From Sphingomonas ginsenosidivorax (GTDB lineage: Bacteria > Pseudomonadota > Alphaproteobacteria > Sphingomonadales > Sphingomonadaceae), in NCBI RefSeq assembly GCF_007995065.1, contig NZ_VOQR01000001.1:1615001-1679000 (forward strand): a DNA stretch of 64,000 nt, given 5' to 3'. This document shows, one piece after another, positions 1 through 64,000 of this stretch. Below the pieces are notes generated by a model. It did no database searches, was not told the DNA's origin, and saw only the letters and a list, made by a program, of their open reading frames with translations. How positions within the stretch are numbered: position 1 is the first letter of the stretch; the number at the start of each line of letters is the position of its first letter. The position numbers and the translations under genes are program-made.

Positions 1-1080
1 CGCGACTTTGCCGCGGACTCACTCGGGATAGACGATCTCCAGCCTTGGGACACGGGCTTCACCGCGAACCGCCTGCGCCTCGCGCGCCACGCGATCGACG
101 AGCAGGCGGTACGCGCCTATTTCCCCGTCGACCGCGTCGTTGCGGGCTGGACCGCTCTGCTCGAACGCCTGTTCGGCATCCGCCTCGTCGAGCGCCCCGA
201 CGTCGTCACCTGGCACCCCGACGCGCGCTACCACGACCTCGTCGATGCCGACGGGAGCGTGTTCGCCGGGCTCTACACCGACCTCCATGCGCGCACCGGC
301 AAGCGCGGCGGTGCCTGGATGGCGCAGGCGCGCTCGCGCGTCACCGATGGCGACGCGGTCATGGTGCCGGTCGCCTACCTGACCTGCAACTTCGCCCCCA
401 CCGGCGGCGCGGTGCCGCCACTACTCTCGCATGGCGACGTGACGACGCTGCTGCACGAGACCGGACACTGCCTGCATCACCTGTTCGGGCTGGTCGACCG
501 GCCGAGCGTCGGCGGCATCAGCGGGTTCGAATGGGACGCGGTCGAGCTGCCGAGCCAGCTGATGGAGGATTTCGCCTGGGACCGCGACGTCCTCACCGCG
601 ATGTCGGGCCAGTACGAAACCGGCGAGCCGCTCCCCGCCGACCTGTTCGACAAGCTGGTCGGCGCGCGCCATTTTCTCGAAGGCATGGCGACGCTACGCC
701 AGGTCGAATTCGCGATGTTCGACCTGCTGCTGCATCTCGGCGTGATGGGCGATGACCCGGTCGAGGTCCTGGATGCGGTCCGCGACGAGGTCTCGGTGAT
801 GCGCCCGCCCGCGTGGCACCGCTTCCCGCAGAGTTTCTCGCATATCTTCGCGGGCGGCTATGCGGCCGGCTATTACAGCTACCTCTGGGCCGAGGTGCTC
901 GCCGCCGACGCGTTCGGGCGTTTCCGCGATGCCGGGCTGATCGACCGCGCCACGGGCGACGCGCTGCGCACGCACATCCTGTCGCAAGGCTCGGCGCGTC
1001 CTGCACTGGAGAGCTTCCGCGCGTTCATGGGTCGCGATCCGGATCCAGCCGCGCTGCTGGTCCGCCGCGGGCTGGCCTGA
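1..1080 (+). CDS. prlC: M3 family metallopeptidase (oligopeptidase A type), 3' part
   Basis: This is the C-terminal 359 codons of a zinc oligopeptidase; the reading frame is open from base 1, so the start lies outside the window. The HETGH zinc motif is encoded at 454-468, and the downstream FEWDAVELPSQ segment carries the third ligand (Glu), which is diagnostic of peptidase family M3. Full-length members are about 680 residues, so roughly 320 N-terminal residues are missing. These are cytoplasmic enzymes that degrade short peptides and cleaved signal peptides. The assignment to M3 is secure, but the choice between the OpdA/PrlC and Dcp subgroups is not settled from this fragment. Confidence 0.9.
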   Translation, partial: RDFAADSLGIDDLQPWDTGFTANRLRLARHAIDEQAVRAYFPVDRVVAGWTALLERLFGIRLVERPDVVTWHPDARYHDLVDADGSVFAGLYTDLHARTGKRGGAWMAQARSRVTDGDAVMVPVAYLTCNFAPTGGAVPPLLSHGDVTTLLHETGHCLHHLFGLVDRPSVGGISGFEWDAVELPSQLMEDFAWDRDVLTAMSGQYETGEPLPADLFDKLVGARHFLEGMATLRQVEFAMFDLLLHLGVMGDDPVEVLDAVRDEVSVMRPPAWHRFPQSFSHIFAGGYAAGYYSYLWAEVLAADAFGRFRDAGLIDRATGDALRTHILSQGSARPALESFRAFMGRDPDPAALLVRRGLA

Positions 1081-1083
1081 CCC

Positions 1084-1161
1084 GTTCTCCCGCGCACGCG
1101 GGAGCCCAGGGCCAGGAACGCAGACGATCGGAACCCTGGGCTCCCGCCTTCGCGGGAGAAC
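1084..1161. repeat. Paired-hairpin intergenic repeat (family A)
   Basis: A GTTCTCCCGCG arm at the left edge is mirrored by CGCGGGAGAAC at the right edge, and each edge itself folds into a small CCCGCG..CGCGGG hairpin. The element sits between the M3 peptidase stop and the antiporter start. It is one of 16 such doublets in the window. It looks like a REP/REPIN-type non-coding element. Confidence 0.8.
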
Positions 1162-1210
1162 CAGAAGACGGGGGCCGGTCCGATCCGCGCTGACGCGCGT
1201 TGAGCGCGTA

Positions 1211-2440
1211 ATGATCGACCTGTCCCACGAATCGCTGCTGCTCGGCCTCGGCACCATGATCCTGATCGGTGCCTGGCTGCCGCTGCTGCTCAAGCGGCTG
1301 CCGCTGTCTCTGCCGATCGTCTGCCTGGGGCTCGGCGCGTTGCTCTCGCTGACCCCGTGGCTGCGCACCAATCCCGACGCGCTCAGCCACAACCGGATCC
1401 TCGAGGAACTCAACGAAACCGTCGTGCTGATCGCGCTGATGGGCGCGGGATTGCGGCTCGACCGGCGGTTCGGCTGGCGGCGCTGGGGATCGACGTGGCG
1501 GTTGCTGCTGTTCGTGATGCCGCTGACGATGCTGCCGATCTTCGCGGTCGCGCACTATGCGATCGGCCTCAGCGTCGCCGCCGCGCTGCTGCTCGCCGGT
1601 GCGCTTGCCCCCACCGATCCGGTACTGGCGGCCGACGTCCAGACCGGCCCGCCCGCCAGCGGCGAGGACGGCGAGACCCGGTTCGCGCTGACCTCGGAAG
1701 CCGGGCTCAACGACGGCCTTGCCTTCCCCTTCATCCTGCTCGCGCTCGCGATCCAGACGCACGACCTCGACTGGGGCCATTGGGCGATGGTCGACCTGTT
1801 CGGCGACCTCGCGATCGGCACCGCGATCGGCATCGCGGTCGGCTGGGTCGCGGGCTATCTGATGTTCCGCCTGCCCGCCTGGAAGCTGTCGGACACCGGC
1901 GACGGGCTGATCGCGATCGGCGTCACCCTGTTCGTCTACGGGTTTACGACGCTGATCCATGGCAACGGTTTCGTCGCGGTGTTCGTCGCCGCGCTGACGA
2001 TCCGCTCGACCCGGCCCGACGACGACTTCCACAGCGCGATGGCGGAGTTCTCGGGCCAGATCGAGCGGCTGCTGCTGGTCGTCGTGATGCTGATCCTCGG
2101 CTGGGCTATCGGCCGCGGCCTGCTCGCGCCGCTGACCTGGGGCGGCGCCGCGCTGGCCGCCGCGATCATCCTCGTCTTCCGCCCGGTCGCGACCTTGCTC
2201 GGCTTCATCAGCTCGACCGCGAAGGGTCCGTCCAAGCGACTGATCGGCTTCTTCGGCATCCGCGGGATCGGGACGCTGTTCTACCTGCAATACGCGTTCA
2301 ACCGCGGCGACTTCGCCGAGAGCCCGCAGGTCTGGGCGATCGCGGGGACGACCGTGCTCGGCTCGATCCTGATCCACGGCGTCTCATCGACCCCGCTGAT
2401 GGCCAAGGCCGACGCGCTACGCGAGAAGCCGCACCATTGA
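1211..2440 (+). CDS. Cation:proton antiporter, CPA1 family
   Basis: The 409-residue protein consists of about 12 hydrophobic segments, as in monovalent cation/proton antiporters of the CPA1 (NhaP-like) family. The segment ALAPTDPVLAADV, containing the conserved TDPV, and the later TSEAGLNDGLAFPF are typical of the ion-binding core of this family. It should exchange Na+ (or K+) for H+ across the inner membrane for pH and salt homeostasis. Unlike longer eukaryote-like NhaP proteins there is no large cytoplasmic tail. The gene stands alone between two repeat elements and converges on tamB. The ion specificity cannot be read from the sequence. Confidence 0.88.
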   Translation: MIDLSHESLLLGLGTMILIGAWLPLLLKRLPLSLPIVCLGLGALLSLTPWLRTNPDALSHNRILEELNETVVLIALMGAGLRLDRRFGWRRWGSTWRLLLFVMPLTMLPIFAVAHYAIGLSVAAALLLAGALAPTDPVLAADVQTGPPASGEDGETRFALTSEAGLNDGLAFPFILLALAIQTHDLDWGHWAMVDLFGDLAIGTAIGIAVGWVAGYLMFRLPAWKLSDTGDGLIAIGVTLFVYGFTTLIHGNGFVAVFVAALTIRSTRPDDDFHSAMAEFSGQIERLLLVVVMLILGWAIGRGLLAPLTWGGAALAAAIILVFRPVATLLGFISSTAKGPSKRLIGFFGIRGIGTLFYLQYAFNRGDFAESPQVWAIAGTTVLGSILIHGVSSTPLMAKADALREKPHH

Positions 2441-2450
2441 GGCCTAGCCG

Positions 2451-2575
2451 GATCCTCCCCCGCCAGGGGGGGGTGGCAGGCGCAGCCTGACGGAGGGGGC
2501 GGACAGGATAACGCCCGTTCCGTGTCCTCCCCCTCCGACGCCTACGGCGCCACCTCCCCCTGGCGGGGGAGGATC
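2451..2575. repeat. Paired-hairpin intergenic repeat (family B)
   Basis: About 125 bp, bounded by GATCCTCCCC on the left and its complement GGGGAGGATC on the right. Each half contains a CCGCCAGGGGG-type hairpin followed by a CCTCCGxCxGGCxxCGCC block. A second copy with the same layout lies at 25068-25190. Here it separates the convergent antiporter and tamB genes. Confidence 0.8.
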
Positions 2576-2582
2576 AGAAGCC

Positions 2583-5500
2583 TCAATAATCCTTGGACAC
2601 CCGCACGTTCGCGCTCTGCCGCCCGAGCGTCGAGATGCTCGACAACAAGGATAGCCAGCGCGTCACCTGGAACTCGACCTGCGTCGCGCTATAGCCCTGC
2701 CCGTCGGTGACGATCTCCGCATACAGCCGCCGCGTCACATATTTGCCCGCCGCGATCGACGTGCCTTGCCCGGTCTGCGGGTCCGCCGGCAGGATGCGCA
2801 GCCGGTCGAGACCCGCCGCACGGCGCACCGCGTTGATCGGGTTCAGCCCGTTGCCGCCGCTCTGCAACGCCGCTACCGCCGCCGCCAGTTGCAGCGCCTC
2901 GGGCGCGGACAGATTGGTGATCGACGTCCCGAACAACAACCGCGACAGCAATTCGTCCTCGGGAAGCGCCGGCGTGCTCGTGAAGCCGATCTCGGGCTTC
3001 AGCGCATAGCCCGTCACGCGGATCGACGCATTGAGCCCGGTCGAATCCGCGTTCGCCTCGATATCCAGCGCCGGGTTCGCCGGTACCTCGCCGGCAAAGC
3101 GGATGATCCCGCGCGCCAGTTCGAACTGCCGTCCGGCAAACTCATAGTCGCCGCGGATCAGCGTCGCGCGCCCGGTGATCGCCGGATTCTCGGGCTGCCC
3201 CGCGATCTGCAGGTTCGCCGACCATTCGCTCGTCAGTCCCAATCCGCTGACGAGCACCTGGTTCGGCGCCCGCGCGTGGATCGCCAGCGTCCAGGGCGCG
3301 GTTGGCCGTGCGACCTCGTCGTCGCCGTCGGGCAGGTTGATCTCGCGGATGTTGAGCTGCGGCACCGCGCTCGCCGCGGTCGCCTGGCCCAGCCGGTAGC
3401 GGCTCCTGTCGAGCACGACCTCGCCCGCGATCTTCCCGCCCGATCCGTCCGAGGTGAAGGTCAGCGGCCCGCTCACCGTCGCGCCGATATCATCGCGGTC
3501 GATCATCACCGCATGGTCTGCCTGCAACCGCAGGTCGAGGCCGAGACCATGCGCGGCGGCGAAGTCGAACTGCCCGGCTCCGCTCACGCGCCCACCCTTG
3601 CCCGCATCGGCGGCGAAGCGATCGATCACGAGGCGCGACCCGCCGAACCGTCCGCTCGCCTGGACGTTGGTCAGTACCGTGCCCGTCGTCGCGCTCTCGA
3701 TCCGCGCGCCGCTCGCCTGCACAACGCCGCGGATCACGGGGTTCGCGACGCTGCCCGTCACGTCGGCGCCGATCGCGACCGGGCCCGACAGGTCGAACAG
3801 CTCGACTCCCGTCAGCCGCCACAAGGTATCCGCCGGCCCGCTATAACGCAGCTGCGCGAACAGCCGCGCGTTGCTGATCCGGCTCGACAGGTCGCCTGCA
3901 CCGAGCGGCGCCAGCTGTGCCTGCGCGCGCCCGATCGTCTTGCCGCCCGACGCGATCACCGCGCGAACGCCCAGCTTGTCGGGGGACAACACCGCCGCCA
4001 CCCCGACATCGACCGGCCGCGACGAGAGCACCAGCCCCGCACGGCTGAGCCCGCGGATAGTCAGGTTCGCCTTGCCCGTCGGCGCGGCGCCGTCATGGGT
4101 CGCGACGTCGAAGCTGCCCGACGCGGTCCCACCGAGCCCGAGCCCGGGATAGCCGATGTCGAGGATCGCCAGCGGCATCCGGGTCAGCGTCGCGTCGATC
4201 GCGGTGGTCGCGTCGGTGAACCGCCCGCCGACCTGCGCCTCGCCGCCCGCGAAGCTGAGCCGCGTCGGCGCGAGACGCCACCCGTCGCCGTCGCGCGTGA
4301 CGACCGCAGGCGTGAGCAGCTTCAGCGGCCGGCGGTCGAGCGTCCCCTGCGCGGCGATGCCGTAGCTGTCGGCGGTCACCTGCGTGACGCTCTGGATATC
4401 GAACGCCCGCCCGCGTGATCCCGCGATCGACGCGCGAATCTCACCGACCCCGCCGCGCAGCCGCGCACTGACGCTGAATCGCGCCAGACTGAGCGTCCCG
4501 CGCCTCAGCCCGCGTCCGGTCGCGGTCGCCTCGACCGACGTGCCAGCCGGATGGAGCAACGTGACGAGGTCGAGATGCCCCTGCCGCAGCGTCACGCCGG
4601 CGAGCGTCGCCGCGGTCGCGTCGAGATGCGCCTCGACGCGCTGGATATCGCCGACAGGCCGGAACAGCAGCTCGCCGGCAAGCCCGCCCCCGCCGACCGC
4701 GAGCCGTCCGGTAAAGCCGCCATCGACTACCGCCAGGCTCCCCGAGGCGCGCGTCCCGCTGACGTTCAGCGTGGCGATCTGGATCGTCGCGGGCTGGCCC
4801 GGCGGCAACAGGATCGCGCCGTTCGCGGTGAACGGCCCGAGCCGCGATCCCCCCGCGGCGGTGAAGGCATACCCTTGCGCGGTCGGATCGAGATGTGCAC
4901 GCACGCCCTTCAGCCCCAGCGTCGCGTTGGGCGCGGCGAAGACCAGGTCGAGCGTCGGCTTGTCGATCTTCCCGTCGAGCACCAGCGTCACCGGGCCATA
5001 GCTCTGCTGCCGCCCGCCGCCCTCGAAATGGAACGTCCCGTCGCGCCGCCTGTAGCCGTTCCCCGCCAGCCGGATCTGCGGCGCGGTCAGCACGAGGTTC
5101 GTGAAGTGCAGGATCCCGTCGGGCGTGCGTTCTATATTGGTGGTGACGCGTGGCAGCCCCCCCGCCAGGCTGCGGAAGAACGCGTTGTCGAGCCGCACCA
5201 TCTGCGCGCTGCCCTGCCCGACGATCCGGGTGCCCTTGCCGCCCGGCCCCGGCACCACGCGCAGCACCGACTTGACGTCGACGATGCCGAGCCCGGGGAT
5301 CAGGTACCGCCCGAGCGCGCCGTTGACGCCAACCTCGAACTGCCCGGTCTTCAGATCGAGCTGGAGGTTGATCCGCCCGCTCAGCTTGTCCGACCGCATC
5401 AGCAGATCGTTGCCGATCAGCGTCTGTGCGGTCACCGACAGCTTGCCCTCGACCGACAGGTTGCGCAGGATCCCGCCTGCGACGTCGCCGACCCCGGTCA

Positions 5501-6695
5501 CGCGCGCCGCGGTGAAGCGGATCGGCACCGTCACCGGCGCTGCCGACAACCGCCCCTTGCCCGCCGCATGCGCATTCTCGAACCCGGTCTGGTCGAAGGC
5601 GAAGCGGCTCGCGTCGATCCGGTAGTCGAACGCCGCGGTCGCGAACGCGCCGTCGAGGATCGCGCGCAGCTCGACCGCATTGCCCGTCATGTTGCCGAAC
5701 AACGCGGGCGGCTGCAACAGCCGCGCCTTGATCCGCACGTTGCGATAGGCGTTGGTGCCCAGATCGATCCCGCCCGTCGTGTCCACCGCCAGCGCAGGCG
5801 TGCGCAGCGACAGCCGCCCGTCGAGCCGGCGGCGCTCGAACGTCGCCGCGCCGTTCACCAGCACGCGCGGCGCGGTCAGTCGCTGCAGCTTTCCGCCCAG
5901 CAGCGACGACGGCGCCATCACACCCGACAGCGTATAGCGTCCCGCCTCCTGCGCGAGCGCGAGGTCGACGATCCTTGTCCGCCCGACCGATCCGTCCGCG
6001 GTCCCCCGCCAGCGCGCCCAGTTGCCGTCGCCGGTGACGTCGAGCGATACCGGCCCTCGCGCCTTGATCATCCGCGCGAGTACGCCGTTTGCCGCACCGC
6101 GTGCGGACACGTCGATGTCGAAGACGTCGCGCGTCGGCTCGGCATCGATCCTGAGCGCCAGCCGGTCGCTGCCCGCGACCAGCGCGTCGAGCGTGACCAG
6201 TGCGCGGCCCGACCGGATATCCGCCTGCCCCTGCAAGCGACCGACCCGCGGCGTGCCGAGCACCGGCTTCGCCAGCGTCAGCCGGTCGACCGCGAGCCGT
6301 CCGATCCGGATATCGAAATCCGGCAGGATCGGCCCGCGCTGCTTTGACGGCCTCGTACGCGGGGTATGGAGAAGGGTCGCACGCGCGATTGCCAGCCGCC
6401 GGATCTCCAGCCGGTTCGACAGCCATTTGAACGGCGACCAGTCGAGCTCGACCTGCGGCGCCTGGAACACCAGCCCGTCGAGGTCGTACACCCGCAGATC
6501 GACCAGCCGCGTATCGCCATAGAGCGACCCGTCGATCCGCCCCACCGCGAAGCGCAGGCCGTTCGCGGTCCGGATCGCCGCGATGCGATCCGCGACGTAG
6601 CGGTGCCCGATGTCGGTATCGACAACGAGCAAAGCGGCGCCCAGGATCGCGAACAGCGCGACTACTGCCCCGACGATCCACCGCCACCACCTCAA
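2583..6695 (-). CDS. tamB: Translocation and assembly module protein TamB
   Basis: A 1370-residue AsmA/TamB-type protein. It has one N-terminal membrane anchor (about residues 8-26), a very long repetitive beta-rich body, and a C-terminal DUF490/TamB domain ending near GFTSTPALPEDELLSRLLFG, a hallmark of TamB. Such proteins span the periplasm and are thought to carry phospholipid, or assist barrel insertion, together with TamA. The start overlaps the tamA stop by 4 bases (ATGA), so the two are translationally coupled. The body is poorly conserved in sequence but the length and the C-terminal motif are typical. The long open frames on both strands across this gene are GC-rich shadows. Confidence 0.93.
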   Translation of the reverse strand: MRWWRWIVGAVVALFAILGAALLVVDTDIGHRYVADRIAAIRTANGLRFAVGRIDGSLYGDTRLVDLRVYDLDGLVFQAPQVELDWSPFKWLSNRLEIRRLAIARATLLHTPRTRPSKQRGPILPDFDIRIGRLAVDRLTLAKPVLGTPRVGRLQGQADIRSGRALVTLDALVAGSDRLALRIDAEPTRDVFDIDVSARGAANGVLARMIKARGPVSLDVTGDGNWARWRGTADGSVGRTRIVDLALAQEAGRYTLSGVMAPSSLLGGKLQRLTAPRVLVNGAATFERRRLDGRLSLRTPALAVDTTGGIDLGTNAYRNVRIKARLLQPPALFGNMTGNAVELRAILDGAFATAAFDYRIDASRFAFDQTGFENAHAAGKGRLSAAPVTVPIRFTAARVTGVGDVAGGILRNLSVEGKLSVTAQTLIGNDLLMRSDKLSGRINLQLDLKTGQFEVGVNGALGRYLIPGLGIVDVKSVLRVVPGPGGKGTRIVGQGSAQMVRLDNAFFRSLAGGLPRVTTNIERTPDGILHFTNLVLTAPQIRLAGNGYRRRDGTFHFEGGGRQQSYGPVTLVLDGKIDKPTLDLVFAAPNATLGLKGVRAHLDPTAQGYAFTAAGGSRLGPFTANGAILLPPGQPATIQIATLNVSGTRASGSLAVVDGGFTGRLAVGGGGLAGELLFRPVGDIQRVEAHLDATAATLAGVTLRQGHLDLVTLLHPAGTSVEATATGRGLRRGTLSLARFSVSARLRGGVGEIRASIAGSRGRAFDIQSVTQVTADSYGIAAQGTLDRRPLKLLTPAVVTRDGDGWRLAPTRLSFAGGEAQVGGRFTDATTAIDATLTRMPLAILDIGYPGLGLGGTASGSFDVATHDGAAPTGKANLTIRGLSRAGLVLSSRPVDVGVAAVLSPDKLGVRAVIASGGKTIGRAQAQLAPLGAGDLSSRISNARLFAQLRYSGPADTLWRLTGVELFDLSGPVAIGADVTGSVANPVIRGVVQASGARIESATTGTVLTNVQASGRFGGSRLVIDRFAADAGKGGRVSGAGQFDFAAAHGLGLDLRLQADHAVMIDRDDIGATVSGPLTFTSDGSGGKIAGEVVLDRSRYRLGQATAASAVPQLNIREINLPDGDDEVARPTAPWTLAIHARAPNQVLVSGLGLTSEWSANLQIAGQPENPAITGRATLIRGDYEFAGRQFELARGIIRFAGEVPANPALDIEANADSTGLNASIRVTGYALKPEIGFTSTPALPEDELLSRLLFGTSITNLSAPEALQLAAAVAALQSGGNGLNPINAVRRAAGLDRLRILPADPQTGQGTSIAAGKYVTRRLYAEIVTDGQGYSATQVEFQVTRWLSLLSSISTLGRQSANVRVSKDY

Positions 6696-8644
6696 AACGC
6701 CTGCCCCAGCGACACGTACACCGCGATCCGGCTGTCGCCCGCACGCGGGTTGAGCGGCGTGCCGACGTCGAGGCGGATCGGCCCGAAGTTCGAATAATAG
6801 CGAACCCCCAGCCCCGCGCCGTACTGCAGCCCGGTGAATTTCGGCAGCGGCGAGGTGTATATGTTGCCCGCGTCGAGGAACGGCACGATCCCGAAATTGC
6901 CGAATGCCTTGACGCGCGCCTCGACCGCGAACTCGGTCAGGCTGCGCCCGCCGATCGGGTCGTTGTTAGGATCGCGCGGCCCGATCGCCTGATAGCCATA
7001 GCCGCGCACCGACGCGCCGCCGCCCGCATAGAAGCGCCGCGACGGTGCGACCTGGTCGCGCGGCGCGCCGACGATCGTCCCCAGCCGCGTGCGCGCCGCC
7101 AGCACCACCCCGTCCGCGACGGTGCGATAGACGCTGGCATCGACCTGCGTACGCGCATAGCCGAACACCGACCCCTGCAGCGACACTTCGGGACTGAGCC
7201 GCCCGCCCAGCCGGAACCCGCGCGTCGGGTTGAGCAGGTCGTCCGACCCGTCATAGTTGAGGCTCGTCGGCAACGCGCCGATGAAGAAGGTCCGCCGCCG
7301 CGGCAGCCCGGTCGACAGCAGCACGTCGCGCTCGTCCGACGCCACCAGCTCGCCGCCCAGCGACCAGGTCCAGGTCTTCTGGAAGAAGATGTTGGTCTGC
7401 TTCTCCAGGCTGCCCGACAGCGTGAAGGTCCGCGCGTCATAGGCGTCGCGGTTGGTATGCGCCGCCGACACCTGTGCGGTCAGCACCCGGTCGCGCGCGT
7501 GGAAGTTGCTCCGCCGGAACACGACCGAGCCCAATTGCTCGCGCGTCCCCAGCACCGACCTGAGCGTCAGCGCCCCCTCGGGCGGGAACAAATTGCGGTG
7601 CGTCCAGCTGAGCTCCGCGCGCGCGCCCTCGCCGGTGCCGTAGCCGAGCTCGCCCGCGACGGTATGCGGCGGCGCGGGGTCGAGCTTGACCGCGATGTCG
7701 ACCACGTCGGGCGTCGCGCCCGGCACCGGCTTCACCGTTACCGCCGAGACCAGGCTGGTCTGGATCAACGCGCGGCGCAGGTCGTCGATCTTCGCCGCGT
7801 CATAGGGCTGGCCGGGCGAAAACCGCGCGATCTCCTCGACGTGATGCGCGTCGAACACTCGGTTCCCCGGCAGCGCGACCACCTGCCCGAACCGCCGCGC
7901 GCCGCCCGGCTGCACGCTGAGGTCGAGCGTCGCGGTCCGCGTCGCATGGTCGACCACGATCGCCGAATCGCCCACGGTCGCGAACGGAAAGCCCTCGCGC
8001 CCGATCTGCGACGTCAGCTTGGCCTCGCCCGCGACGATCGCGTCCGAATTGACCGGGTCCTCGGCCTTCACGCCGAACGCGCCGGCGAGCGCGGGCGCCT
8101 TGTCGCCCGCCGCGGCGATCCCGTCGATGGTCACGCCCTTGAACCGGTACAGCGTCCCCGGCACCGCCGCGATCACCACCAGCGGCTTCGCGCCGCCCTC
8201 GACGCGCGTGGTCACGGCGGCGTCGTAATAGCCTTCCGCGCGCAACAGGCTGTTGAGCAGCGCCGCATCCTCGCGCGCGCGCCGGTCGAGCTGAGCCGCA
8301 TTGGCGGGCTTGCGGTCGTTCGCGGCGAGCGTCGACAACTGGTCGAAGCGGGGCCGCAACAGCGTGCTCGCAATATCGTCGATCCCGTCGACCCGCCAGG
8401 CATAGCGCCGTGCGGACTCGGCATCGGTCGTCGTCGCGATGGTCGCGGGATCGTCGGGCGTGGCGGCAAGGTCCGGCCACGCGACGCCGATATCGGGCAG
8501 CGGCGCCAGCGGCGCGTTCGGGTCGAGCGACGGCATCGGCTCGGGCGCACCCGGCGCGACCTGCGCCACCGACCGATTGCTCGCGACGACAGCCAGCAGG
8601 GCTGTGGCCGCGCAAAAGCCGGCACGCCGAACGCGAAACACCAT
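6692..8644 (-). CDS. tamA: Outer-membrane assembly protein TamA (BamA/Omp85 family)
   Basis: A 650-residue protein with a signal peptide (about residues 1-28, ending near SVAQ), POTRA domains in the first half and a C-terminal Omp85 beta-barrel. The barrel contains the RFYAGGGASVRGYG segment, matching the conserved VRGY/G lid-lock motif of Omp85 proteins, and ends in a typical last strand with terminal Phe. It works in the outer membrane with TamB, encoded immediately downstream with a 4-base overlap. The pair is the conserved TAM complex for outer-membrane and autotransporter biogenesis. Confidence 0.93.
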   Translation of the reverse strand: MVFRVRRAGFCAATALLAVVASNRSVAQVAPGAPEPMPSLDPNAPLAPLPDIGVAWPDLAATPDDPATIATTTDAESARRYAWRVDGIDDIASTLLRPRFDQLSTLAANDRKPANAAQLDRRAREDAALLNSLLRAEGYYDAAVTTRVEGGAKPLVVIAAVPGTLYRFKGVTIDGIAAAGDKAPALAGAFGVKAEDPVNSDAIVAGEAKLTSQIGREGFPFATVGDSAIVVDHATRTATLDLSVQPGGARRFGQVVALPGNRVFDAHHVEEIARFSPGQPYDAAKIDDLRRALIQTSLVSAVTVKPVPGATPDVVDIAVKLDPAPPHTVAGELGYGTGEGARAELSWTHRNLFPPEGALTLRSVLGTREQLGSVVFRRSNFHARDRVLTAQVSAAHTNRDAYDARTFTLSGSLEKQTNIFFQKTWTWSLGGELVASDERDVLLSTGLPRRRTFFIGALPTSLNYDGSDDLLNPTRGFRLGGRLSPEVSLQGSVFGYARTQVDASVYRTVADGVVLAARTRLGTIVGAPRDQVAPSRRFYAGGGASVRGYGYQAIGPRDPNNDPIGGRSLTEFAVEARVKAFGNFGIVPFLDAGNIYTSPLPKFTGLQYGAGLGVRYYSNFGPIRLDVGTPLNPRAGDSRIAVYVSLGQAF

Positions 8645-8786
8645 GCCGGTGTCCTAGCCGCGCTTTGCCGGGTGCGACAGGGCCTATGCGCGCGACTCGG
8701 CCGCGCGTTCGCGTCATTCCGGCGATAAGTCGCGCAGGCCGACGACGACGCTGGCATCCGCGCGCCCGGGGTGGCATTGGCACGGC

Positions 8787-8999
8787 ATGGCCGATCCCCG
8801 CCCCACCGATCCCCGTCCCGCCGATCCCCGTCCCGCCGATCCCCGTCCGAACGCCGCCGGCGGTGCGCTCATCGCGCTCGGCATGATCGGCGGCGCCGCG
8901 ATCGGCTTCGCGGTCGGCCAGGCGACGCCCGGATTCCTGATCGGCACCGCGGTCGGCGTCGTCGTCGCGATCCTCGTCTGGCTCCGCGACCGCCGCTGA
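8787..8999 (+). CDS. Small membrane protein with N-terminal DPRPA repeats
   Basis: A 70-residue protein. Residues 2-21 are a proline-rich, charged tail made of four near-identical DPRP(A/T) pentapeptides. Residues 26-64 are a glycine-rich hydrophobic hairpin that should form one or two membrane helices, and the protein ends in RDRR. No enzyme motif is present. It resembles small glycine-zipper membrane proteins, but the function is unknown. It lies alone between tamA (divergent) and the S24 gene (convergent). Confidence 0.6.
   Translation: MADPRPTDPRPADPRPADPRPNAAGGALIALGMIGGAAIGFAVGQATPGFLIGTAVGVVVAILVWLRDRR
8793..8847 (+). repeat. Tandem 15-bp repeat inside the small membrane protein gene
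   Basis: Three full units and a partial fourth of GATCCCCGTCCCGCC start at 8793, 8808, 8823 and 8838; the first differs at two bases. They stay in frame and encode the DPRPA repeat, so copy number could vary by slippage without breaking the gene. Confidence 0.85.
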
Positions 9000-9017
9000 G
9001 CCCACCCTGACCACCAC

Positions 9018-9119
9018 CACCCCGGCGGAGGCCGGGGCCCAAATGGGAAGGTCGGAGTAAGGGAGCGCGATCCGCAGTAACGATCGTCCCCCAATTGGGC
9101 CCCGGCCTTCGCCGGGGTG
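9018..9119. repeat. Paired-hairpin intergenic repeat (family A)
   Basis: The left half has CACCCCGGC..GCCGGGGCCC and the right half GGGCCCCGGCCTTCGCCGGGGTG, facing each other around a 50-base spacer. It lies between the convergent small membrane protein and S24 regulator genes and could act as a two-way terminator. Confidence 0.8.
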
Positions 9120-9142
9120 GGGGCATTTTCGTGCACAGCCCC

Positions 9143-9760
9143 CTACCGCGGCTCCCGCATCTGCCACACCACTCGCCCGACGACGTCCACCGCCCCGGCC
9201 GGCACCGCCGCCGCGGCCGGATTGTCGCTGCTGACCATCAGCCCGTCCGCCCCCGGCACGACACGCTTCACCATCATCGCCGCGTCGATCCGGACCACGA
9301 ACACACCGCCGCGCGCGCCCGGGCGCCGGTCCGCGGTGTCGACGACGATGTGATCGCCGTCGAGCAGCCCCGGCGCCATCGAATCGCCCCGCACCCGGAT
9401 GATCGCCGCCTGCCCCTCGCGAAGCCCCAGCCGCCGCGCGAGCGCGGGGTCGATCATGTCCGTCCCCAGCACGATCTCGCCATCGACCAGCGCGCCGGGT
9501 CCGGCTGACGCCGCGATATCGATCCGTGGCAGCCGGAACGCGGACGGCCGCTCGACCGCGCCCAGTACCGTCTCGGCGACCCCGAAATACGCCGCCAGTA
9601 CCCGCCGGTCGCGCTCGGCGAGCACCCGCGGCGTACCCCGCCGGACGAACTGCTGCAGATACGCCGCGTTGCGCCCGAGCATCGCCGACAACGCCGCCAG
9701 GCTGTCTCCGCGATCGGTCGCCAGCCCTGCCAGCGCGGCTCTTGGATCGGAAACGGACAC
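9143..9760 (-). CDS. LexA-like S24 family repressor with N-terminal helix-turn-helix
   Basis: A 205-residue protein starting at a GTG. Residues about 18-65 look like a short XRE-type helix-turn-helix. The C-terminal half is a peptidase S24/LexA fold with the catalytic Ser in RVRGDSM (about residue 127) and the catalytic Lys in VKRV. An Ala-Gly pair in AASAGPGAL upstream of the catalytic region is a plausible self-cleavage site, as in LexA, CI and UmuD. It is transcribed away from a small Cro-like gene across a 90-base region with a perfect palindrome and a LexA-type box. It is not the canonical LexA by sequence layout. It is more likely a secondary damage-responsive repressor. Confidence 0.8.
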   Translation of the reverse strand: MSVSDPRAALAGLATDRGDSLAALSAMLGRNAAYLQQFVRRGTPRVLAERDRRVLAAYFGVAETVLGAVERPSAFRLPRIDIAASAGPGALVDGEIVLGTDMIDPALARRLGLREGQAAIIRVRGDSMAPGLLDGDHIVVDTADRRPGARGGVFVVRIDAAMMVKRVVPGADGLMVSSDNPAAAAVPAGAVDVVGRVVWQMREPR

Positions 9761-9775
9761 GACACCTCACTACCG

Positions 9776-9789
9776 TAGGAAATTTCCTA
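9776..9789. promoter_or_regulatory. Perfect 14-bp palindrome, likely operator of the S24 repressor
   Basis: TAGGAAATTTCCTA is a perfect dyad 15 bases upstream of the S24 start. A partial copy, TAGGAAA, recurs at 9828-9834 nearer the rightward gene. Paired operator half-sites between divergent repressor genes are the arrangement expected of a CI/Cro-type switch. Binding is inferred. Confidence 0.6.
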
Positions 9790-9807
9790 GACATGTTGGA
9801 AATCAGG

Positions 9808-9822
9808 GAACAGATCCAGAAC
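9808..9822. promoter_or_regulatory. LexA-type box GAAC-N7-GAAC
   Basis: GAAC at 9808-9811 and GAAC at 9819-9822 are separated by exactly seven bases. This is the direct-repeat format recognised by LexA in alphaproteobacteria. It lies 28 bases before the ATG of the rightward small gene. An AT-rich TAAATT follows directly and could be a -10 element. By chance about two such motifs are expected in 64 kb, so the promoter position is what gives it weight. Confidence 0.55.
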
Positions 9823-9850
9823 TAAATTAGGAAACCGAAGGGAGCAAGCC

Positions 9851-10027
9851 ATGTCCGTTCTGATCAAGATCGACCGCTATCTGCGCAGGACGGGCATGCC
9901 GGTCAGCAAGTTCGGCCGCCTCGCGGTCAACGATCCGCGGCTGGTCCACGACCTCAAGCGCGGCCGCCAGCCCGGCCGGACGATCGTCGCGCGGATCGAA
10001 GCGTTCATCGACGGCGGCGCGGCATGA
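9851..10027 (+). CDS. 58-residue Cro-like helix-turn-helix protein
   Basis: The start ATG follows AAGGGAG at a good spacing. The 58-residue product is basic and has a helix-turn-helix look: a first helix around RYLRRTGMPVSKFGRLA, a likely recognition helix RLVHDLKRGRQP, and a closing helix TIVARIEAFI. No cofactor or enzyme motif is present. It is divergent from the S24 repressor and its stop overlaps the next start (ATGA). I infer a minimal DNA-binding protein, possibly Cro-like. Homologues seem to exist in related genomes, but the function is unknown. Confidence 0.6.
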   Translation: MSVLIKIDRYLRRTGMPVSKFGRLAVNDPRLVHDLKRGRQPGRTIVARIEAFIDGGAA

Positions 10028-10350
10028 TCCCGCGGACCGCTTTGACGCGCGACCGCGACGCCGGGACAGCGCTGGTCCGCGCATTGCGGACGATGGGCGC
10101 AGCGTTCGGCCTTCGGGTCGATTCGCGCGCGGACCAGCCCTGGGCCAGCGCCACCTTCGTGGGGACGCAGCACGTCGTGCGGATCGCTGCCCCCGCCATA
10201 CCCGTCGTTCGATCGTGGCTCGCCGCGCTCCCCGAGGCGCCGTTCGCGCTCCGCGGCCACATCGTCGCCGACCTGTCGGTCGATGCGATCGAACCGGTCG
10301 CCGGCGAGCTGCATGCGACGCTTTCCGTCCTGACGCTCGAAGAGACGTGA
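10024..10350 (+). CDS. Uncharacterised 108-residue protein
   Basis: It starts in a 4-base overlap (ATGA) with the 58-residue gene, so the two are almost certainly one operon. The product is soluble, with no signal peptide or membrane segment and no recognised motif. The middle holds alternating hydrophobic stretches (TFVGTQHVVRIAAPA) and the end is beta-rich (LHATLSVLTLEE). I do not recognise it. Its shared transcript with a Cro-like gene behind a LexA-type box suggests a role in the same damage-linked unit. Confidence 0.55.
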   Translation: MIPRTALTRDRDAGTALVRALRTMGAAFGLRVDSRADQPWASATFVGTQHVVRIAAPAIPVVRSWLAALPEAPFALRGHIVADLSVDAIEPVAGELHATLSVLTLEET

Positions 10351-10415
10351 TCCGCCGCTAGGGGGTGGACTTTCCCCCTTCGTGCCGCGCATTGAGCGGT
10401 ACGAAGGAGACGATG

Positions 10416-11606
10416 ATGACCGGATCTGGCATGGCGAAGTTCGACTGGGCGGACCCGTTCCTGCTCGACGACCAGCTGAGCGAGGACGAGCGGATGATCC
10501 GCGACTCCGCCCGCGCCTATGCGGACGACAAGCTAGCCCCGCGGATCGTCGACGCGTTCCAGCACGAACATACCGACCCTGCGATTTTCCGCGAGATGGG
10601 CGAACTCGGCCTGCTCGGGCCGACCATCCCCGAGGACTATGGCGGCGTCGGGGCGTCCTATGTCGCGTACGGCCTGGTCGCGCGTGAGGTCGAGCGGATC
10701 GACTCCGGCTACCGCTCGATGATGAGCGTCCAGTCCAGCCTCGTGATGTACCCGATCTACGCCTATGGGTCGGAGGCACAGAAGCGCAGATACCTGCCGA
10801 AACTCGCCAGCGGCGAGTTCATCGGCTGCTTCGGCCTGACCGAGCCCGACGCCGGGTCCGACCCCGGCGGGATGACCACGCGCGCGAAGAAGGTCGATGG
10901 CGGCTACGTGATCTCGGGCGCCAAGACATGGATCAGCAACTCCCCGATCGCCGACGTCTTCGTCGTCTGGGCGAAATCCGACGCGCATGACGATGCGATC
11001 CGCGGCTTCGTGCTCGAACGCGGCATGAAGGGCCTGGAAACGCCCAAGATCGAGGGCAAGCTGTCGCTTCGCGCCTCGATCACCGGCATGATCATGATGG
11101 ACGAGGTCGAGGTCGGCGACGACGCGCTGCTCCCCGACGTGCAGGGCCTGAAGGGTCCGTTCGGCTGCCTCAACCGCGCGCGCTACGGGATTAGCTGGGG
11201 CGCGCTCGGCGCCGCGGAATTCTGCTTCCATGCCGCGCGTCAGTACGGCCTCGACCGCAACCAGTTCGGCACCCCGCTCGCCGGACGGCAGCTCTACCAG
11301 AAGAAGCTCGCCGACATGGAGACCGAGATCGCGCTCGGCCTGCAGGCGAGCTTGCGCGTCGGCCGCCTCATGGACGAAGGCCGCTTCGCGCCTGAAATGG
11401 TCAGCCTCGTCAAGCGCAACAATGTCGGCAAGGCGCTCGATATCGCGAGGATGAGCCGCGACATGCACGGCGGCAACGGCATCTCGGGCGAATATCACGT
11501 CATGCGCCACATGATGAACCTCGAGACGGTGAACACCTACGAGGGCGCCCACGATGTCCACGCGCTGATCCTCGGCCGCGCGATCACGGGGATCGCTGCG
11601 TTCTAG
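10416..11606 (+). CDS. gcdH: Glutaryl-CoA dehydrogenase (acyl-CoA dehydrogenase family)
   Basis: An FAD enzyme converting glutaryl-CoA to crotonyl-CoA in lysine/tryptophan (glutarate) breakdown. [20 protein letters not shown] and [16 protein letters not shown] segments mark the acyl-CoA dehydrogenase fold. The catalytic Glu lies in [20 protein letters not shown] near the end, and [17 protein letters not shown] is characteristic of the glutaryl-CoA subgroup. AAGGAGA at 10404-10410 gives better spacing to the second ATG (10416) than to the first (10413). A class III CoA-transferase gene follows, consistent with activating glutarate to its CoA ester. Confidence 0.9.
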
Positions 11607-11630
11607 TGCGCCACCCCCGCCCACACACGC

Positions 11631-11710
11631 GTCACCCCAGCGAAGGCTGGGGTCTCCCGGTAATTGAGCGCGCCCTTGCCGCGGGAGACCCCAGCCTGCG
11701 CTGGGGTGAC
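11631..11710. repeat. Paired-hairpin intergenic repeat (family A)
   Basis: GTCACCCCAG..CTGGGGTCTCCC on the left faces GGGAGACCCCAG..CTGGGGTGAC on the right. It sits between gcdH and the CoA-transferase and contains an ATG (11664) in frame with the latter. That ATG is unlikely to be used because it is inside the repeat. Confidence 0.85.
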
Positions 11711-11717
11711 GCATAAA

Positions 11718-12857
11718 GTGGCGGAAGCCAAACCCACCCCCCTAGCCGGCCTCAAGGTCGTCGAACTCGCCCGCATCCTCGCCGGCCCCTGGGCGGGTCA
11801 GGTCCTCGCCGACCTCGGCGCCGAGGTGATCAAGGTCGAATCCTCCGAAGGCGACGACACCCGCCGCTGGGGCCCGCCGTTCATCGACAACCCCGACGGC
11901 AGCCGCGACGCCGCCTATTTCCACGCCGCCAACCGCGGCAAGCGCTCGGTCGTCGCCGACTTCGCCACGCCCCATGGGCAGGCCACGGTCCGCGCGCTCG
12001 TCGCCGATGCCGATGTCGTGATCGAGAATTTCAAGGTCGGCGGCCTCGCGCGCTACGGGCTCGATTACGCCAGCCTCTCCGCGCTCAACCCGCGGCTCGT
12101 CTATTGCTCGATTACCGGGTTCGGCCAGGACGGGCCCTACGCCGCGCGCGCAGGCTACGACTTCATCGTCCAGGGCATGAGCGGGATCATGGACCTCACC
12201 GGCGAGCCCGAGCACGCGCCGCAGAAGATCGGCGTCGCCTTCGCCGACATCATGACCGGGCTGTACGCGGTGATCGCGATCCAGGCCGCGCTGGCGATGC
12301 GGGAGCGCACCGGCCGCGGGCAGCAGATCGACATGGCGCTGCTCGACACCATGACCGGCGTGCTCGCCAACCAGGCGATGAACTGGTTCGCGAGCGGCGT
12401 GTCGCCCACCCGCGTCGGCAACGCGCATGCCAACATCGCCCCCTACGCCGTCTTCCCCTGCGCCGATGGCTGGTTCATCCTCGCGGTCGGCAACGACCCG
12501 CAGTTCCGCCGCTTCTGCGACGCGCTCGGTCAGGACGCGTTGCGCGACGATCCGCGGTTCGCGACCAACGCGGGCCGCGTCGCATTCCGCGAGATCCTGA
12601 CTGCCGGAATCGAGGCGGCGACGCGCGCGGTTCCCCGCGACACGCTGCTCGCCAGGCTCGAAGCGGTCGGCGTGCCCGCCGGCCCGATCAACAGCGTCGC
12701 GCAGGCCTTCGCCGACCCGCAGGTCGTCGCGCGCGGCATGGCGATCACCGGCGCTCGCCCCGACGGATCGACCGTACCCGGATTGCGCACCCCGATCCGC
12801 TTCTCCGACGCCGACCTCGCGACCGGTCGCGCGGCACCGATGCTCGGCGACGGCTGA
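11718..12857 (+). CDS. CaiB/BaiF family (class III) CoA-transferase
   Basis: A 379-residue protein with the family's N-terminal signature VVELARILAGPWAGQVLADLGAEVIKVE (split here by its start) and the catalytic Asp in the FIVQGMSGIMDLTGEPE region. It should move CoA between organic acids. Next to glutaryl-CoA dehydrogenase the likely substrate is glutarate, with succinyl-CoA as donor, as in the SUGCT family; this is an inference from context. I place the start at GTG 11718, just after the repeat, because the upstream ATG at 11664 would add 18 residues encoded entirely by repeat DNA. Confidence 0.87.
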   Translation: MAEAKPTPLAGLKVVELARILAGPWAGQVLADLGAEVIKVESSEGDDTRRWGPPFIDNPDGSRDAAYFHAANRGKRSVVADFATPHGQATVRALVADADVVIENFKVGGLARYGLDYASLSALNPRLVYCSITGFGQDGPYAARAGYDFIVQGMSGIMDLTGEPEHAPQKIGVAFADIMTGLYAVIAIQAALAMRERTGRGQQIDMALLDTMTGVLANQAMNWFASGVSPTRVGNAHANIAPYAVFPCADGWFILAVGNDPQFRRFCDALGQDALRDDPRFATNAGRVAFREILTAGIEAATRAVPRDTLLARLEAVGVPAGPINSVAQAFADPQVVARGMAITGARPDGSTVPGLRTPIRFSDADLATGRAAPMLGDG

Positions 12858-12907
12858 CCGCCGATACCGCTCCACAGCACGGCGATTGCCCGCTACAGAC
12901 CGCCGCG

Positions 12908-13330
12908 ATGGTTTGGATTCCGATCACCCGGTCGATCGCGATCGATGACAGCGAGATCGGCGAGACGACGACGCGCGCCGGCGGCCCCGGCGGCCAGCAC
13001 GTCAACACCACCGACAGCGCGGTCATCCTGCGCTTCGACGTCGCCGGCTCGCCCAATCTGCCCGACATGGTCAAGGACCGGCTCGCGGTGCTGGCCGGCT
13101 CGCGGCTGACGCGCGACGGCGTGCTGATCCTGCGCAGCGAAGGCTCGCGCTCGCAACTCCTCAACCGCCAGGAAGTCCGCGAACGCCTCGTCGCGCTGAT
13201 CCGCGATGCGACGATCATCCCCAAGAAACGCCGCCCGACCAAGCCCACCAAGGGCAGCCAGACCCGTCGCGTCGATTCGAAGGTCAAGCGCTCCGCGGTA
13301 AAACAGGGTCGCGGCAAGGTTAGGGAGTAA
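12908..13330 (+). CDS. arfB: Alternative ribosome-rescue factor ArfB (peptidyl-tRNA hydrolase)
   Basis: A 140-residue, release-factor-like protein with the catalytic GGQ in RAGGPGGQHVNTTDSAV (about residues 21-37). It has the long basic tail (about residues 105-140) that enters the empty mRNA channel of stalled ribosomes. It hydrolyses peptidyl-tRNA on non-stop ribosomes. It lacks the codon-recognition domains of RF1/RF2, as expected for ArfB/YaeJ. The open frame extends far upstream through the CoA-transferase gene, but only this ATG gives the family's normal length. Confidence 0.92.
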   Translation: MVWIPITRSIAIDDSEIGETTTRAGGPGGQHVNTTDSAVILRFDVAGSPNLPDMVKDRLAVLAGSRLTRDGVLILRSEGSRSQLLNRQEVRERLVALIRDATIIPKKRRPTKPTKGSQTRRVDSKVKRSAVKQGRGKVRE

Positions 13331-13350
13331 CGCTGCCGCCTCTGAACCGC

Positions 13351-13449
13351 TCCCCGGCGAAGGCCGGGGCCCAGTTGGGGGCAGAGGTAACCGAACGCAG
13401 GCGGCCATCACGGCAACCTTCCCAACTGGGCCCCGGCCTCCGCCGGGGA
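13351..13449. repeat. Paired-hairpin intergenic repeat (family A)
   Basis: TCCCCGGCG..CCGGGGCCCAGTTGGG faces CCCAACTGGGCCCCGG..CGCCGGGGA. It is the first of two such elements stacked between the convergent arfB and pseudouridine synthase genes. Confidence 0.85.
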
Positions 13450-13475
13450 AGTACCTGAGACGTACCACTCGCCCC

Positions 13476-13558
13476 CCGTTCTCCCGCGAAGGCGGGAGCC
13501 CAGGAGTCGCGAACGCTACCCTCCGTTACCCTGGACTCCCGCCTTCGCGGGAGAACGG
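13476..13558. repeat. Paired-hairpin intergenic repeat (family A), second copy
   Basis: CCGTTCTCCCGCGAAGGCGGG faces its complement ending GAGAACGG. It ends one base before the stop codon of the pseudouridine synthase gene. Two different subtypes in one short gap suggest independent insertions. Confidence 0.85.
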
Positions 13559-14275
13559 TTAGCCCTGGGAATGACTGGCAAGATCTACCACTTCGGTAGA
13601 ACCCCCCACCGGATCCTCCCCGAACCCAGCCGCCGCGAACCGCTCCGGCATCGGCGCCTCGCCGACCACATCGGGCTTCCCAGCCCGCGGCACGATCAGC
13701 TTCTGCGCATGCAGCATCATGCCCAGCTTGTCCGCCGTCCCGTAGACCCCGTCGCCCACCACCGGCGCCCCCAGCCCGCTGGCCGCATGGACGCGGATCT
13801 GATGCGTCCGCCCGGTCTCGGGCATGAACTCGACGAGCGACCGCCCGTCCTTCACCGACAGCACGCGCCACGCGGTCCGCGACGCCTTGCCCTTCAGGCT
13901 GCCGTCGACGTCCTCGACCATCCGCCAGCCGGTCTCGGCGGTGCTGACCTTGCCGAGCACCATCTCGATCCGCCCCGATTCCTCCGCCGGCACGCCTTCA
14001 AGCAGCGCGACATAGCGCTTCGTCACCAGTCCCTGTTCGAACGCCTGCTGCAGTCGCGCATGCGCCTTGGGATTGCGCGACAGCAGCAGGCAGCCGCTGG
14101 TATCGCGGTCGAGCCGGTGCACGGGCTTCGGCCAGCGCTGGAACCCGAACTTCAGGCTCTCGAGATGGTTCTCGAGGCTGAGCGAGCCATCACGGGGAGG
14201 ATCGACCGGCAGGCCCGTGGGCTTGTCGATGATAAGGGCCTCGCCGTCGAGGAAGAGTACGCGTTCACCATGCAT
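13559..14275 (-). CDS. RluA-family rRNA/tRNA pseudouridine synthase
   Basis: A 238-residue enzyme converting uridine to pseudouridine in RNA. The catalytic Asp lies in PVHRLDRDTSGCLLLS (about residue 54), and the later RTHQIRVHAASGLGAPVVGD is the typical family motif II/III region. There is no S4 RNA-binding domain in front, so it belongs to the short RluA/RluC-like or YlyB-like group rather than RluD. I chose ATG 14275, which has AAGG eight bases upstream, over the more distal start at 14335 that would reach into the divergent M15 gene. The target uridine is unknown. Confidence 0.88.
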   Translation of the reverse strand: MHGERVLFLDGEALIIDKPTGLPVDPPRDGSLSLENHLESLKFGFQRWPKPVHRLDRDTSGCLLLSRNPKAHARLQQAFEQGLVTKRYVALLEGVPAEESGRIEMVLGKVSTAETGWRMVEDVDGSLKGKASRTAWRVLSVKDGRSLVEFMPETGRTHQIRVHAASGLGAPVVGDGVYGTADKLGMMLHAQKLIVPRAGKPDVVGEAPMPERFAAAGFGEDPVGGSTEVVDLASHSQG

Positions 14276-14321
14276 GCGCACGCCCTTGCCAGCATCGGCG
14301 CCCGCATGCCAGAGCCGTGGC

Positions 14322-15062
14322 ATGCTGCGCCGCACACTAGCCCTCGTCCTGACGCTCGCGCCGTCCGTTGCCCAAGCCCAGTTATGCGAAGGCCAGAGCG
14401 CCGCGATCGCCCCCGACGGCCGCGCCTTCGGCCATCTGCCCTACGGCGACGCGGCCGAAACCGAGCTCGTCGCGCTGCCGTCGGACTATTCGGTCGGCAA
14501 CCCGTGCATCGTCCGACGCGACATCCTCCCCGACCTCCTCCGCCTCTTCGACGCCGCCGCGCGCGATCCTGCGGTGATGGGCCAGATCAAGGCGATGTCG
14601 TGCCAGCGCTCGATCGAACGCCAGCGCGGCGTGTTCTGCCGCGGCAGCGACTCGGCCGCCGACCGCGCGATCTCGGTCGCGCCGCCGGGCTATAGCGAGC
14701 ATTCCACCGGCTTCGCGCTCGACTTCGCGGTGCGCCCGTCGAATGGCTGCCCCGATGCCGAGGCGTGCATGGCCGCAACGCCGGCCGCGAAATGGCTGCG
14801 CGCCAACGCAGGCCGGTTCGGGTTCGAGCAGAGCTTTCCTGGCGGCAACAAGCAGAACGTCAAATGGGAGCCCTGGCACTGGCGCTGGGTCGGCACCACG
14901 GCCAGCGCGCCCGGCGCGGCACGGGCGCGGTTCGTGTTCGCGCGGGCGCGCAAACTCTATCCGGCCGACCCGGTGATCGACCCGGTCATGATCAAGGTCG
15001 CGCCACCCCCGAAGCTCTACCTCAAGCTGCCGGTCATCGACGTAAAAAAGCGCCGCCGCTAG
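14322..15062 (+). CDS. Secreted M15 (VanY-type) D-alanyl-D-alanine carboxypeptidase
   Basis: A 246-residue protein with a signal peptide (about residues 1-20, ending AQA). The zinc-site motif SEHSTGFALDFA matches SxHxxGxAxD of peptidase family M15B, and EPWHWRW supplies the catalytic Glu and third His ligand. It should trim D-Ala from peptidoglycan peptides in the periplasm. Four cysteines in the mature part could form disulfides. The C-terminal 40 residues are basic and not part of the catalytic core. Confidence 0.85.
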   Translation: MLRRTLALVLTLAPSVAQAQLCEGQSAAIAPDGRAFGHLPYGDAAETELVALPSDYSVGNPCIVRRDILPDLLRLFDAAARDPAVMGQIKAMSCQRSIERQRGVFCRGSDSAADRAISVAPPGYSEHSTGFALDFAVRPSNGCPDAEACMAATPAAKWLRANAGRFGFEQSFPGGNKQNVKWEPWHWRWVGTTASAPGAARARFVFARARKLYPADPVIDPVMIKVAPPPKLYLKLPVIDVKKRRR

Positions 15063-15083
15063 GGTCAGCGACGGCGCGTCCTT

Positions 15084-15171
15084 CGTCACCCTGAACTCGT
15101 TTCAGGGTCCACCCATCCGCGAGCGCTATCGCCCGTGGCTGGGTGGATGCTGAAACAAGTTCAGCATGACG
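15084..15171. repeat. Paired-hairpin intergenic repeat (family A', TGAACTCGTTTCAG type)
   Basis: CGTCACCCTGAACTCGTTTC faces GAAACAAGTTCAGCATGACG around a GGTGG-rich centre. It is a different subtype from the CGAAGGC copies but has the same paired layout, and lies between the convergent M15 and wrbA genes. Confidence 0.8.
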
Positions 15172-15178
15172 CGGAATT

Positions 15179-15781
15179 TTATGCCGCGAGCTTCGCCGCC
15201 GTCTCGGCGATCCGCTTGCCCTGGTACCGCGCACCCGCCAGCTCTTCCGCATGCGGCTGGCGCGAACCGTCGCCGTCCGCGATCGTCGTCGCGCCGTACG
15301 GCGACCCGCCGAGGACTTCGCTGACGCCCATCTGCCCCTTGAACCCGTAATCAAGCCCGACGATCGTCATCCCATGATGCATCAGGTTGGTCAGGATCGA
15401 GAACAACGTCGTCTCCTGCCCGCCATGCTGGCTCGCGGTCGAGGTGAACGCGCCGCCGACCTTGCCGACCAGTGCGCCCGAGAACCACAGCCCACCGGTC
15501 GTGTCCCAGAACTGCGCCATCTGCGCGGGCATCCGGCCGAAGCGCGTCGGCGCACCGACGATAATCGCGTCATAGTCCTTGAGCGCATCGGGGCCCTCGA
15601 TCACCTCGTGCGCGGTGTCGGTCTTGAAGTGCGCGGCAGCGACGACCTCGGGCGGTGCGGTCTCGGCGACGCGGCGGATATCGACCTCGGCGCCACCGGC
15701 GCGCGCGCCCTCGGCGACCGCATCCGCCATCTGCTCGAGATGGCCGTAGGACGAGTAATAGAGCACGAGAACCTTGGTCAT
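15179..15781 (-). CDS. wrbA: NAD(P)H:quinone oxidoreductase WrbA
   Basis: A 200-residue flavodoxin-like enzyme. The FMN phosphate loop is [14 protein letters not shown] at the N-terminus, [13 protein letters not shown] follows at about residue 75, and the WrbA-typical [13 protein letters not shown] segment is near residue 112. It reduces quinones by two electrons and so protects against redox cycling. The start ATG has AAGGA seven bases upstream. The longer open frame begins in a repeat element and is not used. Confidence 0.94.
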
Positions 15782-15804
15782 GGGGTATCCTTTGTCTTCT
15801 GCAC

Positions 15805-15916
15805 CCCCTCCCGCTTGCGGGAGGGGGCCGGGGGGTGGGCGCCCGCTTTCCACGGGCGGTGCAAGTCGGGGCGAGCGCGAGCCCACCCCCCAACCCCCTC
15901 CCGCAAGCGGGAGGGG
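15805..15916. repeat. Paired-hairpin intergenic repeat (family C')
   Basis: CCCCTCCCGCTTGCGGGAGGGG on the left is matched by CCCCTCCCGCAAGCGGGAGGGG on the right, with GGGGGGTGGGC / GCCCACCCCCC blocks inside. It separates wrbA from the pirin gene on the same strand. Confidence 0.85.
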
Positions 15917-15925
15917 ATTTAACGG

Positions 15926-16642
15926 TTATTCAGAGTCGACCAGGACGATCTCGGCATCCTCGATCGCCGTGATCGTAACGGTCTGCCCGCCGACAAGTGC
16001 CGCGCCGTCGCGCGCCGCGAAGCGCTCGCCGTCGATGGCGATCGCGCCCGTCGCCGGCACCAGATAGGCATGACGCCCTTCGCCGACGCTGTGCGTGACG
16101 CTCTCGCCCGCCTTCACGGTCGCCGCCAGCACGCGGGCGTTCGCCCGGATCGGCAACGCGTCGCCATCATTCTCGAACCCGCTCGCCAGCGTCACGAACG
16201 TACCCGACCGCTCGCCCTTGGGGAAAGGCTTCGCACCCCAGCTCGGGCTGCCGCCCTTGCGGGTCGGCTCGATCCAGATCTGGAAGATCGTCGTCGTTTC
16301 GGGTTCGAGGTTGTATTCGGCGTGCCGCACGCCCGAGCCTGCGCTCATCACCTGAACATCGCCCGCCTCGGTCCGGCCCTTGTTGCCGAGCGAATCCTGG
16401 TGCGTGATCGCGCCGGTGCGGACATAGGTGATGATCTCCATGTCCTGGTGCGGATGCGGCGGAAAGCCGTTGTTCGCGGCGATCTCGTCGTCGTTCCACA
16501 CCCGGATCGCACCCCAGCCCATCCGCGCGGGGTCGTAATAGCTCGCGAACGAGAAATGGTGCCGCGCGTTCAGCCAGCCGTGATTGGCATGGCCGAGGCT
16601 CTCGAAGGGGCGGCGTTCGACTTTGGTCTTGGTATCGATCAT
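15926..16642 (-). CDS. Pirin family protein
   Basis: A 238-residue bicupin. The N-terminal cupin carries the metal-binding pattern PPHPHQDMEIITYV with further His/Glu in SAGSGVRHAEYN, matching pirins such as YhhW that act as quercetin 2,3-dioxygenase-like enzymes or redox sensors. GGAG seven bases upstream fixes the start at 16642. It is divergent from a LysR regulator, a common pairing for pirin genes, so the regulator probably controls it. The true substrate is unknown. Confidence 0.9.
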   Translation of the reverse strand: MIDTKTKVERRPFESLGHANHGWLNARHHFSFASYYDPARMGWGAIRVWNDDEIAANNGFPPHPHQDMEIITYVRTGAITHQDSLGNKGRTEAGDVQVMSAGSGVRHAEYNLEPETTTIFQIWIEPTRKGGSPSWGAKPFPKGERSGTFVTLASGFENDGDALPIRANARVLAATVKAGESVTHSVGEGRHAYLVPATGAIAIDGERFAARDGAALVGGQTVTITAIEDAEIVLVDSE

Positions 16643-16745
16643 GGAAAGTCTCCAATCTGTTGAGACCAAGATAGGCGATGCGATCACACCGTAAATAGAA
16701 ACGCTGGAAACCGATCGTTTCGTTTGCCATGGTGGCAGGGCGTAT

Positions 16746-16850
16746 CTCCCCTCCCTGGAAGGGAGGGGTCGGGGGTGGGTCGGCTTGGGGCTGGCGCAGC
16801 ATTCCCCCGATAGCGACCCACCCCCAGCCCCTCCCTTCCAGGGAGGGGAG
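16746..16850. repeat. Paired-hairpin intergenic repeat (family C)
   Basis: CTCCCCTCCCTGGAAGGGAGG on the left faces CCTCCCTTCCAGGGAGGGGAG on the right. It fills most of the gap between the divergent pirin and LysR genes, so it may affect one or both promoters. Similar copies lie at 21860 and 28530. Confidence 0.85.
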
Positions 16851-16871
16851 CCTCGGCCACGGAGACCCACC

Positions 16872-17765
16872 ATGCGCCTGCCCGATCTCGAAGCCTGGGC
16901 GATCTTCGCCAGCGTCGTCGAGCACAAGTCGTTCAGCGCCGCTGCCGACACGATCGGTCTCAGCAAGGCGACCGTCTCCAAGGCGATTACCCGGCTGGAG
17001 GCGCATCTCGGCCAGTCGCTGTTCCACCGCACCTCGCGCCGGCTCGCGCTCACCGAAGCCGGCAAGCCGCTCGCCGAACACGCCGCGCGCATCCTCGCCG
17101 AAGCGCGCGCCGCGGAAGAGTCCGCCAACGACTCCGCCAGCGCCCCCACCGGCCGGGTCCGGCTCGCCGCGCCGATGAGCTTCGGCATCACCGACATCGC
17201 GCCGTTGCTCGCCGACTTCCTGGCCGCCCATCCCGGCATCGAGATCGAGCTCCACCTCTCCGACGCGCGTGTCGACATCGTCGCCGAAGGCTTCGACGTC
17301 GCGCTCCGCATCGCGTCGCTGCCCGACAGTTCGCTCCGCGCACGCCGGCTGTGCGGCATCACCACGCACATCGTCGCTGCCCCCGCCTATCTCGCCGCGC
17401 GCGGCACCCCCACGCACCCCGCGCAACTCGGCGAGCATGCGCTGTTCGGCTATACCAACGTCACCGGGCCGTGGCGCTTCCAGCGCGCGGGTGAGGGCGA
17501 CGTGTCGATCCGCGCGCAGGGCCAGCTCTCCGCCAACAGCGGCGAGGCGCTGGTCCCCGCACTGGTCGCCGGGCTCGGCATCGCGCTGCTGCCGAGCTTC
17601 ATCATCGCCGAGCACCTCGCATCGGGCGCGCTGGTCGAAATCCTCGCCGACTGGGCCCCGCCGCCGATCGGCCTCCATCTGCTCACCCCGCCCAGCCCGT
17701 TACGCCCAGCCCGCGTCGAGGCGCTGATCGCCTTCCTCAGCCAGCGCCTGCGCGACGCGCGCTAG
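16872..17765 (+). CDS. LysR family transcriptional regulator
   Basis: A 297-residue regulator. The winged helix-turn-helix is at residues about 5-62 (SFSAAADTIGLSKATVSKAITRLEAHLG) and a periplasmic-binding-protein-like effector domain covers residues about 88-290. GGAG seven bases before ATG 16872 sets the start. It is divergent from the pirin gene and likely regulates it in response to a small molecule. The effector is not known. Confidence 0.92.
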   Translation: MRLPDLEAWAIFASVVEHKSFSAAADTIGLSKATVSKAITRLEAHLGQSLFHRTSRRLALTEAGKPLAEHAARILAEARAAEESANDSASAPTGRVRLAAPMSFGITDIAPLLADFLAAHPGIEIELHLSDARVDIVAEGFDVALRIASLPDSSLRARRLCGITTHIVAAPAYLAARGTPTHPAQLGEHALFGYTNVTGPWRFQRAGEGDVSIRAQGQLSANSGEALVPALVAGLGIALLPSFIIAEHLASGALVEILADWAPPPIGLHLLTPPSPLRPARVEALIAFLSQRLRDAR

Positions 17766-17814
17766 CGCCTCCCTTTTCGTCTCCCCCGCCGCCCCGTCGC
17801 CCGGTCGCCCCCCC

Positions 17815-17895
17815 GTCACCCCAGCGAAGGCTGGGGTCTCGTGAGGCGAGGACGGAGCTGGAGCCGCAGGAGACCCCAGCCTTCGCTGGGGTCAC
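17815..17895. repeat. Paired-hairpin intergenic repeat (family A)
   Basis: GTCACCCCAGCGAAGGC..GGTCTC faces GAGACCCCAGCC..TTCGCTGGGG. It occupies the start of the 320-base gap between the LysR gene and ctrA. The rest of that gap is the AT-richer ctrA control region. Confidence 0.85.
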
Positions 17896-17979
17896 GACGG
17901 AGGGCGGATGACGTTCCCGCCCCCTCGCCCGCGACAATTTCTTAAAACTCCGCTGCCATCCGCTCCCGACTCGTCGCAT

Positions 17980-17995
17980 TTAAATCCAAATTAAC
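17980..17995 (+). promoter_or_regulatory. Full CtrA binding site upstream of ctrA
   Basis: TTAA at 17980-17983 and TTAAC at 17991-17995 are separated by exactly seven bases, matching the CtrA consensus TTAA-N7-TTAAC. Further TTAA half-sites occur at 17942 and about 18020. The site lies 91 bases before the ctrA start codon. This points to autoregulation, as known for ctrA in Caulobacter. Confidence 0.75.
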
Positions 17996-18085
17996 CTTTT
18001 GCCTTCAGACATTGCGTGGTTAATGGAATTGAAGTCGATCCGCGGGCATGGGGTGCCGGGCGGTGTCGCGAACAGGGGACGACGC

Positions 18086-18787
18086 ATGCGGGTGCTGCTG
18101 ATCGAGGACGAGCCGACGACCGCCAAGGCGATCGAACTCATGCTCACGACCGAGGGGTTCAACGTCTACATCACCGACCTGGGCGAAGAAGGCCTCGATC
18201 TCGGCAAGCTGTACGACTACGACATCATCCTGCTCGATCTCAACCTGCCCGACATGCACGGCTATGACGTGCTGAAGCGCCTGCGCGTCGCGCGTGTCTC
18301 GACCCCGGTGCTGATCCTGTCCGGCGTCAACGAGATGGACAGCAAGGTGCGCAGCTTCGGCTTCGGCGCCGACGACTATGTCACCAAGCCGTTCCACCGC
18401 GAGGAACTGGTCGCACGCATCCACGCCGTCGTCCGCCGCTCCAAGGGTCACAGCCAGTCGGTCATCCGCACCGGCAAGCTGGCGGTCAACCTCGACGCCA
18501 AGACCGTCGAAGTCGATGGCAGCCGCGTCCACCTGACCGGCAAGGAATATGCGATGCTCGAGCTGCTGAGCCTCCGGAAAGGCACGACGCTCACCAAGGA
18601 AATGTTCCTCAACCACCTCTATGGCGGGATGGACGAGCCCGAGCTCAAGATCATCGACGTCTTCATCTGCAAGCTCCGCAAGAAACTGAGCCTCGCCTGC
18701 GACGGCGAGAACTACATCGAAACCGTCTGGGGCCGCGGCTACGTCCTGCGCGAACCCGACGACGTGGCCGCCGCCCAGGTCGCCTGA
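18086..18787 (+). CDS. ctrA: Cell-cycle master response regulator CtrA
   Basis: A 233-residue OmpR-family regulator. The receiver domain (about residues 1-115) has the acidic pocket EDE, the phospho-acceptor Asp in [16 protein letters not shown] (about residue 51) and DDYVTKPF. The winged-helix DNA-binding domain (about residues 128-225) contains [12 protein letters not shown] and the [25 protein letters not shown] segment that is nearly invariant in CtrA. The C-terminus ends in Ala, typical of ClpXP-recognised CtrA. It controls cell division, DNA replication timing and motility. The start at 18086 follows AGGGGAC, and the in-frame ATG at 17999 would read through the promoter. Confidence 0.95.
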
Positions 18788-18807
18788 CCACTACCGTTTG
18801 GGGGAGC

Positions 18808-18846
18808 AAAGGCCGCGGCACCGGGGGGCGCCGCGGCCTTTTTTTG
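18808..18846 (+). terminator. Rho-independent terminator of ctrA
   Basis: A nine-base perfect GC stem (GGCCGCGGC at 18811-18819 with GCCGCGGCC at 18830-18838) is followed by seven T residues and preceded by AAA. It lies 24 bases after the ctrA stop. The A/T flanks could also let it work for the converging immunity gene. Confidence 0.9.
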
Positions 18847-18893
18847 TCTACCTTCCCGTCTGATCGGGCGCCGGCTTTCAACGCGTCGTTTCG

Positions 18894-19313
18894 CTATAGA
18901 TCGTAGCTGGGAATGTCGTCATCCTCGGGCCACGGCGGATAGACGATCGGCTTGTCCCCGAAATAGCGCTTCACGATGCGATCGCGGCGAGCGAGTGGGC
19001 GCTCATCGGGATCGATGTCCTCCTTGTAGTTGTACGCGACTTGGAAACTGTCTCCCTGGATCAGATACTCGATCTCTGCCCAACGATTCTTCGGTTCCTC
19101 GGCGTCCCAGAGATCGAGCAGCGCGTCTCCCAGGCGGTCGAGATCCGCCCAGCGGAACACGATGCTGTTGCCACGGTTCTTAAAGATCGCAGGCGCAACG
19201 CAGTTCCTATCGACCTCCGCGTGCAACAATGTGCCATCAAGCGGGTATTCGGTGTCCTCGGCCAGAAGTCGGCCGATCTTTGCGAGTATCCTATCCGTTT
19301 CGTCACTTGCCAT
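18894..19313 (-). CDS. Probable YezG-like (DUF600) immunity protein
   Basis: A 139-residue acidic protein starting 11 bases inside the end of the nuclease gene. It has no signal peptide or membrane segment. The C-terminal half (about residues 65-135) has the pattern of YezG-type immunity proteins: an IEYLIQGDSFQVAYNYKED strand region, then LARRDRIVKRYFGDKPIVYP. In Bacillus, YezG neutralises the YeeF nuclease, which shares the domain found in the gene upstream here. Base composition is low for this genome (50% GC at 19021-19080). I infer it protects the cell from the neighbouring nuclease. The family call is by eye and moderately sure. Confidence 0.65.
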   Translation of the reverse strand: MASDETDRILAKIGRLLAEDTEYPLDGTLLHAEVDRNCVAPAIFKNRGNSIVFRWADLDRLGDALLDLWDAEEPKNRWAEIEYLIQGDSFQVAYNYKEDIDPDERPLARRDRIVKRYFGDKPIVYPPWPEDDDIPSYDL

Positions 19314-20094
19314 CGATCTTCTCCTTCCGCTCGTTCGGAAATTTTTTGCTCTTGAGAGTGCCGTTGACGATGAACCAAACATTGATGGCCGATGGCCGCG
19401 TTGATCCGTCCCCATAAACGGGCGAGATCTTGACGGTGACCCTGGCCCCTGCGCGCTTCTCGCGCGCCCACTCGTCTTCGAGCACGCGGTAGCCACCGCG
19501 ATTGAAGTTTGCGTCTTGCGCGAAATGGTTGAAGGCCTCGGTCGGTCCCTTGAACCGCGCGGCGATATAGTGGCCTCCGTCATCGGTCGGTCGCCGGTCC
19601 GGCCCGCCCGCCTGCGCCTGCACCGTTCGGGAACGCACCTGTTTGTCGGCAACGACAAGAACGCCTGAAACGCGCCGCGTTCGTCCGCTGGCGTCGATCC
19701 AATATTCATAGCCGTTACGGACTTCGCGGCGATCTGGCGACGTCTCATCTACAGGTCGCTCATCTCGCGGCGGCAGTTCCGCGTAGGCGATCTGCCCGGC
19801 AGGCGATGATGCTACCGGCTTGGTTTCGGCTCGCTTTTTCTTCGGTGGCTCATCCCAGCTTCCGCTAGCGCCCCCGCCACCAAAGCGTCCTCCTCCTCCG
19901 CCGGTGAAGCCTCCACCCTGCCAACTGCCGTCGTGGAAATTGCGACCGTTCGCAAAGGTGAACCGACCATTTTTCGGATCGTGCCACGGGTTGTACTTGA
20001 GTTCGCCGCCATCGGCCGTACGGGCGGTTGGAAGACGCCCGGTCCTCAGCCAGGTTGAGAAGGCATATCGTCTCGCGCTACCGGCCATGTCCAT
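19303..20094 (-). CDS. DNA/RNA non-specific endonuclease toxin (EndoNS_2 / YeeF-type)
   Basis: A 263-residue protein in three parts. An N-terminal segment has RRYAFSTWLRTGRL and a YNPWHDPKNGRFTFANG motif. A glycine-rich, poorly conserved linker covers about residues 50-120. The C-terminal nuclease domain runs from about residue 150, with DDGGHYIAARFKGP (catalytic His in the GGH core), QDANFNRGGYRVLEDEWA and KISPVYGDGSTRP, all characteristic of the EndoNS_2 family. ATG 20094 has GGGGTGG upstream and lies about ten bases after the predicted transcription start. An alternative TTG at 20109 adds five residues. It overlaps the immunity gene. No Sec signal, PAAR, LXG or RHS module is visible, so the delivery route, if any, is unknown. 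Confidence 0.8.
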   Translation of the reverse strand: MDMAGSARRYAFSTWLRTGRLPTARTADGGELKYNPWHDPKNGRFTFANGRNFHDGSWQGGGFTGGGGGRFGGGGASGSWDEPPKKKRAETKPVASSPAGQIAYAELPPRDERPVDETSPDRREVRNGYEYWIDASGRTRRVSGVLVVADKQVRSRTVQAQAGGPDRRPTDDGGHYIAARFKGPTEAFNHFAQDANFNRGGYRVLEDEWAREKRAGARVTVKISPVYGDGSTRPSAINVWFIVNGTLKSKKFPNERKEKIDGK

Positions 20095-20110
20095 GATGCC
20101 ACCCCGCAAC

Positions 20111-20138
20111 AGTATAAGGGTTGGAACATTTCAGGAAC
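20111..20138 (-). promoter_or_regulatory. Promoter of the nuclease/immunity pair with embedded LexA-type box
   Basis: On the minus strand GTTC-N7-GTTC (GAAC at 20124-20127 and 20135-20138 on the plus strand) is an exact alphaproteobacterial LexA-box format. Seven bases downstream is a strong -10 hexamer TATACT (20116-20111). The box covers the expected -35 region, so bound LexA would block RNA polymerase. The surrounding TTGGAA..TTCCAA ends form an outer imperfect dyad. This predicts SOS induction of the pair. Confidence 0.65.
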
Positions 20139-20183
20139 ATTTTCCAACAAGTCAAGCGCGGAAAAGGGAGTGTTAGCGCGCCG

Positions 20184-21857
20184 CTATTTCCGCTCGAACA
20201 CTTTCTCGCCCCCGACCCAGGTCTGCTGCACCACGGTCCCGCGCAACTCGGTCGGCGACGCCAGCGTCGGATCCCGGTCCACCACGATGAAGTCCGCGCG
20301 CTGCCCGGGCTGGAGCGATCCGAACTGCTTCTCCGCGAACCCGGCATAGGCCGCGCCCCCGGTGAACGCCCACCAGGCCTGCTCGCGCGTCACGCGTTCC
20401 TCGGGGCGCCAGCCGCCCGACGGCTGCCCGTCGGCATCCATCCGCGTGAACGCCGCCGCCCAGCCTGCGAACGGATCGGGCCGCTCGACCGGGAAGTCCG
20501 ACCCGAAGGCGAGCCCCGCGCCGTTCTTCAGCATGCTGTTCCACGCATAGGCGCCGGCCAGCCGATCCGGCCCCAGCCGCGCCTCCGCCATCGTCCTATC
20601 GCTGGTCTGGTGAGTCGGCTGCATCGACGCGATCGTGCCGAACCGGCCGAAGCGCACCAAATCTTCAGGCGCGACGATCTGCGCATGCTCGACCCGCCAG
20701 CGCCGGTCGCCCTTGTACGTCTCGGACAGCACCTGGATCGCGTCGAGCACCTGTTCGTTGGCGCGGTCGCCGATCGCGTGGACCGCGGTCTGGAAGCCGT
20801 CCATCGCCGCGCGGCTCATCGAGTTCTGCAGCTGGTCGTCGGTCAGGAACCCCGCCCCCGACTGGCTCGGCGCATCGGCATAGGGCGCCTTCAGCCACGC
20901 CCCGCGCGACCCCAGCGCGCCGTCCGAATAGATCTTCACGCCGCCCATCCGCAGCCGGTCGCCATAGAGCCACGGCGTCGGCCCCTTGCCGCCGACGCGG
21001 TTCGCGGTCTCCATGCCCATGCCGTACGACATGATCCGCACGCGCAGCGCGCCGATATCGGCCATCCGCCGATAGGTCAGCCACTCGTCGAGCGTCGTCC
21101 CCATGTCCGCGGTCGCCGTCACACCGTAGCCGAGCAGGATCGCTTGCGCGGTGAGGAACGCGGCATCGCGCTCCTTGGGCAGTGGCTGCGGCACGACCTT
21201 CGCGACCAGCTCCTGCGCCGAATCGACGAACACGCCCGACGGCTGCGCGCCCGTCTTCTCGATCCGCCCGCCCGCCGGCGCCACGGTCTTCGCGGTGATT
21301 CCCGCCTCCTTGAGCGCGGCGCTGTTGCCCCAGCTCGCATGCCCGTCGGCGCGGCTCAGCCACACCGGATGGTCGCTTACCACCGAGTCCAGGTCCGCCG
21401 CGGTCGGGAACCGCCCGAGCCCCCAGGCCTCCTGGTTCCAGCCGCCGCCGACCACCCATTTGCGGTCGGGGTTGGCCTTCACATAGTTGGCGATCTTCGC
21501 CTTGGCCTCGTCGAGCGACCTGGTCCCCGACAGATCGAGGTCGAGCGCGCGGAACCCAAGTTCGAGCACATGGCCATGCGCGTCGATGAAGCCCGGCAGC
21601 ACGATCTTGCCGCCCATGTCGCGCCGCCAGTCGTACAGCGGCTTGCCGGCGTTCTTCACCAGCTCCTTGCGGCTCAGCTTGGGCGGCGCCTCGCCCGGCG
21701 GCACCAGTCGCGTGATCCGACCGTCCTTGTCGACCAGCATCGCCCGGAAGCGGACGACGCGCCCGCCGTCGGCGATGGTGATGCCGTTGACGTTGTCGAT
21801 GATCCCGTCGGCAAAGGCGGGGGTGGCTAGCGACAGCAGGGCGACCGCCGCAACCAA
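20184..21857 (-). CDS. Secreted amidohydrolase family protein (YtcJ-like)
   Basis: About 557 residues with a signal peptide (VAAVALLSLATPAFA). The metal-dependent hydrolase fold shows PGFIDAHGHVLE (first His pair), VHAIGDRANEQVLDA, RVEHAQIVAPEDL and FGSDFPVE, the standard metal-ligand segments of the YtcJ/AepA branch of amidohydrolases. It likely cleaves a C-N bond in the periplasm; the substrate is unknown. The start is uncertain. ATG codons at 21980 and 21971 would give an N-terminus encoded by a repeat element, whereas TTG 21857 follows a GGAGGGGAG stretch and places the signal peptide first. Confidence 0.82.
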   Translation of the reverse strand: MVAAVALLSLATPAFADGIIDNVNGITIADGGRVVRFRAMLVDKDGRITRLVPPGEAPPKLSRKELVKNAGKPLYDWRRDMGGKIVLPGFIDAHGHVLELGFRALDLDLSGTRSLDEAKAKIANYVKANPDRKWVVGGGWNQEAWGLGRFPTAADLDSVVSDHPVWLSRADGHASWGNSAALKEAGITAKTVAPAGGRIEKTGAQPSGVFVDSAQELVAKVVPQPLPKERDAAFLTAQAILLGYGVTATADMGTTLDEWLTYRRMADIGALRVRIMSYGMGMETANRVGGKGPTPWLYGDRLRMGGVKIYSDGALGSRGAWLKAPYADAPSQSGAGFLTDDQLQNSMSRAAMDGFQTAVHAIGDRANEQVLDAIQVLSETYKGDRRWRVEHAQIVAPEDLVRFGRFGTIASMQPTHQTSDRTMAEARLGPDRLAGAYAWNSMLKNGAGLAFGSDFPVERPDPFAGWAAAFTRMDADGQPSGGWRPEERVTREQAWWAFTGGAAYAGFAEKQFGSLQPGQRADFIVVDRDPTLASPTELRGTVVQQTWVGGEKVFERK

Positions 21858-21859
21858 GA

Positions 21860-21965
21860 CTCCCCTCCCTGAAAGGGAGGGGTTGGGGGTGGGTCGGCTG
21901 GGGGCAGTCGCACCGTCACCCAACCGACCAACCCACCCCCGGCCCCTCCCTTCCAGGGAGGGGAG
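21860..21965. repeat. Paired-hairpin intergenic repeat (family C)
   Basis: CTCCCCTCCCTGAAAGGGAGG faces CCTCCCTTCCAGGGAGGGGAG. It lies between the reductase stop and the proposed TTG start of the amidohydrolase. Its right-hand arm read on the minus strand provides a purine-rich stretch just before that start. Confidence 0.85.
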
Positions 21966-21988
21966 CAGCATGGCGATCATGGACGTGT

Positions 21989-22849
21989 TCACTTCGGCAA
22001 TCTCCGCACCAGGGCACTCGTATCCTGCCGACCACCGCCCAGCGCCTGCACCTCGGCGTAGAATTGATCGACCAACGCCGCGACCGGCAGCACCGCGCCG
22101 TTCCCCTTGGCCTCGTCGAGCGCAAGCCCCAGGTCCTTGCGCATCCAGTCGACCGCGAACCCGAAGTCGAACCGGTCCTCGCCCATCGATTCCCAGCGGT
22201 TTACCATCTGCCAGCTCTGCGCCGCGCCGCCCGAGATCGCCTCGAACACCTTGTCCAGGTCGAGCTCGCTCGCCTGCGCGAACCGCAGCGATTCGGCGAC
22301 GCCCTGCAGCACGCCCGCGATCGCGATCTGGTTGCACATCTTGGTGGTCTGCCCGGCGCCTGCCGCGCCGACATGGACGATCCGCGCGGCATAGGCGTCC
22401 ATGAACGGCGTCGCCTTCGCGACCGCCTCCTCGGTGCCGCCGCACATGATCGAGAGCTTGCCGTTCTCGGCCCCGGCCTGGCCGCCGGAAACGGGCGCGT
22501 CGACGACGAGCAACCCCTTGCCCTCCTCGGCCAGCCGCCGCGCGATCTTCGCGGATACCGTCGTATGATCGACGAACAGTGCGCCCGGCGTCATCACCGC
22601 GAACGCGCCGTCGCTGCCCAGCGTCACCGCCGCCAGGTCGTCGTCGTTGCCGACGCAGGTGAACACCGCCTCCGCGCCCTTGGCTGCCTCGGCCGGGGTC
22701 GCCGCGACGCCACCCCCATGTTTCGCCGCCCAGGCCTCCGCCTTCGCCCGCGTGCGGTTGTAGACGGTGACGTCGTGCCCTGCCGCGACCAGGTGCCCCG
22801 CCATCGGCGCACCCATCACGCCGGTCCCTATGAATGCCAGTTTTGCCAT
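21989..22849 (-). CDS. 3-hydroxyisobutyrate dehydrogenase-like NAD(P)-dependent reductase
   Basis: A 286-residue beta-hydroxyacid dehydrogenase. The N-terminal AFIGTGVMGAPMAGHL is the GxGxMGxxM dinucleotide loop. DAPVSGGQAGAENGKL is the substrate-binding motif, and the catalytic Lys is in GAGQTTKMCNQI (about residue 170). Candidate activities are 3-hydroxyisobutyrate dehydrogenase (MmsB, valine pathway), tartronate semialdehyde reductase (GarR) or succinic semialdehyde reductase. The sequence alone does not decide. It precedes the amidohydrolase on the same strand and is divergent from ilvA. Confidence 0.88.
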   Translation of the reverse strand: MAKLAFIGTGVMGAPMAGHLVAAGHDVTVYNRTRAKAEAWAAKHGGGVAATPAEAAKGAEAVFTCVGNDDDLAAVTLGSDGAFAVMTPGALFVDHTTVSAKIARRLAEEGKGLLVVDAPVSGGQAGAENGKLSIMCGGTEEAVAKATPFMDAYAARIVHVGAAGAGQTTKMCNQIAIAGVLQGVAESLRFAQASELDLDKVFEAISGGAAQSWQMVNRWESMGEDRFDFGFAVDWMRKDLGLALDEAKGNGAVLPVAALVDQFYAEVQALGGGRQDTSALVRRLPK

Positions 22850-22905
22850 GGCTTCAGCGCATAAGCGGTGTTCCCCCCTCGCGCCAGATGGTCTAGCGAT
22901 CCCCC

Positions 22906-24159
22906 ATGACTACCCAAGCTGCCGTAGCGGCACCCCGTCCCGCATCGATGCCCGTATCCATCGAAGACATCCGCACCGCGCACGACCGCATCCGCGAGTC
23001 GATCGTCCGCACGCCGACGCTGATCAGCCGCACGCTCAGCCAGATGACCGGCGCGACGGTGTATCTGAAGTTCGAGAACCTCCAGTTCACCGCGGCCTAC
23101 AAGGAGCGCGGCGCGCTCAACACGCTGCTGCAGCTCTCGCCCGAAGCCTGCGCGAAGGGCGTCATCGCGGCCTCGGCCGGCAACCATGCGCAAGGGCTGG
23201 CCTATCACGCCAACCGCCTCGGCATCCCCGCGACGATCGTGATGCCCACCAACACCCCGACCGTGAAGGTCACGCAGACCGAGGGTCACGGCGCGACCGT
23301 CGTGCTCCACGGCGACACGTTCGACGCCGCCTATGCGCATGCCCGCATCCTCGAGGGCGAATGCGGCTTCACCTTCGTCCACCCGTTCGACGACCCGCGC
23401 GTGATCGCAGGGCAAGGCACCGCCGCGATCGAGATGCTGGAGGACGTGCCGGGAATCGACATGTTCGTCACGCCGATCGGCGGCGGCGGCCTCATCTCGG
23501 GCATGGCGACCGTCGCGCGCGCGGCGGACCACCCGATCGAGGTCGTCGGCGTCGAGGCCGAGCTCTTCCCGTCGATGTACAACCGCATCAACGGCACCGA
23601 CATGCCCTGCGCCGGCGACACGCTGGCCGAGGGTATCGCGGTCAAGGAGCCGGGCGGCATCACCGCGAAGATGGTCGCCGAACTCGTCGACGACATCGTC
23701 CTGGTCAGCGAGCGCAGCCTGGAGATGGCGGTCAGCCTGCTGCTCCAGATCGAGAAGACCGTGGTCGAGGGCGCGGGTGCCGCCGGACTCGCCGCCCTGC
23801 TCCAGCATCCCGAGCGGTTCGCCGGCCGGACGATCGGCGTCATCCTGTGCGGCGGCAACATCGACACGCGGCTGCTCGCCAACGTGCTGCTGCGCGATCT
23901 CGCGCGCTCGGGCCGCCTCGCCCGCCTGCGCATCCGCCTGCAGGACCAGCCCGGCGCGCTGTTCAACGTCGCGCGGATCTTCGACCAGGAACGCATCAAC
24001 ATCATCGAGATCTATCACCAGCGCGTCTTCACGACGCTGCCGGCGAAGGGCCTCATCACCGACATCGAATGCGAGGCACGCGACCGCGCGCATCTCGACC
24101 GGCTGATCATGGCGCTGCGCGATGCGGGGTATGAGACGAGTACTGTAGAACTGGCCTGA
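22906..24159 (+). CDS. ilvA: Threonine ammonia-lyase with C-terminal ACT domain
   Basis: A 417-residue PLP enzyme deaminating threonine to 2-oxobutanoate, the first step to isoleucine. The PLP lysine is in FTAAYKERGALNTL (about residue 66), where the usual Ser is replaced by Ala-Ala. The glycine loop PIGGGGLISGMA binds the phosphate. Residues about 340-415 form an ACT-like domain (LRIRLQDQPGALFNVARIF), as in the short TdcB-plus-ACT type found in many alphaproteobacteria. No Shine-Dalgarno sequence is obvious before ATG 22906. Confidence 0.92.
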   Translation: MTTQAAVAAPRPASMPVSIEDIRTAHDRIRESIVRTPTLISRTLSQMTGATVYLKFENLQFTAAYKERGALNTLLQLSPEACAKGVIAASAGNHAQGLAYHANRLGIPATIVMPTNTPTVKVTQTEGHGATVVLHGDTFDAAYAHARILEGECGFTFVHPFDDPRVIAGQGTAAIEMLEDVPGIDMFVTPIGGGGLISGMATVARAADHPIEVVGVEAELFPSMYNRINGTDMPCAGDTLAEGIAVKEPGGITAKMVAELVDDIVLVSERSLEMAVSLLLQIEKTVVEGAGAAGLAALLQHPERFAGRTIGVILCGGNIDTRLLANVLLRDLARSGRLARLRIRLQDQPGALFNVARIFDQERINIIEIYHQRVFTTLPAKGLITDIECEARDRAHLDRLIMALRDAGYETSTVELA

Positions 24160-24293
24160 TCGTCCCGCTCTGGCACGCCGGCATGCAAACGCCCGTCCCC
24201 GCGCGGAATTCGTGGTAAACCGCCTTTTCATCCCCGGGTGCGGTCTCATATAGCGTGCCGGCGCAGGTCCGCGCCGGAGGGATATCAGAAGCC

Positions 24294-25067
24294 GTGACTG
24301 CGCCGTTCCGCTTTCCGCGCTTCTTCGTGACCAGCCCGTCGCCCTGCCCCTATCTGCCCGGGCGGCAGGAACGGAAGGTGTTCACCGAGCTGACCGGCCC
24401 GCACGCGATCGAACTGAACGATGCGCTCGGCCGCATCGGCTTCCGCCGCAGCCAGGGCGTCGCCTATCGCCCGAGTTGCGCCGGCTGCACCGCCTGCGTC
24501 TCGGTCCGCGTCGTCACCCCGCAATTCGTCCCCAACGCGACGCAGCGCAAGCTGCTCAAGCGTCACGGCGACCTGCAGATCACCGCGTGCAAGGCCTGGG
24601 CGACCGACGAGCAGTTCCAGCTGCTCCGTCGCTATCTCGGCACGCGCCACCCCGGCGGCGGCATGGCGGGGATGGACGAGGACGATTATGCCGACATGGT
24701 CGAGCATTCGCCGGTCAATTCGCTGATCGTCGAATATCGCGAGCCCGCGGTCGACGGCGTCCCCGGCCGGCTGGTCGGCGCCTGCCTGACCGACCGCCAG
24801 GCCGACGGCCTGTCGATGATCTACAGCTTCTTCGCCGCCGACGAAGAGGCGACGCGCCCCGGCCTCGGCAACTTCATCATCATGGACCACATCCTGCGCG
24901 CGCGCGACGCTGGCCTGCCCTATGTCTATCTCGGCTATTGGGTGAAGGGCTCGCAGCGCATGGCGTACAAGACGCGGTACCGGCCGATCGAGGTGCTGGG
25001 CCCCGCGGGCTGGCGCCTGCTGGAGGATGCCGATCTCGCGGTCGTCCCTCAGGCAGTTCCGGCCTAA
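24294..25067 (+). CDS. bpt: Aspartate/glutamate leucyltransferase (Bpt)
   Basis: A 257-residue N-end-rule transferase that adds Leu from Leu-tRNA to proteins beginning with Asp or Glu, marking them for ClpAPS. The N-terminal [19 protein letters not shown] and the cysteine set [16 protein letters not shown] are hallmarks of bacterial Bpt/arginyltransferase-like proteins. The homologous start is GTG 24294; GTG 24255 would add 13 residues. The stop abuts a repeat element. Confidence 0.92.
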
Positions 25068-25190
25068 ATCCTCCCCCGCCAGGGGGAGGTGGCGCCGAAG
25101 GCGTCGGAGGGGGCGGACACGGAACGTCTGCTACCCTGTCCTCCCCCTCCGTCAGGCTACGCCTGCCACCTCCCCCTGGCGGGGGAGGAT
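25068..25190. repeat. Paired-hairpin intergenic repeat (family B)
   Basis: ATCCTCCCCCGCCAGGGGG on the left faces CCCCCTGGCGGGGGAGGAT on the right. It begins at the base after the bpt stop and ends eight bases before the transglutaminase stop. It shares its internal blocks with the copy at 2451. Confidence 0.85.
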
Positions 25191-25197
25191 GAGCGCC

Positions 25198-26007
25198 TCA
25201 ACCCTCCTGAACCACCACCACATCCACATCCAGCTCCTCGGCCCCATCGCCAAGCCGAGACCCCGCCACCGGCGCCGCCCCCGCCGCATCCAGCCCGATC
25301 GCGACGCGCACATAATGTTCCTCAGGGCACAGGCCCGAGGCCGGATCGAACCCGACCCAACCAAGCCCGTCGACATGGGCCTCGGCCCAGCCATGCGGGG
25401 TCGGCCGGTGCTCGCCGTCGCGGTCGGTGTGGCGATAGCCAGAGACATACCGCGCCGGCGTCCCCAGCGACCGTGCCGCCACCGCGAACATCTGCGCCAG
25501 ATCGCGTGAGGTCGCGCGCTCCTCGCGAAACGCCGCCGCGGCATCGCGCCCCGGCTCGGGCCGGCCGCAATCGAACGCGAACCGCTCGTGCAGCGCCGCA
25601 TTCACGCGGTGCAGCGCGCCGACCCGGCTCTCCGCATCCGCTGCCGCCTCTGCGGCGAACGCGGCGATCGCGACGTCGGCCGGCGTCGCCTCGGTCGCGC
25701 GCAGGAACAGCGCGGGCGGCAACGGCTCGTGCACCCCGTGCAGCACCCCGTCGGAATGGCTGGTCAACACCTCGCCGTGCACCGTGATCGCGATCCCGTC
25801 GACCGGCCCTTCGGCATACAGCATCGTGATGACATTGCCGAAGCCGTCGCGTCCGGTGCGCAGCCGCGCGTCGCAATCGACGTCGATCCGCCACGACGCG
25901 ATCGTCTGGTCGTGCGTGTTCTCGGGCGTGAGCCGCAGCATCTGCACCAGCCGCGCCTGCGGCACCGCGAAGCGATAGACGGTGCGATGATCGATCGAGA
26001 GTCTCAT
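25198..26007 (-). CDS. Transglutaminase-like protein lacking the catalytic cysteine
   Basis: A 269-residue protein with a bacterial transglutaminase N-terminal beta domain (about residues 1-110) and a transglutaminase core (about residues 140-230). The core is well conserved: LAQMFAVAARSLGTPARYVSGY, then HGWAEAHVDGLGWVGFDP with His 205 and Asp 221. The position that normally holds the nucleophile Cys (GVCQDF in relatives) is Ser 167, in RATSRDL. Activity as a normal cysteine transglutaminase or protease is therefore doubtful. It is the last gene of an operon with alpha-E and ATP-grasp proteins, a set linked to peptide tag synthesis and removal. Confidence 0.85.
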   Translation of the reverse strand: MRLSIDHRTVYRFAVPQARLVQMLRLTPENTHDQTIASWRIDVDCDARLRTGRDGFGNVITMLYAEGPVDGIAITVHGEVLTSHSDGVLHGVHEPLPPALFLRATEATPADVAIAAFAAEAAADAESRVGALHRVNAALHERFAFDCGRPEPGRDAAAAFREERATSRDLAQMFAVAARSLGTPARYVSGYRHTDRDGEHRPTPHGWAEAHVDGLGWVGFDPASGLCPEEHYVRVAIGLDAAGAAPVAGSRLGDGAEELDVDVVVVQEG

Positions 26008-26023
26008 CGCACGGTCCGCCGCA

Positions 26024-26950
26024 TCAGAGGAACTTGAACTGGCGACCGATCGCCGCGTGCAACAGGCCGTTCTCGTGAATGAACGCCTGCAGATACTGGT
26101 GCAGCCCCGACGCGATCACCTCGCCCGACCGCGTCTTGGCGAGCCGTGCGGCGCGCATCCGCGCCATCCGGTCCGCCTCGCCGTGATTGCCGGTCCGCTT
26201 GGCGAGCAGGTTGAGCACGTCGACCGTTTCCTCGACCGACGCCGCCAGGCTGCGCGGCAGTTCGGAGCGCGCAATCAGCAGGTCGATCACGTCCGCCGGC
26301 CTGAGCCCGTCATTGTACAGCCAGCGATAGGCGGTCACCGCGGACACCGTTTGCAGGATCGTCGTCCACTGGTCGCGGTCGATCGCACCGCCGACCTTCT
26401 CGCCCTCGGGCAGGAGGATATGATATTTGACGTCGAGCAGCCGCGCGGTGTTGTCGGCGCGCTCGACCGCCTGCCCCAGCCGGATGAACCAGGTCGTCTG
26501 GTTGCGCAGCATCCGGTGGATCGCTCCCTCGAACCCGCGGGTCTCGTTCTTGACCGCATCGACCAGGGTGAGCGTCTCGGTCGTCCCGCGCGGGCTCGCA
26601 CGGTTCTCGAACAGCAGCCAGGCGCGGTTGATTGCCGTCCACGCCTCGCGGGTCAGCGCGGTCCGCACTGCCTTCGCGTTGTTGCGCGCCATGTCGAGGC
26701 AGCGGACGATCGACCCCGGATGGCTCGCATCCAGCGTCAGGAACCGCACCACTTCCGCCTGTTCGAGTGCCCCGCCGAACGCCGTGTCTGTCTCGGTCAC
26801 CGCCAGCGCCGACGCCCAGGCGTCCTCGCCCGCGGGCTGCGACGACAGCACGTCGAGCCGCACCGTCGCCTCGACCAACCGCGCGATGAAATCCGCCCGT
26901 TCGAAATACCGCCCCAGCCAGTAGAGCGACGACGCCGTCCGCGAGAGCAT
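26024..26950 (-). CDS. Alpha-E domain protein
   Basis: A 308-residue all-helical protein. It opens with MLSRTASSLYWLGRYFERAD, the signature of the alpha-E (DUF403) family, and has IRLGQAVERADNTARLLDVKYH in the middle. The family always travels with circularly permuted ATP-grasp ligases and transglutaminase-like proteins, and the cluster is predicted to make and modify a peptide. The biochemical role is not established. Its ATG overlaps the ATP-grasp stop by one base (TGATG), which implies coupled translation. Confidence 0.9.
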   Translation of the reverse strand: MLSRTASSLYWLGRYFERADFIARLVEATVRLDVLSSQPAGEDAWASALAVTETDTAFGGALEQAEVVRFLTLDASHPGSIVRCLDMARNNAKAVRTALTREAWTAINRAWLLFENRASPRGTTETLTLVDAVKNETRGFEGAIHRMLRNQTTWFIRLGQAVERADNTARLLDVKYHILLPEGEKVGGAIDRDQWTTILQTVSAVTAYRWLYNDGLRPADVIDLLIARSELPRSLAASVEETVDVLNLLAKRTGNHGEADRMARMRAARLAKTRSGEVIASGLHQYLQAFIHENGLLHAAIGRQFKFL

Positions 26951-28455
26951 CAGCCGATATCTCCCAGCGTCTGCGTCATCCCGCCCATGCTCTGCGTCAT
27001 CCCCCCGCGCGCCATCCGCTGCGTCTGGTCCGCCATCAGCACGAAACTGTCCTTGGTCCCGCCGCCCTGGCTCGAATTGACGACCAGCGACCCTTCCTTG
27101 AGCGCGACGCGCGTCAGGCCGCCGGGGACGACCTGAACACCCTTCGATCCGGTCAGCACGAACGGCCGGAAATCGACGTGGCGTGGCGACAGGCCGCCGT
27201 CCGCCATCGTCGGCACCGTCGATAGCGCCAGCGTCGGCTGCGCGATGTACCGCTGCGGCTCGGCGATCAGCGCGGCGCGGAACGCCTCGATCTCCGCCTT
27301 CGACGCGGTCGGCCCGACGAGCATGCCATAGCCGCCCGACCCGTCGACCAGCTTCACCACCACCTCGTCGAGATGGTCGAGCACGTATTTCAGCGAGTCC
27401 GGCTCGCGGCACCGCCACGTCTCGACATTGGGCAGCTTGCAATCACCACCCGAATAGAATTTCACGATGTCGGGCATGTAGCTGTAGATCGCCTTATCGT
27501 CGGCGATGCCGTTGCCAGGCGCGTTGAGGATCGCGACATTGCCCGCGGCATAGGCCGCGATCAGCCCTGGCACGCCGAGCGCGCTGTCGGGCCTGAACAC
27601 GAGCGGATCGAGATAATCGTCGTCGATCCGGCGATAGATCACGTCGACCTTCACGCGCCCCGCGATCGTCCGCATCCAGACGATGTCGTCGTCGACCACC
27701 AGGTCGGCGCCCTCGACCAGCTCGATCCCCATCGAATCGGCGAGGAAGCTGTGCTCGTAATAGGCAGAATTATAGTGACCCGGAGTCAACAGGACGCAGG
27801 TCGGGTTCGATCCCGTCCCGTGCGGGGCCACCGACTTCATCGTCTCCAGCAACCGGTCGGGATAGCTGTCGACCGCCGCGACGCGGAACTGCCGGAACAG
27901 CTCGGGACACAGCCGCAGCATCGCCTCGCGGTTTTCCAGCATGTAGCTGACGCCCGACGGCGTGCGCGCATTGTCCTCGAGCACGAAGAAGTCGTCGGGC
28001 CCGGTGCGCACCAGGTCGATCCCGCAGATATGCGCCCAGATCCCGTGCGGCGGCCGCATCCCCGCGATCTCGGGCCGGAACTGCGCGTTGCCGAGCACCA
28101 GGTCCTCGGGCAGCACGCCCTCCTTCAGGATCCGCCGCTCGCCATAGATGTCGTCGAGGAACGCGTTGATCGCCTCGACGCGCTGGACGAGCCCCTCGGA
28201 CAGCCGCGTCCATTCGTCGTGGAGGAATACGCGTGGCACGATGTCGAACGGGATGATCCGCTCGGCGGCCTCTTCCTCGCCATAGACGGCGAAGGTGATG
28301 CCGAGCTGCCGGAACGTCGTCTCCGCGGCTTCCTGGCGGCGGCGCAGCTCGGCGTCGGGCGTATCCTCGATCCACCTGCCGAGCGCTGCCAGTTCGGGGC
28401 GGGCGGTCTCCGCGCCCGGCTTACCCATGATCTCGTCGAACGCTTGTTTCCCCAT
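26950..28455 (-). CDS. Circularly permuted type 2 ATP-grasp protein
   Basis: A 501-residue putative peptide ligase. Typical segments are GIDLVRTGPDDFFVLEDNARTPSGVSYMLENR (about residues 145-175), NAPGNGIADDKAIYSYMPDIV, and EVVVKLVDGSGGYGMLVGP in the nucleotide-binding lobe. It is the first gene of the alpha-E/transglutaminase operon. The C-terminal tail contains a short duplication (GGMTQSMGGMTQTL). ATG 28455 is the homologous start. The open frame upstream of it reads repeat DNA. Confidence 0.92.
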   Translation of the reverse strand: MGKQAFDEIMGKPGAETARPELAALGRWIEDTPDAELRRRQEAAETTFRQLGITFAVYGEEEAAERIIPFDIVPRVFLHDEWTRLSEGLVQRVEAINAFLDDIYGERRILKEGVLPEDLVLGNAQFRPEIAGMRPPHGIWAHICGIDLVRTGPDDFFVLEDNARTPSGVSYMLENREAMLRLCPELFRQFRVAAVDSYPDRLLETMKSVAPHGTGSNPTCVLLTPGHYNSAYYEHSFLADSMGIELVEGADLVVDDDIVWMRTIAGRVKVDVIYRRIDDDYLDPLVFRPDSALGVPGLIAAYAAGNVAILNAPGNGIADDKAIYSYMPDIVKFYSGGDCKLPNVETWRCREPDSLKYVLDHLDEVVVKLVDGSGGYGMLVGPTASKAEIEAFRAALIAEPQRYIAQPTLALSTVPTMADGGLSPRHVDFRPFVLTGSKGVQVVPGGLTRVALKEGSLVVNSSQGGGTKDSFVLMADQTQRMARGGMTQSMGGMTQTLGDIG

Positions 28456-28529
28456 CGAAACGGTAAAGCCCCCGGCGTGGTTAAGGTTCCATGCTGCACT
28501 GCGATCGGGCGGGACACAAGGGCTACTCG

Positions 28530-28635
28530 CTCCCCTCCCTGGAAGGGAGGGGCTGGGGGTGGGTTGGTTTGGGGCAGATGCGACGTTCCCCGACGAACCC
28601 ACCCACCCCTGACCCCTCCCTTCCAGGGAGGGGAG
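28530..28635. repeat. Paired-hairpin intergenic repeat (family C)
   Basis: CTCCCCTCCCTGGAAGGGAGG faces CCTCCCTTCCAGGGAGGGGAG. It lies between the dsbD stop and the ATP-grasp start on the same strand, so it may separate the two transcripts. Confidence 0.85.
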
Positions 28636-28638
28636 AAA

Positions 28639-30642
28639 TCATTCCCCCAGCCCCGCGAGCAGCCCCGGCGTCAGCACCTGCGGCAACACCGTCGGCTCCG
28701 CCGCGCTCGGCGCGTAATAGAGATACAGCGGCACCCCTGCACGGTTATGCGCCTGGATGAAGCGCCCCATCACCGGGTCGCCATCGGTCCAGTCGCCGAT
28801 CAGCACCGCGACCTTGTTCTTCGCGAACGCATCCCGCACCCCCGCCGTCTCGATCGCCGCCTTCTCGTTGACCTTGCAGGTCAGGCACCAGTCCGCGGTG
28901 AAGTACACGAACACCGGCCGCTTCTCGCTGCGCAACGACGCCAGCTTCGCCTCGGTGAACGCCGCGTCCCCTGCCACCTCTGTCTTTGCGGACGGGGTTG
29001 GCAGTTTGGCGATCAACGCGCCGCTACCGACGAACACGATCGCCAGCGCGACGAGCGCCGCCCAGCCGAACGCGCGACCGGTACGCTGCCGCAACCCACC
29101 GATCCACAGCACGACGCCGACGCTGAGCGCCGCGATCAGCGCCCAGGACAAGGCTTCCACCCCGGCCTGCCGCCCGAGCACATAGCCGAGCGCGATGGCG
29201 GTCAGGAACATTGGCACCGACAGCACGCGGCGGAACGTCTCCATCCACGCGCCGGGCTTCGGCAGGAAGCGCCGCAGCGCCGGCACGAACCCAATCGCCA
29301 GAAACGGCAGCGCGAGGCCGATCCCGAGCCCGGCAAACACTGCCATCGCCGCCGGCCATGGCAGCACCAAGGCCGCACCCAGCGCCGCACCCATGAACGG
29401 CCCGGTGCACGGCGTCGCGATGAACGCCGCCAGCGCGCCGGTCGCAAACGCGCCGCTCGCGCCGCTCTCACCCGCGAAGCGCGGGGTCGGAACCTCGAAC
29501 AGCCCGGCCAGGTTGAACGCGATCGCCACGCTCAGCAGCAGCAGCACGACGATTGCGGCCGGGTGCTGCAACTGGAACGCCCAGCCGACCGCCGACCCGC
29601 CCGCGCGCAGCCCCAGGATCGCCGCGCCCAGCCCCAGGCATACGAGCACCACGCCAGCCGTATAGGCCAGCGCCTCGCGCCGCGCGTCCGTCTCGCTCGC
29701 CCCGCCCCGCGCCAGGCTCAGCGCCTTCAAACTTAGGATCGGAAACACGCACGGCATGATGTTGAGGATCAGCCCGCCCAGCACCGCGCCCGCGAGCGCG
29801 ACCAGCGCGGTGGTCCACACGCTCTCGGTCGTCGGCGCCGCCGGCAGCGCGCCGGGCGACGCCTTCACCGCCAGGCCGAGCCCATCGCCGATCCGCAGCA
29901 CGCCCTCGATCGGCCCCGACGGTTTGCCCTTGGTCGCGATCGTCAGCGTATCCCCGACGCGCGCCACCTTCTGCGGCGCGGCATAGTCAATCGCGCCGAC
30001 CGTCACCGGGAAGAAGAACGCATCCTTCACCTCGGCGCTCGCTGGGATCGGCACGGCGATCCGCACGCCGTCGGCATTCACCGCATAGGTCGCCTGCGCA
30101 TCGAGCGGCTTCGGGATCGCACGACGCCAGCCGGCAAACGCCTCCGCCTGCGTCGCCGCGCCGTCACCGACCACCAGGTCGAGCGACAGCGCCTGCTCCT
30201 CGGGCACGCAGATCGTCGCCGAGCACACGAGATACGACGTCTTCAACCGGATCGGCAGCCTGGTCCCCGCGGCAAGGCCCGCGGGCACCTGCAGCGTCAC
30301 CAGCGGCGCGTACGGCGCCTCGTAGACATAGTTCATCAGCCCCGCGATCAGCAGGGTCGTCGGCACCGGCCATTCGGGCTCGCCCGCAGTCACGCCCTTC
30401 GGCAGCGTCCAGTCGATCGTCGCCGGGAAGCCCGCATCGCCCGGCACCCGCCAATAGCCGTGCCAGCCTTGTTCGGGCGTCGTCGCGATCGCGATCGTCA
30501 GCGGGGCGCCCGCCCTGGGCTGCGCGCTCTCCGCCACCAGCCGCATCGTCAGGTGCTGGCTCGACCCGTTCAGCGATTCGGCAAAGGCGGGCGCGCAGAC
30601 CGCCAGCAGCATCGTCATCAGGACGCAACGAAGCGTGCGCAT
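28639..30642 (-). CDS. dsbD: Thiol:disulfide interchange protein DsbD
   Basis: A 667-residue inner-membrane electron carrier that moves reducing power from cytoplasmic thioredoxin to the periplasm. After the signal peptide (about residues 1-22), the periplasmic domain carries the CSATIC cysteine pair. The membrane core (about residues 290-530) has NIMPCVFPIL and ATPCTGPFMG, and the C-terminal thioredoxin domain has TADWCLTCK. All six working cysteines are present. Start 30642 fits the signal peptide; ATG 30720 would run into the divergent phoK gene. Confidence 0.92.
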   Translation of the reverse strand: MRTLRCVLMTMLLAVCAPAFAESLNGSSQHLTMRLVAESAQPRAGAPLTIAIATTPEQGWHGYWRVPGDAGFPATIDWTLPKGVTAGEPEWPVPTTLLIAGLMNYVYEAPYAPLVTLQVPAGLAAGTRLPIRLKTSYLVCSATICVPEEQALSLDLVVGDGAATQAEAFAGWRRAIPKPLDAQATYAVNADGVRIAVPIPASAEVKDAFFFPVTVGAIDYAAPQKVARVGDTLTIATKGKPSGPIEGVLRIGDGLGLAVKASPGALPAAPTTESVWTTALVALAGAVLGGLILNIMPCVFPILSLKALSLARGGASETDARREALAYTAGVVLVCLGLGAAILGLRAGGSAVGWAFQLQHPAAIVVLLLLSVAIAFNLAGLFEVPTPRFAGESGASGAFATGALAAFIATPCTGPFMGAALGAALVLPWPAAMAVFAGLGIGLALPFLAIGFVPALRRFLPKPGAWMETFRRVLSVPMFLTAIALGYVLGRQAGVEALSWALIAALSVGVVLWIGGLRQRTGRAFGWAALVALAIVFVGSGALIAKLPTPSAKTEVAGDAAFTEAKLASLRSEKRPVFVYFTADWCLTCKVNEKAAIETAGVRDAFAKNKVAVLIGDWTDGDPVMGRFIQAHNRAGVPLYLYYAPSAAEPTVLPQVLTPGLLAGLGE

Positions 30643-30710
30643 GGCCAATCTTGTCTGTATCATCGCCGCCAGCCATAGCGGTCGCGTCGCCCCCGCTTCA
30701 AGGACTGCCC

Positions 30711-32345
30711 GTGAAAGCATTTATTGCCGCCGCCCTCTTTGCGACCGCTGCGCCGCTTGCGGCACAGGTCGCCCAGCCCGCGCCCGCGGCCCCGGCAAAG
30801 ACGCTGCCGAAACTGATCGTCGCGATCTCGGTCGACCAGTTCTCCGCGGACCTGTTCCAGCAATATCGCCAGCATTTCACCGGCGGCTTCGCGCGGCTGC
30901 TGAACGGCGTCGTCTTCCCCAGCGGCTATCAGGCGCACGCCGCGACCGAGACGTGTCCCGGCCATTCGACGATCCTGACGGGCATGCGGCCCGCGCATAC
31001 CGGCATCGTCGCCAATAACTGGATCGACCAGACCGTCGGGCTCGAGGACAAGATCATCTATTGCGCCGAGGACGAGCGCGTCCCCGGCAGCACGCACGAG
31101 AAATACACTGTCACCGACCGGCACCTGAAGGTGCCGACGCTCGGCGAGATGATGAAGAATGCCGATCCGCGCACGCGCGTGATCTCGGTCGCGGGCAAGG
31201 ATCGCGCCGCGGTGATGATGGGCGGCCACAAGGTCGATGAGATCTGGTGGTGGGACGGCAAGACCTATGCGAGCTATGCCGGTCGCGCCGCCCCCCCGGT
31301 CGTGCAGCGCACCCGCGACGCGGTGACCGCGCTCGTCGCCCAGCCACAGGCGGCGCTCCCCCTGCCCGGCTGGTGCAAGGCGCTCGACCGCCCGATCACC
31401 GTCGCGGGCAAGGTTTACGGCCAGGGCCGCTTCGAACGCGCCGCGGGCGACCTGAAGGCGTTCCGCGCCTCGCCCGCCAGCGACGCCGCGGTGTTCGCGA
31501 TGGCCGCGGGCCTCGTCCAGGACATGAAGCTCGGCCAGGGCCCGCAGACCGACATCATCGACGTCGGCGCGTCGGCGACCGACTATATCGGCCACAGCCT
31601 CGGCACGCAGGGCACCGAGATGTGCATCCAGATGGACGAGCTCGACCGCTCGCTCGGCGGCTTCTTCGACGTGCTCGACGCGACCGGGGTGGATTACGAG
31701 GTCGTGCTGACCGCCGACCACGGCGCGCACGACATGACCGAACGACAGATCGACCGCGCGATGCCGATGGAGGAGCATGTCGCCCCCACCGCGCAGACCA
31801 AGCAGGTCGCCGCCGCGATCGCCGCGGACCTGAAGCTCAAGGGTCCCGTGCTGCTGTCCGCCGAAGGCGACATCTATGTCGACCGCGACCTGCCCGCCCC
31901 GGTCCGTGGCAGGGTGCTGGCCGAGGCGACGCGCCGCTACGCCGCGATGCCGCAGGTCGCCGCCGCCTTCACCCGCGACCGGATCGCCGCGCAGGCGATG
32001 CCGACCAGCCCGCCCGAGAGCTGGACGCTGCTGGAGCGCGCGCGGGCCTCGTTCGACCCGACGCGCTCGGGCGACCTGCTCATCCTGCTCAAGCCCCGCG
32101 TCACCACGATCGAGAACCCCGGCGTCGGCTATGTCGAGACGCACGGATCCCCGTGGGATTACGACCGCCGCGTGCCGATCCTGTTCTGGCGCAAGGGTAT
32201 GGCGGGCTTCGAACAGCCGCTGTCGGTCGAGACGGTCGACATCGCGCCCACGCTCGCCGCGACGATCGGCCTGCCGGTCCGCGGGCTCGACGGCCGCTGC
32301 CTCGACCTCGATCCCGGTCCGGCCACGACCTGCCCGGCCAGCTGA
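30711..32345 (+). CDS. phoK: Secreted alkaline phosphatase, PhoK/SPAP type
   Basis: A 544-residue phosphatase of the nucleotide pyrophosphatase/phosphodiesterase superfamily, starting at a GTG five bases after AAGGAC. A signal peptide covers about residues 1-20. The nucleophile Thr is in AATETCPGHSTILTG. Two-zinc-site ligands are visible in SVDQFSAD, ATDYIGH, TADHGAHD and ETHGSPW. The sequence closely follows my recollection of the Sphingomonas enzymes SPAP/PhoK. It releases phosphate from monoesters outside the cytoplasm. No clear Pho box was identified in the 68-base gap to dsbD. Confidence 0.88.
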   Translation: MKAFIAAALFATAAPLAAQVAQPAPAAPAKTLPKLIVAISVDQFSADLFQQYRQHFTGGFARLLNGVVFPSGYQAHAATETCPGHSTILTGMRPAHTGIVANNWIDQTVGLEDKIIYCAEDERVPGSTHEKYTVTDRHLKVPTLGEMMKNADPRTRVISVAGKDRAAVMMGGHKVDEIWWWDGKTYASYAGRAAPPVVQRTRDAVTALVAQPQAALPLPGWCKALDRPITVAGKVYGQGRFERAAGDLKAFRASPASDAAVFAMAAGLVQDMKLGQGPQTDIIDVGASATDYIGHSLGTQGTEMCIQMDELDRSLGGFFDVLDATGVDYEVVLTADHGAHDMTERQIDRAMPMEEHVAPTAQTKQVAAAIAADLKLKGPVLLSAEGDIYVDRDLPAPVRGRVLAEATRRYAAMPQVAAAFTRDRIAAQAMPTSPPESWTLLERARASFDPTRSGDLLILLKPRVTTIENPGVGYVETHGSPWDYDRRVPILFWRKGMAGFEQPLSVETVDIAPTLAATIGLPVRGLDGRCLDLDPGPATTCPAS

Positions 32346-32400
32346 CGCGATCGGCGGGGGCACGGGCCGACGCCCCGCCCCCGCCCGCACCGCCAAGCCG

Positions 32401-32889
32401 TCAGTAGCCGAGCGTCAGCCCTGCCGCGAAATAATGCGGCCCGGCATTGCCCTTCAGCTTCAGCAGCGGCGCCAGCGGCATCGCGACGATGCCATAGGGC
32501 CGCACGTCGCGCCCGACGCGCACCCCCGCACCGACGGTCGCGAACAGCGGGATGGAGTAGGTCGCCTCGACGCGCCCATAGGGCTTGACCCTGGTGTCGT
32601 CGCACCGCGCCTTGTCGGCATATTGACCGGTCGACAGGTCGCGGCACCGCGACGACCCGCCATTGTCCTGCGTCTCGTAGCGGTCATTGTCGCCGGCATA
32701 GATCAGCGCACCGGCACTCGGCGTGATCTTGAACCCCGCCAGCCCGACCGAATAGCCGACCCCGAGCTCCCCGCCCCAATGCCCGTCCGCCCGCGCGCCA
32801 TTGGCTTCGACGCCAACCTGCGCGGCTGCCGGCATCGCACAGGCGACGGTAGCCGCAGCCGCCAGAACGGTCATTGCGTAACGCTTCAT
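32401..32889 (-). CDS. Secreted small beta-barrel-like protein
   Basis: A 162-residue protein with a signal peptide (about residues 1-23, ending PAAA). The mature part alternates short beta segments and glycine turns (GHWGGELGVGYSVGLAG) and ends in an aromatic residue (LTLGY), as in small outer-membrane barrels. There are two cysteines in the middle loop. I do not recognise a named family. An outer-membrane location is inferred from the pattern. Confidence 0.65.
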   Translation of the reverse strand: MKRYAMTVLAAAATVACAMPAAAQVGVEANGARADGHWGGELGVGYSVGLAGFKITPSAGALIYAGDNDRYETQDNGGSSRCRDLSTGQYADKARCDDTRVKPYGRVEATYSIPLFATVGAGVRVGRDVRPYGIVAMPLAPLLKLKGNAGPHYFAAGLTLGY

Positions 32890-33010
32890 GAGGTTTCCGA
32901 TATCTGCCCCGCCCCAACGGCGTTGCCCCGCCCGTATCGGCGCCCTGTCACACCCGCAACGCGAATGCTGCGAAACGAACGTGTGGCAATGCCAGGCATA
33001 TTCGGGACGA

Positions 33011-33084
33011 TGGAGCGGGTGAAGGGAATCGAACCCTCGTCACTTGCTTGGGAAGCAAAAGCTCTACCATTGAGCTACACCCGC
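33011..33084 (-). tRNA. tRNA-Gly (anticodon CCC)
   Basis: Read on the minus strand, GCGGGTG pairs with CACCCGC to form the acceptor stem, followed by T and an encoded CCA. The D arm is TAGCTCAATGGTAGAGC and the T arm contains GGTTCGATTCC. The anticodon loop TTCCCAA, closed by TTTGC/GCAAG, places CCC at positions 34-36, reading GGG glycine codons. Length is 74 bases including CCA. Confidence 0.95.
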
Positions 33085-33210
33085 ATAACCGACGCCGCAG
33101 CGCCGATCCGCGAGCCGATGCCACAGCTTTCGCCCATCCGTCAACGCCGGTTCGTACGGAACGTCCGGGTCGGTACCGCGCTATAGCCCCGACACTCGAA
33201 GGATATGACG

Positions 33211-33456
33211 ATGACCGAAGCCCGGACCGCGACGCTCTACCGCATGGTGCTCCCCGACCACATCTGCCCGTTCGGCGTGCGCGCCAAGCAGTTGCTGCAG
33301 GCCGAGGGCTTCGAGGTCGACGACCAGATCCTGCGGTCGCGCGAGGAGGTCGACGCGTTCAAGGCCGAACACGGCGTCGCCACCACCCCGCTGATCTTCA
33401 TCGATGGCGAGCAGATCGGCGGTGCCGACGATCTCGAACGCCATCTCGCGGGCTAG
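33211..33456 (+). CDS. Glutaredoxin family protein
   Basis: An 81-residue thioredoxin-fold protein with the active site CPFGVRAKQLL. The second active-site position is Gly-Val rather than Cys, so only one catalytic Cys is present (monothiol type). The cis-proline loop TTPLIFIDGEQIGG is intact. AAGGA at 33199-33203 gives better spacing to ATG 33211 than to ATG 33205. The stop overlaps that of the convergent carboxypeptidase by 4 bases. It likely reduces or binds glutathione-mixed disulfides. Confidence 0.85.
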   Translation: MTEARTATLYRMVLPDHICPFGVRAKQLLQAEGFEVDDQILRSREEVDAFKAEHGVATTPLIFIDGEQIGGADDLERHLAG

Positions 33457-34262
33457 GACCCGATCGACAGCCCCGCGAACCCGTCGGCGAGCATCTGCGC
33501 CACACGCAGGTCGCGCGCCTGCACGGTCCGCTCGCCGAGCACCACCGCGATCAGCCGCCGTCCGCCGCGCCGCGCCGATGCGGCGAGGTTGTAGCCCGCC
33601 TCATTGGTGAACCCGGTCTTGATCCCGTCCAGCCCGACGAAATTGCCGAGCAGGTGGTTGTGGTTCTGCATCCGCCGGTCCTTCCAGCGGAAGCTGCGCG
33701 TGCCGAAATAGGCGTAGCGCAGCGGATGCTGGTCAAGCAGCGCCATCGACAGCATCGCCATGTCCTTGGCCGTGGTGGTGTTCGAGCCGGGCAGCCCGGT
33801 GACGTTCTGGAACACGGTCTCGCGCATCCCGAGCTTGCGGGCCTTGCGCGTCATGTCCTGCGCAAATTCCGATTCGGTCCCGCCGATCTTTTCAGCGAGC
33901 GCCACCGCGACGTCATTCGACGAATTGACCGCGATCGCGCGGATCGCCTCGTCGACGCTCAGCGACGTGCCCGGCTTGAGGCCGAGCCGCGACGGCTGTT
34001 GCGCGGCCGCGTGACGCGACACCGGCACGCGGTCGGTCAACCTCAGCGTGCCCGCGTCGAGCGCGTCGAACGCCAGGAACAAGGTCATCATCTTTGTCAG
34101 CGACGCCGGCCGCCGCACCAGGGTCGCGTCGCGCGCATAGAGCACGCGGCCGTCCTCGGCATCGATCAGGATCGCCGAGACCGGCCGCCCGGCCGCCGTC
34201 GCGCCCGGTGCGGTTGCCAGGAAAGCGACGCAGGCAAGCGCGCCGCCGAGCCAGCGCCTCAC
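33453..34262 (-). CDS. D-alanyl-D-alanine carboxypeptidase, S11 family
   Basis: A 269-residue periplasmic penicillin-binding protein with a signal peptide (about residues 1-23). The three active-site motifs are SLTK, SSN (in AVNSSNDVAVAL) and KTG (in LDGIKTGFTNEAG). It trims terminal D-Ala from peptidoglycan pentapeptides. At 269 residues it has the catalytic domain but lacks the C-terminal beta domain and membrane anchor of PBP5-type enzymes. It overlaps the upstream lipoprotein stop by 4 bases. Confidence 0.92.
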   Translation of the reverse strand: MRRWLGGALACVAFLATAPGATAAGRPVSAILIDAEDGRVLYARDATLVRRPASLTKMMTLFLAFDALDAGTLRLTDRVPVSRHAAAQQPSRLGLKPGTSLSVDEAIRAIAVNSSNDVAVALAEKIGGTESEFAQDMTRKARKLGMRETVFQNVTGLPGSNTTTAKDMAMLSMALLDQHPLRYAYFGTRSFRWKDRRMQNHNHLLGNFVGLDGIKTGFTNEAGYNLAASARRGGRRLIAVVLGERTVQARDLRVAQMLADGFAGLSIGS

Positions 34263-34609
34263 TTCTCCTCCGTCTCGTTCGCCTGAGGGGCCTCCTCGTT
34301 CTGCGCGTCGCGCGTGGCCCGGGCGGTCATGCCCGTCGCATCCGCATCGTCGAGCATCTGCTCGTCGGGCGCGATCGCTTCCGCCGGCGGCGGGGCGACC
34401 GTGTTGGTGACGGCGGCCGGCGCAGGCTCGACCGGCGCGGGCGCGGGCTCGGCCACCGGCGCTTCCTCGCGCACCGGTGCCGGCTCCTCGGTCACCGCAT
34501 TGTCGACGGGCGGCGGCTGGTCCGGCTCGGACCGCGAACAGCCGGCGAGCACGCTCAGCGCGAGCAGCGCGGCGGCGGCATGGGAAAAGGCGGGGGCCAT
34601 CGTCTTCAT
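34259..34609 (-). CDS. Small proline/alanine/glutamate-rich lipoprotein
   Basis: A 116-residue protein with a lipoprotein signal peptide ending in the lipobox LAGC (Cys about 24). The mature part is a low-complexity, acidic Pro-Ala-Glu tail (for example APVAEPAPAPVEPAPA), likely unstructured. It probably spans part of the periplasm from a membrane anchor. It sits between two peptidoglycan enzymes in a tight same-strand cluster and may be a scaffold or spacer protein. The function is unknown. Confidence 0.7.
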   Translation of the reverse strand: MKTMAPAFSHAAAALLALSVLAGCSRSEPDQPPPVDNAVTEEPAPVREEAPVAEPAPAPVEPAPAAVTNTVAPPPAEAIAPDEQMLDDADATGMTARATRDAQNEEAPQANETEEK

Positions 34610-34618
34610 CTCTCGTCC

Positions 34619-36133
34619 TTACCGTGCGGCCAGCGTCTGTGCGACCTGGGTCTGGCGGGCGGTGCGCGCCTCGATCTTCGCGGCGAGCTTGCCGTCCCAG
34701 TCATAGGGGTCGTTGCGGAAGTTCATCTGCCCGTTGCCGCTCGCGAACGCGGTCCAGTAGAGCAGATAGACCGCGACCGGCTTGACCAGCTTCGCCCGCA
34801 CCGTGTCGCCCTTGTCGACCGTCGCCGCCACCGTCTCGGGCGTCCAGGCGGGATCGCCCGCGAGCAGCCGCTGGGCCAGCTCGGCCGGCTTCTCCAGCCG
34901 CACGCAGCCATGGCTCGCCAACCGGTCGAAACTCGCGAACTTCGCGCGGCTCGGCGTGTCGTGCAGATACACCGAATAGGGGTTGGCGAAGTCGAACTTG
35001 AACCGCCCGAGCGCGCTCTGGTCGCCGGCCTGCTGCTGCAGCCGCGTGCCGTCAATCACCTTGAACCCGGCGCGCTTCAGATAGCCCGGGCTGCGCTTCT
35101 CCTTCGGCCACAGCTCTCTGGTGGCGATCGAGGTCGGCACGTTCCACGGCGGATTGATCACGATGCTGTGGATCGTCGAGGACAGCATCGGCGTCTCGTC
35201 GCCCGGCCGCCCCGTCACCGCGCGCATCGACTGGATCGGCTTGTCGCCATCGAACAAAGTCAGCACGGCAGCGGCGATGTTCACCTGTATCCGGTCGCTC
35301 GGCATCACCTGCGGCAGCCAGCGCCAGCGCTCCATGTTCGCCATGATCTGCCGCACGCGCGCCTCGGCTGGGACGTTGAGCGCAGCCAGCGTCTGCGTCG
35401 ACACGATCCCGCTGGGGTTGAGCCCGTAGCGCCGCTGCGCGCGCCGCACCGCATCGACCAGCCCGACATCGTAGCGGTCGCCGCTGACAGTGGTGTCGCG
35501 GTCCTCGACCGCCAGCCGCTTGCGCAGCGCGATCACGCGCGCGCCGGTCGTCCCGATGTTCATGTCCGGCCCGGCGGCGAGCGTACCCCAGCCGCCCGAC
35601 GCGGCCAGTCCGCGATACCGCGCCAGCCCGGCCTTCAGCCCGTCATAGCCCGCATAGGGCGGCGGCAGCGATGCGAACCACGCCGCCAGCTTGTCCGCGC
35701 GCACCGCCGCGACGAAGCCCGGCAGCGGATCGTACGCCGGCGGACGCAGGCCCCAGTCCTCCTGGAAATCGGCCGTCTCCAGCCGTCCGGCATGCACCGC
35801 GCGCGCATGGTCGAGCGCCTGGCGGATCAGTCGTGCGCTGTCCGCGCCGGTGACCGGCGTCGGCGGCAACACCGCCAGCCCCTGCCCGGTCACGTCGGCC
35901 TCGAGCAGGGTCGCGAGCTGCGTCGCCTGCGCATCGGTGAGGCGCGGCATCGCGATCGCGGGCGTCAGGATCGGCGGCGCGGCCTGCGGGGACGCGGAGG
36001 TCGCGGGCGCGGGCATCAGGCTCGGCAGCGTGAGCGGCGGACGGCTACCCTGGGCGGCCTGCGCCGCGACCGGCAAGGTCAGGGCTGCGGCCCCGGCCGC
36101 CAGAAGGATCCGCGTCGAAATGATGGTGTGCAT
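34619..36133 (-). CDS. L,D-transpeptidase (YcbB/LdtD-type)
   Basis: A 504-residue periplasmic enzyme with a signal peptide (about residues 1-25). A putative peptidoglycan-binding domain (about residues 215-260, GARVIALRKRLAVED) precedes the YkuD catalytic domain, whose SHGCVRLE motif carries the nucleophile Cys (about residue 405). It makes 3-3 crosslinks in peptidoglycan, bypassing penicillin-binding proteins. AGGAG four bases before ATG 36133 sets the start. It leads the cluster with the lipoprotein and the S11 carboxypeptidase, which would control the tetrapeptide donor supply. Confidence 0.9.
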   Translation of the reverse strand: MHTIISTRILLAAGAAALTLPVAAQAAQGSRPPLTLPSLMPAPATSASPQAAPPILTPAIAMPRLTDAQATQLATLLEADVTGQGLAVLPPTPVTGADSARLIRQALDHARAVHAGRLETADFQEDWGLRPPAYDPLPGFVAAVRADKLAAWFASLPPPYAGYDGLKAGLARYRGLAASGGWGTLAAGPDMNIGTTGARVIALRKRLAVEDRDTTVSGDRYDVGLVDAVRRAQRRYGLNPSGIVSTQTLAALNVPAEARVRQIMANMERWRWLPQVMPSDRIQVNIAAAVLTLFDGDKPIQSMRAVTGRPGDETPMLSSTIHSIVINPPWNVPTSIATRELWPKEKRSPGYLKRAGFKVIDGTRLQQQAGDQSALGRFKFDFANPYSVYLHDTPSRAKFASFDRLASHGCVRLEKPAELAQRLLAGDPAWTPETVAATVDKGDTVRAKLVKPVAVYLLYWTAFASGNGQMNFRNDPYDWDGKLAAKIEARTARQTQVAQTLAAR

Positions 36134-36290
36134 GTCGCTCCTGTAGCGCGATTGACCGGCCTCTTCGCACGATCCACCTCGCTCTAGGCTGAACGGATCG
36201 CCGGCGCGACCCGAAAACTCGAACGGGGTTCGACGTCGCTGGAAACGCGGACAAATCCCCCCATATCGCACGCTTTTCAGCGGAGATCGC

Positions 36291-36878
36291 ATGCCCCTTC
36301 CCTCCCCGTTCGTCCTCGCGTTCGGCGACAGCCTCACCGCGGGCTATGGCCTGTCGCCGCAAGAGGCGTTCCCCGCCCGGCTCGAAGCGCTGCTCCGCGA
36401 TCGCCATCCGGCCGTCCGCGTCCAGAATGCGGGCGTCTCGGGCGACACCAGCGCGAGCGGCCGGGCACGGCTCGCGCACGTGCTGTCGACGCTGCGCCAG
36501 CGGCCCGACCTCGCGATCCTCGAACTCGGCGCGAACGATTTCCTTCAGGGGCTCGACCCGGTGCGCACCCGCCAGAACCTCGACGCGATGCTGACGAGCT
36601 TCGCCGACAGCGGCATCCCCGTGCTGCTCGCGGGCATGCGCGCGCCGCCGTTCCTCGGCGCCGCCGCCGTCCCGTTCAACGCCATCCATCCCGATCTCGC
36701 CGCGCGCCACGGCGTGCCGCTCTACCCCTTCTTCCTCGACGGCGTGATCGGGCGCCGCGACCTGACGCTCGCCGACGGCCTCCACCCGAACGCCATCGCA
36801 GTCGCCGAAGTGGCCCGCCGGATCCTGCCGCATGTCGAGCAGGCGCTCGCGGCCGCAGGCGTGCGCGCCGCCGCCTGA
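36291..36878 (+). CDS. SGNH/GDSL arylesterase, TesA-like
   Basis: A 195-residue serine hydrolase with all four family blocks: FGDSLTAGYGL (nucleophile Ser), NAGVSGDTSASG, LGANDFLQG, and DGLHPN (Asp-His dyad). It resembles TesA, a lysophospholipase, thioesterase and arylesterase. No clear signal peptide is present at the chosen ATG, unlike E. coli TesA, which suggests a cytoplasmic enzyme or a start further upstream. CGGAG precedes the ATG at a good distance. Confidence 0.88.
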   Translation: MPLPSPFVLAFGDSLTAGYGLSPQEAFPARLEALLRDRHPAVRVQNAGVSGDTSASGRARLAHVLSTLRQRPDLAILELGANDFLQGLDPVRTRQNLDAMLTSFADSGIPVLLAGMRAPPFLGAAAVPFNAIHPDLAARHGVPLYPFFLDGVIGRRDLTLADGLHPNAIAVAEVARRILPHVEQALAAAGVRAAA

Positions 36879-36883
36879 TCGCC

Positions 36884-37480
36884 ATGCAGCCCGACCTGTT
36901 CGGCCCCGCACCCGTCCCTTTGGTCGCGACGCGGGCGGACCTCATCGACGCTGCCGAGGAAGCCGAGCTGATCGCGGCGATCGACGCCACCGGCCCGACC
37001 CCGTTCCGGTTCCAGGGGTGGCTCGGCAAGCGGCTGACGACCAGCTTTGGCTGGAGCTATGACTTCGACCGCGGCACGATGGCGCGCGGCCTGCCGATCC
37101 CGGCGTTCCTGCTCCCGGTCCGCGACCGCGCCGCGGCGTTCGCGAGGGTGGCGCCCGACGCGCTCGAACAGGCGTTGCTAATCCGCTACGATCCCGGCGC
37201 CGGCATCGGCTGGCACCGCGACCGCCCGCAATTCGAGCATGTCGTCGGCATCTCGCTCGGCGCGCCCGCGACGCTCCGCCTGCGCCGGCGGACAGACGCC
37301 GGCTTCGAGCGCAGGGCGCTCCCGCTGGTCCCGCGCGAGGCGTATCACCTCACGGGCGAAGCGCGCCACGACTGGGAACACAGCGTCGCGCCGATCGACG
37401 CCCCCCGCTGGTCGATCACCTTCCGCAGCCTGTCGGACCGGGGCCGGGCGGTCGCGGCAAAAGCGAGTTCGTCAGAATGA
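36884..37480 (+). CDS. alkB: AlkB-like alpha-ketoglutarate-dependent dioxygenase
   Basis: A 198-residue Fe(II)/2-oxoglutarate enzyme. The metal ligands are in GWHRDRPQFEHVVGIS (HxD) and RHDWEHSVAPI (second His), with the 2-oxoglutarate Arg in RWSITFR. This matches the short AlkB/ALKBH-type branch that reverses alkylation damage on nucleic acids. It begins five bases after the esterase stop, so the two are likely co-transcribed. No LexA or Ada-type box is obvious upstream. Confidence 0.85.
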   Translation: MQPDLFGPAPVPLVATRADLIDAAEEAELIAAIDATGPTPFRFQGWLGKRLTTSFGWSYDFDRGTMARGLPIPAFLLPVRDRAAAFARVAPDALEQALLIRYDPGAGIGWHRDRPQFEHVVGISLGAPATLRLRRRTDAGFERRALPLVPREAYHLTGEARHDWEHSVAPIDAPRWSITFRSLSDRGRAVAAKASSSE

Positions 37481-37499
37481 CGCGAGGGGCAGGCAGCGC

Positions 37500-38258
37500 C
37501 TAGATCCCCTCCGCCACCACCGCGAACCCCGCCGCCTCCAACGCCCGCGTCAAATTCGCCAGGCAGGTGTCGACCAGCGCCTCGTCGGGGCTGCACACCA
37601 CGAAATTCGCCCCCGTCCGCCCGTCGCGAAAGAACGGATAGCTCCCGATCGCCACGCCCGCATGCGTCTTCTCGGCATCGCGCAGCAGGTCCGCGACCTC
37701 GCTCTCGGCGACCCAGCACCCGATCGTCTTCGACACCACCGGCCGCCCGCCCTCGAGCGTCCCCGTCAGCGCGTCGAGCATCCCCGCGGTGATATGCGGC
37801 ACCCCCGCCATGATGAAGATGTTCTCCACATGGATCCCGGGCGCCCCCGACACCTTGTTGACGATCAGCCCCGCACCCGCCGGCACCCGCGCCATCCGCG
37901 CCCGCGCCTCGGTCAGCCCGCCGCGCGTTGCGTAATAGCGCTCCAGCACCGTCATCGCCTGCGGATGGAACTCGACCGCGACGCCCAGCGCCTCGGCGAT
38001 CGCATCGACGGTGATGTCGTCGTGCGTCGGCCCGATTCCGCCGGTCGTGAACAGATAGTCGTTGCGCGCCCGCAAGCTGTTTACCGCCTCGACGATCGCC
38101 TCGGTCCGGTCGGAGACGACGCGCACCTCGGCGAGCCGGATACCCTGCACGTTCAGCCACGCCGCGATCTGCGCGACGTTCTTGTCCTGCGTGCGACCCG
38201 ACAGGATCTCGTCGCCGATGACGACGAGCGCGGCGGTCCAGATGCGTTCCTCATTCAT
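37500..38258 (-). CDS. CinA N-terminal domain protein (COG1058)
   Basis: A 252-residue molybdopterin-binding-like protein. The segments ALVVIGDEILSGRTQDKN and FTTGGIGPTHDDIT are typical of the CinA/MoaB fold, which in CinA acts as an ADP-ribose pyrophosphatase. The nicotinamide-mononucleotide deamidase half of full CinA is absent, so this is the stand-alone N-terminal type often labelled competence/damage-inducible protein A. ATG 38258 fits the family start. The longer frame upstream overlaps the divergent map gene. Confidence 0.88.
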   Translation of the reverse strand: MNEERIWTAALVVIGDEILSGRTQDKNVAQIAAWLNVQGIRLAEVRVVSDRTEAIVEAVNSLRARNDYLFTTGGIGPTHDDITVDAIAEALGVAVEFHPQAMTVLERYYATRGGLTEARARMARVPAGAGLIVNKVSGAPGIHVENIFIMAGVPHITAGMLDALTGTLEGGRPVVSKTIGCWVAESEVADLLRDAEKTHAGVAIGSYPFFRDGRTGANFVVCSPDEALVDTCLANLTRALEAAGFAVVAEGI

Positions 38259-38310
38259 GCCTGGGGGCATAGTCTCGCTAAACCCGCCGCGCCACGCTAT
38301 ATCGGCGACC

Positions 38311-39138
38311 ATGACCGAATATGTGACCGTCACCTCCGACGCCCCCGAAGCGCGCACCGGCGCCATCAAGCTCCATGGACGCAGCGCGTTCGACGGCATG
38401 CACAAGGCCGGCCGGCTCGCCGCCGCCACGCTCGACATGGTCGTCCCGCACATGGTCCCCGGCGTCACAACCGCCGAGATCGACCGGCTGATCTATGACT
38501 TCATCGTGGCGGGCGGCGGCGTCCCCGCAACGCTCGGCTATCGCGGCTACACGCACAGCGTCTGCATCTCGATCAACCACGTCGTCTGCCACGGCATCCC
38601 GTCCGAAAAGACGCTGAAGTCGGGCGACATCGTCAACGTCGACGTCACGCCTTTGCTCGACGGCTGGCACGGCGATTCCAGCCGGATGTATCTGGTCGGC
38701 GACGTCCCGATCAAGGCGCGCCGCCTGGTCGAGGTCACCTATGAATGCCTGATGCTCGGTATCGAGCAGGCGAAGCCCGGCAACACGATGGGCGACGTCG
38801 CCAACGCGATCCAGCGCCATGCGGAGAAGCATCGCTACGGCGTGGTCCGCGATTTCTGCGGGCACGGCGTCGGCCGCCTGTTCCACGACGCGCCCGAGGT
38901 CGTCCATGTCGGCAAGCCCGGCACCGGTCCCGAACTGCGCCCCGGCATGATCTTCACGATCGAACCGATGATCAACATCGGCCGCCCCGACGTGAAGCTG
39001 CTCGACGACGGCTGGACCGCGGTCACGCGCGACCGCTCGCTGTCGGCGCAGTTCGAACATTCGATCGGCATCACCGAGGACGGCTGCGAGATCTTCACGC
39101 TGAGCCCGGCCGGCTACACCCAGCCCCCCTACGGCTGA
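38311..39138 (+). CDS. map: Methionine aminopeptidase, type I
   Basis: A 275-residue enzyme that removes initiator Met from new proteins. The dinuclear metal ligands are visible in VNVDVTPLLDGWHGDSSRM (two Asp), CGHGVGRLFH (His), FTIEPMINIG (Glu) and SAQFEHSIGI (Glu). It has a slightly long N-terminus of about 25 residues compared with E. coli Map. It is divergent from the CinA-like gene with a gap of about 50 bases. Confidence 0.95.
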   Translation: MTEYVTVTSDAPEARTGAIKLHGRSAFDGMHKAGRLAAATLDMVVPHMVPGVTTAEIDRLIYDFIVAGGGVPATLGYRGYTHSVCISINHVVCHGIPSEKTLKSGDIVNVDVTPLLDGWHGDSSRMYLVGDVPIKARRLVEVTYECLMLGIEQAKPGNTMGDVANAIQRHAEKHRYGVVRDFCGHGVGRLFHDAPEVVHVGKPGTGPELRPGMIFTIEPMINIGRPDVKLLDDGWTAVTRDRSLSAQFEHSIGITEDGCEIFTLSPAGYTQPPYG

Positions 39139-39296
39139 CCGATCGCCAGGGTTTGGCAATTGCCGCCAACTATCGGTGCAGGCAATCGCCACCCGAATAA
39201 AAAAAACGGCGCGTACCGGTGAGTTAGCACACTGGCACACCTCATGCATTGGATCGGGAGCAGGCAGATCGCCTGCGGTTATCCCAGGAGAATGCC

Positions 39297-39581
39297 ATGA
39301 TCACCATCACCACCCTGCTCGCCGCCGCTGCCCTGAGCGCCGGTGCCGCCCCCGCTGCGCCAGCCGCAGCGCCGACGGTGCCGATCGCGGTGGCCGCCAT
39401 CGCCAGCCCAGCGCCCGTCAAGTCGTCGCGCTACGCCGTGCGCTACGACCAGAAGCGCGATTATTATTGCGTGCGCGACAACACCATCACGCCCGCGACG
39501 GGAACGATGCTGTCCACCGAACAATGCCGGAGCAGCAGCGACTGGGCCTCGCGTGGCCTGTTCCTGTCCCGCAAGCATTGA
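39297..39581 (+). CDS. Small secreted protein of unknown function
   Basis: A 94-residue protein with a signal peptide followed by an alanine/proline-rich stretch (about residues 15-45). The conserved-looking C-terminal half has YDQKRDYYCVRDNTITPATG and QCRSSSDWASRG, with two Cys that could form one disulfide. AGGAG seven bases before ATG 39297 gives a strong start. The upstream region is AT-richer and includes the palindrome GGCAATTGCC and an A8 run, so a dedicated promoter is likely. I do not recognise the family. Confidence 0.65.
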   Translation: MITITTLLAAAALSAGAAPAAPAAAPTVPIAVAAIASPAPVKSSRYAVRYDQKRDYYCVRDNTITPATGTMLSTEQCRSSSDWASRGLFLSRKH

Positions 39582-39592
39582 TCCTCTCCGGT

Positions 39593-39627
39593 GTAGGCAC
39601 CCCGGCCGCGCAGGCCGGGGTGCCTAC
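39593..39627. terminator. Perfect 15-bp hairpin between convergent genes
   Basis: GTAGGCACCCCGGCC and its exact complement flank a five-base loop (GCGCA). No T run follows on either strand. It lies 11 bases from both the upstream stop and the opposing stop, so it could serve as a two-way terminator for the secreted protein gene and the DUF1842-like gene. Confidence 0.7.
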
Positions 39628-39637
39628 CGCGCATCGC

Positions 39638-40033
39638 TCAGGTCTCCGACACGTTCTCGACGGTGCAGCCGGTGATCACCTGATGCGCGTACGAGAAGCT
39701 GCCCCTGCCGTTCCAGTCCTTCGACACCGCCAGCGCGGCGCTGAAATGCGCGAGATAGGAGCCGATCGCGGGCGGCGGCACCGACACGACATAGTCACCG
39801 GTGAGATGGACGAGCAGGGTGTCCTCGCCGAACCCGGTGTGCAGGATCGCCCCGGTGACCGTCGGGATCACCGTGTTGCCATAGGGCGGGGGCAGCGCCT
39901 GCGTGATCTGCGCAGACCCCATCACCTGCCCCGTGACCGCGTTCACGCCCAGGTCGAGATGCAGCACGGGCGCCCCCATGAACCCTTCGTGCTGCACCAG
40001 CAGCTTCACTATGTAATAGCCGACCGTTCCCAC
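39638..40033 (-). CDS. DUF1842-like protein
   Basis: A 131-residue protein starting at a GTG seven bases after GAGGAG. The sequence runs KLLVQHEGFMGAPVLHLDLGVNA, then VMGSAQITQALPPPYG, then a beta-rich half ending CTVENVSET. The GAPVLxLxLxVNxxTGxVxGxxxITQAxxPP pattern resembles DUF1842 proteins, a family with no known function. There is no signal peptide. The upstream open frame runs antisense through purL and is not part of the gene. The family call is from memory and moderate. Confidence 0.6.
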   Translation of the reverse strand: MGTVGYYIVKLLVQHEGFMGAPVLHLDLGVNAVTGQVMGSAQITQALPPPYGNTVIPTVTGAILHTGFGEDTLLVHLTGDYVVSVPPPAIGSYLAHFSAALAVSKDWNGRGSFSYAHQVITGCTVENVSET

Positions 40034-40192
40034 TGTCCGTCTCCTCGTTCGGATCGACGATGACCCGCGGGGAAGGTCCCGTGCCGGCCGGGGCGAGTCC
40101 AGCGCGACCCTGTCCGAAACGGACCCACGCATTCGTGTCGACAACCGCGCGCGAAGGGTGACGCAGCCGCCCGGCTTCGCTATCTGCCGCGC

Positions 40193-42436
<2,244 letters not shown>

Positions 42437-42478
42437 CCCGGTTGCCGATCTTGCCGGTCGACATGCCCACGATCGCTG

Positions 42479-42518
42479 ATGCGAACCAGTTGCAAAAGTG
42501 CTTGCGACTGGTTCGCAT
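42479..42518. promoter_or_regulatory. Tandem Fur-like boxes in a 40-bp inverted repeat upstream of bfd
   Basis: Two 17-base arms, ATGCGAACCAGTTGCAA and TTGCGACTGGTTCGCAT, form an inverted repeat with one mismatch around a six-base spacer. Each arm is itself a TGCGA-N5-TYGCA dyad, resembling alphaproteobacterial Fur sites. It lies 36 bases before the bfd start. Iron-dependent control of bfd and bfr is the obvious reading. The exact regulator (Fur or another iron regulator) is inferred. Confidence 0.6.
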
Positions 42519-42528
42519 TAGCCCTATT

Positions 42529-42546
42529 CCTCGCTCCATAGCGAGG
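42529..42546 (+). promoter_or_regulatory. Hairpin next to the bfd ribosome-binding site
   Basis: CCTCGCT and AGCGAGG form a seven-base perfect stem with a four-base loop. The 3' arm runs directly into GGAG, which is the likely ribosome-binding site of bfd (ATG at 42555). Folding could reduce access to it. Confidence 0.45.
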
Positions 42547-42554
42547 GAGCTTCC

Positions 42555-42725
42555 ATGGTCGTCTGCGTTTGCAATGCCATACGAGAATCCGACGTCCGCC
42601 AGTGCGCGCGTGGGGGCTGCACGACTCCCTGCCAGGCGTTCCGGTCGCTGGGTTGCCAGCCCAAATGCGGCCAGTGCGCGTCCTACACCCGCGCGATCAT
42701 CGCCGACGAGCGTGCGGCTGCGTAG
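42555..42725 (+). CDS. bfd: Bacterioferritin-associated ferredoxin
   Basis: A 56-residue [2Fe-2S] protein that passes electrons to bacterioferritin to release stored iron. The cysteines are arranged as CVCN near the start and LGCQPKCGQC in the second half, matching the BFD-like domain (Cys 4, 6, 34, 38 or 41 region). The gene is complete although short. Bacterioferritin follows about 100 bases later on the same strand, with a weak hairpin (GGCGGA/TCCGCC, then TTTT at 42761) between them. Confidence 0.88.
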   Translation: MVVCVCNAIRESDVRQCARGGCTTPCQAFRSLGCQPKCGQCASYTRAIIADERAAA

Positions 42726-42826
42726 CAGTCGCAACGGCGGAAACCCGCAGAAATCCGCCATTTTAAAGGTTGCCGCCGACCGACCCGCGCCCCTAGGGTA
42801 GGTGCAGAGGTACGGAGATTATGGCA

Positions 42827-43339
42827 ATGCAGGGCGATCCCCAGGTTATCGAATATTTGAACGAGGCGCTCAAGAACGAGCTCACCGCGGTCAACCAATA
42901 TTGGCTCCACTACCGGATGCTCGACCATTGGGGCGTCTACAAGCTCGCCCAGTTCGAGCGGATGGAATCGATCGACGAGATGAAGCATGCCGACATGCTG
43001 TCGGAGCGCATCCTGTTCCTCGATGGCCTGCCCAACTTCCAGCTGCTCGGCCGCCTGCGCATCGGCGAGACCGTCGAGGAAGTCCTGAAGTCGGACCTCG
43101 CGCTCGAGATCGAGGCGGTGTCGCAGCTCAAGGGCGCGATCGCCTATTGCGAAGAGGTGAAGGACTATATCAGCCGCGACCTGTTCGCGCGCATCCTCGC
43201 CAGCGAGGAAGAGCATGTCGACACGCTCGAGCGCCAGTTCGAGATGATCGCGCGGATGGGCATCCACAACTACATCCAGCTCAACTCGATCTCGGAGCAC
43301 GACACCCCGCAATCGGGTGCGGCACCCTATCTGAAGTAA
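42827..43339 (+). CDS. bfr: Bacterioferritin
   Basis: A 170-residue four-helix ferritin that stores iron and binds heme. Ferroxidase ligands are visible in LKNELTAVNQYWLHYR (Glu), ESIDEMKHAD (Glu and His) and ILASEEEHVDTLERQ (Glu-Glu-His). The heme Met is in QFERMESIDEM. The family start M-x-GDPxVI favours ATG 42827, nine bases after GGAG; ATG 42821 adds two residues. It pairs with bfd upstream. Confidence 0.95.
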   Translation: MQGDPQVIEYLNEALKNELTAVNQYWLHYRMLDHWGVYKLAQFERMESIDEMKHADMLSERILFLDGLPNFQLLGRLRIGETVEEVLKSDLALEIEAVSQLKGAIAYCEEVKDYISRDLFARILASEEEHVDTLERQFEMIARMGIHNYIQLNSISEHDTPQSGAAPYLK

Positions 43340-43367
43340 GCTCCGGGACCGGCCTGTACCCCTGCCC

Positions 43368-43447
43368 GTCACCCCAGCGAAGGCTGGGGTCTCGTGCGGC
43401 GAGGGTGCGGGCCGTTACCGGGAGATCCCAGCCTACGCTGGGATGAC
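43368..43447. repeat. Paired-hairpin intergenic repeat (family A)
   Basis: GTCACCCCAGCGAAGGCTGGGG faces GGGAGATCCCAGCC..GCTGGGATGAC, a slightly diverged right arm. It lies between the convergent bfr and Hpt genes. Confidence 0.85.
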
Positions 43448-43482
43448 GTTCGTGTGGGCGCGCTGGTTCACCCCCAAGGCGA

Positions 43483-43902
43483 TCAGATCGTCCGCCGTCC
43501 GAACCCACCGCCACCAACCGGCCGCCGCGCGACCAGCGGGTTCGCTTCGCGCTCCAAGAGCGTCAGCGTCTCCTCGAACACCCCGCGCAACCGCGCGATA
43601 TGCTCGAGCGCCAGGTCGGGCGTGTCCTGCATCTCGACGCAATCGCGCGCGATCGTCTCGATCGTCTCGGCCAGGTCGGCGAGCGGCTCGGCACCGAACT
43701 GGCGCGCCTCGCCCTTCAGCGTATGCGCGGGGATCACCATCGCTGCCGCGTTGGCGCCGCGCATCGCCGCCTCGATCGTCGCGACGGACTTGACCCCATC
43801 CTCGCGGAAATAGCCGAGGATGCGGACGAATCCCGCCCCCAGCTCGCTCCGCGCCCGCGCGAAGGCGGGCCAGTCAACCAGAGTACTACCTTCGAACGAC
43901 AC
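43483..43902 (-). CDS. Stand-alone Hpt domain phosphotransfer protein
   Basis: A 139-residue helical protein. The phospho-accepting His is in IPAHTLKGEARQFGAEPLADLAE (about residue 60), matching histidine phosphotransfer (Hpt) domains that relay phosphate between hybrid kinases and response regulators. The start is GTG 43902 with GGGAG ten bases upstream; the next in-frame ATG is far upstream at 44004. No kinase gene is adjacent, so the partners are unknown. Confidence 0.82.
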   Translation of the reverse strand: MSFEGSTLVDWPAFARARSELGAGFVRILGYFREDGVKSVATIEAAMRGANAAAMVIPAHTLKGEARQFGAEPLADLAETIETIARDCVEMQDTPDLALEHIARLRGVFEETLTLLEREANPLVARRPVGGGGFGRRTI

Positions 43903-44056
43903 TGATGCGTTACTCCCGTTCGACCCGACGCGCTGAAGGTCCGACAGCGGTCCTACCGCGATTGCGTAAACACAATGTTGCCAAGCGACTGTAGCGTCGC
44001 ACAAAAAGTCGATCGGATTTGATCGATACTTCCCGTTTCGCGCACCTCCCGCGCGG

Positions 44057-45427
44057 TCATTTGTCGTGGTCGTACGGGTTCTTCGGCGCGCGGAACATCA
44101 GCCGCACCGGCACCGCACCGAACCCCAGGTCCTTGCGCATCGAATTGACCAGATAGCGTTCATAGCTCGCGGGGAGCTGGTCGACGCGCGTCCCGAAGAT
44201 CACGAAGCTCGGCGGCCGCGACTTCACCTGCGTGACATAGCGCATCTTGATCCGCTTGCCGCCAGGGGCCGGCGGCGGCGTCGCGGTGATCGCGCGCTCG
44301 AACCAGCGGTTGAGCTCGCCCGTCCCGACGCGCTTCGACCAGGCGTCGCGCGTGTCGAAGCACGCCTGCAGCAACTGGTCGATGCCCTTGCCGGTCGCGC
44401 CCGACACCGTCATCACGGTCACGCCCTTCACCTGGGACAGTCCGTCCTCCAGCGCCTTCTTCACGCCGTTGAACAGCGACGAGGCATTCTCCGCCACGTC
44501 CCACTTGTTCAGCGCGATGACGAGCGCACGGCCCTCCTGCAGTACCTTGTCGGCGATCCGCAAATCCTGCGACTCCAGCCCCAGAGTCGCATCGAGCAGC
44601 AGCACCACCACCTCGGCAAAGTCGACCGCGTGCAGCGCATCCTCGACCGACATCTTCTCGAGCTTGTCCTGCACCTTGGCACGCTTGCGCATGCCGGCCG
44701 TGTCGATCAGCCGAACCTTCCGCGCCTCGCCGCCCGCCGGCTCCCAGTCGTAATCGACCGAAATCGAATCGCGCGTGATCCCCGCCTCGGGCCCCGTGAT
44801 CATCCGGTCCTCGCCGAGGATGCGGTTGACGAGCGTCGACTTGCCCGCATTCGGGCGCCCGACGATCGCGAGCTTCAACGGCCCCTCATACTCGTTGTCG
44901 GGCTGTTCCTCAGGGATCTCTTCCTTGCCCTCGAGCAACGGCAACAGCGCCTCGAACAGGTCGCCCAGCCCCTCGCCATGCTCCGCCGACAGCTGCACCG
45001 GATCGCCGAAGCCGAGCGCCAGCGACTCCAGGATGCCCTGCTCGCCGGCCTTGCCCTCGGCCTTGTTGGCGACGAGCACCACCGGCACGTCGGCACCGCG
45101 CAGCCAGCGCGCGATCTCCTCGTCGAGCGGCATCAGCCCCGAGCGCGAATCGAACAGGAACAGCGCGACGTCGGCCGACGCGACCGCCGCCTCGGTCTGC
45201 TGGCGCATCCGGCCCGGCAGCGTCTGCGCGTCGTGATCCTCGTAGCCGGCGGTGTCGATGATGCGGAATTCCATCCCGATCAGCGTCGCGTCGCCTTCGC
45301 GGCGGTCGCGCGTCACGCCGGGGCGATCGTCGACCAGCGCGAGCTTCTTGCCGACGAGGCGGTTGAACAGGGTCGACTTGCCGACATTGGGGCGGCCGAC
45401 GATCGCGACCACAGGGAGTTTGGACAT
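44057..45427 (-). CDS. der: Ribosome-assembly GTPase Der (EngA)
   Basis: A 456-residue protein with two tandem GTPase domains and a KH-like C-terminal domain, the unique layout of Der. The P-loops are GRPNVGKSTLFNRL (about residue 10) and GRPNAGKSTLVNRI (about residue 190), with DTAGYE, DTAGMR and NKWD-type motifs. It is essential for maturation of the large ribosomal subunit. Confidence 0.96.
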   Translation of the reverse strand: MSKLPVVAIVGRPNVGKSTLFNRLVGKKLALVDDRPGVTRDRREGDATLIGMEFRIIDTAGYEDHDAQTLPGRMRQQTEAAVASADVALFLFDSRSGLMPLDEEIARWLRGADVPVVLVANKAEGKAGEQGILESLALGFGDPVQLSAEHGEGLGDLFEALLPLLEGKEEIPEEQPDNEYEGPLKLAIVGRPNAGKSTLVNRILGEDRMITGPEAGITRDSISVDYDWEPAGGEARKVRLIDTAGMRKRAKVQDKLEKMSVEDALHAVDFAEVVVLLLDATLGLESQDLRIADKVLQEGRALVIALNKWDVAENASSLFNGVKKALEDGLSQVKGVTVMTVSGATGKGIDQLLQACFDTRDAWSKRVGTGELNRWFERAITATPPPAPGGKRIKMRYVTQVKSRPPSFVIFGTRVDQLPASYERYLVNSMRKDLGFGAVPVRLMFRAPKNPYDHDK

Positions 45428-45459
45428 GCGCGCCCCTTAGCGCGGATGGCGCCCCCCGT

Positions 45460-45507
45460 CACCCGGCGCGTCACCCGCCGCGTAACCCGGCGCGTCACCT
45501 CGGTCAC
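45460..45507. repeat. Tandem 12-bp repeat, four units
   Basis: Four units of GTCACCCGGCGC or close variants start at 45460, 45472, 45484 and 45496, with the last more diverged. They lie between the divergent der and sufE genes. They resemble the GTCACCC ends of the family A repeats and may be a collapsed remnant. Confidence 0.75.
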
Positions 45508-45557
45508 GAGCCGCCCGCAACCTTGTTCCGGGTGTCGCGACCCGCTACCGCGCGACC

Positions 45558-45962
45558 ATGCCCAGCCTCTCCGACATCCACGACGAATACGACTTCCTCG
45601 AAGCCGACGACCGTTATCGCCTGCTGATCGACCTCGGCCGCGCGCTGGAGCCGATGCCCGACGCGCTCAAGACCGACGCGACGCTGGTCCGTGGCTGCTC
45701 GGCGTCGGTCTGGGTGTACCCGACCACCGCCGCGGACGGCAGCCTGCACTTTCTCGCGGACTCGAACGCCGCGATCACGAAGGGGATCATCGCGCTCGTC
45801 CTGCTCACCGTGCAGGACCGTCCGCCGACCGAGATCGCCGCGACGGACATCGCCGCCGAACTCGCGCCCTTCGACCTCGCCAGGCAGCTCAGCTCGAACC
45901 GTACGCAGGGCATCCCCAACATGATCGCCCTGATCCGCGAAACCGCCCAGCGCTACGTCTAG
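45558..45962 (+). CDS. sufE: SufE family cysteine-desulfuration protein
   Basis: A 134-residue protein that takes persulfide sulfur from the desulfurase SufS for Fe-S cluster assembly. The active Cys is in LVRGCSASVWVYP (about residue 48), and SNRTQGIPNMIALIR at the C-terminus is a family hallmark. It is away from any suf operon in this window. Confidence 0.93.
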   Translation: MPSLSDIHDEYDFLEADDRYRLLIDLGRALEPMPDALKTDATLVRGCSASVWVYPTTAADGSLHFLADSNAAITKGIIALVLLTVQDRPPTEIAATDIAAELAPFDLARQLSSNRTQGIPNMIALIRETAQRYV

Positions 45963-45995
45963 GGGCAGGTCGCGCGCCCAACCGGCCAACCTCCC

Positions 45996-46077
45996 CGTCA
46001 CCCCAGCGAAGGCTGGGGTCTCGTGAGGCCAGCGCGCGCCCTCACCGCGAAAGACCCCAGCCTTCGCTGGGGTGACG
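45996..46077. repeat. Paired-hairpin intergenic repeat (family A)
   Basis: CGTCACCCCAGCGAAGGC on the left is exactly matched by GCCTTCGCTGGGGTGACG on the right. It lies between the convergent sufE and ferredoxin-like genes. About 100 further bases to 46183 contain nothing recognisable. Confidence 0.88.
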
Positions 46078-46182
46078 AACGCGGACCGGAATGACGAACG
46101 CGGAACCGGAATGGCGTAAGGGGACTACAGCCACGGAGTGGCGAGGTCGCGGCCCGGCATCCACGATGCCGCGCGAAAACGC

Positions 46183-46497
46183 TTACCCCGGCGGCGGCAC
46201 GCTCGCAAACACCGCCGCCTCGACCTCGTCGAGATCCGCCCCCGCAGGCACCACCAGCCACCGATCCGGCTGTGCCGAATCCACCACCATCACCGCGTTC
46301 TTCGGACATACCCCCAGGCACTTGGTCTCGACCACGCCGAGCGCCGCCTTGCGGCCCTTCTTCAGCCCCAGGTCCTTGCGCAGCGCCTTGGCGAGCGACA
46401 CCCGCCCGCCCTTGCCGAAGCCGCCGTCCAGCTTCTTCGAACATTTGCCGCAGACCAGCACCGCGCCGGCCCAGCCGGCGCGAACCGGACGGATCAT
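46183..46497 (-). CDS. Thioredoxin-like [2Fe-2S] ferredoxin domain protein
   Basis: A 104-residue protein. Cysteines in VLVCGKCSKKL and in ETKCLGVCPKNAVMVVD match the CxxC..CxxxC arrangement of thioredoxin-fold 2Fe-2S ferredoxins (similar to the NuoE/shethna fold, COG3411). It is likely a small electron carrier. Its ATG overlaps the stop of the J-domain gene by 4 bases, so the two are coupled. The partner is unknown. Confidence 0.8.
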   Translation of the reverse strand: MIRPVRAGWAGAVLVCGKCSKKLDGGFGKGGRVSLAKALRKDLGLKKGRKAALGVVETKCLGVCPKNAVMVVDSAQPDRWLVVPAGADLDEVEAAVFASVPPPG

Positions 46498-47033
46498 GCG
46501 GGCTTCCACGTCCGCGCGTCCTCGGCCGCGCGCAGCACCTCATAGGCGGCCTGCACGCCCTGGAACCGCGTTGCCGCATCCTTGTCGCCGGGACGCACGT
46601 CGGGATGGTTGGCCTTCGCCATCCGCCGCCACGCCGCGCGCACCTCCTCGAACGTCGCATCGACCTCGAGCCCGAGCACCTCGAGCGCACGCATCTCGTC
46701 GCGCGACCGGCTGCCGTCGCCCGATCCCGCCCAGGCATTGTGGCGCGATGCGGTATATTCGTCCGCGGTCCGCGTTTCCGCCGCCTCGCGCTCGGCCGCC
46801 TGCTCCGCGCTCAGTCCCTCGAAGTAGTTCCAGCCGCGGTTATATTCGCCTGCGTGCGTCGAACAGAAATACCAGCGGTCGGGGCTGTTGGGCGATTTGG
46901 GCGCAGGGCAGTTGCCGGGCTCGTCGCAGCCATGACGATCGCACAGCCGGACGGTGACCGCCTCGTTGCTCGAGCCATAGCCGCGCCAGCGCGGAAAGCC
47001 CCAATCGGACGAACGTGTTGTCGGGCGTGCCAT
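46494..47033 (-). CDS. J-domain (DnaJ-like) protein with N-terminal zinc-type cysteines
   Basis: A 179-residue protein. The C-terminal J domain (about residues 120-172) has the HPD tripeptide in AKANHPDVRPGDKD, needed to stimulate an Hsp70 ATPase. The N-terminal part has LCDRHGCDEPGNCPAP and WYFCSTHAGEYN, a Cys/His set that could bind zinc. The placement of the J domain at the C-terminus is common in alphaproteobacterial DnaJ-family proteins. ATG 47033 is chosen over the frame start at 47120. It is coupled to the ferredoxin gene. Confidence 0.87.
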   Translation of the reverse strand: MARPTTRSSDWGFPRWRGYGSSNEAVTVRLCDRHGCDEPGNCPAPKSPNSPDRWYFCSTHAGEYNRGWNYFEGLSAEQAAEREAAETRTADEYTASRHNAWAGSGDGSRSRDEMRALEVLGLEVDATFEEVRAAWRRMAKANHPDVRPGDKDAATRFQGVQAAYEVLRAAEDARTWKPA

Positions 47034-47251
47034 AAGGCGTTGGAAATAGGCTTCCGTGCGGACAACGCAACCGCACACGGGTAATCGGTCGAACGACAAC
47101 GCTTCGTCGCACCAGGGCAACGGTTCATCGATTAGCGATCATGAACTTTTTGTCATGTGGCAAGAAGACGGGTGCCCGGCTCGGGCATTCTAGGCTGCGC
47201 CGATCGTCTACGGGCCGCAGCTCAGCCGACACCTTAGTGACAGGAACCCTG

Positions 47252-48832
47252 GTGCCGACACTCATCCCGAAATTCAATACGTGGCGTGCAGATCTTCCTG
47301 CCTCGATCGTAGTGGCGCTGGTCGCACTGCCGCTTTGCCTCGGCGTCGCGCTCGCCTCGGGCGCGCCGCTGTTCGCCGGTGTCATCGCGGGCATCGTCGG
47401 CGGCCTCGCGGTCGGCCTGTTCTCAAAATCGCCGCTGTCGGTCAGCGGCCCCGCCGCCGGCCTGACCGTCATCGTGCTCGCCGCGATCGAAAGCATGCCG
47501 AGCTACCAGGTGTTCCTGCTCGCGGTCGTTCTCGCCGGCGTCCTCCAGATCGGCTTTTCGCTGACCCGCGCCGGCATCCTGTCCGAATTCGTCCCCTCCT
47601 CGGTCATCACCGGCATGCTCGCCGCGATCGGCCTGATCCTGATCCTGAAGCAGATCCCGCACGCGGTCGGCTTCGACGCCGAATCCGAAGGCATCTTCGA
47701 ATTCACCACCGCCGATGGCTTCAACACCTTCTCGCGCGTCTGGCAGAGCCTGACCGGCAGCCTGACGCCCGGCGCGGTGCTCATCGCCTTCGTCAGCCTC
47801 GCCTTCCTGTTCTGGTGGGACGGTGCCAAGCCGAAGGACGGCCCGTTGCGCTTCGTCCCCGGCCCGCTCGTGGTCGTGCTGATCGGCATTGGCGGCAACG
47901 CGCTGCTCGGCGCGATCAAGCCCGACTGGCAGCTCAAGGCGACGCACCTCGTGCAGGTCCCGGTCACGCAGAGCCTCGCGGAATTCCCCGCGCTGTTCAC
48001 GCTGCCCGACTTCACGGCGATCGGCTCCGGCGCGGTATGGACCGCGGCCGTCACGCTCGCGATCGTAGCCAGCCTCGAATCGCTGTTGAGCGTCAAGGCG
48101 GTCGACGAGATCGACCCCCGCCGCCGCCGCACCGACAAGAACTGGGAGCTGATGGCCCAGGGCGGCGGCAACATCATCTCCGGCCTGATCGGCGGCCTGC
48201 CCGTCACCTCGGTGATCGTCCGCTCGTCCGCGAACGTCGATGCCAAGGCCGAGAGCAAGCTGTCGACGATGCTCCACGGCTTCTGGCTGCTGGTCAGCGT
48301 CGCGCTGATCCCCGCGGTGCTCAACCTGATCCCGCTGTCGGCGCTCGCCGCCGTGCTGATCGCGACCGGCTACAAGCTCACCAAGCCCAAGCTGTTCCTC
48401 GAACGCTACAAGCAGGGCTGGACGCAGTTCATACCGTTCGTCGTCACCGTCGTCGCGATCCTGTTCACCGACCTGCTCGAGGGCATCGTGATCGGGCTTG
48501 CGGTCGGCTTCGTCTTCGTCGTCGCGCGCAACTTCCGCACTGCGATCACCTTTGCCTGCGACGATGACGACTGCCTCGTCCGCGCCCGCCGCAACCTGTA
48601 TTTCATCCACAAGTACGAACTGCAGAAGTCGCTCGACCGGGTGCCCGACAACGCCAACCTGCTGATCGACCTGTCGTCGACCAGCTATGTCGATCTCGAC
48701 AACGTCGACATCATCAACGCCTTCATCAAGGGCGCCGAGTATCGCGGGATCACCGTGCTGATCCGCGGCGATCTGGCACTGCGCACGGTGAAGCTGATCA
48801 ACGCCCCCCAGACCGAGGTCCGTTTCGCATGA
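47252..48832 (+). CDS. SulP family anion (probable bicarbonate) transporter
   Basis: A 526-residue inner-membrane transporter with about 12 hydrophobic segments. Family motifs include VALVALPLCLGVALASGAP, the SVSGPAAGLTVIV region and GGLPVTSVIVRSSANVDAKA. The C-terminal 90 residues (LLIDLSSTSYVDLDNVDI) look like a STAS domain. The start is GTG 47252 after AGGA. Because its stop overlaps a beta-carbonic anhydrase start by 4 bases, bicarbonate is the likely substrate, as in BicA-like systems. Sulfate cannot be excluded from sequence. Confidence 0.88.
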   Translation: MPTLIPKFNTWRADLPASIVVALVALPLCLGVALASGAPLFAGVIAGIVGGLAVGLFSKSPLSVSGPAAGLTVIVLAAIESMPSYQVFLLAVVLAGVLQIGFSLTRAGILSEFVPSSVITGMLAAIGLILILKQIPHAVGFDAESEGIFEFTTADGFNTFSRVWQSLTGSLTPGAVLIAFVSLAFLFWWDGAKPKDGPLRFVPGPLVVVLIGIGGNALLGAIKPDWQLKATHLVQVPVTQSLAEFPALFTLPDFTAIGSGAVWTAAVTLAIVASLESLLSVKAVDEIDPRRRRTDKNWELMAQGGGNIISGLIGGLPVTSVIVRSSANVDAKAESKLSTMLHGFWLLVSVALIPAVLNLIPLSALAAVLIATGYKLTKPKLFLERYKQGWTQFIPFVVTVVAILFTDLLEGIVIGLAVGFVFVVARNFRTAITFACDDDDCLVRARRNLYFIHKYELQKSLDRVPDNANLLIDLSSTSYVDLDNVDIINAFIKGAEYRGITVLIRGDLALRTVKLINAPQTEVRFA

Positions 48833-49467
48833 GGCAGTACAAGCAGCTCCTGCTCGCCAACAAGGCGTGGGCCGCCGAGATCATCGAGGAGAGCGCCGAC
48901 TTCTTCCAGCGCCAGCTGGTCGGCCAGAACCCGGAGTTCCTCTGGATCGGCTGTTCGGACAGCCGGGTCGGGCCCGAACAGATGACGATGACGCCGCCGG
49001 GCAACATGTTCATTCACCGCAACATCGCCAACCTGGTCAAGGACGACGACACGAACCTGATGTCGGTGCTGCAATATGCGGTCGACGTGCTCGGCGTCCG
49101 CCACATCATCATCTGCGGCCATTATGCGTGCGGCGGCATCCGCGCGACGCTCGACGGCGGCACCACCGGCCCGGTCGACGACTGGCTCTCGACCGCGCGC
49201 TGCGTGATGCACGACCATGCCGACGAGATCGACGCCCAGCCCGACCGCGAGCAGAAGGTCAACCGGCTGGTCGAGGTCAACGTCCGCGACCAGCTCATCC
49301 GGCTCGCCCGCACCGCGACGATCCAGGGCGCCTTCGCCCGCGGCCAGGAGGTGCTGCTACACGGCTGGGTCTACGATATCCGCGACGGCCTCATCAAACC
49401 GATGATGGAGATCGATTCGCAGACGGTCCTCGAAGAGGTCGGCCGGCCGGACAAGGTGCTGCACTGA
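48829..49467 (+). CDS. Beta-class carbonic anhydrase
   Basis: A 212-residue zinc enzyme interconverting CO2 and bicarbonate. The zinc ligands are in WIGCSDSRVGPEQ (Cys and the Asp-Arg dyad) and in ICGHYACGGIRA (His and Cys). The length and motifs match the Can/CynT type. It is translationally coupled to the SulP transporter. Confidence 0.95.
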   Translation: MRQYKQLLLANKAWAAEIIEESADFFQRQLVGQNPEFLWIGCSDSRVGPEQMTMTPPGNMFIHRNIANLVKDDDTNLMSVLQYAVDVLGVRHIIICGHYACGGIRATLDGGTTGPVDDWLSTARCVMHDHADEIDAQPDREQKVNRLVEVNVRDQLIRLARTATIQGAFARGQEVLLHGWVYDIRDGLIKPMMEIDSQTVLEEVGRPDKVLH

Positions 49468-49557
49468 CGATCCTCGGCGTCTTGCGATTGTCGGGACCCA
49501 AGGACGCACGGACTAGCCTGCAACCCTGAGACCCGACGTCGCCGGAGGCCGCTGCGA

Positions 49558-51519
49558 TCAGCCGGGGATCCGAAACGCGATCCGTCGCGTCAATCCGCCG
49601 CAACCGACGCCACCGTCGGGGCGGAACGTCTTGCTGAACCGGGCTCCGCCGACCGCAGCGACGCCGGCCCGGGTGAAGATGAATGGCGGGTAGCTCAGCA
49701 CGGCACGCTGGTTGAGCACCTTGCCATCGGCCGCCACGTCGAACTGCGTCTGGGTCCACCCCTCGAACCCCCATGTCTGCGCCTCTTCCGGGAAGGTACC
49801 GCTGGCGGATATGAGGCGCGGGGCCGTGTCGAGGATCGCGCACTGGTTGGCCGCCAGTCCCGATTTGTCGAACGACGCCCGTGCAGCCTGCTTGTTGCCG
49901 CTCGCCTCCTCGGCGGATGCAAGACGGATCAGCGCCCCTATACGCATCGGGTCGTTCGCGGGCAGTGCGGGATCATCGGCGACTTCACGGAGCAACTGAC
50001 GGGCGCGTCCGCTGTTGGCCCGGCGTTCGCGGTCCGCCATGAACAGCCGGATGGCGGCGCGGGCGGATGGGTCGGCGGCATAGACCGGCTCGGCCAACAG
50101 CGGCGTCAATATGCGCGGGTAAATGTTGCCCCGCCAATTGTCCGACGTGGAGGTCAATCGTTCCTGCATGTCGAAGAACAGCCGGACCAGGGGTGGCGCG
50201 GCGTTCGCCTGCGCGATGCCCCGTGCCCGGACCCACAAGCGGTTCGACTCCTCGCGTCCAACGACGGCGTTGGCGGCCAGCGCATACAGCGCGGGCAGCA
50301 CTGCAAGCGCCGTGGGGCCCGCCTCTGCCTCGACCGCCGAAAGCGTCGCGCGTTGCCGCCCGACCGCCGCGGCGTCGCCTCCGTGCTGCTCCACGGGCGC
50401 TTCCAGACCCTTGGTTGCCAGCCAGGCACGCGTGTCTCCGTTCAACACCGTCCCGATCGACGGACGCTCGAAACTCGTGGAGCAGCGCATTTCGACGCGG
50501 ACATTGGCGCGGAAGAAGGGCGGCAACTCCTTCACCTGTTCGGGTGTCCAAGACCAGTCGCGCGCCGCGCGGGCGAACTCCATCGCCACCCTGCCGCCGC
50601 CTGCTGCGTAGATCGGCGCCACCCCGAACACGGTGCCGTCGTTGGCGATGCTGAACTCGACGACCGCCATGTCCTGCGGCTTCAGATCCGCTTCGCCACC
50701 GCAATCGGGGGGAGTCATCTGCACGGCCGGATCGAACGTCCCGTTGGTCAGGCGGCCCGCACCGGTCATTGCCATGTAGCGGCGCGCATCGTCGCTCCTG
50801 CCCGACAACAGCGATGCGATCGCGGCGTCCGACCGCGCAGAGACGTCCCGGACGTCGGTCTGCGACGTTAGTCCGCCGAGTAGCTTGACCGCGTCGGCGG
50901 CATGGGTCCGCGCGCCGGCGAAATCGCCGCGGTTGAGCAACACCAGTGCATGGCGGCGCGCTATCACCGCCTTCGAGCTCTTGTCGAACGGTGCGCCGGC
51001 AGCAAGCGCATCGATCCGGGCGAGCGTCGCCTCCGCCGCAGCGGGGTCCGCAAAGACCGCGGTCTCGACGAACGCCAGCATCGACGTCATACGGTAGGCG
51101 GCACTGGGCGAGGCCTTTTCCGCCGCGGCATACGCCTCGCCGGCACTTGCGTAATCGATCGCGTCCTGAGCCACGTTGCCGAGCTGCTGATACGCGCGCC
51201 AGCGGTCCTCGGCGAGCGACGCGTCGCTTGCAGGCAACAGGGCGAGGCCGGCACGCGCTGCCTGCACGGCGTCGTCGGATCGCTGCAACGCGAACAGCGC
51301 GGCGCCTTTCCGAACCAGCACGAGGCCACGGCTGCGCGAGCCCGGCCTGGTCCGCGCCTCGAGCTTCTCCCACGCCGCGAGCGCCGCCGCCCGGTCGCCC
51401 TTCGCATCGAGCGCGGCCGCCGCTTCGAAATCCTGCTGGACGCTCGGCACCTGCGCCGTCGCGGTCGAGAGTGCGAGGCACACCGCACCCAGCGCGCCGA
51501 TCGATCGTATCCGCATCAT
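49558..51519 (-). CDS. Secreted TPR-containing TonB C-terminal domain protein
   Basis: A 653-residue protein with a signal peptide (about residues 1-21, TATAQ). The N-terminal half (about residues 25-230) is helical and repetitive like tetratricopeptide repeats. Two regions resemble TonB C-terminal domains: around QDMAVVEFSIANDGTVFGVAPIYA and near the end (TQTQFDVAADGKVLNQRAVLSYPP). No proline-rich linker or membrane anchor typical of TonB is present. I read it as a periplasmic sphingomonad-type energy transducer-like protein of unknown role. ATG 51519 has GGGGG just upstream. Confidence 0.72.
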   Translation of the reverse strand: MMRIRSIGALGAVCLALSTATAQVPSVQQDFEAAAALDAKGDRAAALAAWEKLEARTRPGSRSRGLVLVRKGAALFALQRSDDAVQAARAGLALLPASDASLAEDRWRAYQQLGNVAQDAIDYASAGEAYAAAEKASPSAAYRMTSMLAFVETAVFADPAAAEATLARIDALAAGAPFDKSSKAVIARRHALVLLNRGDFAGARTHAADAVKLLGGLTSQTDVRDVSARSDAAIASLLSGRSDDARRYMAMTGAGRLTNGTFDPAVQMTPPDCGGEADLKPQDMAVVEFSIANDGTVFGVAPIYAAGGGRVAMEFARAARDWSWTPEQVKELPPFFRANVRVEMRCSTSFERPSIGTVLNGDTRAWLATKGLEAPVEQHGGDAAAVGRQRATLSAVEAEAGPTALAVLPALYALAANAVVGREESNRLWVRARGIAQANAAPPLVRLFFDMQERLTSTSDNWRGNIYPRILTPLLAEPVYAADPSARAAIRLFMADRERRANSGRARQLLREVADDPALPANDPMRIGALIRLASAEEASGNKQAARASFDKSGLAANQCAILDTAPRLISASGTFPEEAQTWGFEGWTQTQFDVAADGKVLNQRAVLSYPPFIFTRAGVAAVGGARFSKTFRPDGGVGCGGLTRRIAFRIPG

Positions 51520-51565
51520 ATCCCCCTGATCCCTCGGGGGAATGTGCAGCGCTTTGCGCGAATGT

Positions 51566-51940
51566 GCCAGAGGGTCTGTAAGCCGGGTTCTGTCCATTCC
51601 CGATCCTTCGACCGGAAGTTGGGCGACCATTCCTCTAGGACGACGCTTGCGCGCCGCCTCAAGCAACCAACCCGGGTGACGAGCTGGAACGAAGCCCCTG
51701 TGCCACCCCTATTCGGTCTTGCTCCCGGTGGGGTTTGCCGTGCCGCCCCTGTTACCAGGCGCGCGGTGCGCTCTTACCGCACCCTTTCACGCTGACTGGG
51801 CCGAAGCCTTAGCCGTTTGCTCTCTGTGGCACTGTCCCTGGGGTCACCCCCGCCGGGCGTTACCCGGCACCGTCGTTCCGCGGAGCCCGGACTTTCCTCG
51901 CGTGCCTTGCGGCACCCGCGGTCGCCCGACCCTCTGGCGC
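51566..51940 (-). ncRNA. rnpB: RNase P RNA
   Basis: The minus strand carries the conserved landmarks of a class A RNase P RNA: a 5' GAGGAAAGTCCGGGCTC, an internal GGTAAGAGCGCACCG, and a 3' ACAGAACCCGGCTTACAGAC. The two ends, GCCAGAGGGTC and GACCCTCTGGC, pair to close the molecule. It processes the 5' ends of tRNA precursors. The exact ends are uncertain by a few bases. Confidence 0.95.
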
Positions 51941-51948
51941 GCAGACCC

Positions 51949-52638
51949 CTAGTCGTCCCCCGTCGGTTTGGGAAGCAGCAACGCGAGCAGGATCATCCGG
52001 CACTCGGCATCGATCTCGCCGTCGACCATTTCGGGGCGGAAGCGCCGCTGGAACGCCATGATCGCCGCCATCCGGTTGGTGACGTCGTACCCGAACCGCT
52101 CGAGCGCCAGGCAGAAGCCCGCCTCGGTCCAGCCCGGGTCCATCAGGTTCCGGGTCGGCCGCGGCAGCGCCAGCCGGCGCTTGGCCAGTTCGTGCCAGGG
52201 AAACAGCTCGCCCGGATCGCGCTTGCGCTCGGGCGCGACGTCGGAATGGCCGACGACGTTGCCGCGCGTGATCGCGTACCGGTCCTTGATCTCGGCGACC
52301 AGCGGTAGCAGCGCGGCGATCTGCTCGGCCGGGAACGGGCGATAGCCGAACTCGTGCCCCGGGTTGACGATTTCGATGCCGATGCTCGCCGAATTGACGT
52401 CGTCGATCTCGCGCCAGTGGCTGCGCCCGGCGTGCCACGCGCGGTGCGCCTCGTCGACCATCCGCACCACCGTGCCGTCCTCGTCGACCAGGTAATGCGA
52501 CGAGACCTTCGCCTCGATGTCGCGCAGCCGGGCGATCGCCGACGCCCCGGCCTGCATCCCGGTATAGTGGAGCACGATCATCGTGATCGGCAACAGCCGC
52601 GCATCGAAATTGGGCGACGGCGTATCGATGATCCTCAA
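51949..52638 (-). CDS. N-acetylmuramoyl-L-alanine amidase (AmiD type)
   Basis: A 229-residue zinc amidase. The ligand and catalytic residues are in MIVLHYTG (His), RAWHAG, GIEIVNPGHE and VVGHSDVAPERKRDPG (His and Asp), matching the amidase_2/AmpD family. Residues about 170-225 look like a peptidoglycan-binding domain, which favours AmiD over AmpD. No signal peptide is visible at this start, so a cytoplasmic AmpD-like role in muropeptide recycling remains possible. It lies directly upstream of rnpB on the same strand. Confidence 0.88.
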   Translation of the reverse strand: MRIIDTPSPNFDARLLPITMIVLHYTGMQAGASAIARLRDIEAKVSSHYLVDEDGTVVRMVDEAHRAWHAGRSHWREIDDVNSASIGIEIVNPGHEFGYRPFPAEQIAALLPLVAEIKDRYAITRGNVVGHSDVAPERKRDPGELFPWHELAKRRLALPRPTRNLMDPGWTEAGFCLALERFGYDVTNRMAAIMAFQRRFRPEMVDGEIDAECRMILLALLLPKPTGDD

Positions 52639-52710
52639 GCGCGCATTCCCTCCAGCCGGTGGATCGCCGACACTAGCGGCATCGCAAGCCTGAAGTAATA
52701 GGGTCGTGCG

Positions 52711-53547
52711 TCAGCCCGTCATCTCGTAGCATCCCCGGTGCCGCTTGCTCGGCTCGAACATCCGGGTCTGGCCGATCACCGTCTCGCCCGCCCCCATCAC
52801 GAGCAACCCGCCGGGCCGGAGCGCGTCGGCGATCCGCGGGAACACCAGCAACTTGGTTGCGCTCGACAGATAGAGCAGGACGTTGCGACACAGCACCACG
52901 TCGAACCGTCCCGACGGCACCGCCCCGGCGACCAGGTTGGCACGGCGGTAGGTGATGAGCTTCACCAGCTCGGGCTTGGCGAACCAGTCGCCGCCGTCGC
53001 TGTCGAACCACTGCATCATCCGGCGAACGGGCAGCCCGCGCTGGATCTCGAACTGCGAATACCGGCCGGCACGCGCGCGCGCGATCGCGGCCTCGGACAC
53101 GTCGGTCGCGACGATCTCGGGCACGGGAATGCCCTTCGCTTCGTGCCGCTCGGCGAACAGCATTGCCAGCGACAGCGGCTCCTGGCCCGTCGAGCAGCCG
53201 GCGCACCAGATCCGCACGCGGTGCTTTTCCTGCTCGGCCTGCTCCACCGCCGCGACGATCATCTCGAACACCTGCGCGTCGCGGAAGAAGCTGGTTTCCT
53301 GGTTCAGCAAGGCGTCGACGATCCGGTCGCCGATGACCCGGTCGTTCCCCTCCAGCATCTGCGTGACCAGCTGGTCGAGCGTATCGAGATTGCGCTCGCG
53401 GAGCAGCGGCTTCAGCGCGGTGTCCATCCGCCACGAGCGATAGGCCGCGATCTGCTGCCCGGTCCGCGCTTCGAGCAGCGCGGTCAGGACCGTGATGCTG
53501 CTGGCGGACGCAGCCGGCGTCGGTGCGGACGAGGGCAACGCGCTCAT
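52711..53547 (-). CDS. cheR: Chemotaxis protein methyltransferase CheR
   Basis: A 278-residue enzyme adding methyl groups to glutamates of chemoreceptors. The SAM loop WCAGCSTGQEPLSLAM (about residue 120) and FDVVLCRNVLLYL are typical. The N-terminal helical domain (about residues 20-95) is present. Its ATG overlaps the cheB stop by 4 bases (ATGA). It is the last gene of the cheAWYBR operon. Confidence 0.95.
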   Translation of the reverse strand: MSALPSSAPTPAASASSITVLTALLEARTGQQIAAYRSWRMDTALKPLLRERNLDTLDQLVTQMLEGNDRVIGDRIVDALLNQETSFFRDAQVFEMIVAAVEQAEQEKHRVRIWCAGCSTGQEPLSLAMLFAERHEAKGIPVPEIVATDVSEAAIARARAGRYSQFEIQRGLPVRRMMQWFDSDGGDWFAKPELVKLITYRRANLVAGAVPSGRFDVVLCRNVLLYLSSATKLLVFPRIADALRPGGLLVMGAGETVIGQTRMFEPSKRHRGCYEMTG

Positions 53548-54680
53548 GGCCGACGCCGCGACGCGACGAGGCGACCGATCGCGTCGGGGGTCATCACCGC
53601 GTCGGCAATCCCCGACGTGGCCACCGCGCCCGGCATCCCCCAGACCACCGAGCTCGCCTGGTCCTGCGCGATCACGCACCCGCCCGCGTCCCGCACACGC
53701 CGCGCGCCATCGGCCCCGTCGCGGCCCATCCCGCTCAGCACGATCGCCAGCATCCGAGGCCCGTACACCGTCGCCATCGTCGCCAGCATCGAATCGACCG
53801 AGGGCATGCAGCCCGTCCCCGACGGATCGGTGACGAGGCGCAGCGCAGCACCGCCATCGCCCAGCTTCACGCATTTGAGATGTGCGTCGCCCGGCGCGAC
53901 GACGATCCGCCCCGCGCGGATCCGCAAGCTGTCGGTGGCGACGTCGCACGGCCGCCCCGCGAGCACGGCGAGTTGCGCCGCGAAATAGGGCATGAACGAC
54001 GCCGGCAGGTGCTGGGTGATAACGATCGGCAGCCGGAACCCGGGCGGCAGCGCGCGAAGCAACTGGCTGAGCGCATGGATCCCGCCGGTCGACGCGCCGA
54101 TCGCGACGACGTCATACTCGTCGATGCTACTGCGCGGTACCGCCGGGCTCGCGGCACCCGGCAGCGGGGTGACGGATTGCCCAACTGCCATACCCGTGGG
54201 CACTGCAATAGGCTCCGGCGTCGACGACGGCGGCCGGACCGGCTCGCACAGCCGTTCCAGCTTGTCGATCAATGCGACGCCGAACCGTCCCGACAGCGCG
54301 GCACTCGACCCCGGCTTCACCAGCGTCTCGGCCGCGCCCAGCGCCAGCGCCTGGACCGTGACCGCCCCGCCGTCGTCGGCGGAGGACGACACGATCAGGA
54401 CCTTCGCCCCCCTCGCCGCGGCGATCAGGTCGGGCAGCGCGGTCAACCCGTCGGTGCCGGGCATCTCGATATCCAGCAGGATGAAGTCGACCTCGGCCCG
54501 CGCCAGGAAGTCGAGCGCCGCGGCGACGTTGGCGACCGCGCCCGCCACCGAGAAGCGGTCGCTCGCGTCGATCATGCGGCCCATCACCGCGCGCGCGACC
54601 ACCGAATCGTCGACGATCAGCACCCGGGGGGCGACATCGGCTTCACATCCAGCCGCACGCGCAAAAAGAGGAGACTTCAT
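53544..54680 (-). CDS. cheB: Chemoreceptor glutamate methylesterase CheB
   Basis: A 378-residue protein with a receiver domain (phospho-Asp in DFILLDIEMPGTDG, about residue 69) and a C-terminal methylesterase domain. The catalytic triad segments are VVAIGASTGGIHAL (Ser), VITQHLPASFMPYF (His) and GMGRDGADGAR (Asp). It removes methyl groups added by CheR after activation by CheA. Confidence 0.95.
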   Translation of the reverse strand: MKSPLFARAAGCEADVAPRVLIVDDSVVARAVMGRMIDASDRFSVAGAVANVAAALDFLARAEVDFILLDIEMPGTDGLTALPDLIAAARGAKVLIVSSSADDGGAVTVQALALGAAETLVKPGSSAALSGRFGVALIDKLERLCEPVRPPSSTPEPIAVPTGMAVGQSVTPLPGAASPAVPRSSIDEYDVVAIGASTGGIHALSQLLRALPPGFRLPIVITQHLPASFMPYFAAQLAVLAGRPCDVATDSLRIRAGRIVVAPGDAHLKCVKLGDGGAALRLVTDPSGTGCMPSVDSMLATMATVYGPRMLAIVLSGMGRDGADGARRVRDAGGCVIAQDQASSVVWGMPGAVATSGIADAVMTPDAIGRLVASRRRP

Positions 54681-54696
54681 CGCGAAGGCCTCCGGA

Positions 54697-55062
54697 TCAG
54701 GCCATGCCGACGATCTGGAGCTTGCTTTCGAGCGTCTCGCGATCGAACGGCTTCATGACATATTCGTCGGCTCCCGCCTCGATCGCCGCCCGTATATAGG
54801 CCATGCCGTTCTCGGTCGTGCAGAACACCACCTTCGCGCGACGCGGCACGTCGGCCTCGCGCAGCGCGCGCAGGAAATCCATTCCGCTCATCACCGGCAT
54901 GTTCCAGTCGAGCAGGATCACGTCGGGCATCGATGCCATGCACGCCTGCAGCGCCTCGCGACCGTCGCACGCCTCGCTGACGGTGAAGTCCAGGGTCTCC
55001 AGGATATGGCGGGCGACTTTGCGGATCACCTTCGAATCGTCGACGACAAGACAGGTCTTCAT
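54697..55062 (-). CDS. cheY: CheY-type chemotaxis response regulator
   Basis: A 121-residue single receiver domain. The acidic pair is in LVVDDSKVIRKVAR, the phospho-Asp in DVILLDWNMPVMSGMD (about residue 53), and the conserved Lys in EYVMKPF. There is no output domain, so it probably binds the flagellar switch or acts as a phosphate sink. It lies between cheW and cheB with short gaps. Confidence 0.92.
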   Translation of the reverse strand: MKTCLVVDDSKVIRKVARHILETLDFTVSEACDGREALQACMASMPDVILLDWNMPVMSGMDFLRALREADVPRRAKVVFCTTENGMAYIRAAIEAGADEYVMKPFDRETLESKLQIVGMA

Positions 55063-55135
55063 GAAGGGCCTTCCGGGAATGAACTGGAAATGTGGTACCG
55101 CCCAAAGCGTAAGCGGGGCGTTAAATGTCAGAAAC

Positions 55136-55561
55136 TTAAGCGACCGCCGCGCTGGGCACGACCGCAGTGAGGTCGAGGATCAGCAGCGGTTCGCCGTCGC
55201 GCTCGACGATCCCGGTTCCCGCGCGTGCCCAGCCGCGGTCGAGCGCCATGCCCGACGCCAGCGGCAGTCGCTCGAACGGCGCGACATCCTCGAGCGAATC
55301 GACCAGCACCGCATAGTGATGCCCCTCGATCCGTGTGATGACCGCGCGCCGTGCGGAGTCCGGGGTCGGGTCGAGCCCGAGCGCGATCCCGGTGTCGATC
55401 ACCGTCACCACCCGGCTGCGCAACGCCGCGAGCCCGCGGACGGCGCGGTCGGCGAGTGGCACCGCGACCACGTCGCCGATGTCGACCACCGAATCGACCT
55501 GTCCGGAATCGATGGCGACGCCGCGCCCGGCAATGTGCGCGATGAGGAACAGGCTGGTCAC
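55136..55561 (-). CDS. cheW: Chemotaxis coupling protein CheW
   Basis: A 141-residue CheW-fold protein (about residues 3-135) with VPLADRAVRGLAALRSRVVTVID in the middle, matching the conserved core that links receptors to CheA. Its ATG overlaps the cheA stop by 4 bases, so the two are coupled. Confidence 0.9.
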   Translation of the reverse strand: MTSLFLIAHIAGRGVAIDSGQVDSVVDIGDVVAVPLADRAVRGLAALRSRVVTVIDTGIALGLDPTPDSARRAVITRIEGHHYAVLVDSLEDVAPFERLPLASGMALDRGWARAGTGIVERDGEPLLILDLTAVVPSAAVA

Positions 55562-57858
55562 GCTGCCCCCTGCCCGGCGACGCGGTTCGCCATCGCCTCG
55601 ATCAGCGCGGGGCGATCGTACCGATAGATGCTCGTGTCGTTCGCCCCCTGCCCGGTACGGTTGCGGCGCAGCGTCAGCACGGGTGCTCCGCCGTCGGGGA
55701 CCACGGCATCCTCCATCGCCAGCGCGATCGCGGGCTGCTCGCCGGCGCCGAGCCGGGTCACGCAGCGATAGCCGGACGCCTCAAGCGCAGGCTTGAGGAA
55801 GGTCTCCATCCACCCCGACCCGTCGACCTGCAACAGGCACACGGGCTGCGTCGCATGCATCACCGGCTCGCCCGCGAAGAGCGCGTGGGGATCGACCAGC
55901 TCGACCTGTTCGCCGCCGATGATCACCACCCCGGCGATCGGGCCGGCTCCACGCGCGGGCGCCATCGCTTTCGGCAGGGTGACGATCTCGATCGGCTCGG
56001 CGATGGCATAGGCGATCTCGCTGTCGCCGTCGGTCAGTCGCAGGACCGGCACCTCCGCACGCCCGGCAAGATCGCCGAGCATGTAGAGCGGTACCGTCGT
56101 CGCGCCGATCGCCAGTCGCATCGCGCCTGCGGTGAAGCGGATCGCATCGGTCGAAACGGGTTCGACGCGGTCGATCACCGCCAGCGCGATCACGCGGCGA
56201 TGGCCGTCCAGATCGTCGAACAGCAGCGCCTGGACGCCCGGTTCCTCGGCTTCCTTCGCCGCGTCGTCGGCGACCGTGGCGGCGACGAACTTGAGCCCCG
56301 CCACCAGCGCGATGCCCCCGCCGTCGAGCAGCAGCATCGGCAATCCACTGTCGGGCAGCGTCATGCCGGCATAGATTCGCGTCGCCATCACGGCGGACGA
56401 CGCCGGCTTCACCACCAGTTCCTCGGTATCGAGCACGGTATCGACGCCCAGCGCGTAATCGCCTTCGCGGGTCGATACGATCACCAGATTGGTCGGCGGC
56501 GCGTCGTCGATCTTCAGCAGGCCGCCCAGCGACACCAGCGGCATCCGCCGACCGCGAACAGCCACCGTCGCCGCATCGCCGATCGTGTCGATCCGCACCT
56601 GCTCGCTGCGCACGCGGACGATCTCCTCGATCGCCTGCCGCGCCAGCGCGAAGCGCTGGGTGCCGACGCCGACGATGATCGTCGACAGGATCGAGAGAGT
56701 CAGCGGTACGTGGATGACGATCCTCAGCCCCTTGCCGGGCTGGTTGGTCAGGACGATCCGCCCGCCGATCTGCTCGATGTTGGCGCGCACCACGTCCATC
56801 CCGACGCCGCGTCCCGAGATTGCAGTCACGGTGTCGCGGCTCGACAGCCCGGCGTCGAAGATCAGGTTCAGCCGCGCGGTATCGTCCATCGCGGCCAGTT
56901 CGGCCTCGCCGTACAGGCCCTGCTGCCGGGCCTTGCCGACAAGGCGCGCGGTATCGATGCCGCGGCCGTCGTCGGTCACTTCGATCAAAATCTGGTTGCC
57001 CGACTGCCGCGCCGAGACGCAGAGCCGCCCGGTCTGCGGCTTGCCCGCGGCGATGCGATCGGCAGGGGCCTCGATGCCGTGGTCGACCGAGTTGCGGATG
57101 ATGTGGACCAGTGGATCGCGCATCAGCTCGATCATCTCGCGGTCGAGTTCGACGTCGGCGCCCTCGATGACGAGGGTGACCGCCTTTTCGAGTTCGCCGG
57201 CCGTGTCGCGTACCATCCGCGGCAAAGCCGAGAACAGCGCGTCGATCTTCTGCATCCGCGTCCGCGTCACCGTCTCGCGCATGTCGGCGACGGTCAGCGA
57301 CAGGCGTTCCAGCGCCGCCTCGACCGCAGGATCGTCGTTCCCGTCACGCAGTCGCCGGGCGAGCTCGTTGCGGGCCAGCACCATGTCCGACATGCCGCTC
57401 ATCATCCGGTCGAGCAGGTCGACGTTGAGCCGGACGCTGCGCGATGCCGCGCGATGCGCCGCCATCGTCGTCGGCGCGGCGACCGGCCGGGCATCCTCCG
57501 CCAGTGCCGCGATCAGCAGGTCCTCGCTCGAATCGTCCAGCGGCGTTCCCGCGTCGATCGCCTCGACCAGTTCGCTGATCCGGTCGATGATCGCCAGCAC
57601 GGCGTCGACGAGCGCGGTATCGGGCACGCGCTTGCCATCGCGGACCGCGGCCAGAACGTCCTCGGCGGCATGGCTGAGCCGGCCGAGCCGCGGCAGGTCG
57701 AGGAACCCGCAGCTTCCCTTGACGGTATGGACGAACCGGAAGATCGCATCGAGCCGCGCGCGATCGGCCGGCGCCGCCTCCCACGCGACGATCTCCCCCG
57801 AGATCGCCTCAAGCGTCTCACGGGTCTCGGCAATGAATTCCTGTAGCAGATCGTCCAT
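55558..57858 (-). CDS. cheA: Chemotaxis histidine kinase CheA with a degenerate C-terminal receiver
   Basis: A 766-residue kinase. The P1 phospho-His is in FVHTVKGSCGFLDLPRL (about residue 45), followed by a P3 dimerisation helix pair near residues 145-200. The ATPase domain shows HIIRNSVDHGIEAP (N box), TDDGRGID (G1) and SGRGVGMDVV (G2). A CheW-like P5 domain covers about residues 400-535. The last ~95 residues (from about 672) resemble a response-regulator receiver (CLLQVDGSGWM..ASGYRC..YDRPALIEAM) in which the acidic pocket and phospho-Asp are missing. There is no P2 domain obvious. It heads the cheAWYBR operon. Confidence 0.93.
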   Translation of the reverse strand: MDDLLQEFIAETRETLEAISGEIVAWEAAPADRARLDAIFRFVHTVKGSCGFLDLPRLGRLSHAAEDVLAAVRDGKRVPDTALVDAVLAIIDRISELVEAIDAGTPLDDSSEDLLIAALAEDARPVAAPTTMAAHRAASRSVRLNVDLLDRMMSGMSDMVLARNELARRLRDGNDDPAVEAALERLSLTVADMRETVTRTRMQKIDALFSALPRMVRDTAGELEKAVTLVIEGADVELDREMIELMRDPLVHIIRNSVDHGIEAPADRIAAGKPQTGRLCVSARQSGNQILIEVTDDGRGIDTARLVGKARQQGLYGEAELAAMDDTARLNLIFDAGLSSRDTVTAISGRGVGMDVVRANIEQIGGRIVLTNQPGKGLRIVIHVPLTLSILSTIIVGVGTQRFALARQAIEEIVRVRSEQVRIDTIGDAATVAVRGRRMPLVSLGGLLKIDDAPPTNLVIVSTREGDYALGVDTVLDTEELVVKPASSAVMATRIYAGMTLPDSGLPMLLLDGGGIALVAGLKFVAATVADDAAKEAEEPGVQALLFDDLDGHRRVIALAVIDRVEPVSTDAIRFTAGAMRLAIGATTVPLYMLGDLAGRAEVPVLRLTDGDSEIAYAIAEPIEIVTLPKAMAPARGAGPIAGVVIIGGEQVELVDPHALFAGEPVMHATQPVCLLQVDGSGWMETFLKPALEASGYRCVTRLGAGEQPAIALAMEDAVVPDGGAPVLTLRRNRTGQGANDTSIYRYDRPALIEAMANRVAGQGAA

Positions 57859-57898
57859 GCCAGCCCCGCGAATTGAGGCCCGTCATGCCCTGCACGGG

Positions 57899-57913
57899 TT
57901 AAGACTGCGTTAG
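57899..57913. promoter_or_regulatory. Near-consensus CtrA site upstream of cheA
   Basis: TTAA at 57899-57902 and TTAG at 57910-57913 are separated by seven bases, one mismatch from the CtrA consensus TTAA-N7-TTAA. It lies 41 bases before the cheA start codon, between chpT and cheA. Motility and chemotaxis genes are common CtrA targets in this order. Confidence 0.45.
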
Positions 57914-57941
57914 CTTTGCGCGCCGCCGCAGCGGTCGCCGG

Positions 57942-58586
57942 TCAGCTTCCATTGAAGACCGCGCCGAAGATCATGATCCCCTCGGCCGGTTCGGACACCA
58001 GCACGGTTCCGCCCGCTTCGGTTACCAGCGTGTTGATCATATAGGCTGCGGCGGCACGCGGCGTGACGTCGTGGACGCCCTCGCCTTCGATCAGCGTGCG
58101 CCGGATCTCCGGGTCGAGCACGATCCGTCCGCCCTCGATCTTCACGACGATCTCCAGATGCCCGTCATTGTCCTCGCCGCCGATCTCCATCCGGCCGCCG
58201 CGGACCAGCGATTCGCTCGCCATCAGCGCCAGGTTCATCAGCACCTTGATCGCGGTCTTGGGCATCGACGCCTCTTCGACCGCCCAGTGCAGCTCGATCC
58301 GCTTGTTCTCCGCGATCAGCCCCTCGATCGCGCGGCGCGCCTCGTCGGTCGCGACCATCTCGCCGAACCCGCCCGCCGCGCCGAACGCCAGGCGAAAGAA
58401 TTTGAGCTTGCTGGCGGATACGCGCGCGCTGTCGGCGAGCAGTTCCATGCACCGTTCGCGCATCGCCGGGTCGGTCTCGTCCGCTAGCAGCTCGAGCCCG
58501 TTGTTGAGTGCGCCCACCGGCGACAACAGGTCGTGGCACAACCGCGAACACAACAGGCTCGCGAAATCCACCGGGCTGACAGTCAT
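57942..58586 (-). CDS. chpT: Histidine phosphotransferase ChpT
   Basis: A 214-residue dimeric phosphotransferase. The phospho-His is in LCSRLCHDLLSPVGALNNGLELL (about residue 19), followed by a degenerate kinase-like ATPase domain (AIKVLMNLALMASESLVRGG) without intact G boxes, the hallmark of ChpT. It passes phosphate from the hybrid kinase CckA to CtrA and CpdR. ctrA is in the same window at 18 kb. Here it sits directly upstream of the chemotaxis operon. Confidence 0.93.
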   Translation of the reverse strand: MTVSPVDFASLLCSRLCHDLLSPVGALNNGLELLADETDPAMRERCMELLADSARVSASKLKFFRLAFGAAGGFGEMVATDEARRAIEGLIAENKRIELHWAVEEASMPKTAIKVLMNLALMASESLVRGGRMEIGGEDNDGHLEIVVKIEGGRIVLDPEIRRTLIEGEGVHDVTPRAAAAYMINTLVTEAGGTVLVSEPAEGIMIFGAVFNGS

Positions 58587-58646
58587 GGTAATCCTCTCGT
58601 CACAGGCCCGCGTTGTGCCGGGCCGGTCCGCCAGGCGCAAGTCGCG

Positions 58647-59042
58647 CTATCGCTCGACGACGAGCGTCTCCTCGACGAACGCGCCCGGCTCGACCGATCG
58701 CCACAGCCGCGCCTCACCGCCCCCCAGGATCAGCCACAGCGCGCCGTCGCCCATCGCCTGTGCTGCGTCGCGCGGCGACGGCACCGGAACGCCGGAGGGG
58801 TGCGAATGATAATGCCCCACGACGGCCGGCCCGCCTGCCCGCGCTCGCCTGTGCGCGGCGAACAACGCGACCGGATCGATCTCGAACGTCCGCCCCGGCG
58901 CTGCCGCGACATTCGCGCACGCCTCCGCCGCATCGATCCGCCCCGCCGTCCCCAGCAACAGCCCGCACACCTCCACTTCGGGCAAAACGTGCGCCGCCGC
59001 GACCAGAGTCGCCAAAATCCCGCTTGAAATCGCAACACCCAT
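58647..59042 (-). CDS. JAMM/Mov34 family metallopeptidase (M67)
   Basis: A 131-residue JAB1/MPN+ zinc protease. The metal site is in VVGHYHSHPSGVPVPSPRDAAQA (HxH and Asp), with the catalytic Glu in EVEVCGLLLG. Such prokaryotic domains remove ubiquitin-like proteins or C-terminal peptides. No ubiquitin-like or E1 gene is adjacent. ATG 59042 (eight bases after AGGG) is preferred to GTG 59048. The substrate is unknown. Confidence 0.88.
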   Translation of the reverse strand: MGVAISSGILATLVAAAHVLPEVEVCGLLLGTAGRIDAAEACANVAAAPGRTFEIDPVALFAAHRRARAGGPAVVGHYHSHPSGVPVPSPRDAAQAMGDGALWLILGGGEARLWRSVEPGAFVEETLVVER

Positions 59043-59059
59043 CGCCACATCCCTAAGAC

Positions 59060-60007
59060 ATGGACCGGGGGGTTTCCATCATCGACGCATCGATTACTAC
59101 AGCGGCCGACGGGCTGCGGCTGGATCGTGCGCTGGCGAATATCCTGCCCGACATGTCCCGGGCGCGCATCCAGGCGCTGATCGCCGCCGGCGCGGTCTCC
59201 CGCGACGGTCGCCCCGTTCTCGACACGTCCAGGCGGGCGACACTCGGAGAGACCTTCGCTGTCGCCGTCCCCGCCCCCACGCCGCTCCACAACGAACCAC
59301 AGGATATCCCGCTCGTCGTCGCGTACGAAGACGACGACCTGATCGTCATCGACAAGCCCGCCGGGCTGGTCGTGCATCCGGCCGCGGGCAACTACGACGG
59401 GACGCTGGTCAACGCGCTGCTCCATCACTGCGCCGGCAATCTTTCCGGCATCGGTGGCGTCGTGCGACCGGGCATCGTCCACCGCATCGACAAGGACACG
59501 TCGGGGCTGATGGTCGCCGCCAAGTCCGACCGAGCGCACGAAGGGCTTGCCCGGCAGTTCGCGGATCACAGCATCGACCGCCGCTACAAGGCGATCGTCG
59601 GCGGCGTGCCGCGACCGTTGGCGGGCACCGTTGACGCCCCGCTCGCGCGCAGTCTGCAGAACCGCAAGAAGATCGCGATCGTCGCGGGCGGCAAGCGCGC
59701 GGTCACGCACTACACGACGCTGACCCCGCTGCGCGACGCCGCGCTGGTGGAGTGCAGGCTCGAAACGGGGCGCACGCATCAGGTCCGCGTGCATATGGCG
59801 TCGCTCGGCCACGCCTTGCTCGGCGATCCCGTCTATAGTAGAACAAAGCACGCTCAAAAGTTGCTGCTCGAAACGCTCGGTTTCCGGCGGCAGGCATTGC
59901 ACGCTGCACGCCTGGGGTTCATTCATCCCGTGAGTATGGTCACCTTGTCGTTCGACAGCGAAATGCCTGCCGATATGCAGGAACTGTTCAGCCAGCTTCA
60001 CGTATAG
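59060..60007 (+). CDS. rluD: Ribosomal large-subunit pseudouridine synthase RluD-type
   Basis: A 315-residue enzyme. An S4 RNA-binding domain (about residues 10-70, RLDRALANILPDMSRARIQALIAAGAV) precedes the RluA-family catalytic domain with the catalytic Asp in GIVHRIDKDTSGLMVAAK (about residue 140) and RTHQVRVHMASLGHALLGD. The S4 plus catalytic layout matches RluD, which modifies helix 69 of 23S rRNA; RluC is the alternative. Confidence 0.92.
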   Translation: MDRGVSIIDASITTAADGLRLDRALANILPDMSRARIQALIAAGAVSRDGRPVLDTSRRATLGETFAVAVPAPTPLHNEPQDIPLVVAYEDDDLIVIDKPAGLVVHPAAGNYDGTLVNALLHHCAGNLSGIGGVVRPGIVHRIDKDTSGLMVAAKSDRAHEGLARQFADHSIDRRYKAIVGGVPRPLAGTVDAPLARSLQNRKKIAIVAGGKRAVTHYTTLTPLRDAALVECRLETGRTHQVRVHMASLGHALLGDPVYSRTKHAQKLLLETLGFRRQALHAARLGFIHPVSMVTLSFDSEMPADMQELFSQLHV

Positions 60008-60063
60008 CTATCGGGCGTAAATGCCGCAGTGCGGCGTACGCCTCAGGAAAGGGAATTCAGATC

Positions 60064-60966
60064 ATGGCAGCCCGCAGCAACGTCCCGGCGACCATTCCCG
60101 CTCTCGGCAGCGAAGCGGGTCTCAATCGCTATCTCGCCGAGATCAAGAAATTCCCGATCCTGCAGCCCGAGCAGGAGTTCATGCTCGCCAAGCGGTTCCA
60201 GGAGCATGGCGACACCGATGCGGCGGCGCAACTCGTCACCTCGCATCTTCGCCTCGTTGCGAAGATCGCGATGGGCTATCGCGGCTACGGTCTGCCGACG
60301 TCGGAACTGATCTCCGAGGGCAATATCGGCCTGATGCAGGGCGTGAAGAAATTCGAGCCCGACCGCGGCTTCCGTCTCGCTACCTATGCGATGTGGTGGA
60401 TCCGCGCCTCGATACAGGAATATATCCTGCGGTCGTGGAGCCTCGTGAAGATGGGCACCACCGCGGCGCAGAAGAAGCTGTTCTTCAACCTGCGCCGGAT
60501 GAAGAGCCGGCTCGACGCGTTCGAGGACGGCGATCTGCGCCCTGAGCACGTCACCAAGATCGCGACCGACCTTGGCGTTGCCGAGACCGACGTCGTCAGC
60601 ATGAACCGCCGCATGGCGATGGGCGGCGACACCTCGCTGAACGTCCCGATGCGCGAGGATGGCGAAGGTCAGTGGCAGGACTGGCTGCAGGACGATGCGC
60701 CGCTGCAGGACAAGATCGTAGCGGACGCGCAGGAAGCCGATGTCCGGCACTCGATGCTCGTCTCGGCGATGGACGACCTCAACGAGCGCGAGCAGCATAT
60801 CCTGACCGAGCGCCGCCTGACCGACGACCCCAAGACGCTCGAGGAGCTGTCGCAGGTCTACAACGTGTCGCGCGAGCGCGTTCGGCAGATCGAGGTTCGC
60901 GCGTTCGAGAAGCTACAGAAGGCGATGATGCGCATCGCCGGCGAGAAGCGCCTGCTCGCCGCCTGA
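60064..60966 (+). CDS. rpoH: RNA polymerase heat-shock sigma factor RpoH
   Basis: A 300-residue sigma-32. Region 2 contains RGFRLATYAMWWIRASIQEYILRSWSLV, and the RpoH box QKKLFFNLRRMKSRLDAFED follows directly, which separates it from other group 3 sigmas. Region 4 has a helix-turn-helix in LEELSQVYNVSRERVRQIEVRAFEKL. AAAGGG precedes the ATG. It directs transcription of chaperones and proteases in heat and other stress. Confidence 0.96.
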   Translation: MAARSNVPATIPALGSEAGLNRYLAEIKKFPILQPEQEFMLAKRFQEHGDTDAAAQLVTSHLRLVAKIAMGYRGYGLPTSELISEGNIGLMQGVKKFEPDRGFRLATYAMWWIRASIQEYILRSWSLVKMGTTAAQKKLFFNLRRMKSRLDAFEDGDLRPEHVTKIATDLGVAETDVVSMNRRMAMGGDTSLNVPMREDGEGQWQDWLQDDAPLQDKIVADAQEADVRHSMLVSAMDDLNEREQHILTERRLTDDPKTLEELSQVYNVSRERVRQIEVRAFEKLQKAMMRIAGEKRLLAA

Positions 60967-60967
60967 T

Positions 60968-62212
60968 ATGGTCAGCACCGTCGTCATCGGCGGCGGTGCG
61001 GCCGGAATTGCCGCCGCGCGTACGCTGTGGGACGCGGGCGAAGACGTTCTGTTGGTCGAGGCTAGCGACCGTTTAGGTGGTCGCACGCGCAGCGTTTCGA
61101 TACCGCTCGATAACGTCGTCGGTGCGGCCAGTCATGCCGTTGTCGACGAAGGCTGCGGCTGGCTCCATTCCGCCAAGCGGAACCCGTGGACAGCGATCGC
61201 CGAGGCGAGCGGGTTCACCATCGACCAATCATCGGCCAATTGGCGCACGCAGTGGCGTGATCTCGGGTTCCCACCCAAGGACCAAGAGGCGTCCCACGCC
61301 GCCTTCGCCGAATGGAGCAAGCGCGCGCATGCGGCGCTAGGCGGGCCCGACCGACCGCTGTCTGACTTCGTAACGCCGTCCGACCGCTGGCGGCCCATGA
61401 TCGACGCGATTTCCGGCTACGCCAATGGTGCGAACCTTTCCCAGGTTTCGTTGCAGGACTGGGCCGCGTACGAAGACGCTGCGACCGACGACAATTGGGC
61501 GATCGTCGAGGGATACGGCACGCTCGTGGCCAGCCATGCGGGCGAGGTTCCCATCCGACTTTCGACGCCCGTCACCAGGATAGACCATCGCGGCCGTCGG
61601 CTGAAGCTGGCAACACCCGCGGGAACGATCGAGGCGGATCGTGCGATCGTGTGCGTACCGACGACCGTGCTGGCGACCGGCGCACTGACCTTCGATCCCC
61701 CGCTTCCCGACAAGCAGGCCGCCGCCGACGCGCTGCCGCTCGGACTGGCGGACAAGGTGTTCCTCGAAGTCGACCGTCCGGAATGGCCCGCCAACGCGCA
61801 TCTCGTCGGCAACCCCTACGGCGTCTGCACCGCCAGCCATCGCCTGTCGCCATTTGGGCTGCCGATCATCGAAAGCTTCTTCGGCGGCGATTGTGCAGAG
61901 TCGCTCGAAGGCGGCGACGCGAGCCAGTTCGCGATCGACGAACTCGTGGCACTGCTCGGCAGCGACTGGCGCCGGCGCCTGACACCGCGCGGCGCGACGC
62001 GCTGGCGGCAGGTTCCGCATATCGGCGGCAGCTACAGCCACGCGCGTGTCGGCCAGGCCGGGCAGCGCGCGGTGCTGGCGGCGGCGATCGACGATCGCCT
62101 CTTCTTTGCGGGCGAGGCGTGCCATGCCCACGACTTCTCGACGGCGCACGGCGCGTACGAGACCGGGGTCGCCGCTGCACGCGTGATTTGCCAGCGCCGC
62201 GCGATCGCATAA
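60968..62212 (+). CDS. FAD-dependent amine oxidase family protein
   Basis: A 414-residue flavoprotein. The N-terminal VVIGGGAAGIAAARTLWDAGEDVLLVEASDRLGGRTRS is the dinucleotide-binding fold with the GG doublet, and the C-terminal RLFFAGEACHAHDFSTAHGAYETGVAAA is the second FAD-contact region. It matches flavin monoamine/polyamine oxidases. The ATG lies one base after the rpoH stop, so it may be read from the same transcript. The substrate is not known. Confidence 0.87.
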   Translation: MVSTVVIGGGAAGIAAARTLWDAGEDVLLVEASDRLGGRTRSVSIPLDNVVGAASHAVVDEGCGWLHSAKRNPWTAIAEASGFTIDQSSANWRTQWRDLGFPPKDQEASHAAFAEWSKRAHAALGGPDRPLSDFVTPSDRWRPMIDAISGYANGANLSQVSLQDWAAYEDAATDDNWAIVEGYGTLVASHAGEVPIRLSTPVTRIDHRGRRLKLATPAGTIEADRAIVCVPTTVLATGALTFDPPLPDKQAAADALPLGLADKVFLEVDRPEWPANAHLVGNPYGVCTASHRLSPFGLPIIESFFGGDCAESLEGGDASQFAIDELVALLGSDWRRRLTPRGATRWRQVPHIGGSYSHARVGQAGQRAVLAAAIDDRLFFAGEACHAHDFSTAHGAYETGVAAARVICQRRAIA

Positions 62213-62221
62213 GGAGCGACG

Positions 62222-62902
62222 ATGGTCGCTCGCATCCTCCGCATTTCGCTCAAGGCCGGTCTGGTGTTCGTGCTGGTGACGGTCGCCTGGGTTGGGCTCT
62301 ACCGCTTCGTGCCGCCGCCCTTCACCTGGACCATGATGGGCGACGTCATCGCCGAACGCGGCGTCACCAAGGACTGGATGCCGCTGTCGCAGATGGACCC
62401 CGACATGCCCCGAGCGGCGATCGCCGGCGAGGATGCGCGGTTCTGCACGCATAACGGCTTCGATTTCCGTGCGATGGCCGGCGCGGCGGCACGCAACGCC
62501 AAGGGCGGGCGGATCCGCGGCGGGTCGACGATCAGCCAGCAGACCGCGAAGAACGCTTTCCTGTTCCAGGGCGGTGGTTACCTGCGCAAAGCGTTCGAGG
62601 CGTATTTCACGGTGCTGATCGAGGCGCTGTGGGGGAAGCGGCGGATCATGGAAGTGTATCTGAACATAGCCGAGACCGGGATCGGCACGTACGGCGCGAA
62701 CGCCGGGGCGCTGCGGTATTTCCACCACGACGCGTCGAAGCTCTCGCCGACCGAGGCGGGCCGGATCGCCGCGGTGTTGCCGCTGCCCAAGAAGCGCGCG
62801 GCGATCGATCCGCGTGGGTTCGTTCGGCGTCATGGGAATACGCTGTCGCGCCGGGTCGGCACGGTGCGGAACGACGGGCTGGATGCGTGCCTGAAGGGGT
62901 GA
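62222..62902 (+). CDS. mtgA: Monofunctional biosynthetic peptidoglycan transglycosylase
   Basis: A 226-residue inner-membrane enzyme of family GT51. One N-terminal membrane helix (about residues 12-32) is followed by the catalytic motif IAGEDARFCTHNGFDF (Glu) and RGGSTISQQTAKNAFL, then KRRIMEVYLNIAETG. It polymerises lipid II into glycan strands and has no transpeptidase domain. Nine bases separate it from the upstream oxidase gene. Confidence 0.94.
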   Translation: MVARILRISLKAGLVFVLVTVAWVGLYRFVPPPFTWTMMGDVIAERGVTKDWMPLSQMDPDMPRAAIAGEDARFCTHNGFDFRAMAGAAARNAKGGRIRGGSTISQQTAKNAFLFQGGGYLRKAFEAYFTVLIEALWGKRRIMEVYLNIAETGIGTYGANAGALRYFHHDASKLSPTEAGRIAAVLPLPKKRAAIDPRGFVRRHGNTLSRRVGTVRNDGLDACLKG

Positions 62903-63138
62903 CGCGGGATGCGGTGATGGCGCTCGTCGACCGGCGGGCGCCGGAGGCGACGGTCTGTCCGAGCGAGGTGGCCAGGGCGATTGCTACCACGGCGGATGCG
63001 TGGCGCGACGCGATGCCGGCGGTTCATGCGGCCGTCGACGGGCTGGTGGCGGATGGGGTGGTGAGTTTGAGTTGGAAGGGTGTGCCGCTTGCGGTGCGGG
63101 CGGGACCGTACCGGATCAGGCGGGTGCTGCCCGAGTAG
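62899..63138 (+). CDS. DUF3253 domain protein
   Basis: A 79-residue protein beginning at a GTG whose last two bases are the start of the mtgA stop (GTGA), with an alternative GTG at 62887. The sequence APEATVCPSEVARAI, then WRDAMPAVHAAVDGLVADGVV, then RAGPYRIR matches the small winged-helix-like DUF3253 family. The function is unknown. Co-translation with mtgA is likely. Confidence 0.75.
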   Translation: MTRDAVMALVDRRAPEATVCPSEVARAIATTADAWRDAMPAVHAAVDGLVADGVVSLSWKGVPLAVRAGPYRIRRVLPE

Positions 63139-63145
63139 CCCCCTG

Positions 63146-63232
63146 CCGTTCGTGCTGAGCGAAGTCGAAGCACTGTCCCAAGGCGGATGCGCTCGGCGAT
63201 AGGTGCCCTTCGACTTCGCTCAGGGCGAACGG
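63146..63232. repeat. Paired-hairpin intergenic repeat (family A', TGAGCGAAGTCGAAG type)
   Basis: CCGTTCGTGCTGAGCGAAG on the left faces CTTCGCTCAGGGCGAACGG on the right. It lies between the convergent DUF3253 and ybaB genes. The same TGAGCGAAGTCGAAG block is a common intergenic motif in sphingomonads. Confidence 0.82.
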
Positions 63233-63245
63233 AGTTAAAACTGGC

Positions 63246-63569
63246 TCAGAACGGCAGCTTGAAGCCCGGCGGTAGCTGAAGCCCGCTGGTCATCTTGGAC
63301 ATTTCCGTGCCCGATACCGCGTCCGCCTTCGCGCGCGCGTCGTTGAACGCCGCGGTGAGCAGGTCCTCGAGCATCTGCTTCTCGCTCGCCACCATCAGCG
63401 AATCGTCGATCGCGATGCCGATGATACGGCCCTTCGCGGACGCCTTCACCTTGACCAGCCCGCCGCCCGACGCGCCCTCGACCTCGATCGTGTCGAGATT
63501 GGCCTGCGCCTTTTCGAGCTCGCTCTGGACGTTCTGCGCCATGGCGAGGATTTCATCGATATTCTTCAT
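63246..63569 (-). CDS. ybaB: YbaB/EbfC nucleoid-associated protein
   Basis: A 107-residue DNA-binding dimer protein. The core VEGASGGGLVKVKASAKGRIIGIAIDDSL matches the family's conserved beta-hairpin region, with helices at both ends. Its ATG overlaps the dnaX stop by 4 bases, the standard dnaX-ybaB arrangement. Confidence 0.94.
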   Translation of the reverse strand: MKNIDEILAMAQNVQSELEKAQANLDTIEVEGASGGGLVKVKASAKGRIIGIAIDDSLMVASEKQMLEDLLTAAFNDARAKADAVSGTEMSKMTSGLQLPPGFKLPF

Positions 63570-64000
63570 GCGTTGCTCCGTTGGCCGGGCCAGGTTTCGA
63601 GTTCCGCGTCGGGGAACGCCTCGCGCGCGGCCTTCATCATGGGGGAGTCCATATAGCGCTGCTTGTTCGCTGCGTCAGCGGCGTCCTGCATCTCGCGCAA
63701 GGTCGGCTCGCCCGGGGCATCGGCCATCGTCACGCGCCACGCCTGCTGCGTCAGCGCCTTCAGCGCGGCACCGAACTCGGCGAGCGTATCGGCGGAGATA
63801 GGCCGGCTGCCGCTGAGCACGATCTCCGGCGGGGCATAGCTGACGACGCGGGCGCTGTGGCGCAGCCGCGCGGCGATCGCGATCGAGCCGCTGTCGTCGA
63901 GCCGGTTGACCAGCGCCTCGAAGGTGTCGGGGAACACCGGGCCGGTGGCGACGGGTTCGGGCGCCGGCGCCGGGGCGGGCGTCGGTGCGGCAGGAGCTGC
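63566..64000 (-). CDS. dnaX: DNA polymerase III subunit gamma/tau, C-terminal part
   Basis: The frame is open to the window edge and covers the last 144 residues. An alanine/proline-rich linker (about the first 20 residues) is followed by a C-terminal domain (FPDTFEALVNRLDDSGSIAIAARLRHSARVVSY) typical of alphaproteobacterial DnaX tau tails. Its position directly before ybaB supports the call. The ATPase part lies outside the window. Confidence 0.88.
   Translation of the reverse strand, partial: AAPAAPTPAPAPAPEPVATGPVFPDTFEALVNRLDDSGSIAIAARLRHSARVVSYAPPEIVLSGSRPISADTLAEFGAALKALTQQAWRVTMADAPGEPTLREMQDAADAANKQRYMDSPMMKAAREAFPDAELETWPGQRSNA

What the first reader, a model, noticed from the sequence alone, without database searches (positions are those of the whole stretch)
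18894..20138. A compact nuclease/immunity module behind a LexA-box promoter
Two overlapping genes encode an EndoNS_2 nuclease and a YezG-like partner, the domain pair known from Bacillus YeeF-YezG. Here the nuclease lacks the LXG, PAAR, RHS or signal-peptide parts that deliver such toxins, and the promoter carries an exact GTTC-N7-GTTC box over its -35 region. Sampled lines are 48-50% GC against far richer flanks, a sign of transfer. A damage-induced, non-delivered or lysis-released nuclease with its own antidote would be an unusual setup, closer to a colicin or an abortive defence than to contact-dependent killing.
Basis: partly seen in the sequence, partly recalled or inferred. Interest (0 to 1): 0.85.

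Follow-up and report, generated by a model that had tools for sequence, protein, structure and literature searches.

The report
Damage-switched nuclease with phage-like tag
A small bacterial gene pair encodes a DNA-cutting toxin and its antidote, sits behind what looks like a DNA-damage switch, and belongs to a large, apparently undescribed family of Sphingomonas toxins whose front end resembles tags on virus-head proteins, with close cousins built into virus-like gene-transfer clusters.

Summary

It has at least three different toxin domains, each with its own downstream partner family. 103 of 115 distinct upstream regions carry GTT[C/G]-N7-GTTC, against about 3% of random segments. Multiple and orphan immunity genes point to competition between cells.

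The tag (KFNPWHDPxxGRFTF), Gly-rich linker, same nuclease and partner recur as a C-terminal extension of the portal protein of gene-transfer-agent-like clusters; in one such cluster a tagged toxin gene lies between two tail genes. Best reading: an SOS-induced, colicin-like polymorphic toxin, with tag-guided loading into a phage-like particle as the boldest open mechanism. Nothing was tested experimentally; co-occurrence with the portal gene is weak (p = 0.055) and delivery is inferred.

The parts
19303..20094 (-). toxin gene: 263-aa tagged Endonuclea_NS_2 nuclease
   Evidence: translation; PF13930 79.6 bits; aligns to EssD/EsaD nuclease 8guo_B, E 5.1e-11, with the DDGGH His
19945..20094 (-). 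N-terminal family module (residues 1-50): AFSTWLRTGRLP...ELKYNPWHDPKNGRFTF tag
   Evidence: shared with proteins having other C-termini; profile A1 hits 108 of 250 genus genomes; HDP..GRFT part also in phage head-region proteins and GTA-type portals
19855..19917 (-). Gly-rich linker (residues 60-80) GGGFTGGGGGRFGGGGASGSW
   Evidence: a like linker (GGGGSFGGGGASGSW) follows the tag in portal-nuclease fusions
19378..19716 (-). Endonuclea_NS_2 catalytic domain (residues 127-239), DDGGH...NFNR
18894..19313 (-). partner/immunity gene, 139 aa, EsaG/YezG fold, overlaps the toxin gene by 11 nt
20124..20138 (-). LexA-type box GTTCCTGAAATGTTC
   Evidence: conserved in the family
20150..20155 (-). probable -35 TTGACT
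   Evidence: 17 nt before GAAATG; TTGAC at this place in many family promoters
20127..20132 (-). probable -10 GAAATG inside the box (alternative TATACT at 20111-20116)
   Evidence: inference, transcription start not mapped

Best explanation
An SOS-controlled toxin-immunity cassette of a Sphingomonadaceae polymorphic toxin family. LexA sits on the promoter; DNA damage removes it and toxin and immunity are made together from overlapping genes (inferred from the box and overlap). The partner holds the EndoNS_2 nuclease inactive in the producer, probably as EsaG does EsaD, by inserting into and deforming the nuclease (inferred from fold and pairing). Cells that die or lyse after damage release the tagged nuclease, free or in a phage-type particle, and it degrades DNA in close relatives that lack the matching immunity gene. 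Shown here: domains, gene pairing, conserved box, module swapping, multiple and orphan immunity genes, the sister fusion to a GTA-type portal. Inferred: induction, inhibition, release, entry and killing.
Against: No lysis gene, signal peptide or known receptor or translocation domain was recognised (Pfam and by eye). No expression or killing data. Most boxes (67 of 115) deviate in one conserved base (GTTG); whether LexA binds those is unknown. 12 of 115 upstream regions lack the box. The sequences are related, so the counts are not independent. P0002 itself does not reach the YezG Pfam model. A profile of 34 partners found no EsaG chain by sequence; the link is by fold and by Pfam hits of members.
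Confidence: 0.66

Rival explanations
1. Particle-loaded toxin (a sharper form of the best explanation): the KFNPWHDPxxGRFTF tag addresses the SOS-made toxin to the head or portal of a gene-transfer-agent or prophage particle, which carries it into other cells; in some lineages the same cargo was fused to the GTA-type portal itself.
For: Tag, Gly linker, nuclease and partner recur as a C-terminal extension of a GTA-type portal in clusters syntenic with this genome's own GTA-like cluster. On one 18.5-kb viral contig (L086 and L088) a free-standing tagged toxin gene of the third family, apparently frame-broken, lies between the tail genes of such a cluster whose portal also bears the tag. Strong portal matches in 188 of 250 genus genomes (E under about 1e-80, my cut). 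In L117, L124 and L125 tagged genes lie beside head morphogenesis, head protease, portal or capsid genes. A portal extension also carries a cell-wall Hydrolase_2 domain (L097). Portal-borne effectors are a known theme (PMC5512222, passages).
Against: 20 of 108 genomes with a tagged toxin lack a strong portal match, and the association is weak (88/108 against 100/142, p = 0.055). This genome's own portal has no extension. The tag's function is unknown. PF13547 GTA_TIM found nothing in 15 genomes or records. Proteins tested beside the tags in L098 and L130 (one each) matched no head family. A link of the first ~30 residues to the capsid N-arm was not supported.
Confidence: 0.3
2. Intracellular SOS death or defence nuclease: like Caulobacter BapE, the nuclease acts in the damaged cell itself, and the partner is an antitoxin that sets a threshold.
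For: SOS-type box; no recognised export part; BapE precedent: late SOS gene that promotes damage-induced apoptosis (PMC12700426, passages).
Against: Different toxins behind one tag, multiple and orphan immunity genes and a family member with LysM and a VgrG3-type domain fit action on other cells better; the portal-borne sister would be carried by a particle.
Confidence: 0.18
3. The box is not a working LexA site; another regulator controls the family.
For: 67 of 115 regions have GTTG instead of the first GTTC, and surrounding bases (TTGACTTGTTGGAAAATGTT) are often conserved too.
Against: 36 of 115 have the exact alphaproteobacterial motif (the Caulobacter motif is GTTCN7GTTC); divergent promoters keep the box while flanks differ; several lexA promoters share the TTGAC-box layout.
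Confidence: 0.1

Closest known systems
EsaD-EsaG (S. aureus) and YeeF-YezG (B. subtilis), type VII polymorphic toxin pairs
   Same: Same nuclease family and aligned catalytic region; partner model has the EsaG fold; immunity gene directly downstream here; [quoted passage not shown]
   Different: No LXG or type VII part recognised; N-terminus is a ~50-aa tag; LexA-type promoter; alphaproteobacterial host.
Nuclease colicins and S-type pyocins (features recalled; listing)
   Same: SOS-type promoter, toxin then immunity gene, Gly-rich segment near the N-terminus.
   Different: No recognised receptor or translocation domain, no lysis gene seen downstream, different nuclease and immunity folds.
MuF polymorphic toxins of temperate phages (PMC5576092, passages)
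   Same: Polymorphic toxin domains tied to the phage portal-terminase system.
   Different: No MuF domain in P0001; here a short tag, either on a free-standing chromosomal gene or on the portal itself; portal cluster is GTA-like.
Polyvalent proteins and portal-fused effectors (PMC5512222, passages)
   Same: Effector domains fused to portal proteins and thought to travel in the virion.
   Different: EndoNS_2 with a cognate immunity gene, in a GTA-type cluster, with free-standing sisters behind a LexA-type box; the passages seen name no such tag.
Caulobacter BapE (PMC12700426, passages)
   Same: SOS-controlled endonuclease in an alphaproteobacterium.
   Different: Described as promoting death of its own damaged cell; homology to P0001 was not tested.

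Membership tests
Endonuclea_NS_2 (PF13930) | profile match over the curated cut-off | tested here: met
   79.6 bits vs 27
Endonuclea_NS_2 (PF13930) | catalytic His and metal-binding Asn | tested here: met
   DDGGH and NR of NFNR align with EsaD; N551 followed by R552 in EsaD as told in PMC9616950 (passages); residue match by my reading of the alignment
Endonuclea_NS_2 (PF13930) | nuclease activity | not testable with these tools
   needs purified protein
YezG-like immunity (PF04634) | Pfam profile match of P0002 itself | tested here: not met
   no hit at E <= 1; 10 of 34 members hit, best 9.7e-6. Hence called YezG-like by fold, not filed as a PF04634 member
YezG-like immunity (PF04634) | EsaG/DUF600 fold | tested here: met
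Polymorphic toxin system | shared N-terminal part with variable C-terminal toxin domains | tested here: met
Polymorphic toxin system | cognate immunity gene directly downstream | tested here: met
   (cognacy by family pairing only)
Polymorphic toxin system | multiple or orphan immunity genes | tested here: met
   23 of 99 loci with a hit; 7 of 61 genomes
Polymorphic toxin system | kills non-immune cells | not testable with these tools
   needs co-culture
Already described polymorphic toxin classes (LXG, PAAR, RHS, MuF) | the class's N-terminal trafficking domain | tested here: not met
   PF13930 is the only Pfam match of P0001 at E <= 1; so not filed in any of these classes
Colicin/pyocin | SOS (LexA) control | tested here: inconclusive
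   box conserved, induction not measured
Colicin/pyocin | receptor and translocation domains | tested here: inconclusive
   none recognised by Pfam
Colicin/pyocin | lysis gene in the operon | tested here: not met
   the next gene after the partner is ctrA, convergent. Not filed as a colicin
GTA-like cluster (for the portal-fused sisters) | portal, capsid and tail gene order as in RcGTA-type clusters | tested here: met
   this genome: PF04860, PF05065, PF06199, NCTSP/DUF2460, PF09931/PF09356, PF13550 with Rcc01698_C in order; three viral records syntenic. RcGTA order itself recalled
GTA-like cluster (for the portal-fused sisters) | GTA_TIM model PF13547 | tested here: not met
   0 of 15 genomes or records; hence 'GTA-like', not 'GTA'
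GTA-like cluster (for the portal-fused sisters) | particles that package random host DNA | not testable with these tools
   needs particle purification

The most novel reading that the evidence does not exclude
Sphingomonads make SOS-induced toxins with a phage-head address tag so that gene-transfer-agent or phage-like particles carry killer nucleases as well as DNA; the GTA-type portal-nuclease-immunity fusions are the built-in form of the same cargo, making GTAs weapons that kill or screen non-kin recipients.
Probability: 0.27. Interest if true: 0.95.

Novelty: new variant of a known kind. Interest (0 to 1): 0.8.

Why it matters
A toxin family behind a DNA-damage-type switch, in about two fifths of the sampled genus genomes, did not appear in the listings of the papers searched. 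Its tag is shared with phage head-region proteins and with the portal of gene-transfer-agent-like clusters. If the tag loads cargo, it gives a handle on two open questions: whether GTA particles do more than carry DNA, and how free-standing bacterial toxins are routed into phage-derived machines. The pair is small and easy to test.

Tried and rejected
Capsid-mimic idea: the AFxxYLRxG...ELK string of the N-terminus resembles the N-arm of HK97-type capsids of the GTA-like clusters. hmmsearch of the N-terminal profile over six-frame translations of loci L211-L274 gave no significant hit, capsids included, and hhalign gave 33% probability over 14 columns. Left as a lead only.

Site-specific integration at tRNA genes: 30 of 60 sampled loci lie just 3' of a tRNA gene (counted by eye; at least two loci, L012/L177 and L015/L155, are the same places seen twice), but no repeat of the tRNA end longer than 12 nt follows downstream. 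No integrase-type attachment site is claimed.

Strict dependence on a GTA-like cluster in the same genome: not found.

GTA_TIM (PF13547) as GTA marker: no match in 15 genomes or records; identity rests on gene order and other models.

Tagged protein on plasmids or isolated phages: at the sensitivity used only nuclease-domain matches, in 14 plasmid records (query P0001) and 5 phage records (query the portal extension of L094).

Structure of a second toxin family or of the natural fusion: the second structure job was never accepted, nor the plain PDB fold search. That the second and third toxin families are PD-(D/E)XK-like nucleases rests on conserved residues alone and recalled motif knowledge; Pfam found nothing for two members of each.

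Rows dropped or mended: one of 116 tagged genes was left out as a duplicate upstream region; on checking, the GTTG match of L066 lies in coding sequence, so I count 103, not the script's 104. In one search five rows were skipped for length or motif and repeats merged (41 kept). In one search partner rows from L095 and L156 (misread open frames) and near-copies were left out. The label 'portal_long' also holds a few proteins that are not this portal (L093, L096, L123, L127, L128). In one search the amidohydrolase query was in a wrong frame; one search replaces it. After the filing check, searches were added: they turned up the tagged gene inside the cluster of L086/L088, for which I raised the particle rival from 0.28 to 0.30 and the novel case from 0.25 to 0.27.

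Full report

The promoter. GTTCCTGAAATGTTC lies at 20124-20138, 29 nt from the ATG. As a bare pattern it is not rare: 3 in the window, 1.3 expected. Its weight comes from relatives. Among 115 distinct upstream regions of tagged genes, 36 hold the exact GTTC-N7-GTTC and 67 GTTG-N7-GTTC, while random 200-nt segments of the same loci give 1.2% and 2.1% (the script counts 68 of the second kind, one of which, L066, lies in coding sequence). For rows anchored at the HDP motif the 200 nt reach into the gene. The genes are related, so these counts are not independent. But promoters whose flanks differ (for example L003, L046, L048, L062, L064, L192) keep the box. In the nine same-genus genomes in which both lexA and recA loci were fetched, both have GTTC-N7-GTTC upstream, and several lexA promoters share the TTGAC-then-box layout. 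GTTCN7GTTC is the LexA motif reported for Caulobacter (PMC12700426, passages). Whether LexA binds the GTTG form is unknown.

A search of 100 relatives with the nuclease found proteins that share only the N-terminal part and end in other domains. A 55-position profile of the first ~50 residues (AFSxWLRTGRxP...ELKFNPWHDPxDGRFTFAG) matches 108 of 250 genomes of the genus, 28 of 249 in the family, 13 of 197 in the order, all of them in the family, and 4 of 289 in the class, two of these outside the family and with only the HDP...GRFT part. Among 116 distinct tagged proteins, three C-terminal families stand out: EndoNS_2 (28), a second (34) and a third (24), plus rare types such as LysM with a VgrG3-type domain. 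Two members of each of the second and third had no Pfam match. Their conserved residues look like PD-(D/E)XK nucleases (motif recalled).

Partners track toxins. The gene directly downstream belongs to partner family 0 after 25 EndoNS_2 genes, to family 1 after 24 genes of the second kind and to family 2 after 18 of the third; the remaining genes are broken, cut off or lack a like open frame. In L050 nuclease and partner are one open frame (PF13930 over cut-off, PF04634 E 0.0056 below cut-off), and L028 is a similar open frame in the second family (by eye). Of 126 loci searched with the three partner families, 99 had a hit, 23 of them two or more partner genes and 5 mixed families; some of the 23 are tandem cassettes, such as the three of L140. 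Seven of 61 genomes with partner family 0 have no tagged toxin gene in the profile search. In L327 a decayed toxin stands before an intact partner of family 0 and, by eye, two more of family 1. These are marks of polymorphic toxins used between strains.

The link to phage-type particles. In viral contigs the tag and Gly-rich linker occur as a C-terminal extension of a portal protein; PF04860 was confirmed on seven of them (L088, L089, L092, L094, L097, L105, L112) and on L073 of a genome, and phrog_12 on L090. Of 28 such contigs (counted; several are near-copies), 22 continue into the same nuclease, and 21 of these are followed by a family-0 partner gene. L097 has a cell-wall Hydrolase_2 domain, L088 a lysozyme-like end judged by eye, and L105-L108 stop after the linker; L105, L107 and L108 still hold partner genes downstream. 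The portal rows are 65-86% identical to the first, and the portal is found in 112 of 149 family genomes, weak matches included. In this genome it lies at C1:3371830-3372939 without the extension, in a cluster with capsid, tail tube, NCTSP/DUF2460, Gp84_N/BR0599 and Phage-tail_3/Rcc01698_C proteins. Three viral records are syntenic with it. On a further contig (L086 and L088 are its two parts) the same order holds, the portal bears the tag, and a free-standing tagged gene of the third toxin family, apparently frame-broken, lies between the DUF2460-type and Gp84_N-type tail genes. GTA clusters in Sphingomonadales are reported (PMC9836097, passages); portal, nuclease and toxin do not occur in that text. 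In a tree of 41 nuclease domains the portal-borne ones form one side of a branch, support 93/89, so one fusion event suffices. In phage contigs L117, L124 and L125 the tag sits on small genes beside head morphogenesis, head protease, portal or capsid genes; several contigs have two or more tagged, otherwise unlike genes, and one long protein (L096) has it between domains. This suggests, without proof, an address tag for the particle head.

Evidence against the particle model. Tagged-toxin genomes have a strong portal match in 88 of 108 cases against 100 of 142 for the rest (p = 0.055), and 11 have no portal match at all. The PF13547 model found nothing. No tagged protein was found in the plasmid or phage collections with the queries used. 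Proteins tested beside tags in L098 and L130 matched no head family.

Place and transfer. The module stands between ctrA (NF045991, 421.8 bits) and an amidohydrolase gene (PF07969). In 8 of 29 relatives' loci both genes are seen, with gaps of 64-1294 bp against 1403 here, and no tagged gene was reported at those places; in the other 21 the amidohydrolase is not within the fetched flank. So this is a variable junction. The lowest G+C segment of the window lies in the module, but the low stretch extends over ctrA. Elsewhere 30 of 60 sampled loci lie about 110-150 nt 3' of tRNA genes of five kinds, without attachment repeats.

Mechanism and verdict. The most likely reading is a damage-induced, colicin-like antagonistic nuclease with its antidote, of a new polymorphic toxin type. 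Induction, inhibition, release and killing are inferred. The listings (titles and abstract starts) of paper searches showed no description of this family or of a GTA-portal nuclease; subscription papers are not held. Portal-fused effectors and MuF toxins are known (PMC5512222, PMC5576092, passages), so it is filed as a new variant of a known kind.

Noticed in passing
L009, L012, L137-L184 and others (60 loci scanned): 30 of 60 sampled tagged-toxin loci (at least two places counted twice) lie about 110-150 nt 3' of a tRNA gene on the same strand (Leu CAG, GAG, CAA; Thr CGT; Arg CCT), without attachment repeats over 12 nt.
   Followed up: partly
window 18790-20183: The ctrA-amidohydrolase junction is a variable site in relatives (gaps 64-1294 bp); in G016 (L286) it appears by eye to hold a small toxin-antitoxin-like pair.
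   Followed up: partly
L086:4952-5986 with L088: A free-standing tagged toxin gene, apparently frame-broken, lies between tail genes of a GTA-like cluster whose portal also bears the tag.
   Followed up: partly
L091, L101, L124, L126, L130: Phage contigs carry two or more otherwise unlike genes with a short N-terminal LKFNPxHDPxxGRFT-like tag; looks like an undescribed address tag.
   Followed up: partly
L096:4941 onward: A 1214-aa phage protein holds several HDPxxGRF-like tags between different domains.
   Followed up: no
L088, L097, L073: GTA-type portals with other C-terminal extensions after the same tag: lysozyme-like (by eye), cell-wall Hydrolase_2, and an unknown domain.
   Followed up: partly
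67 of 115 upstream regions, e.g. L002, L009, L012: Most family promoters have GTTG instead of the first GTTC of the LexA-type box; perhaps a weaker site kept by selection.
   Followed up: no
window 15774-15893, 16729-16900, 21916-22125: ORF translations repeat strings like PxPSREG or PPASGRG, suggesting interspersed short repeats in this genome.
   Followed up: no
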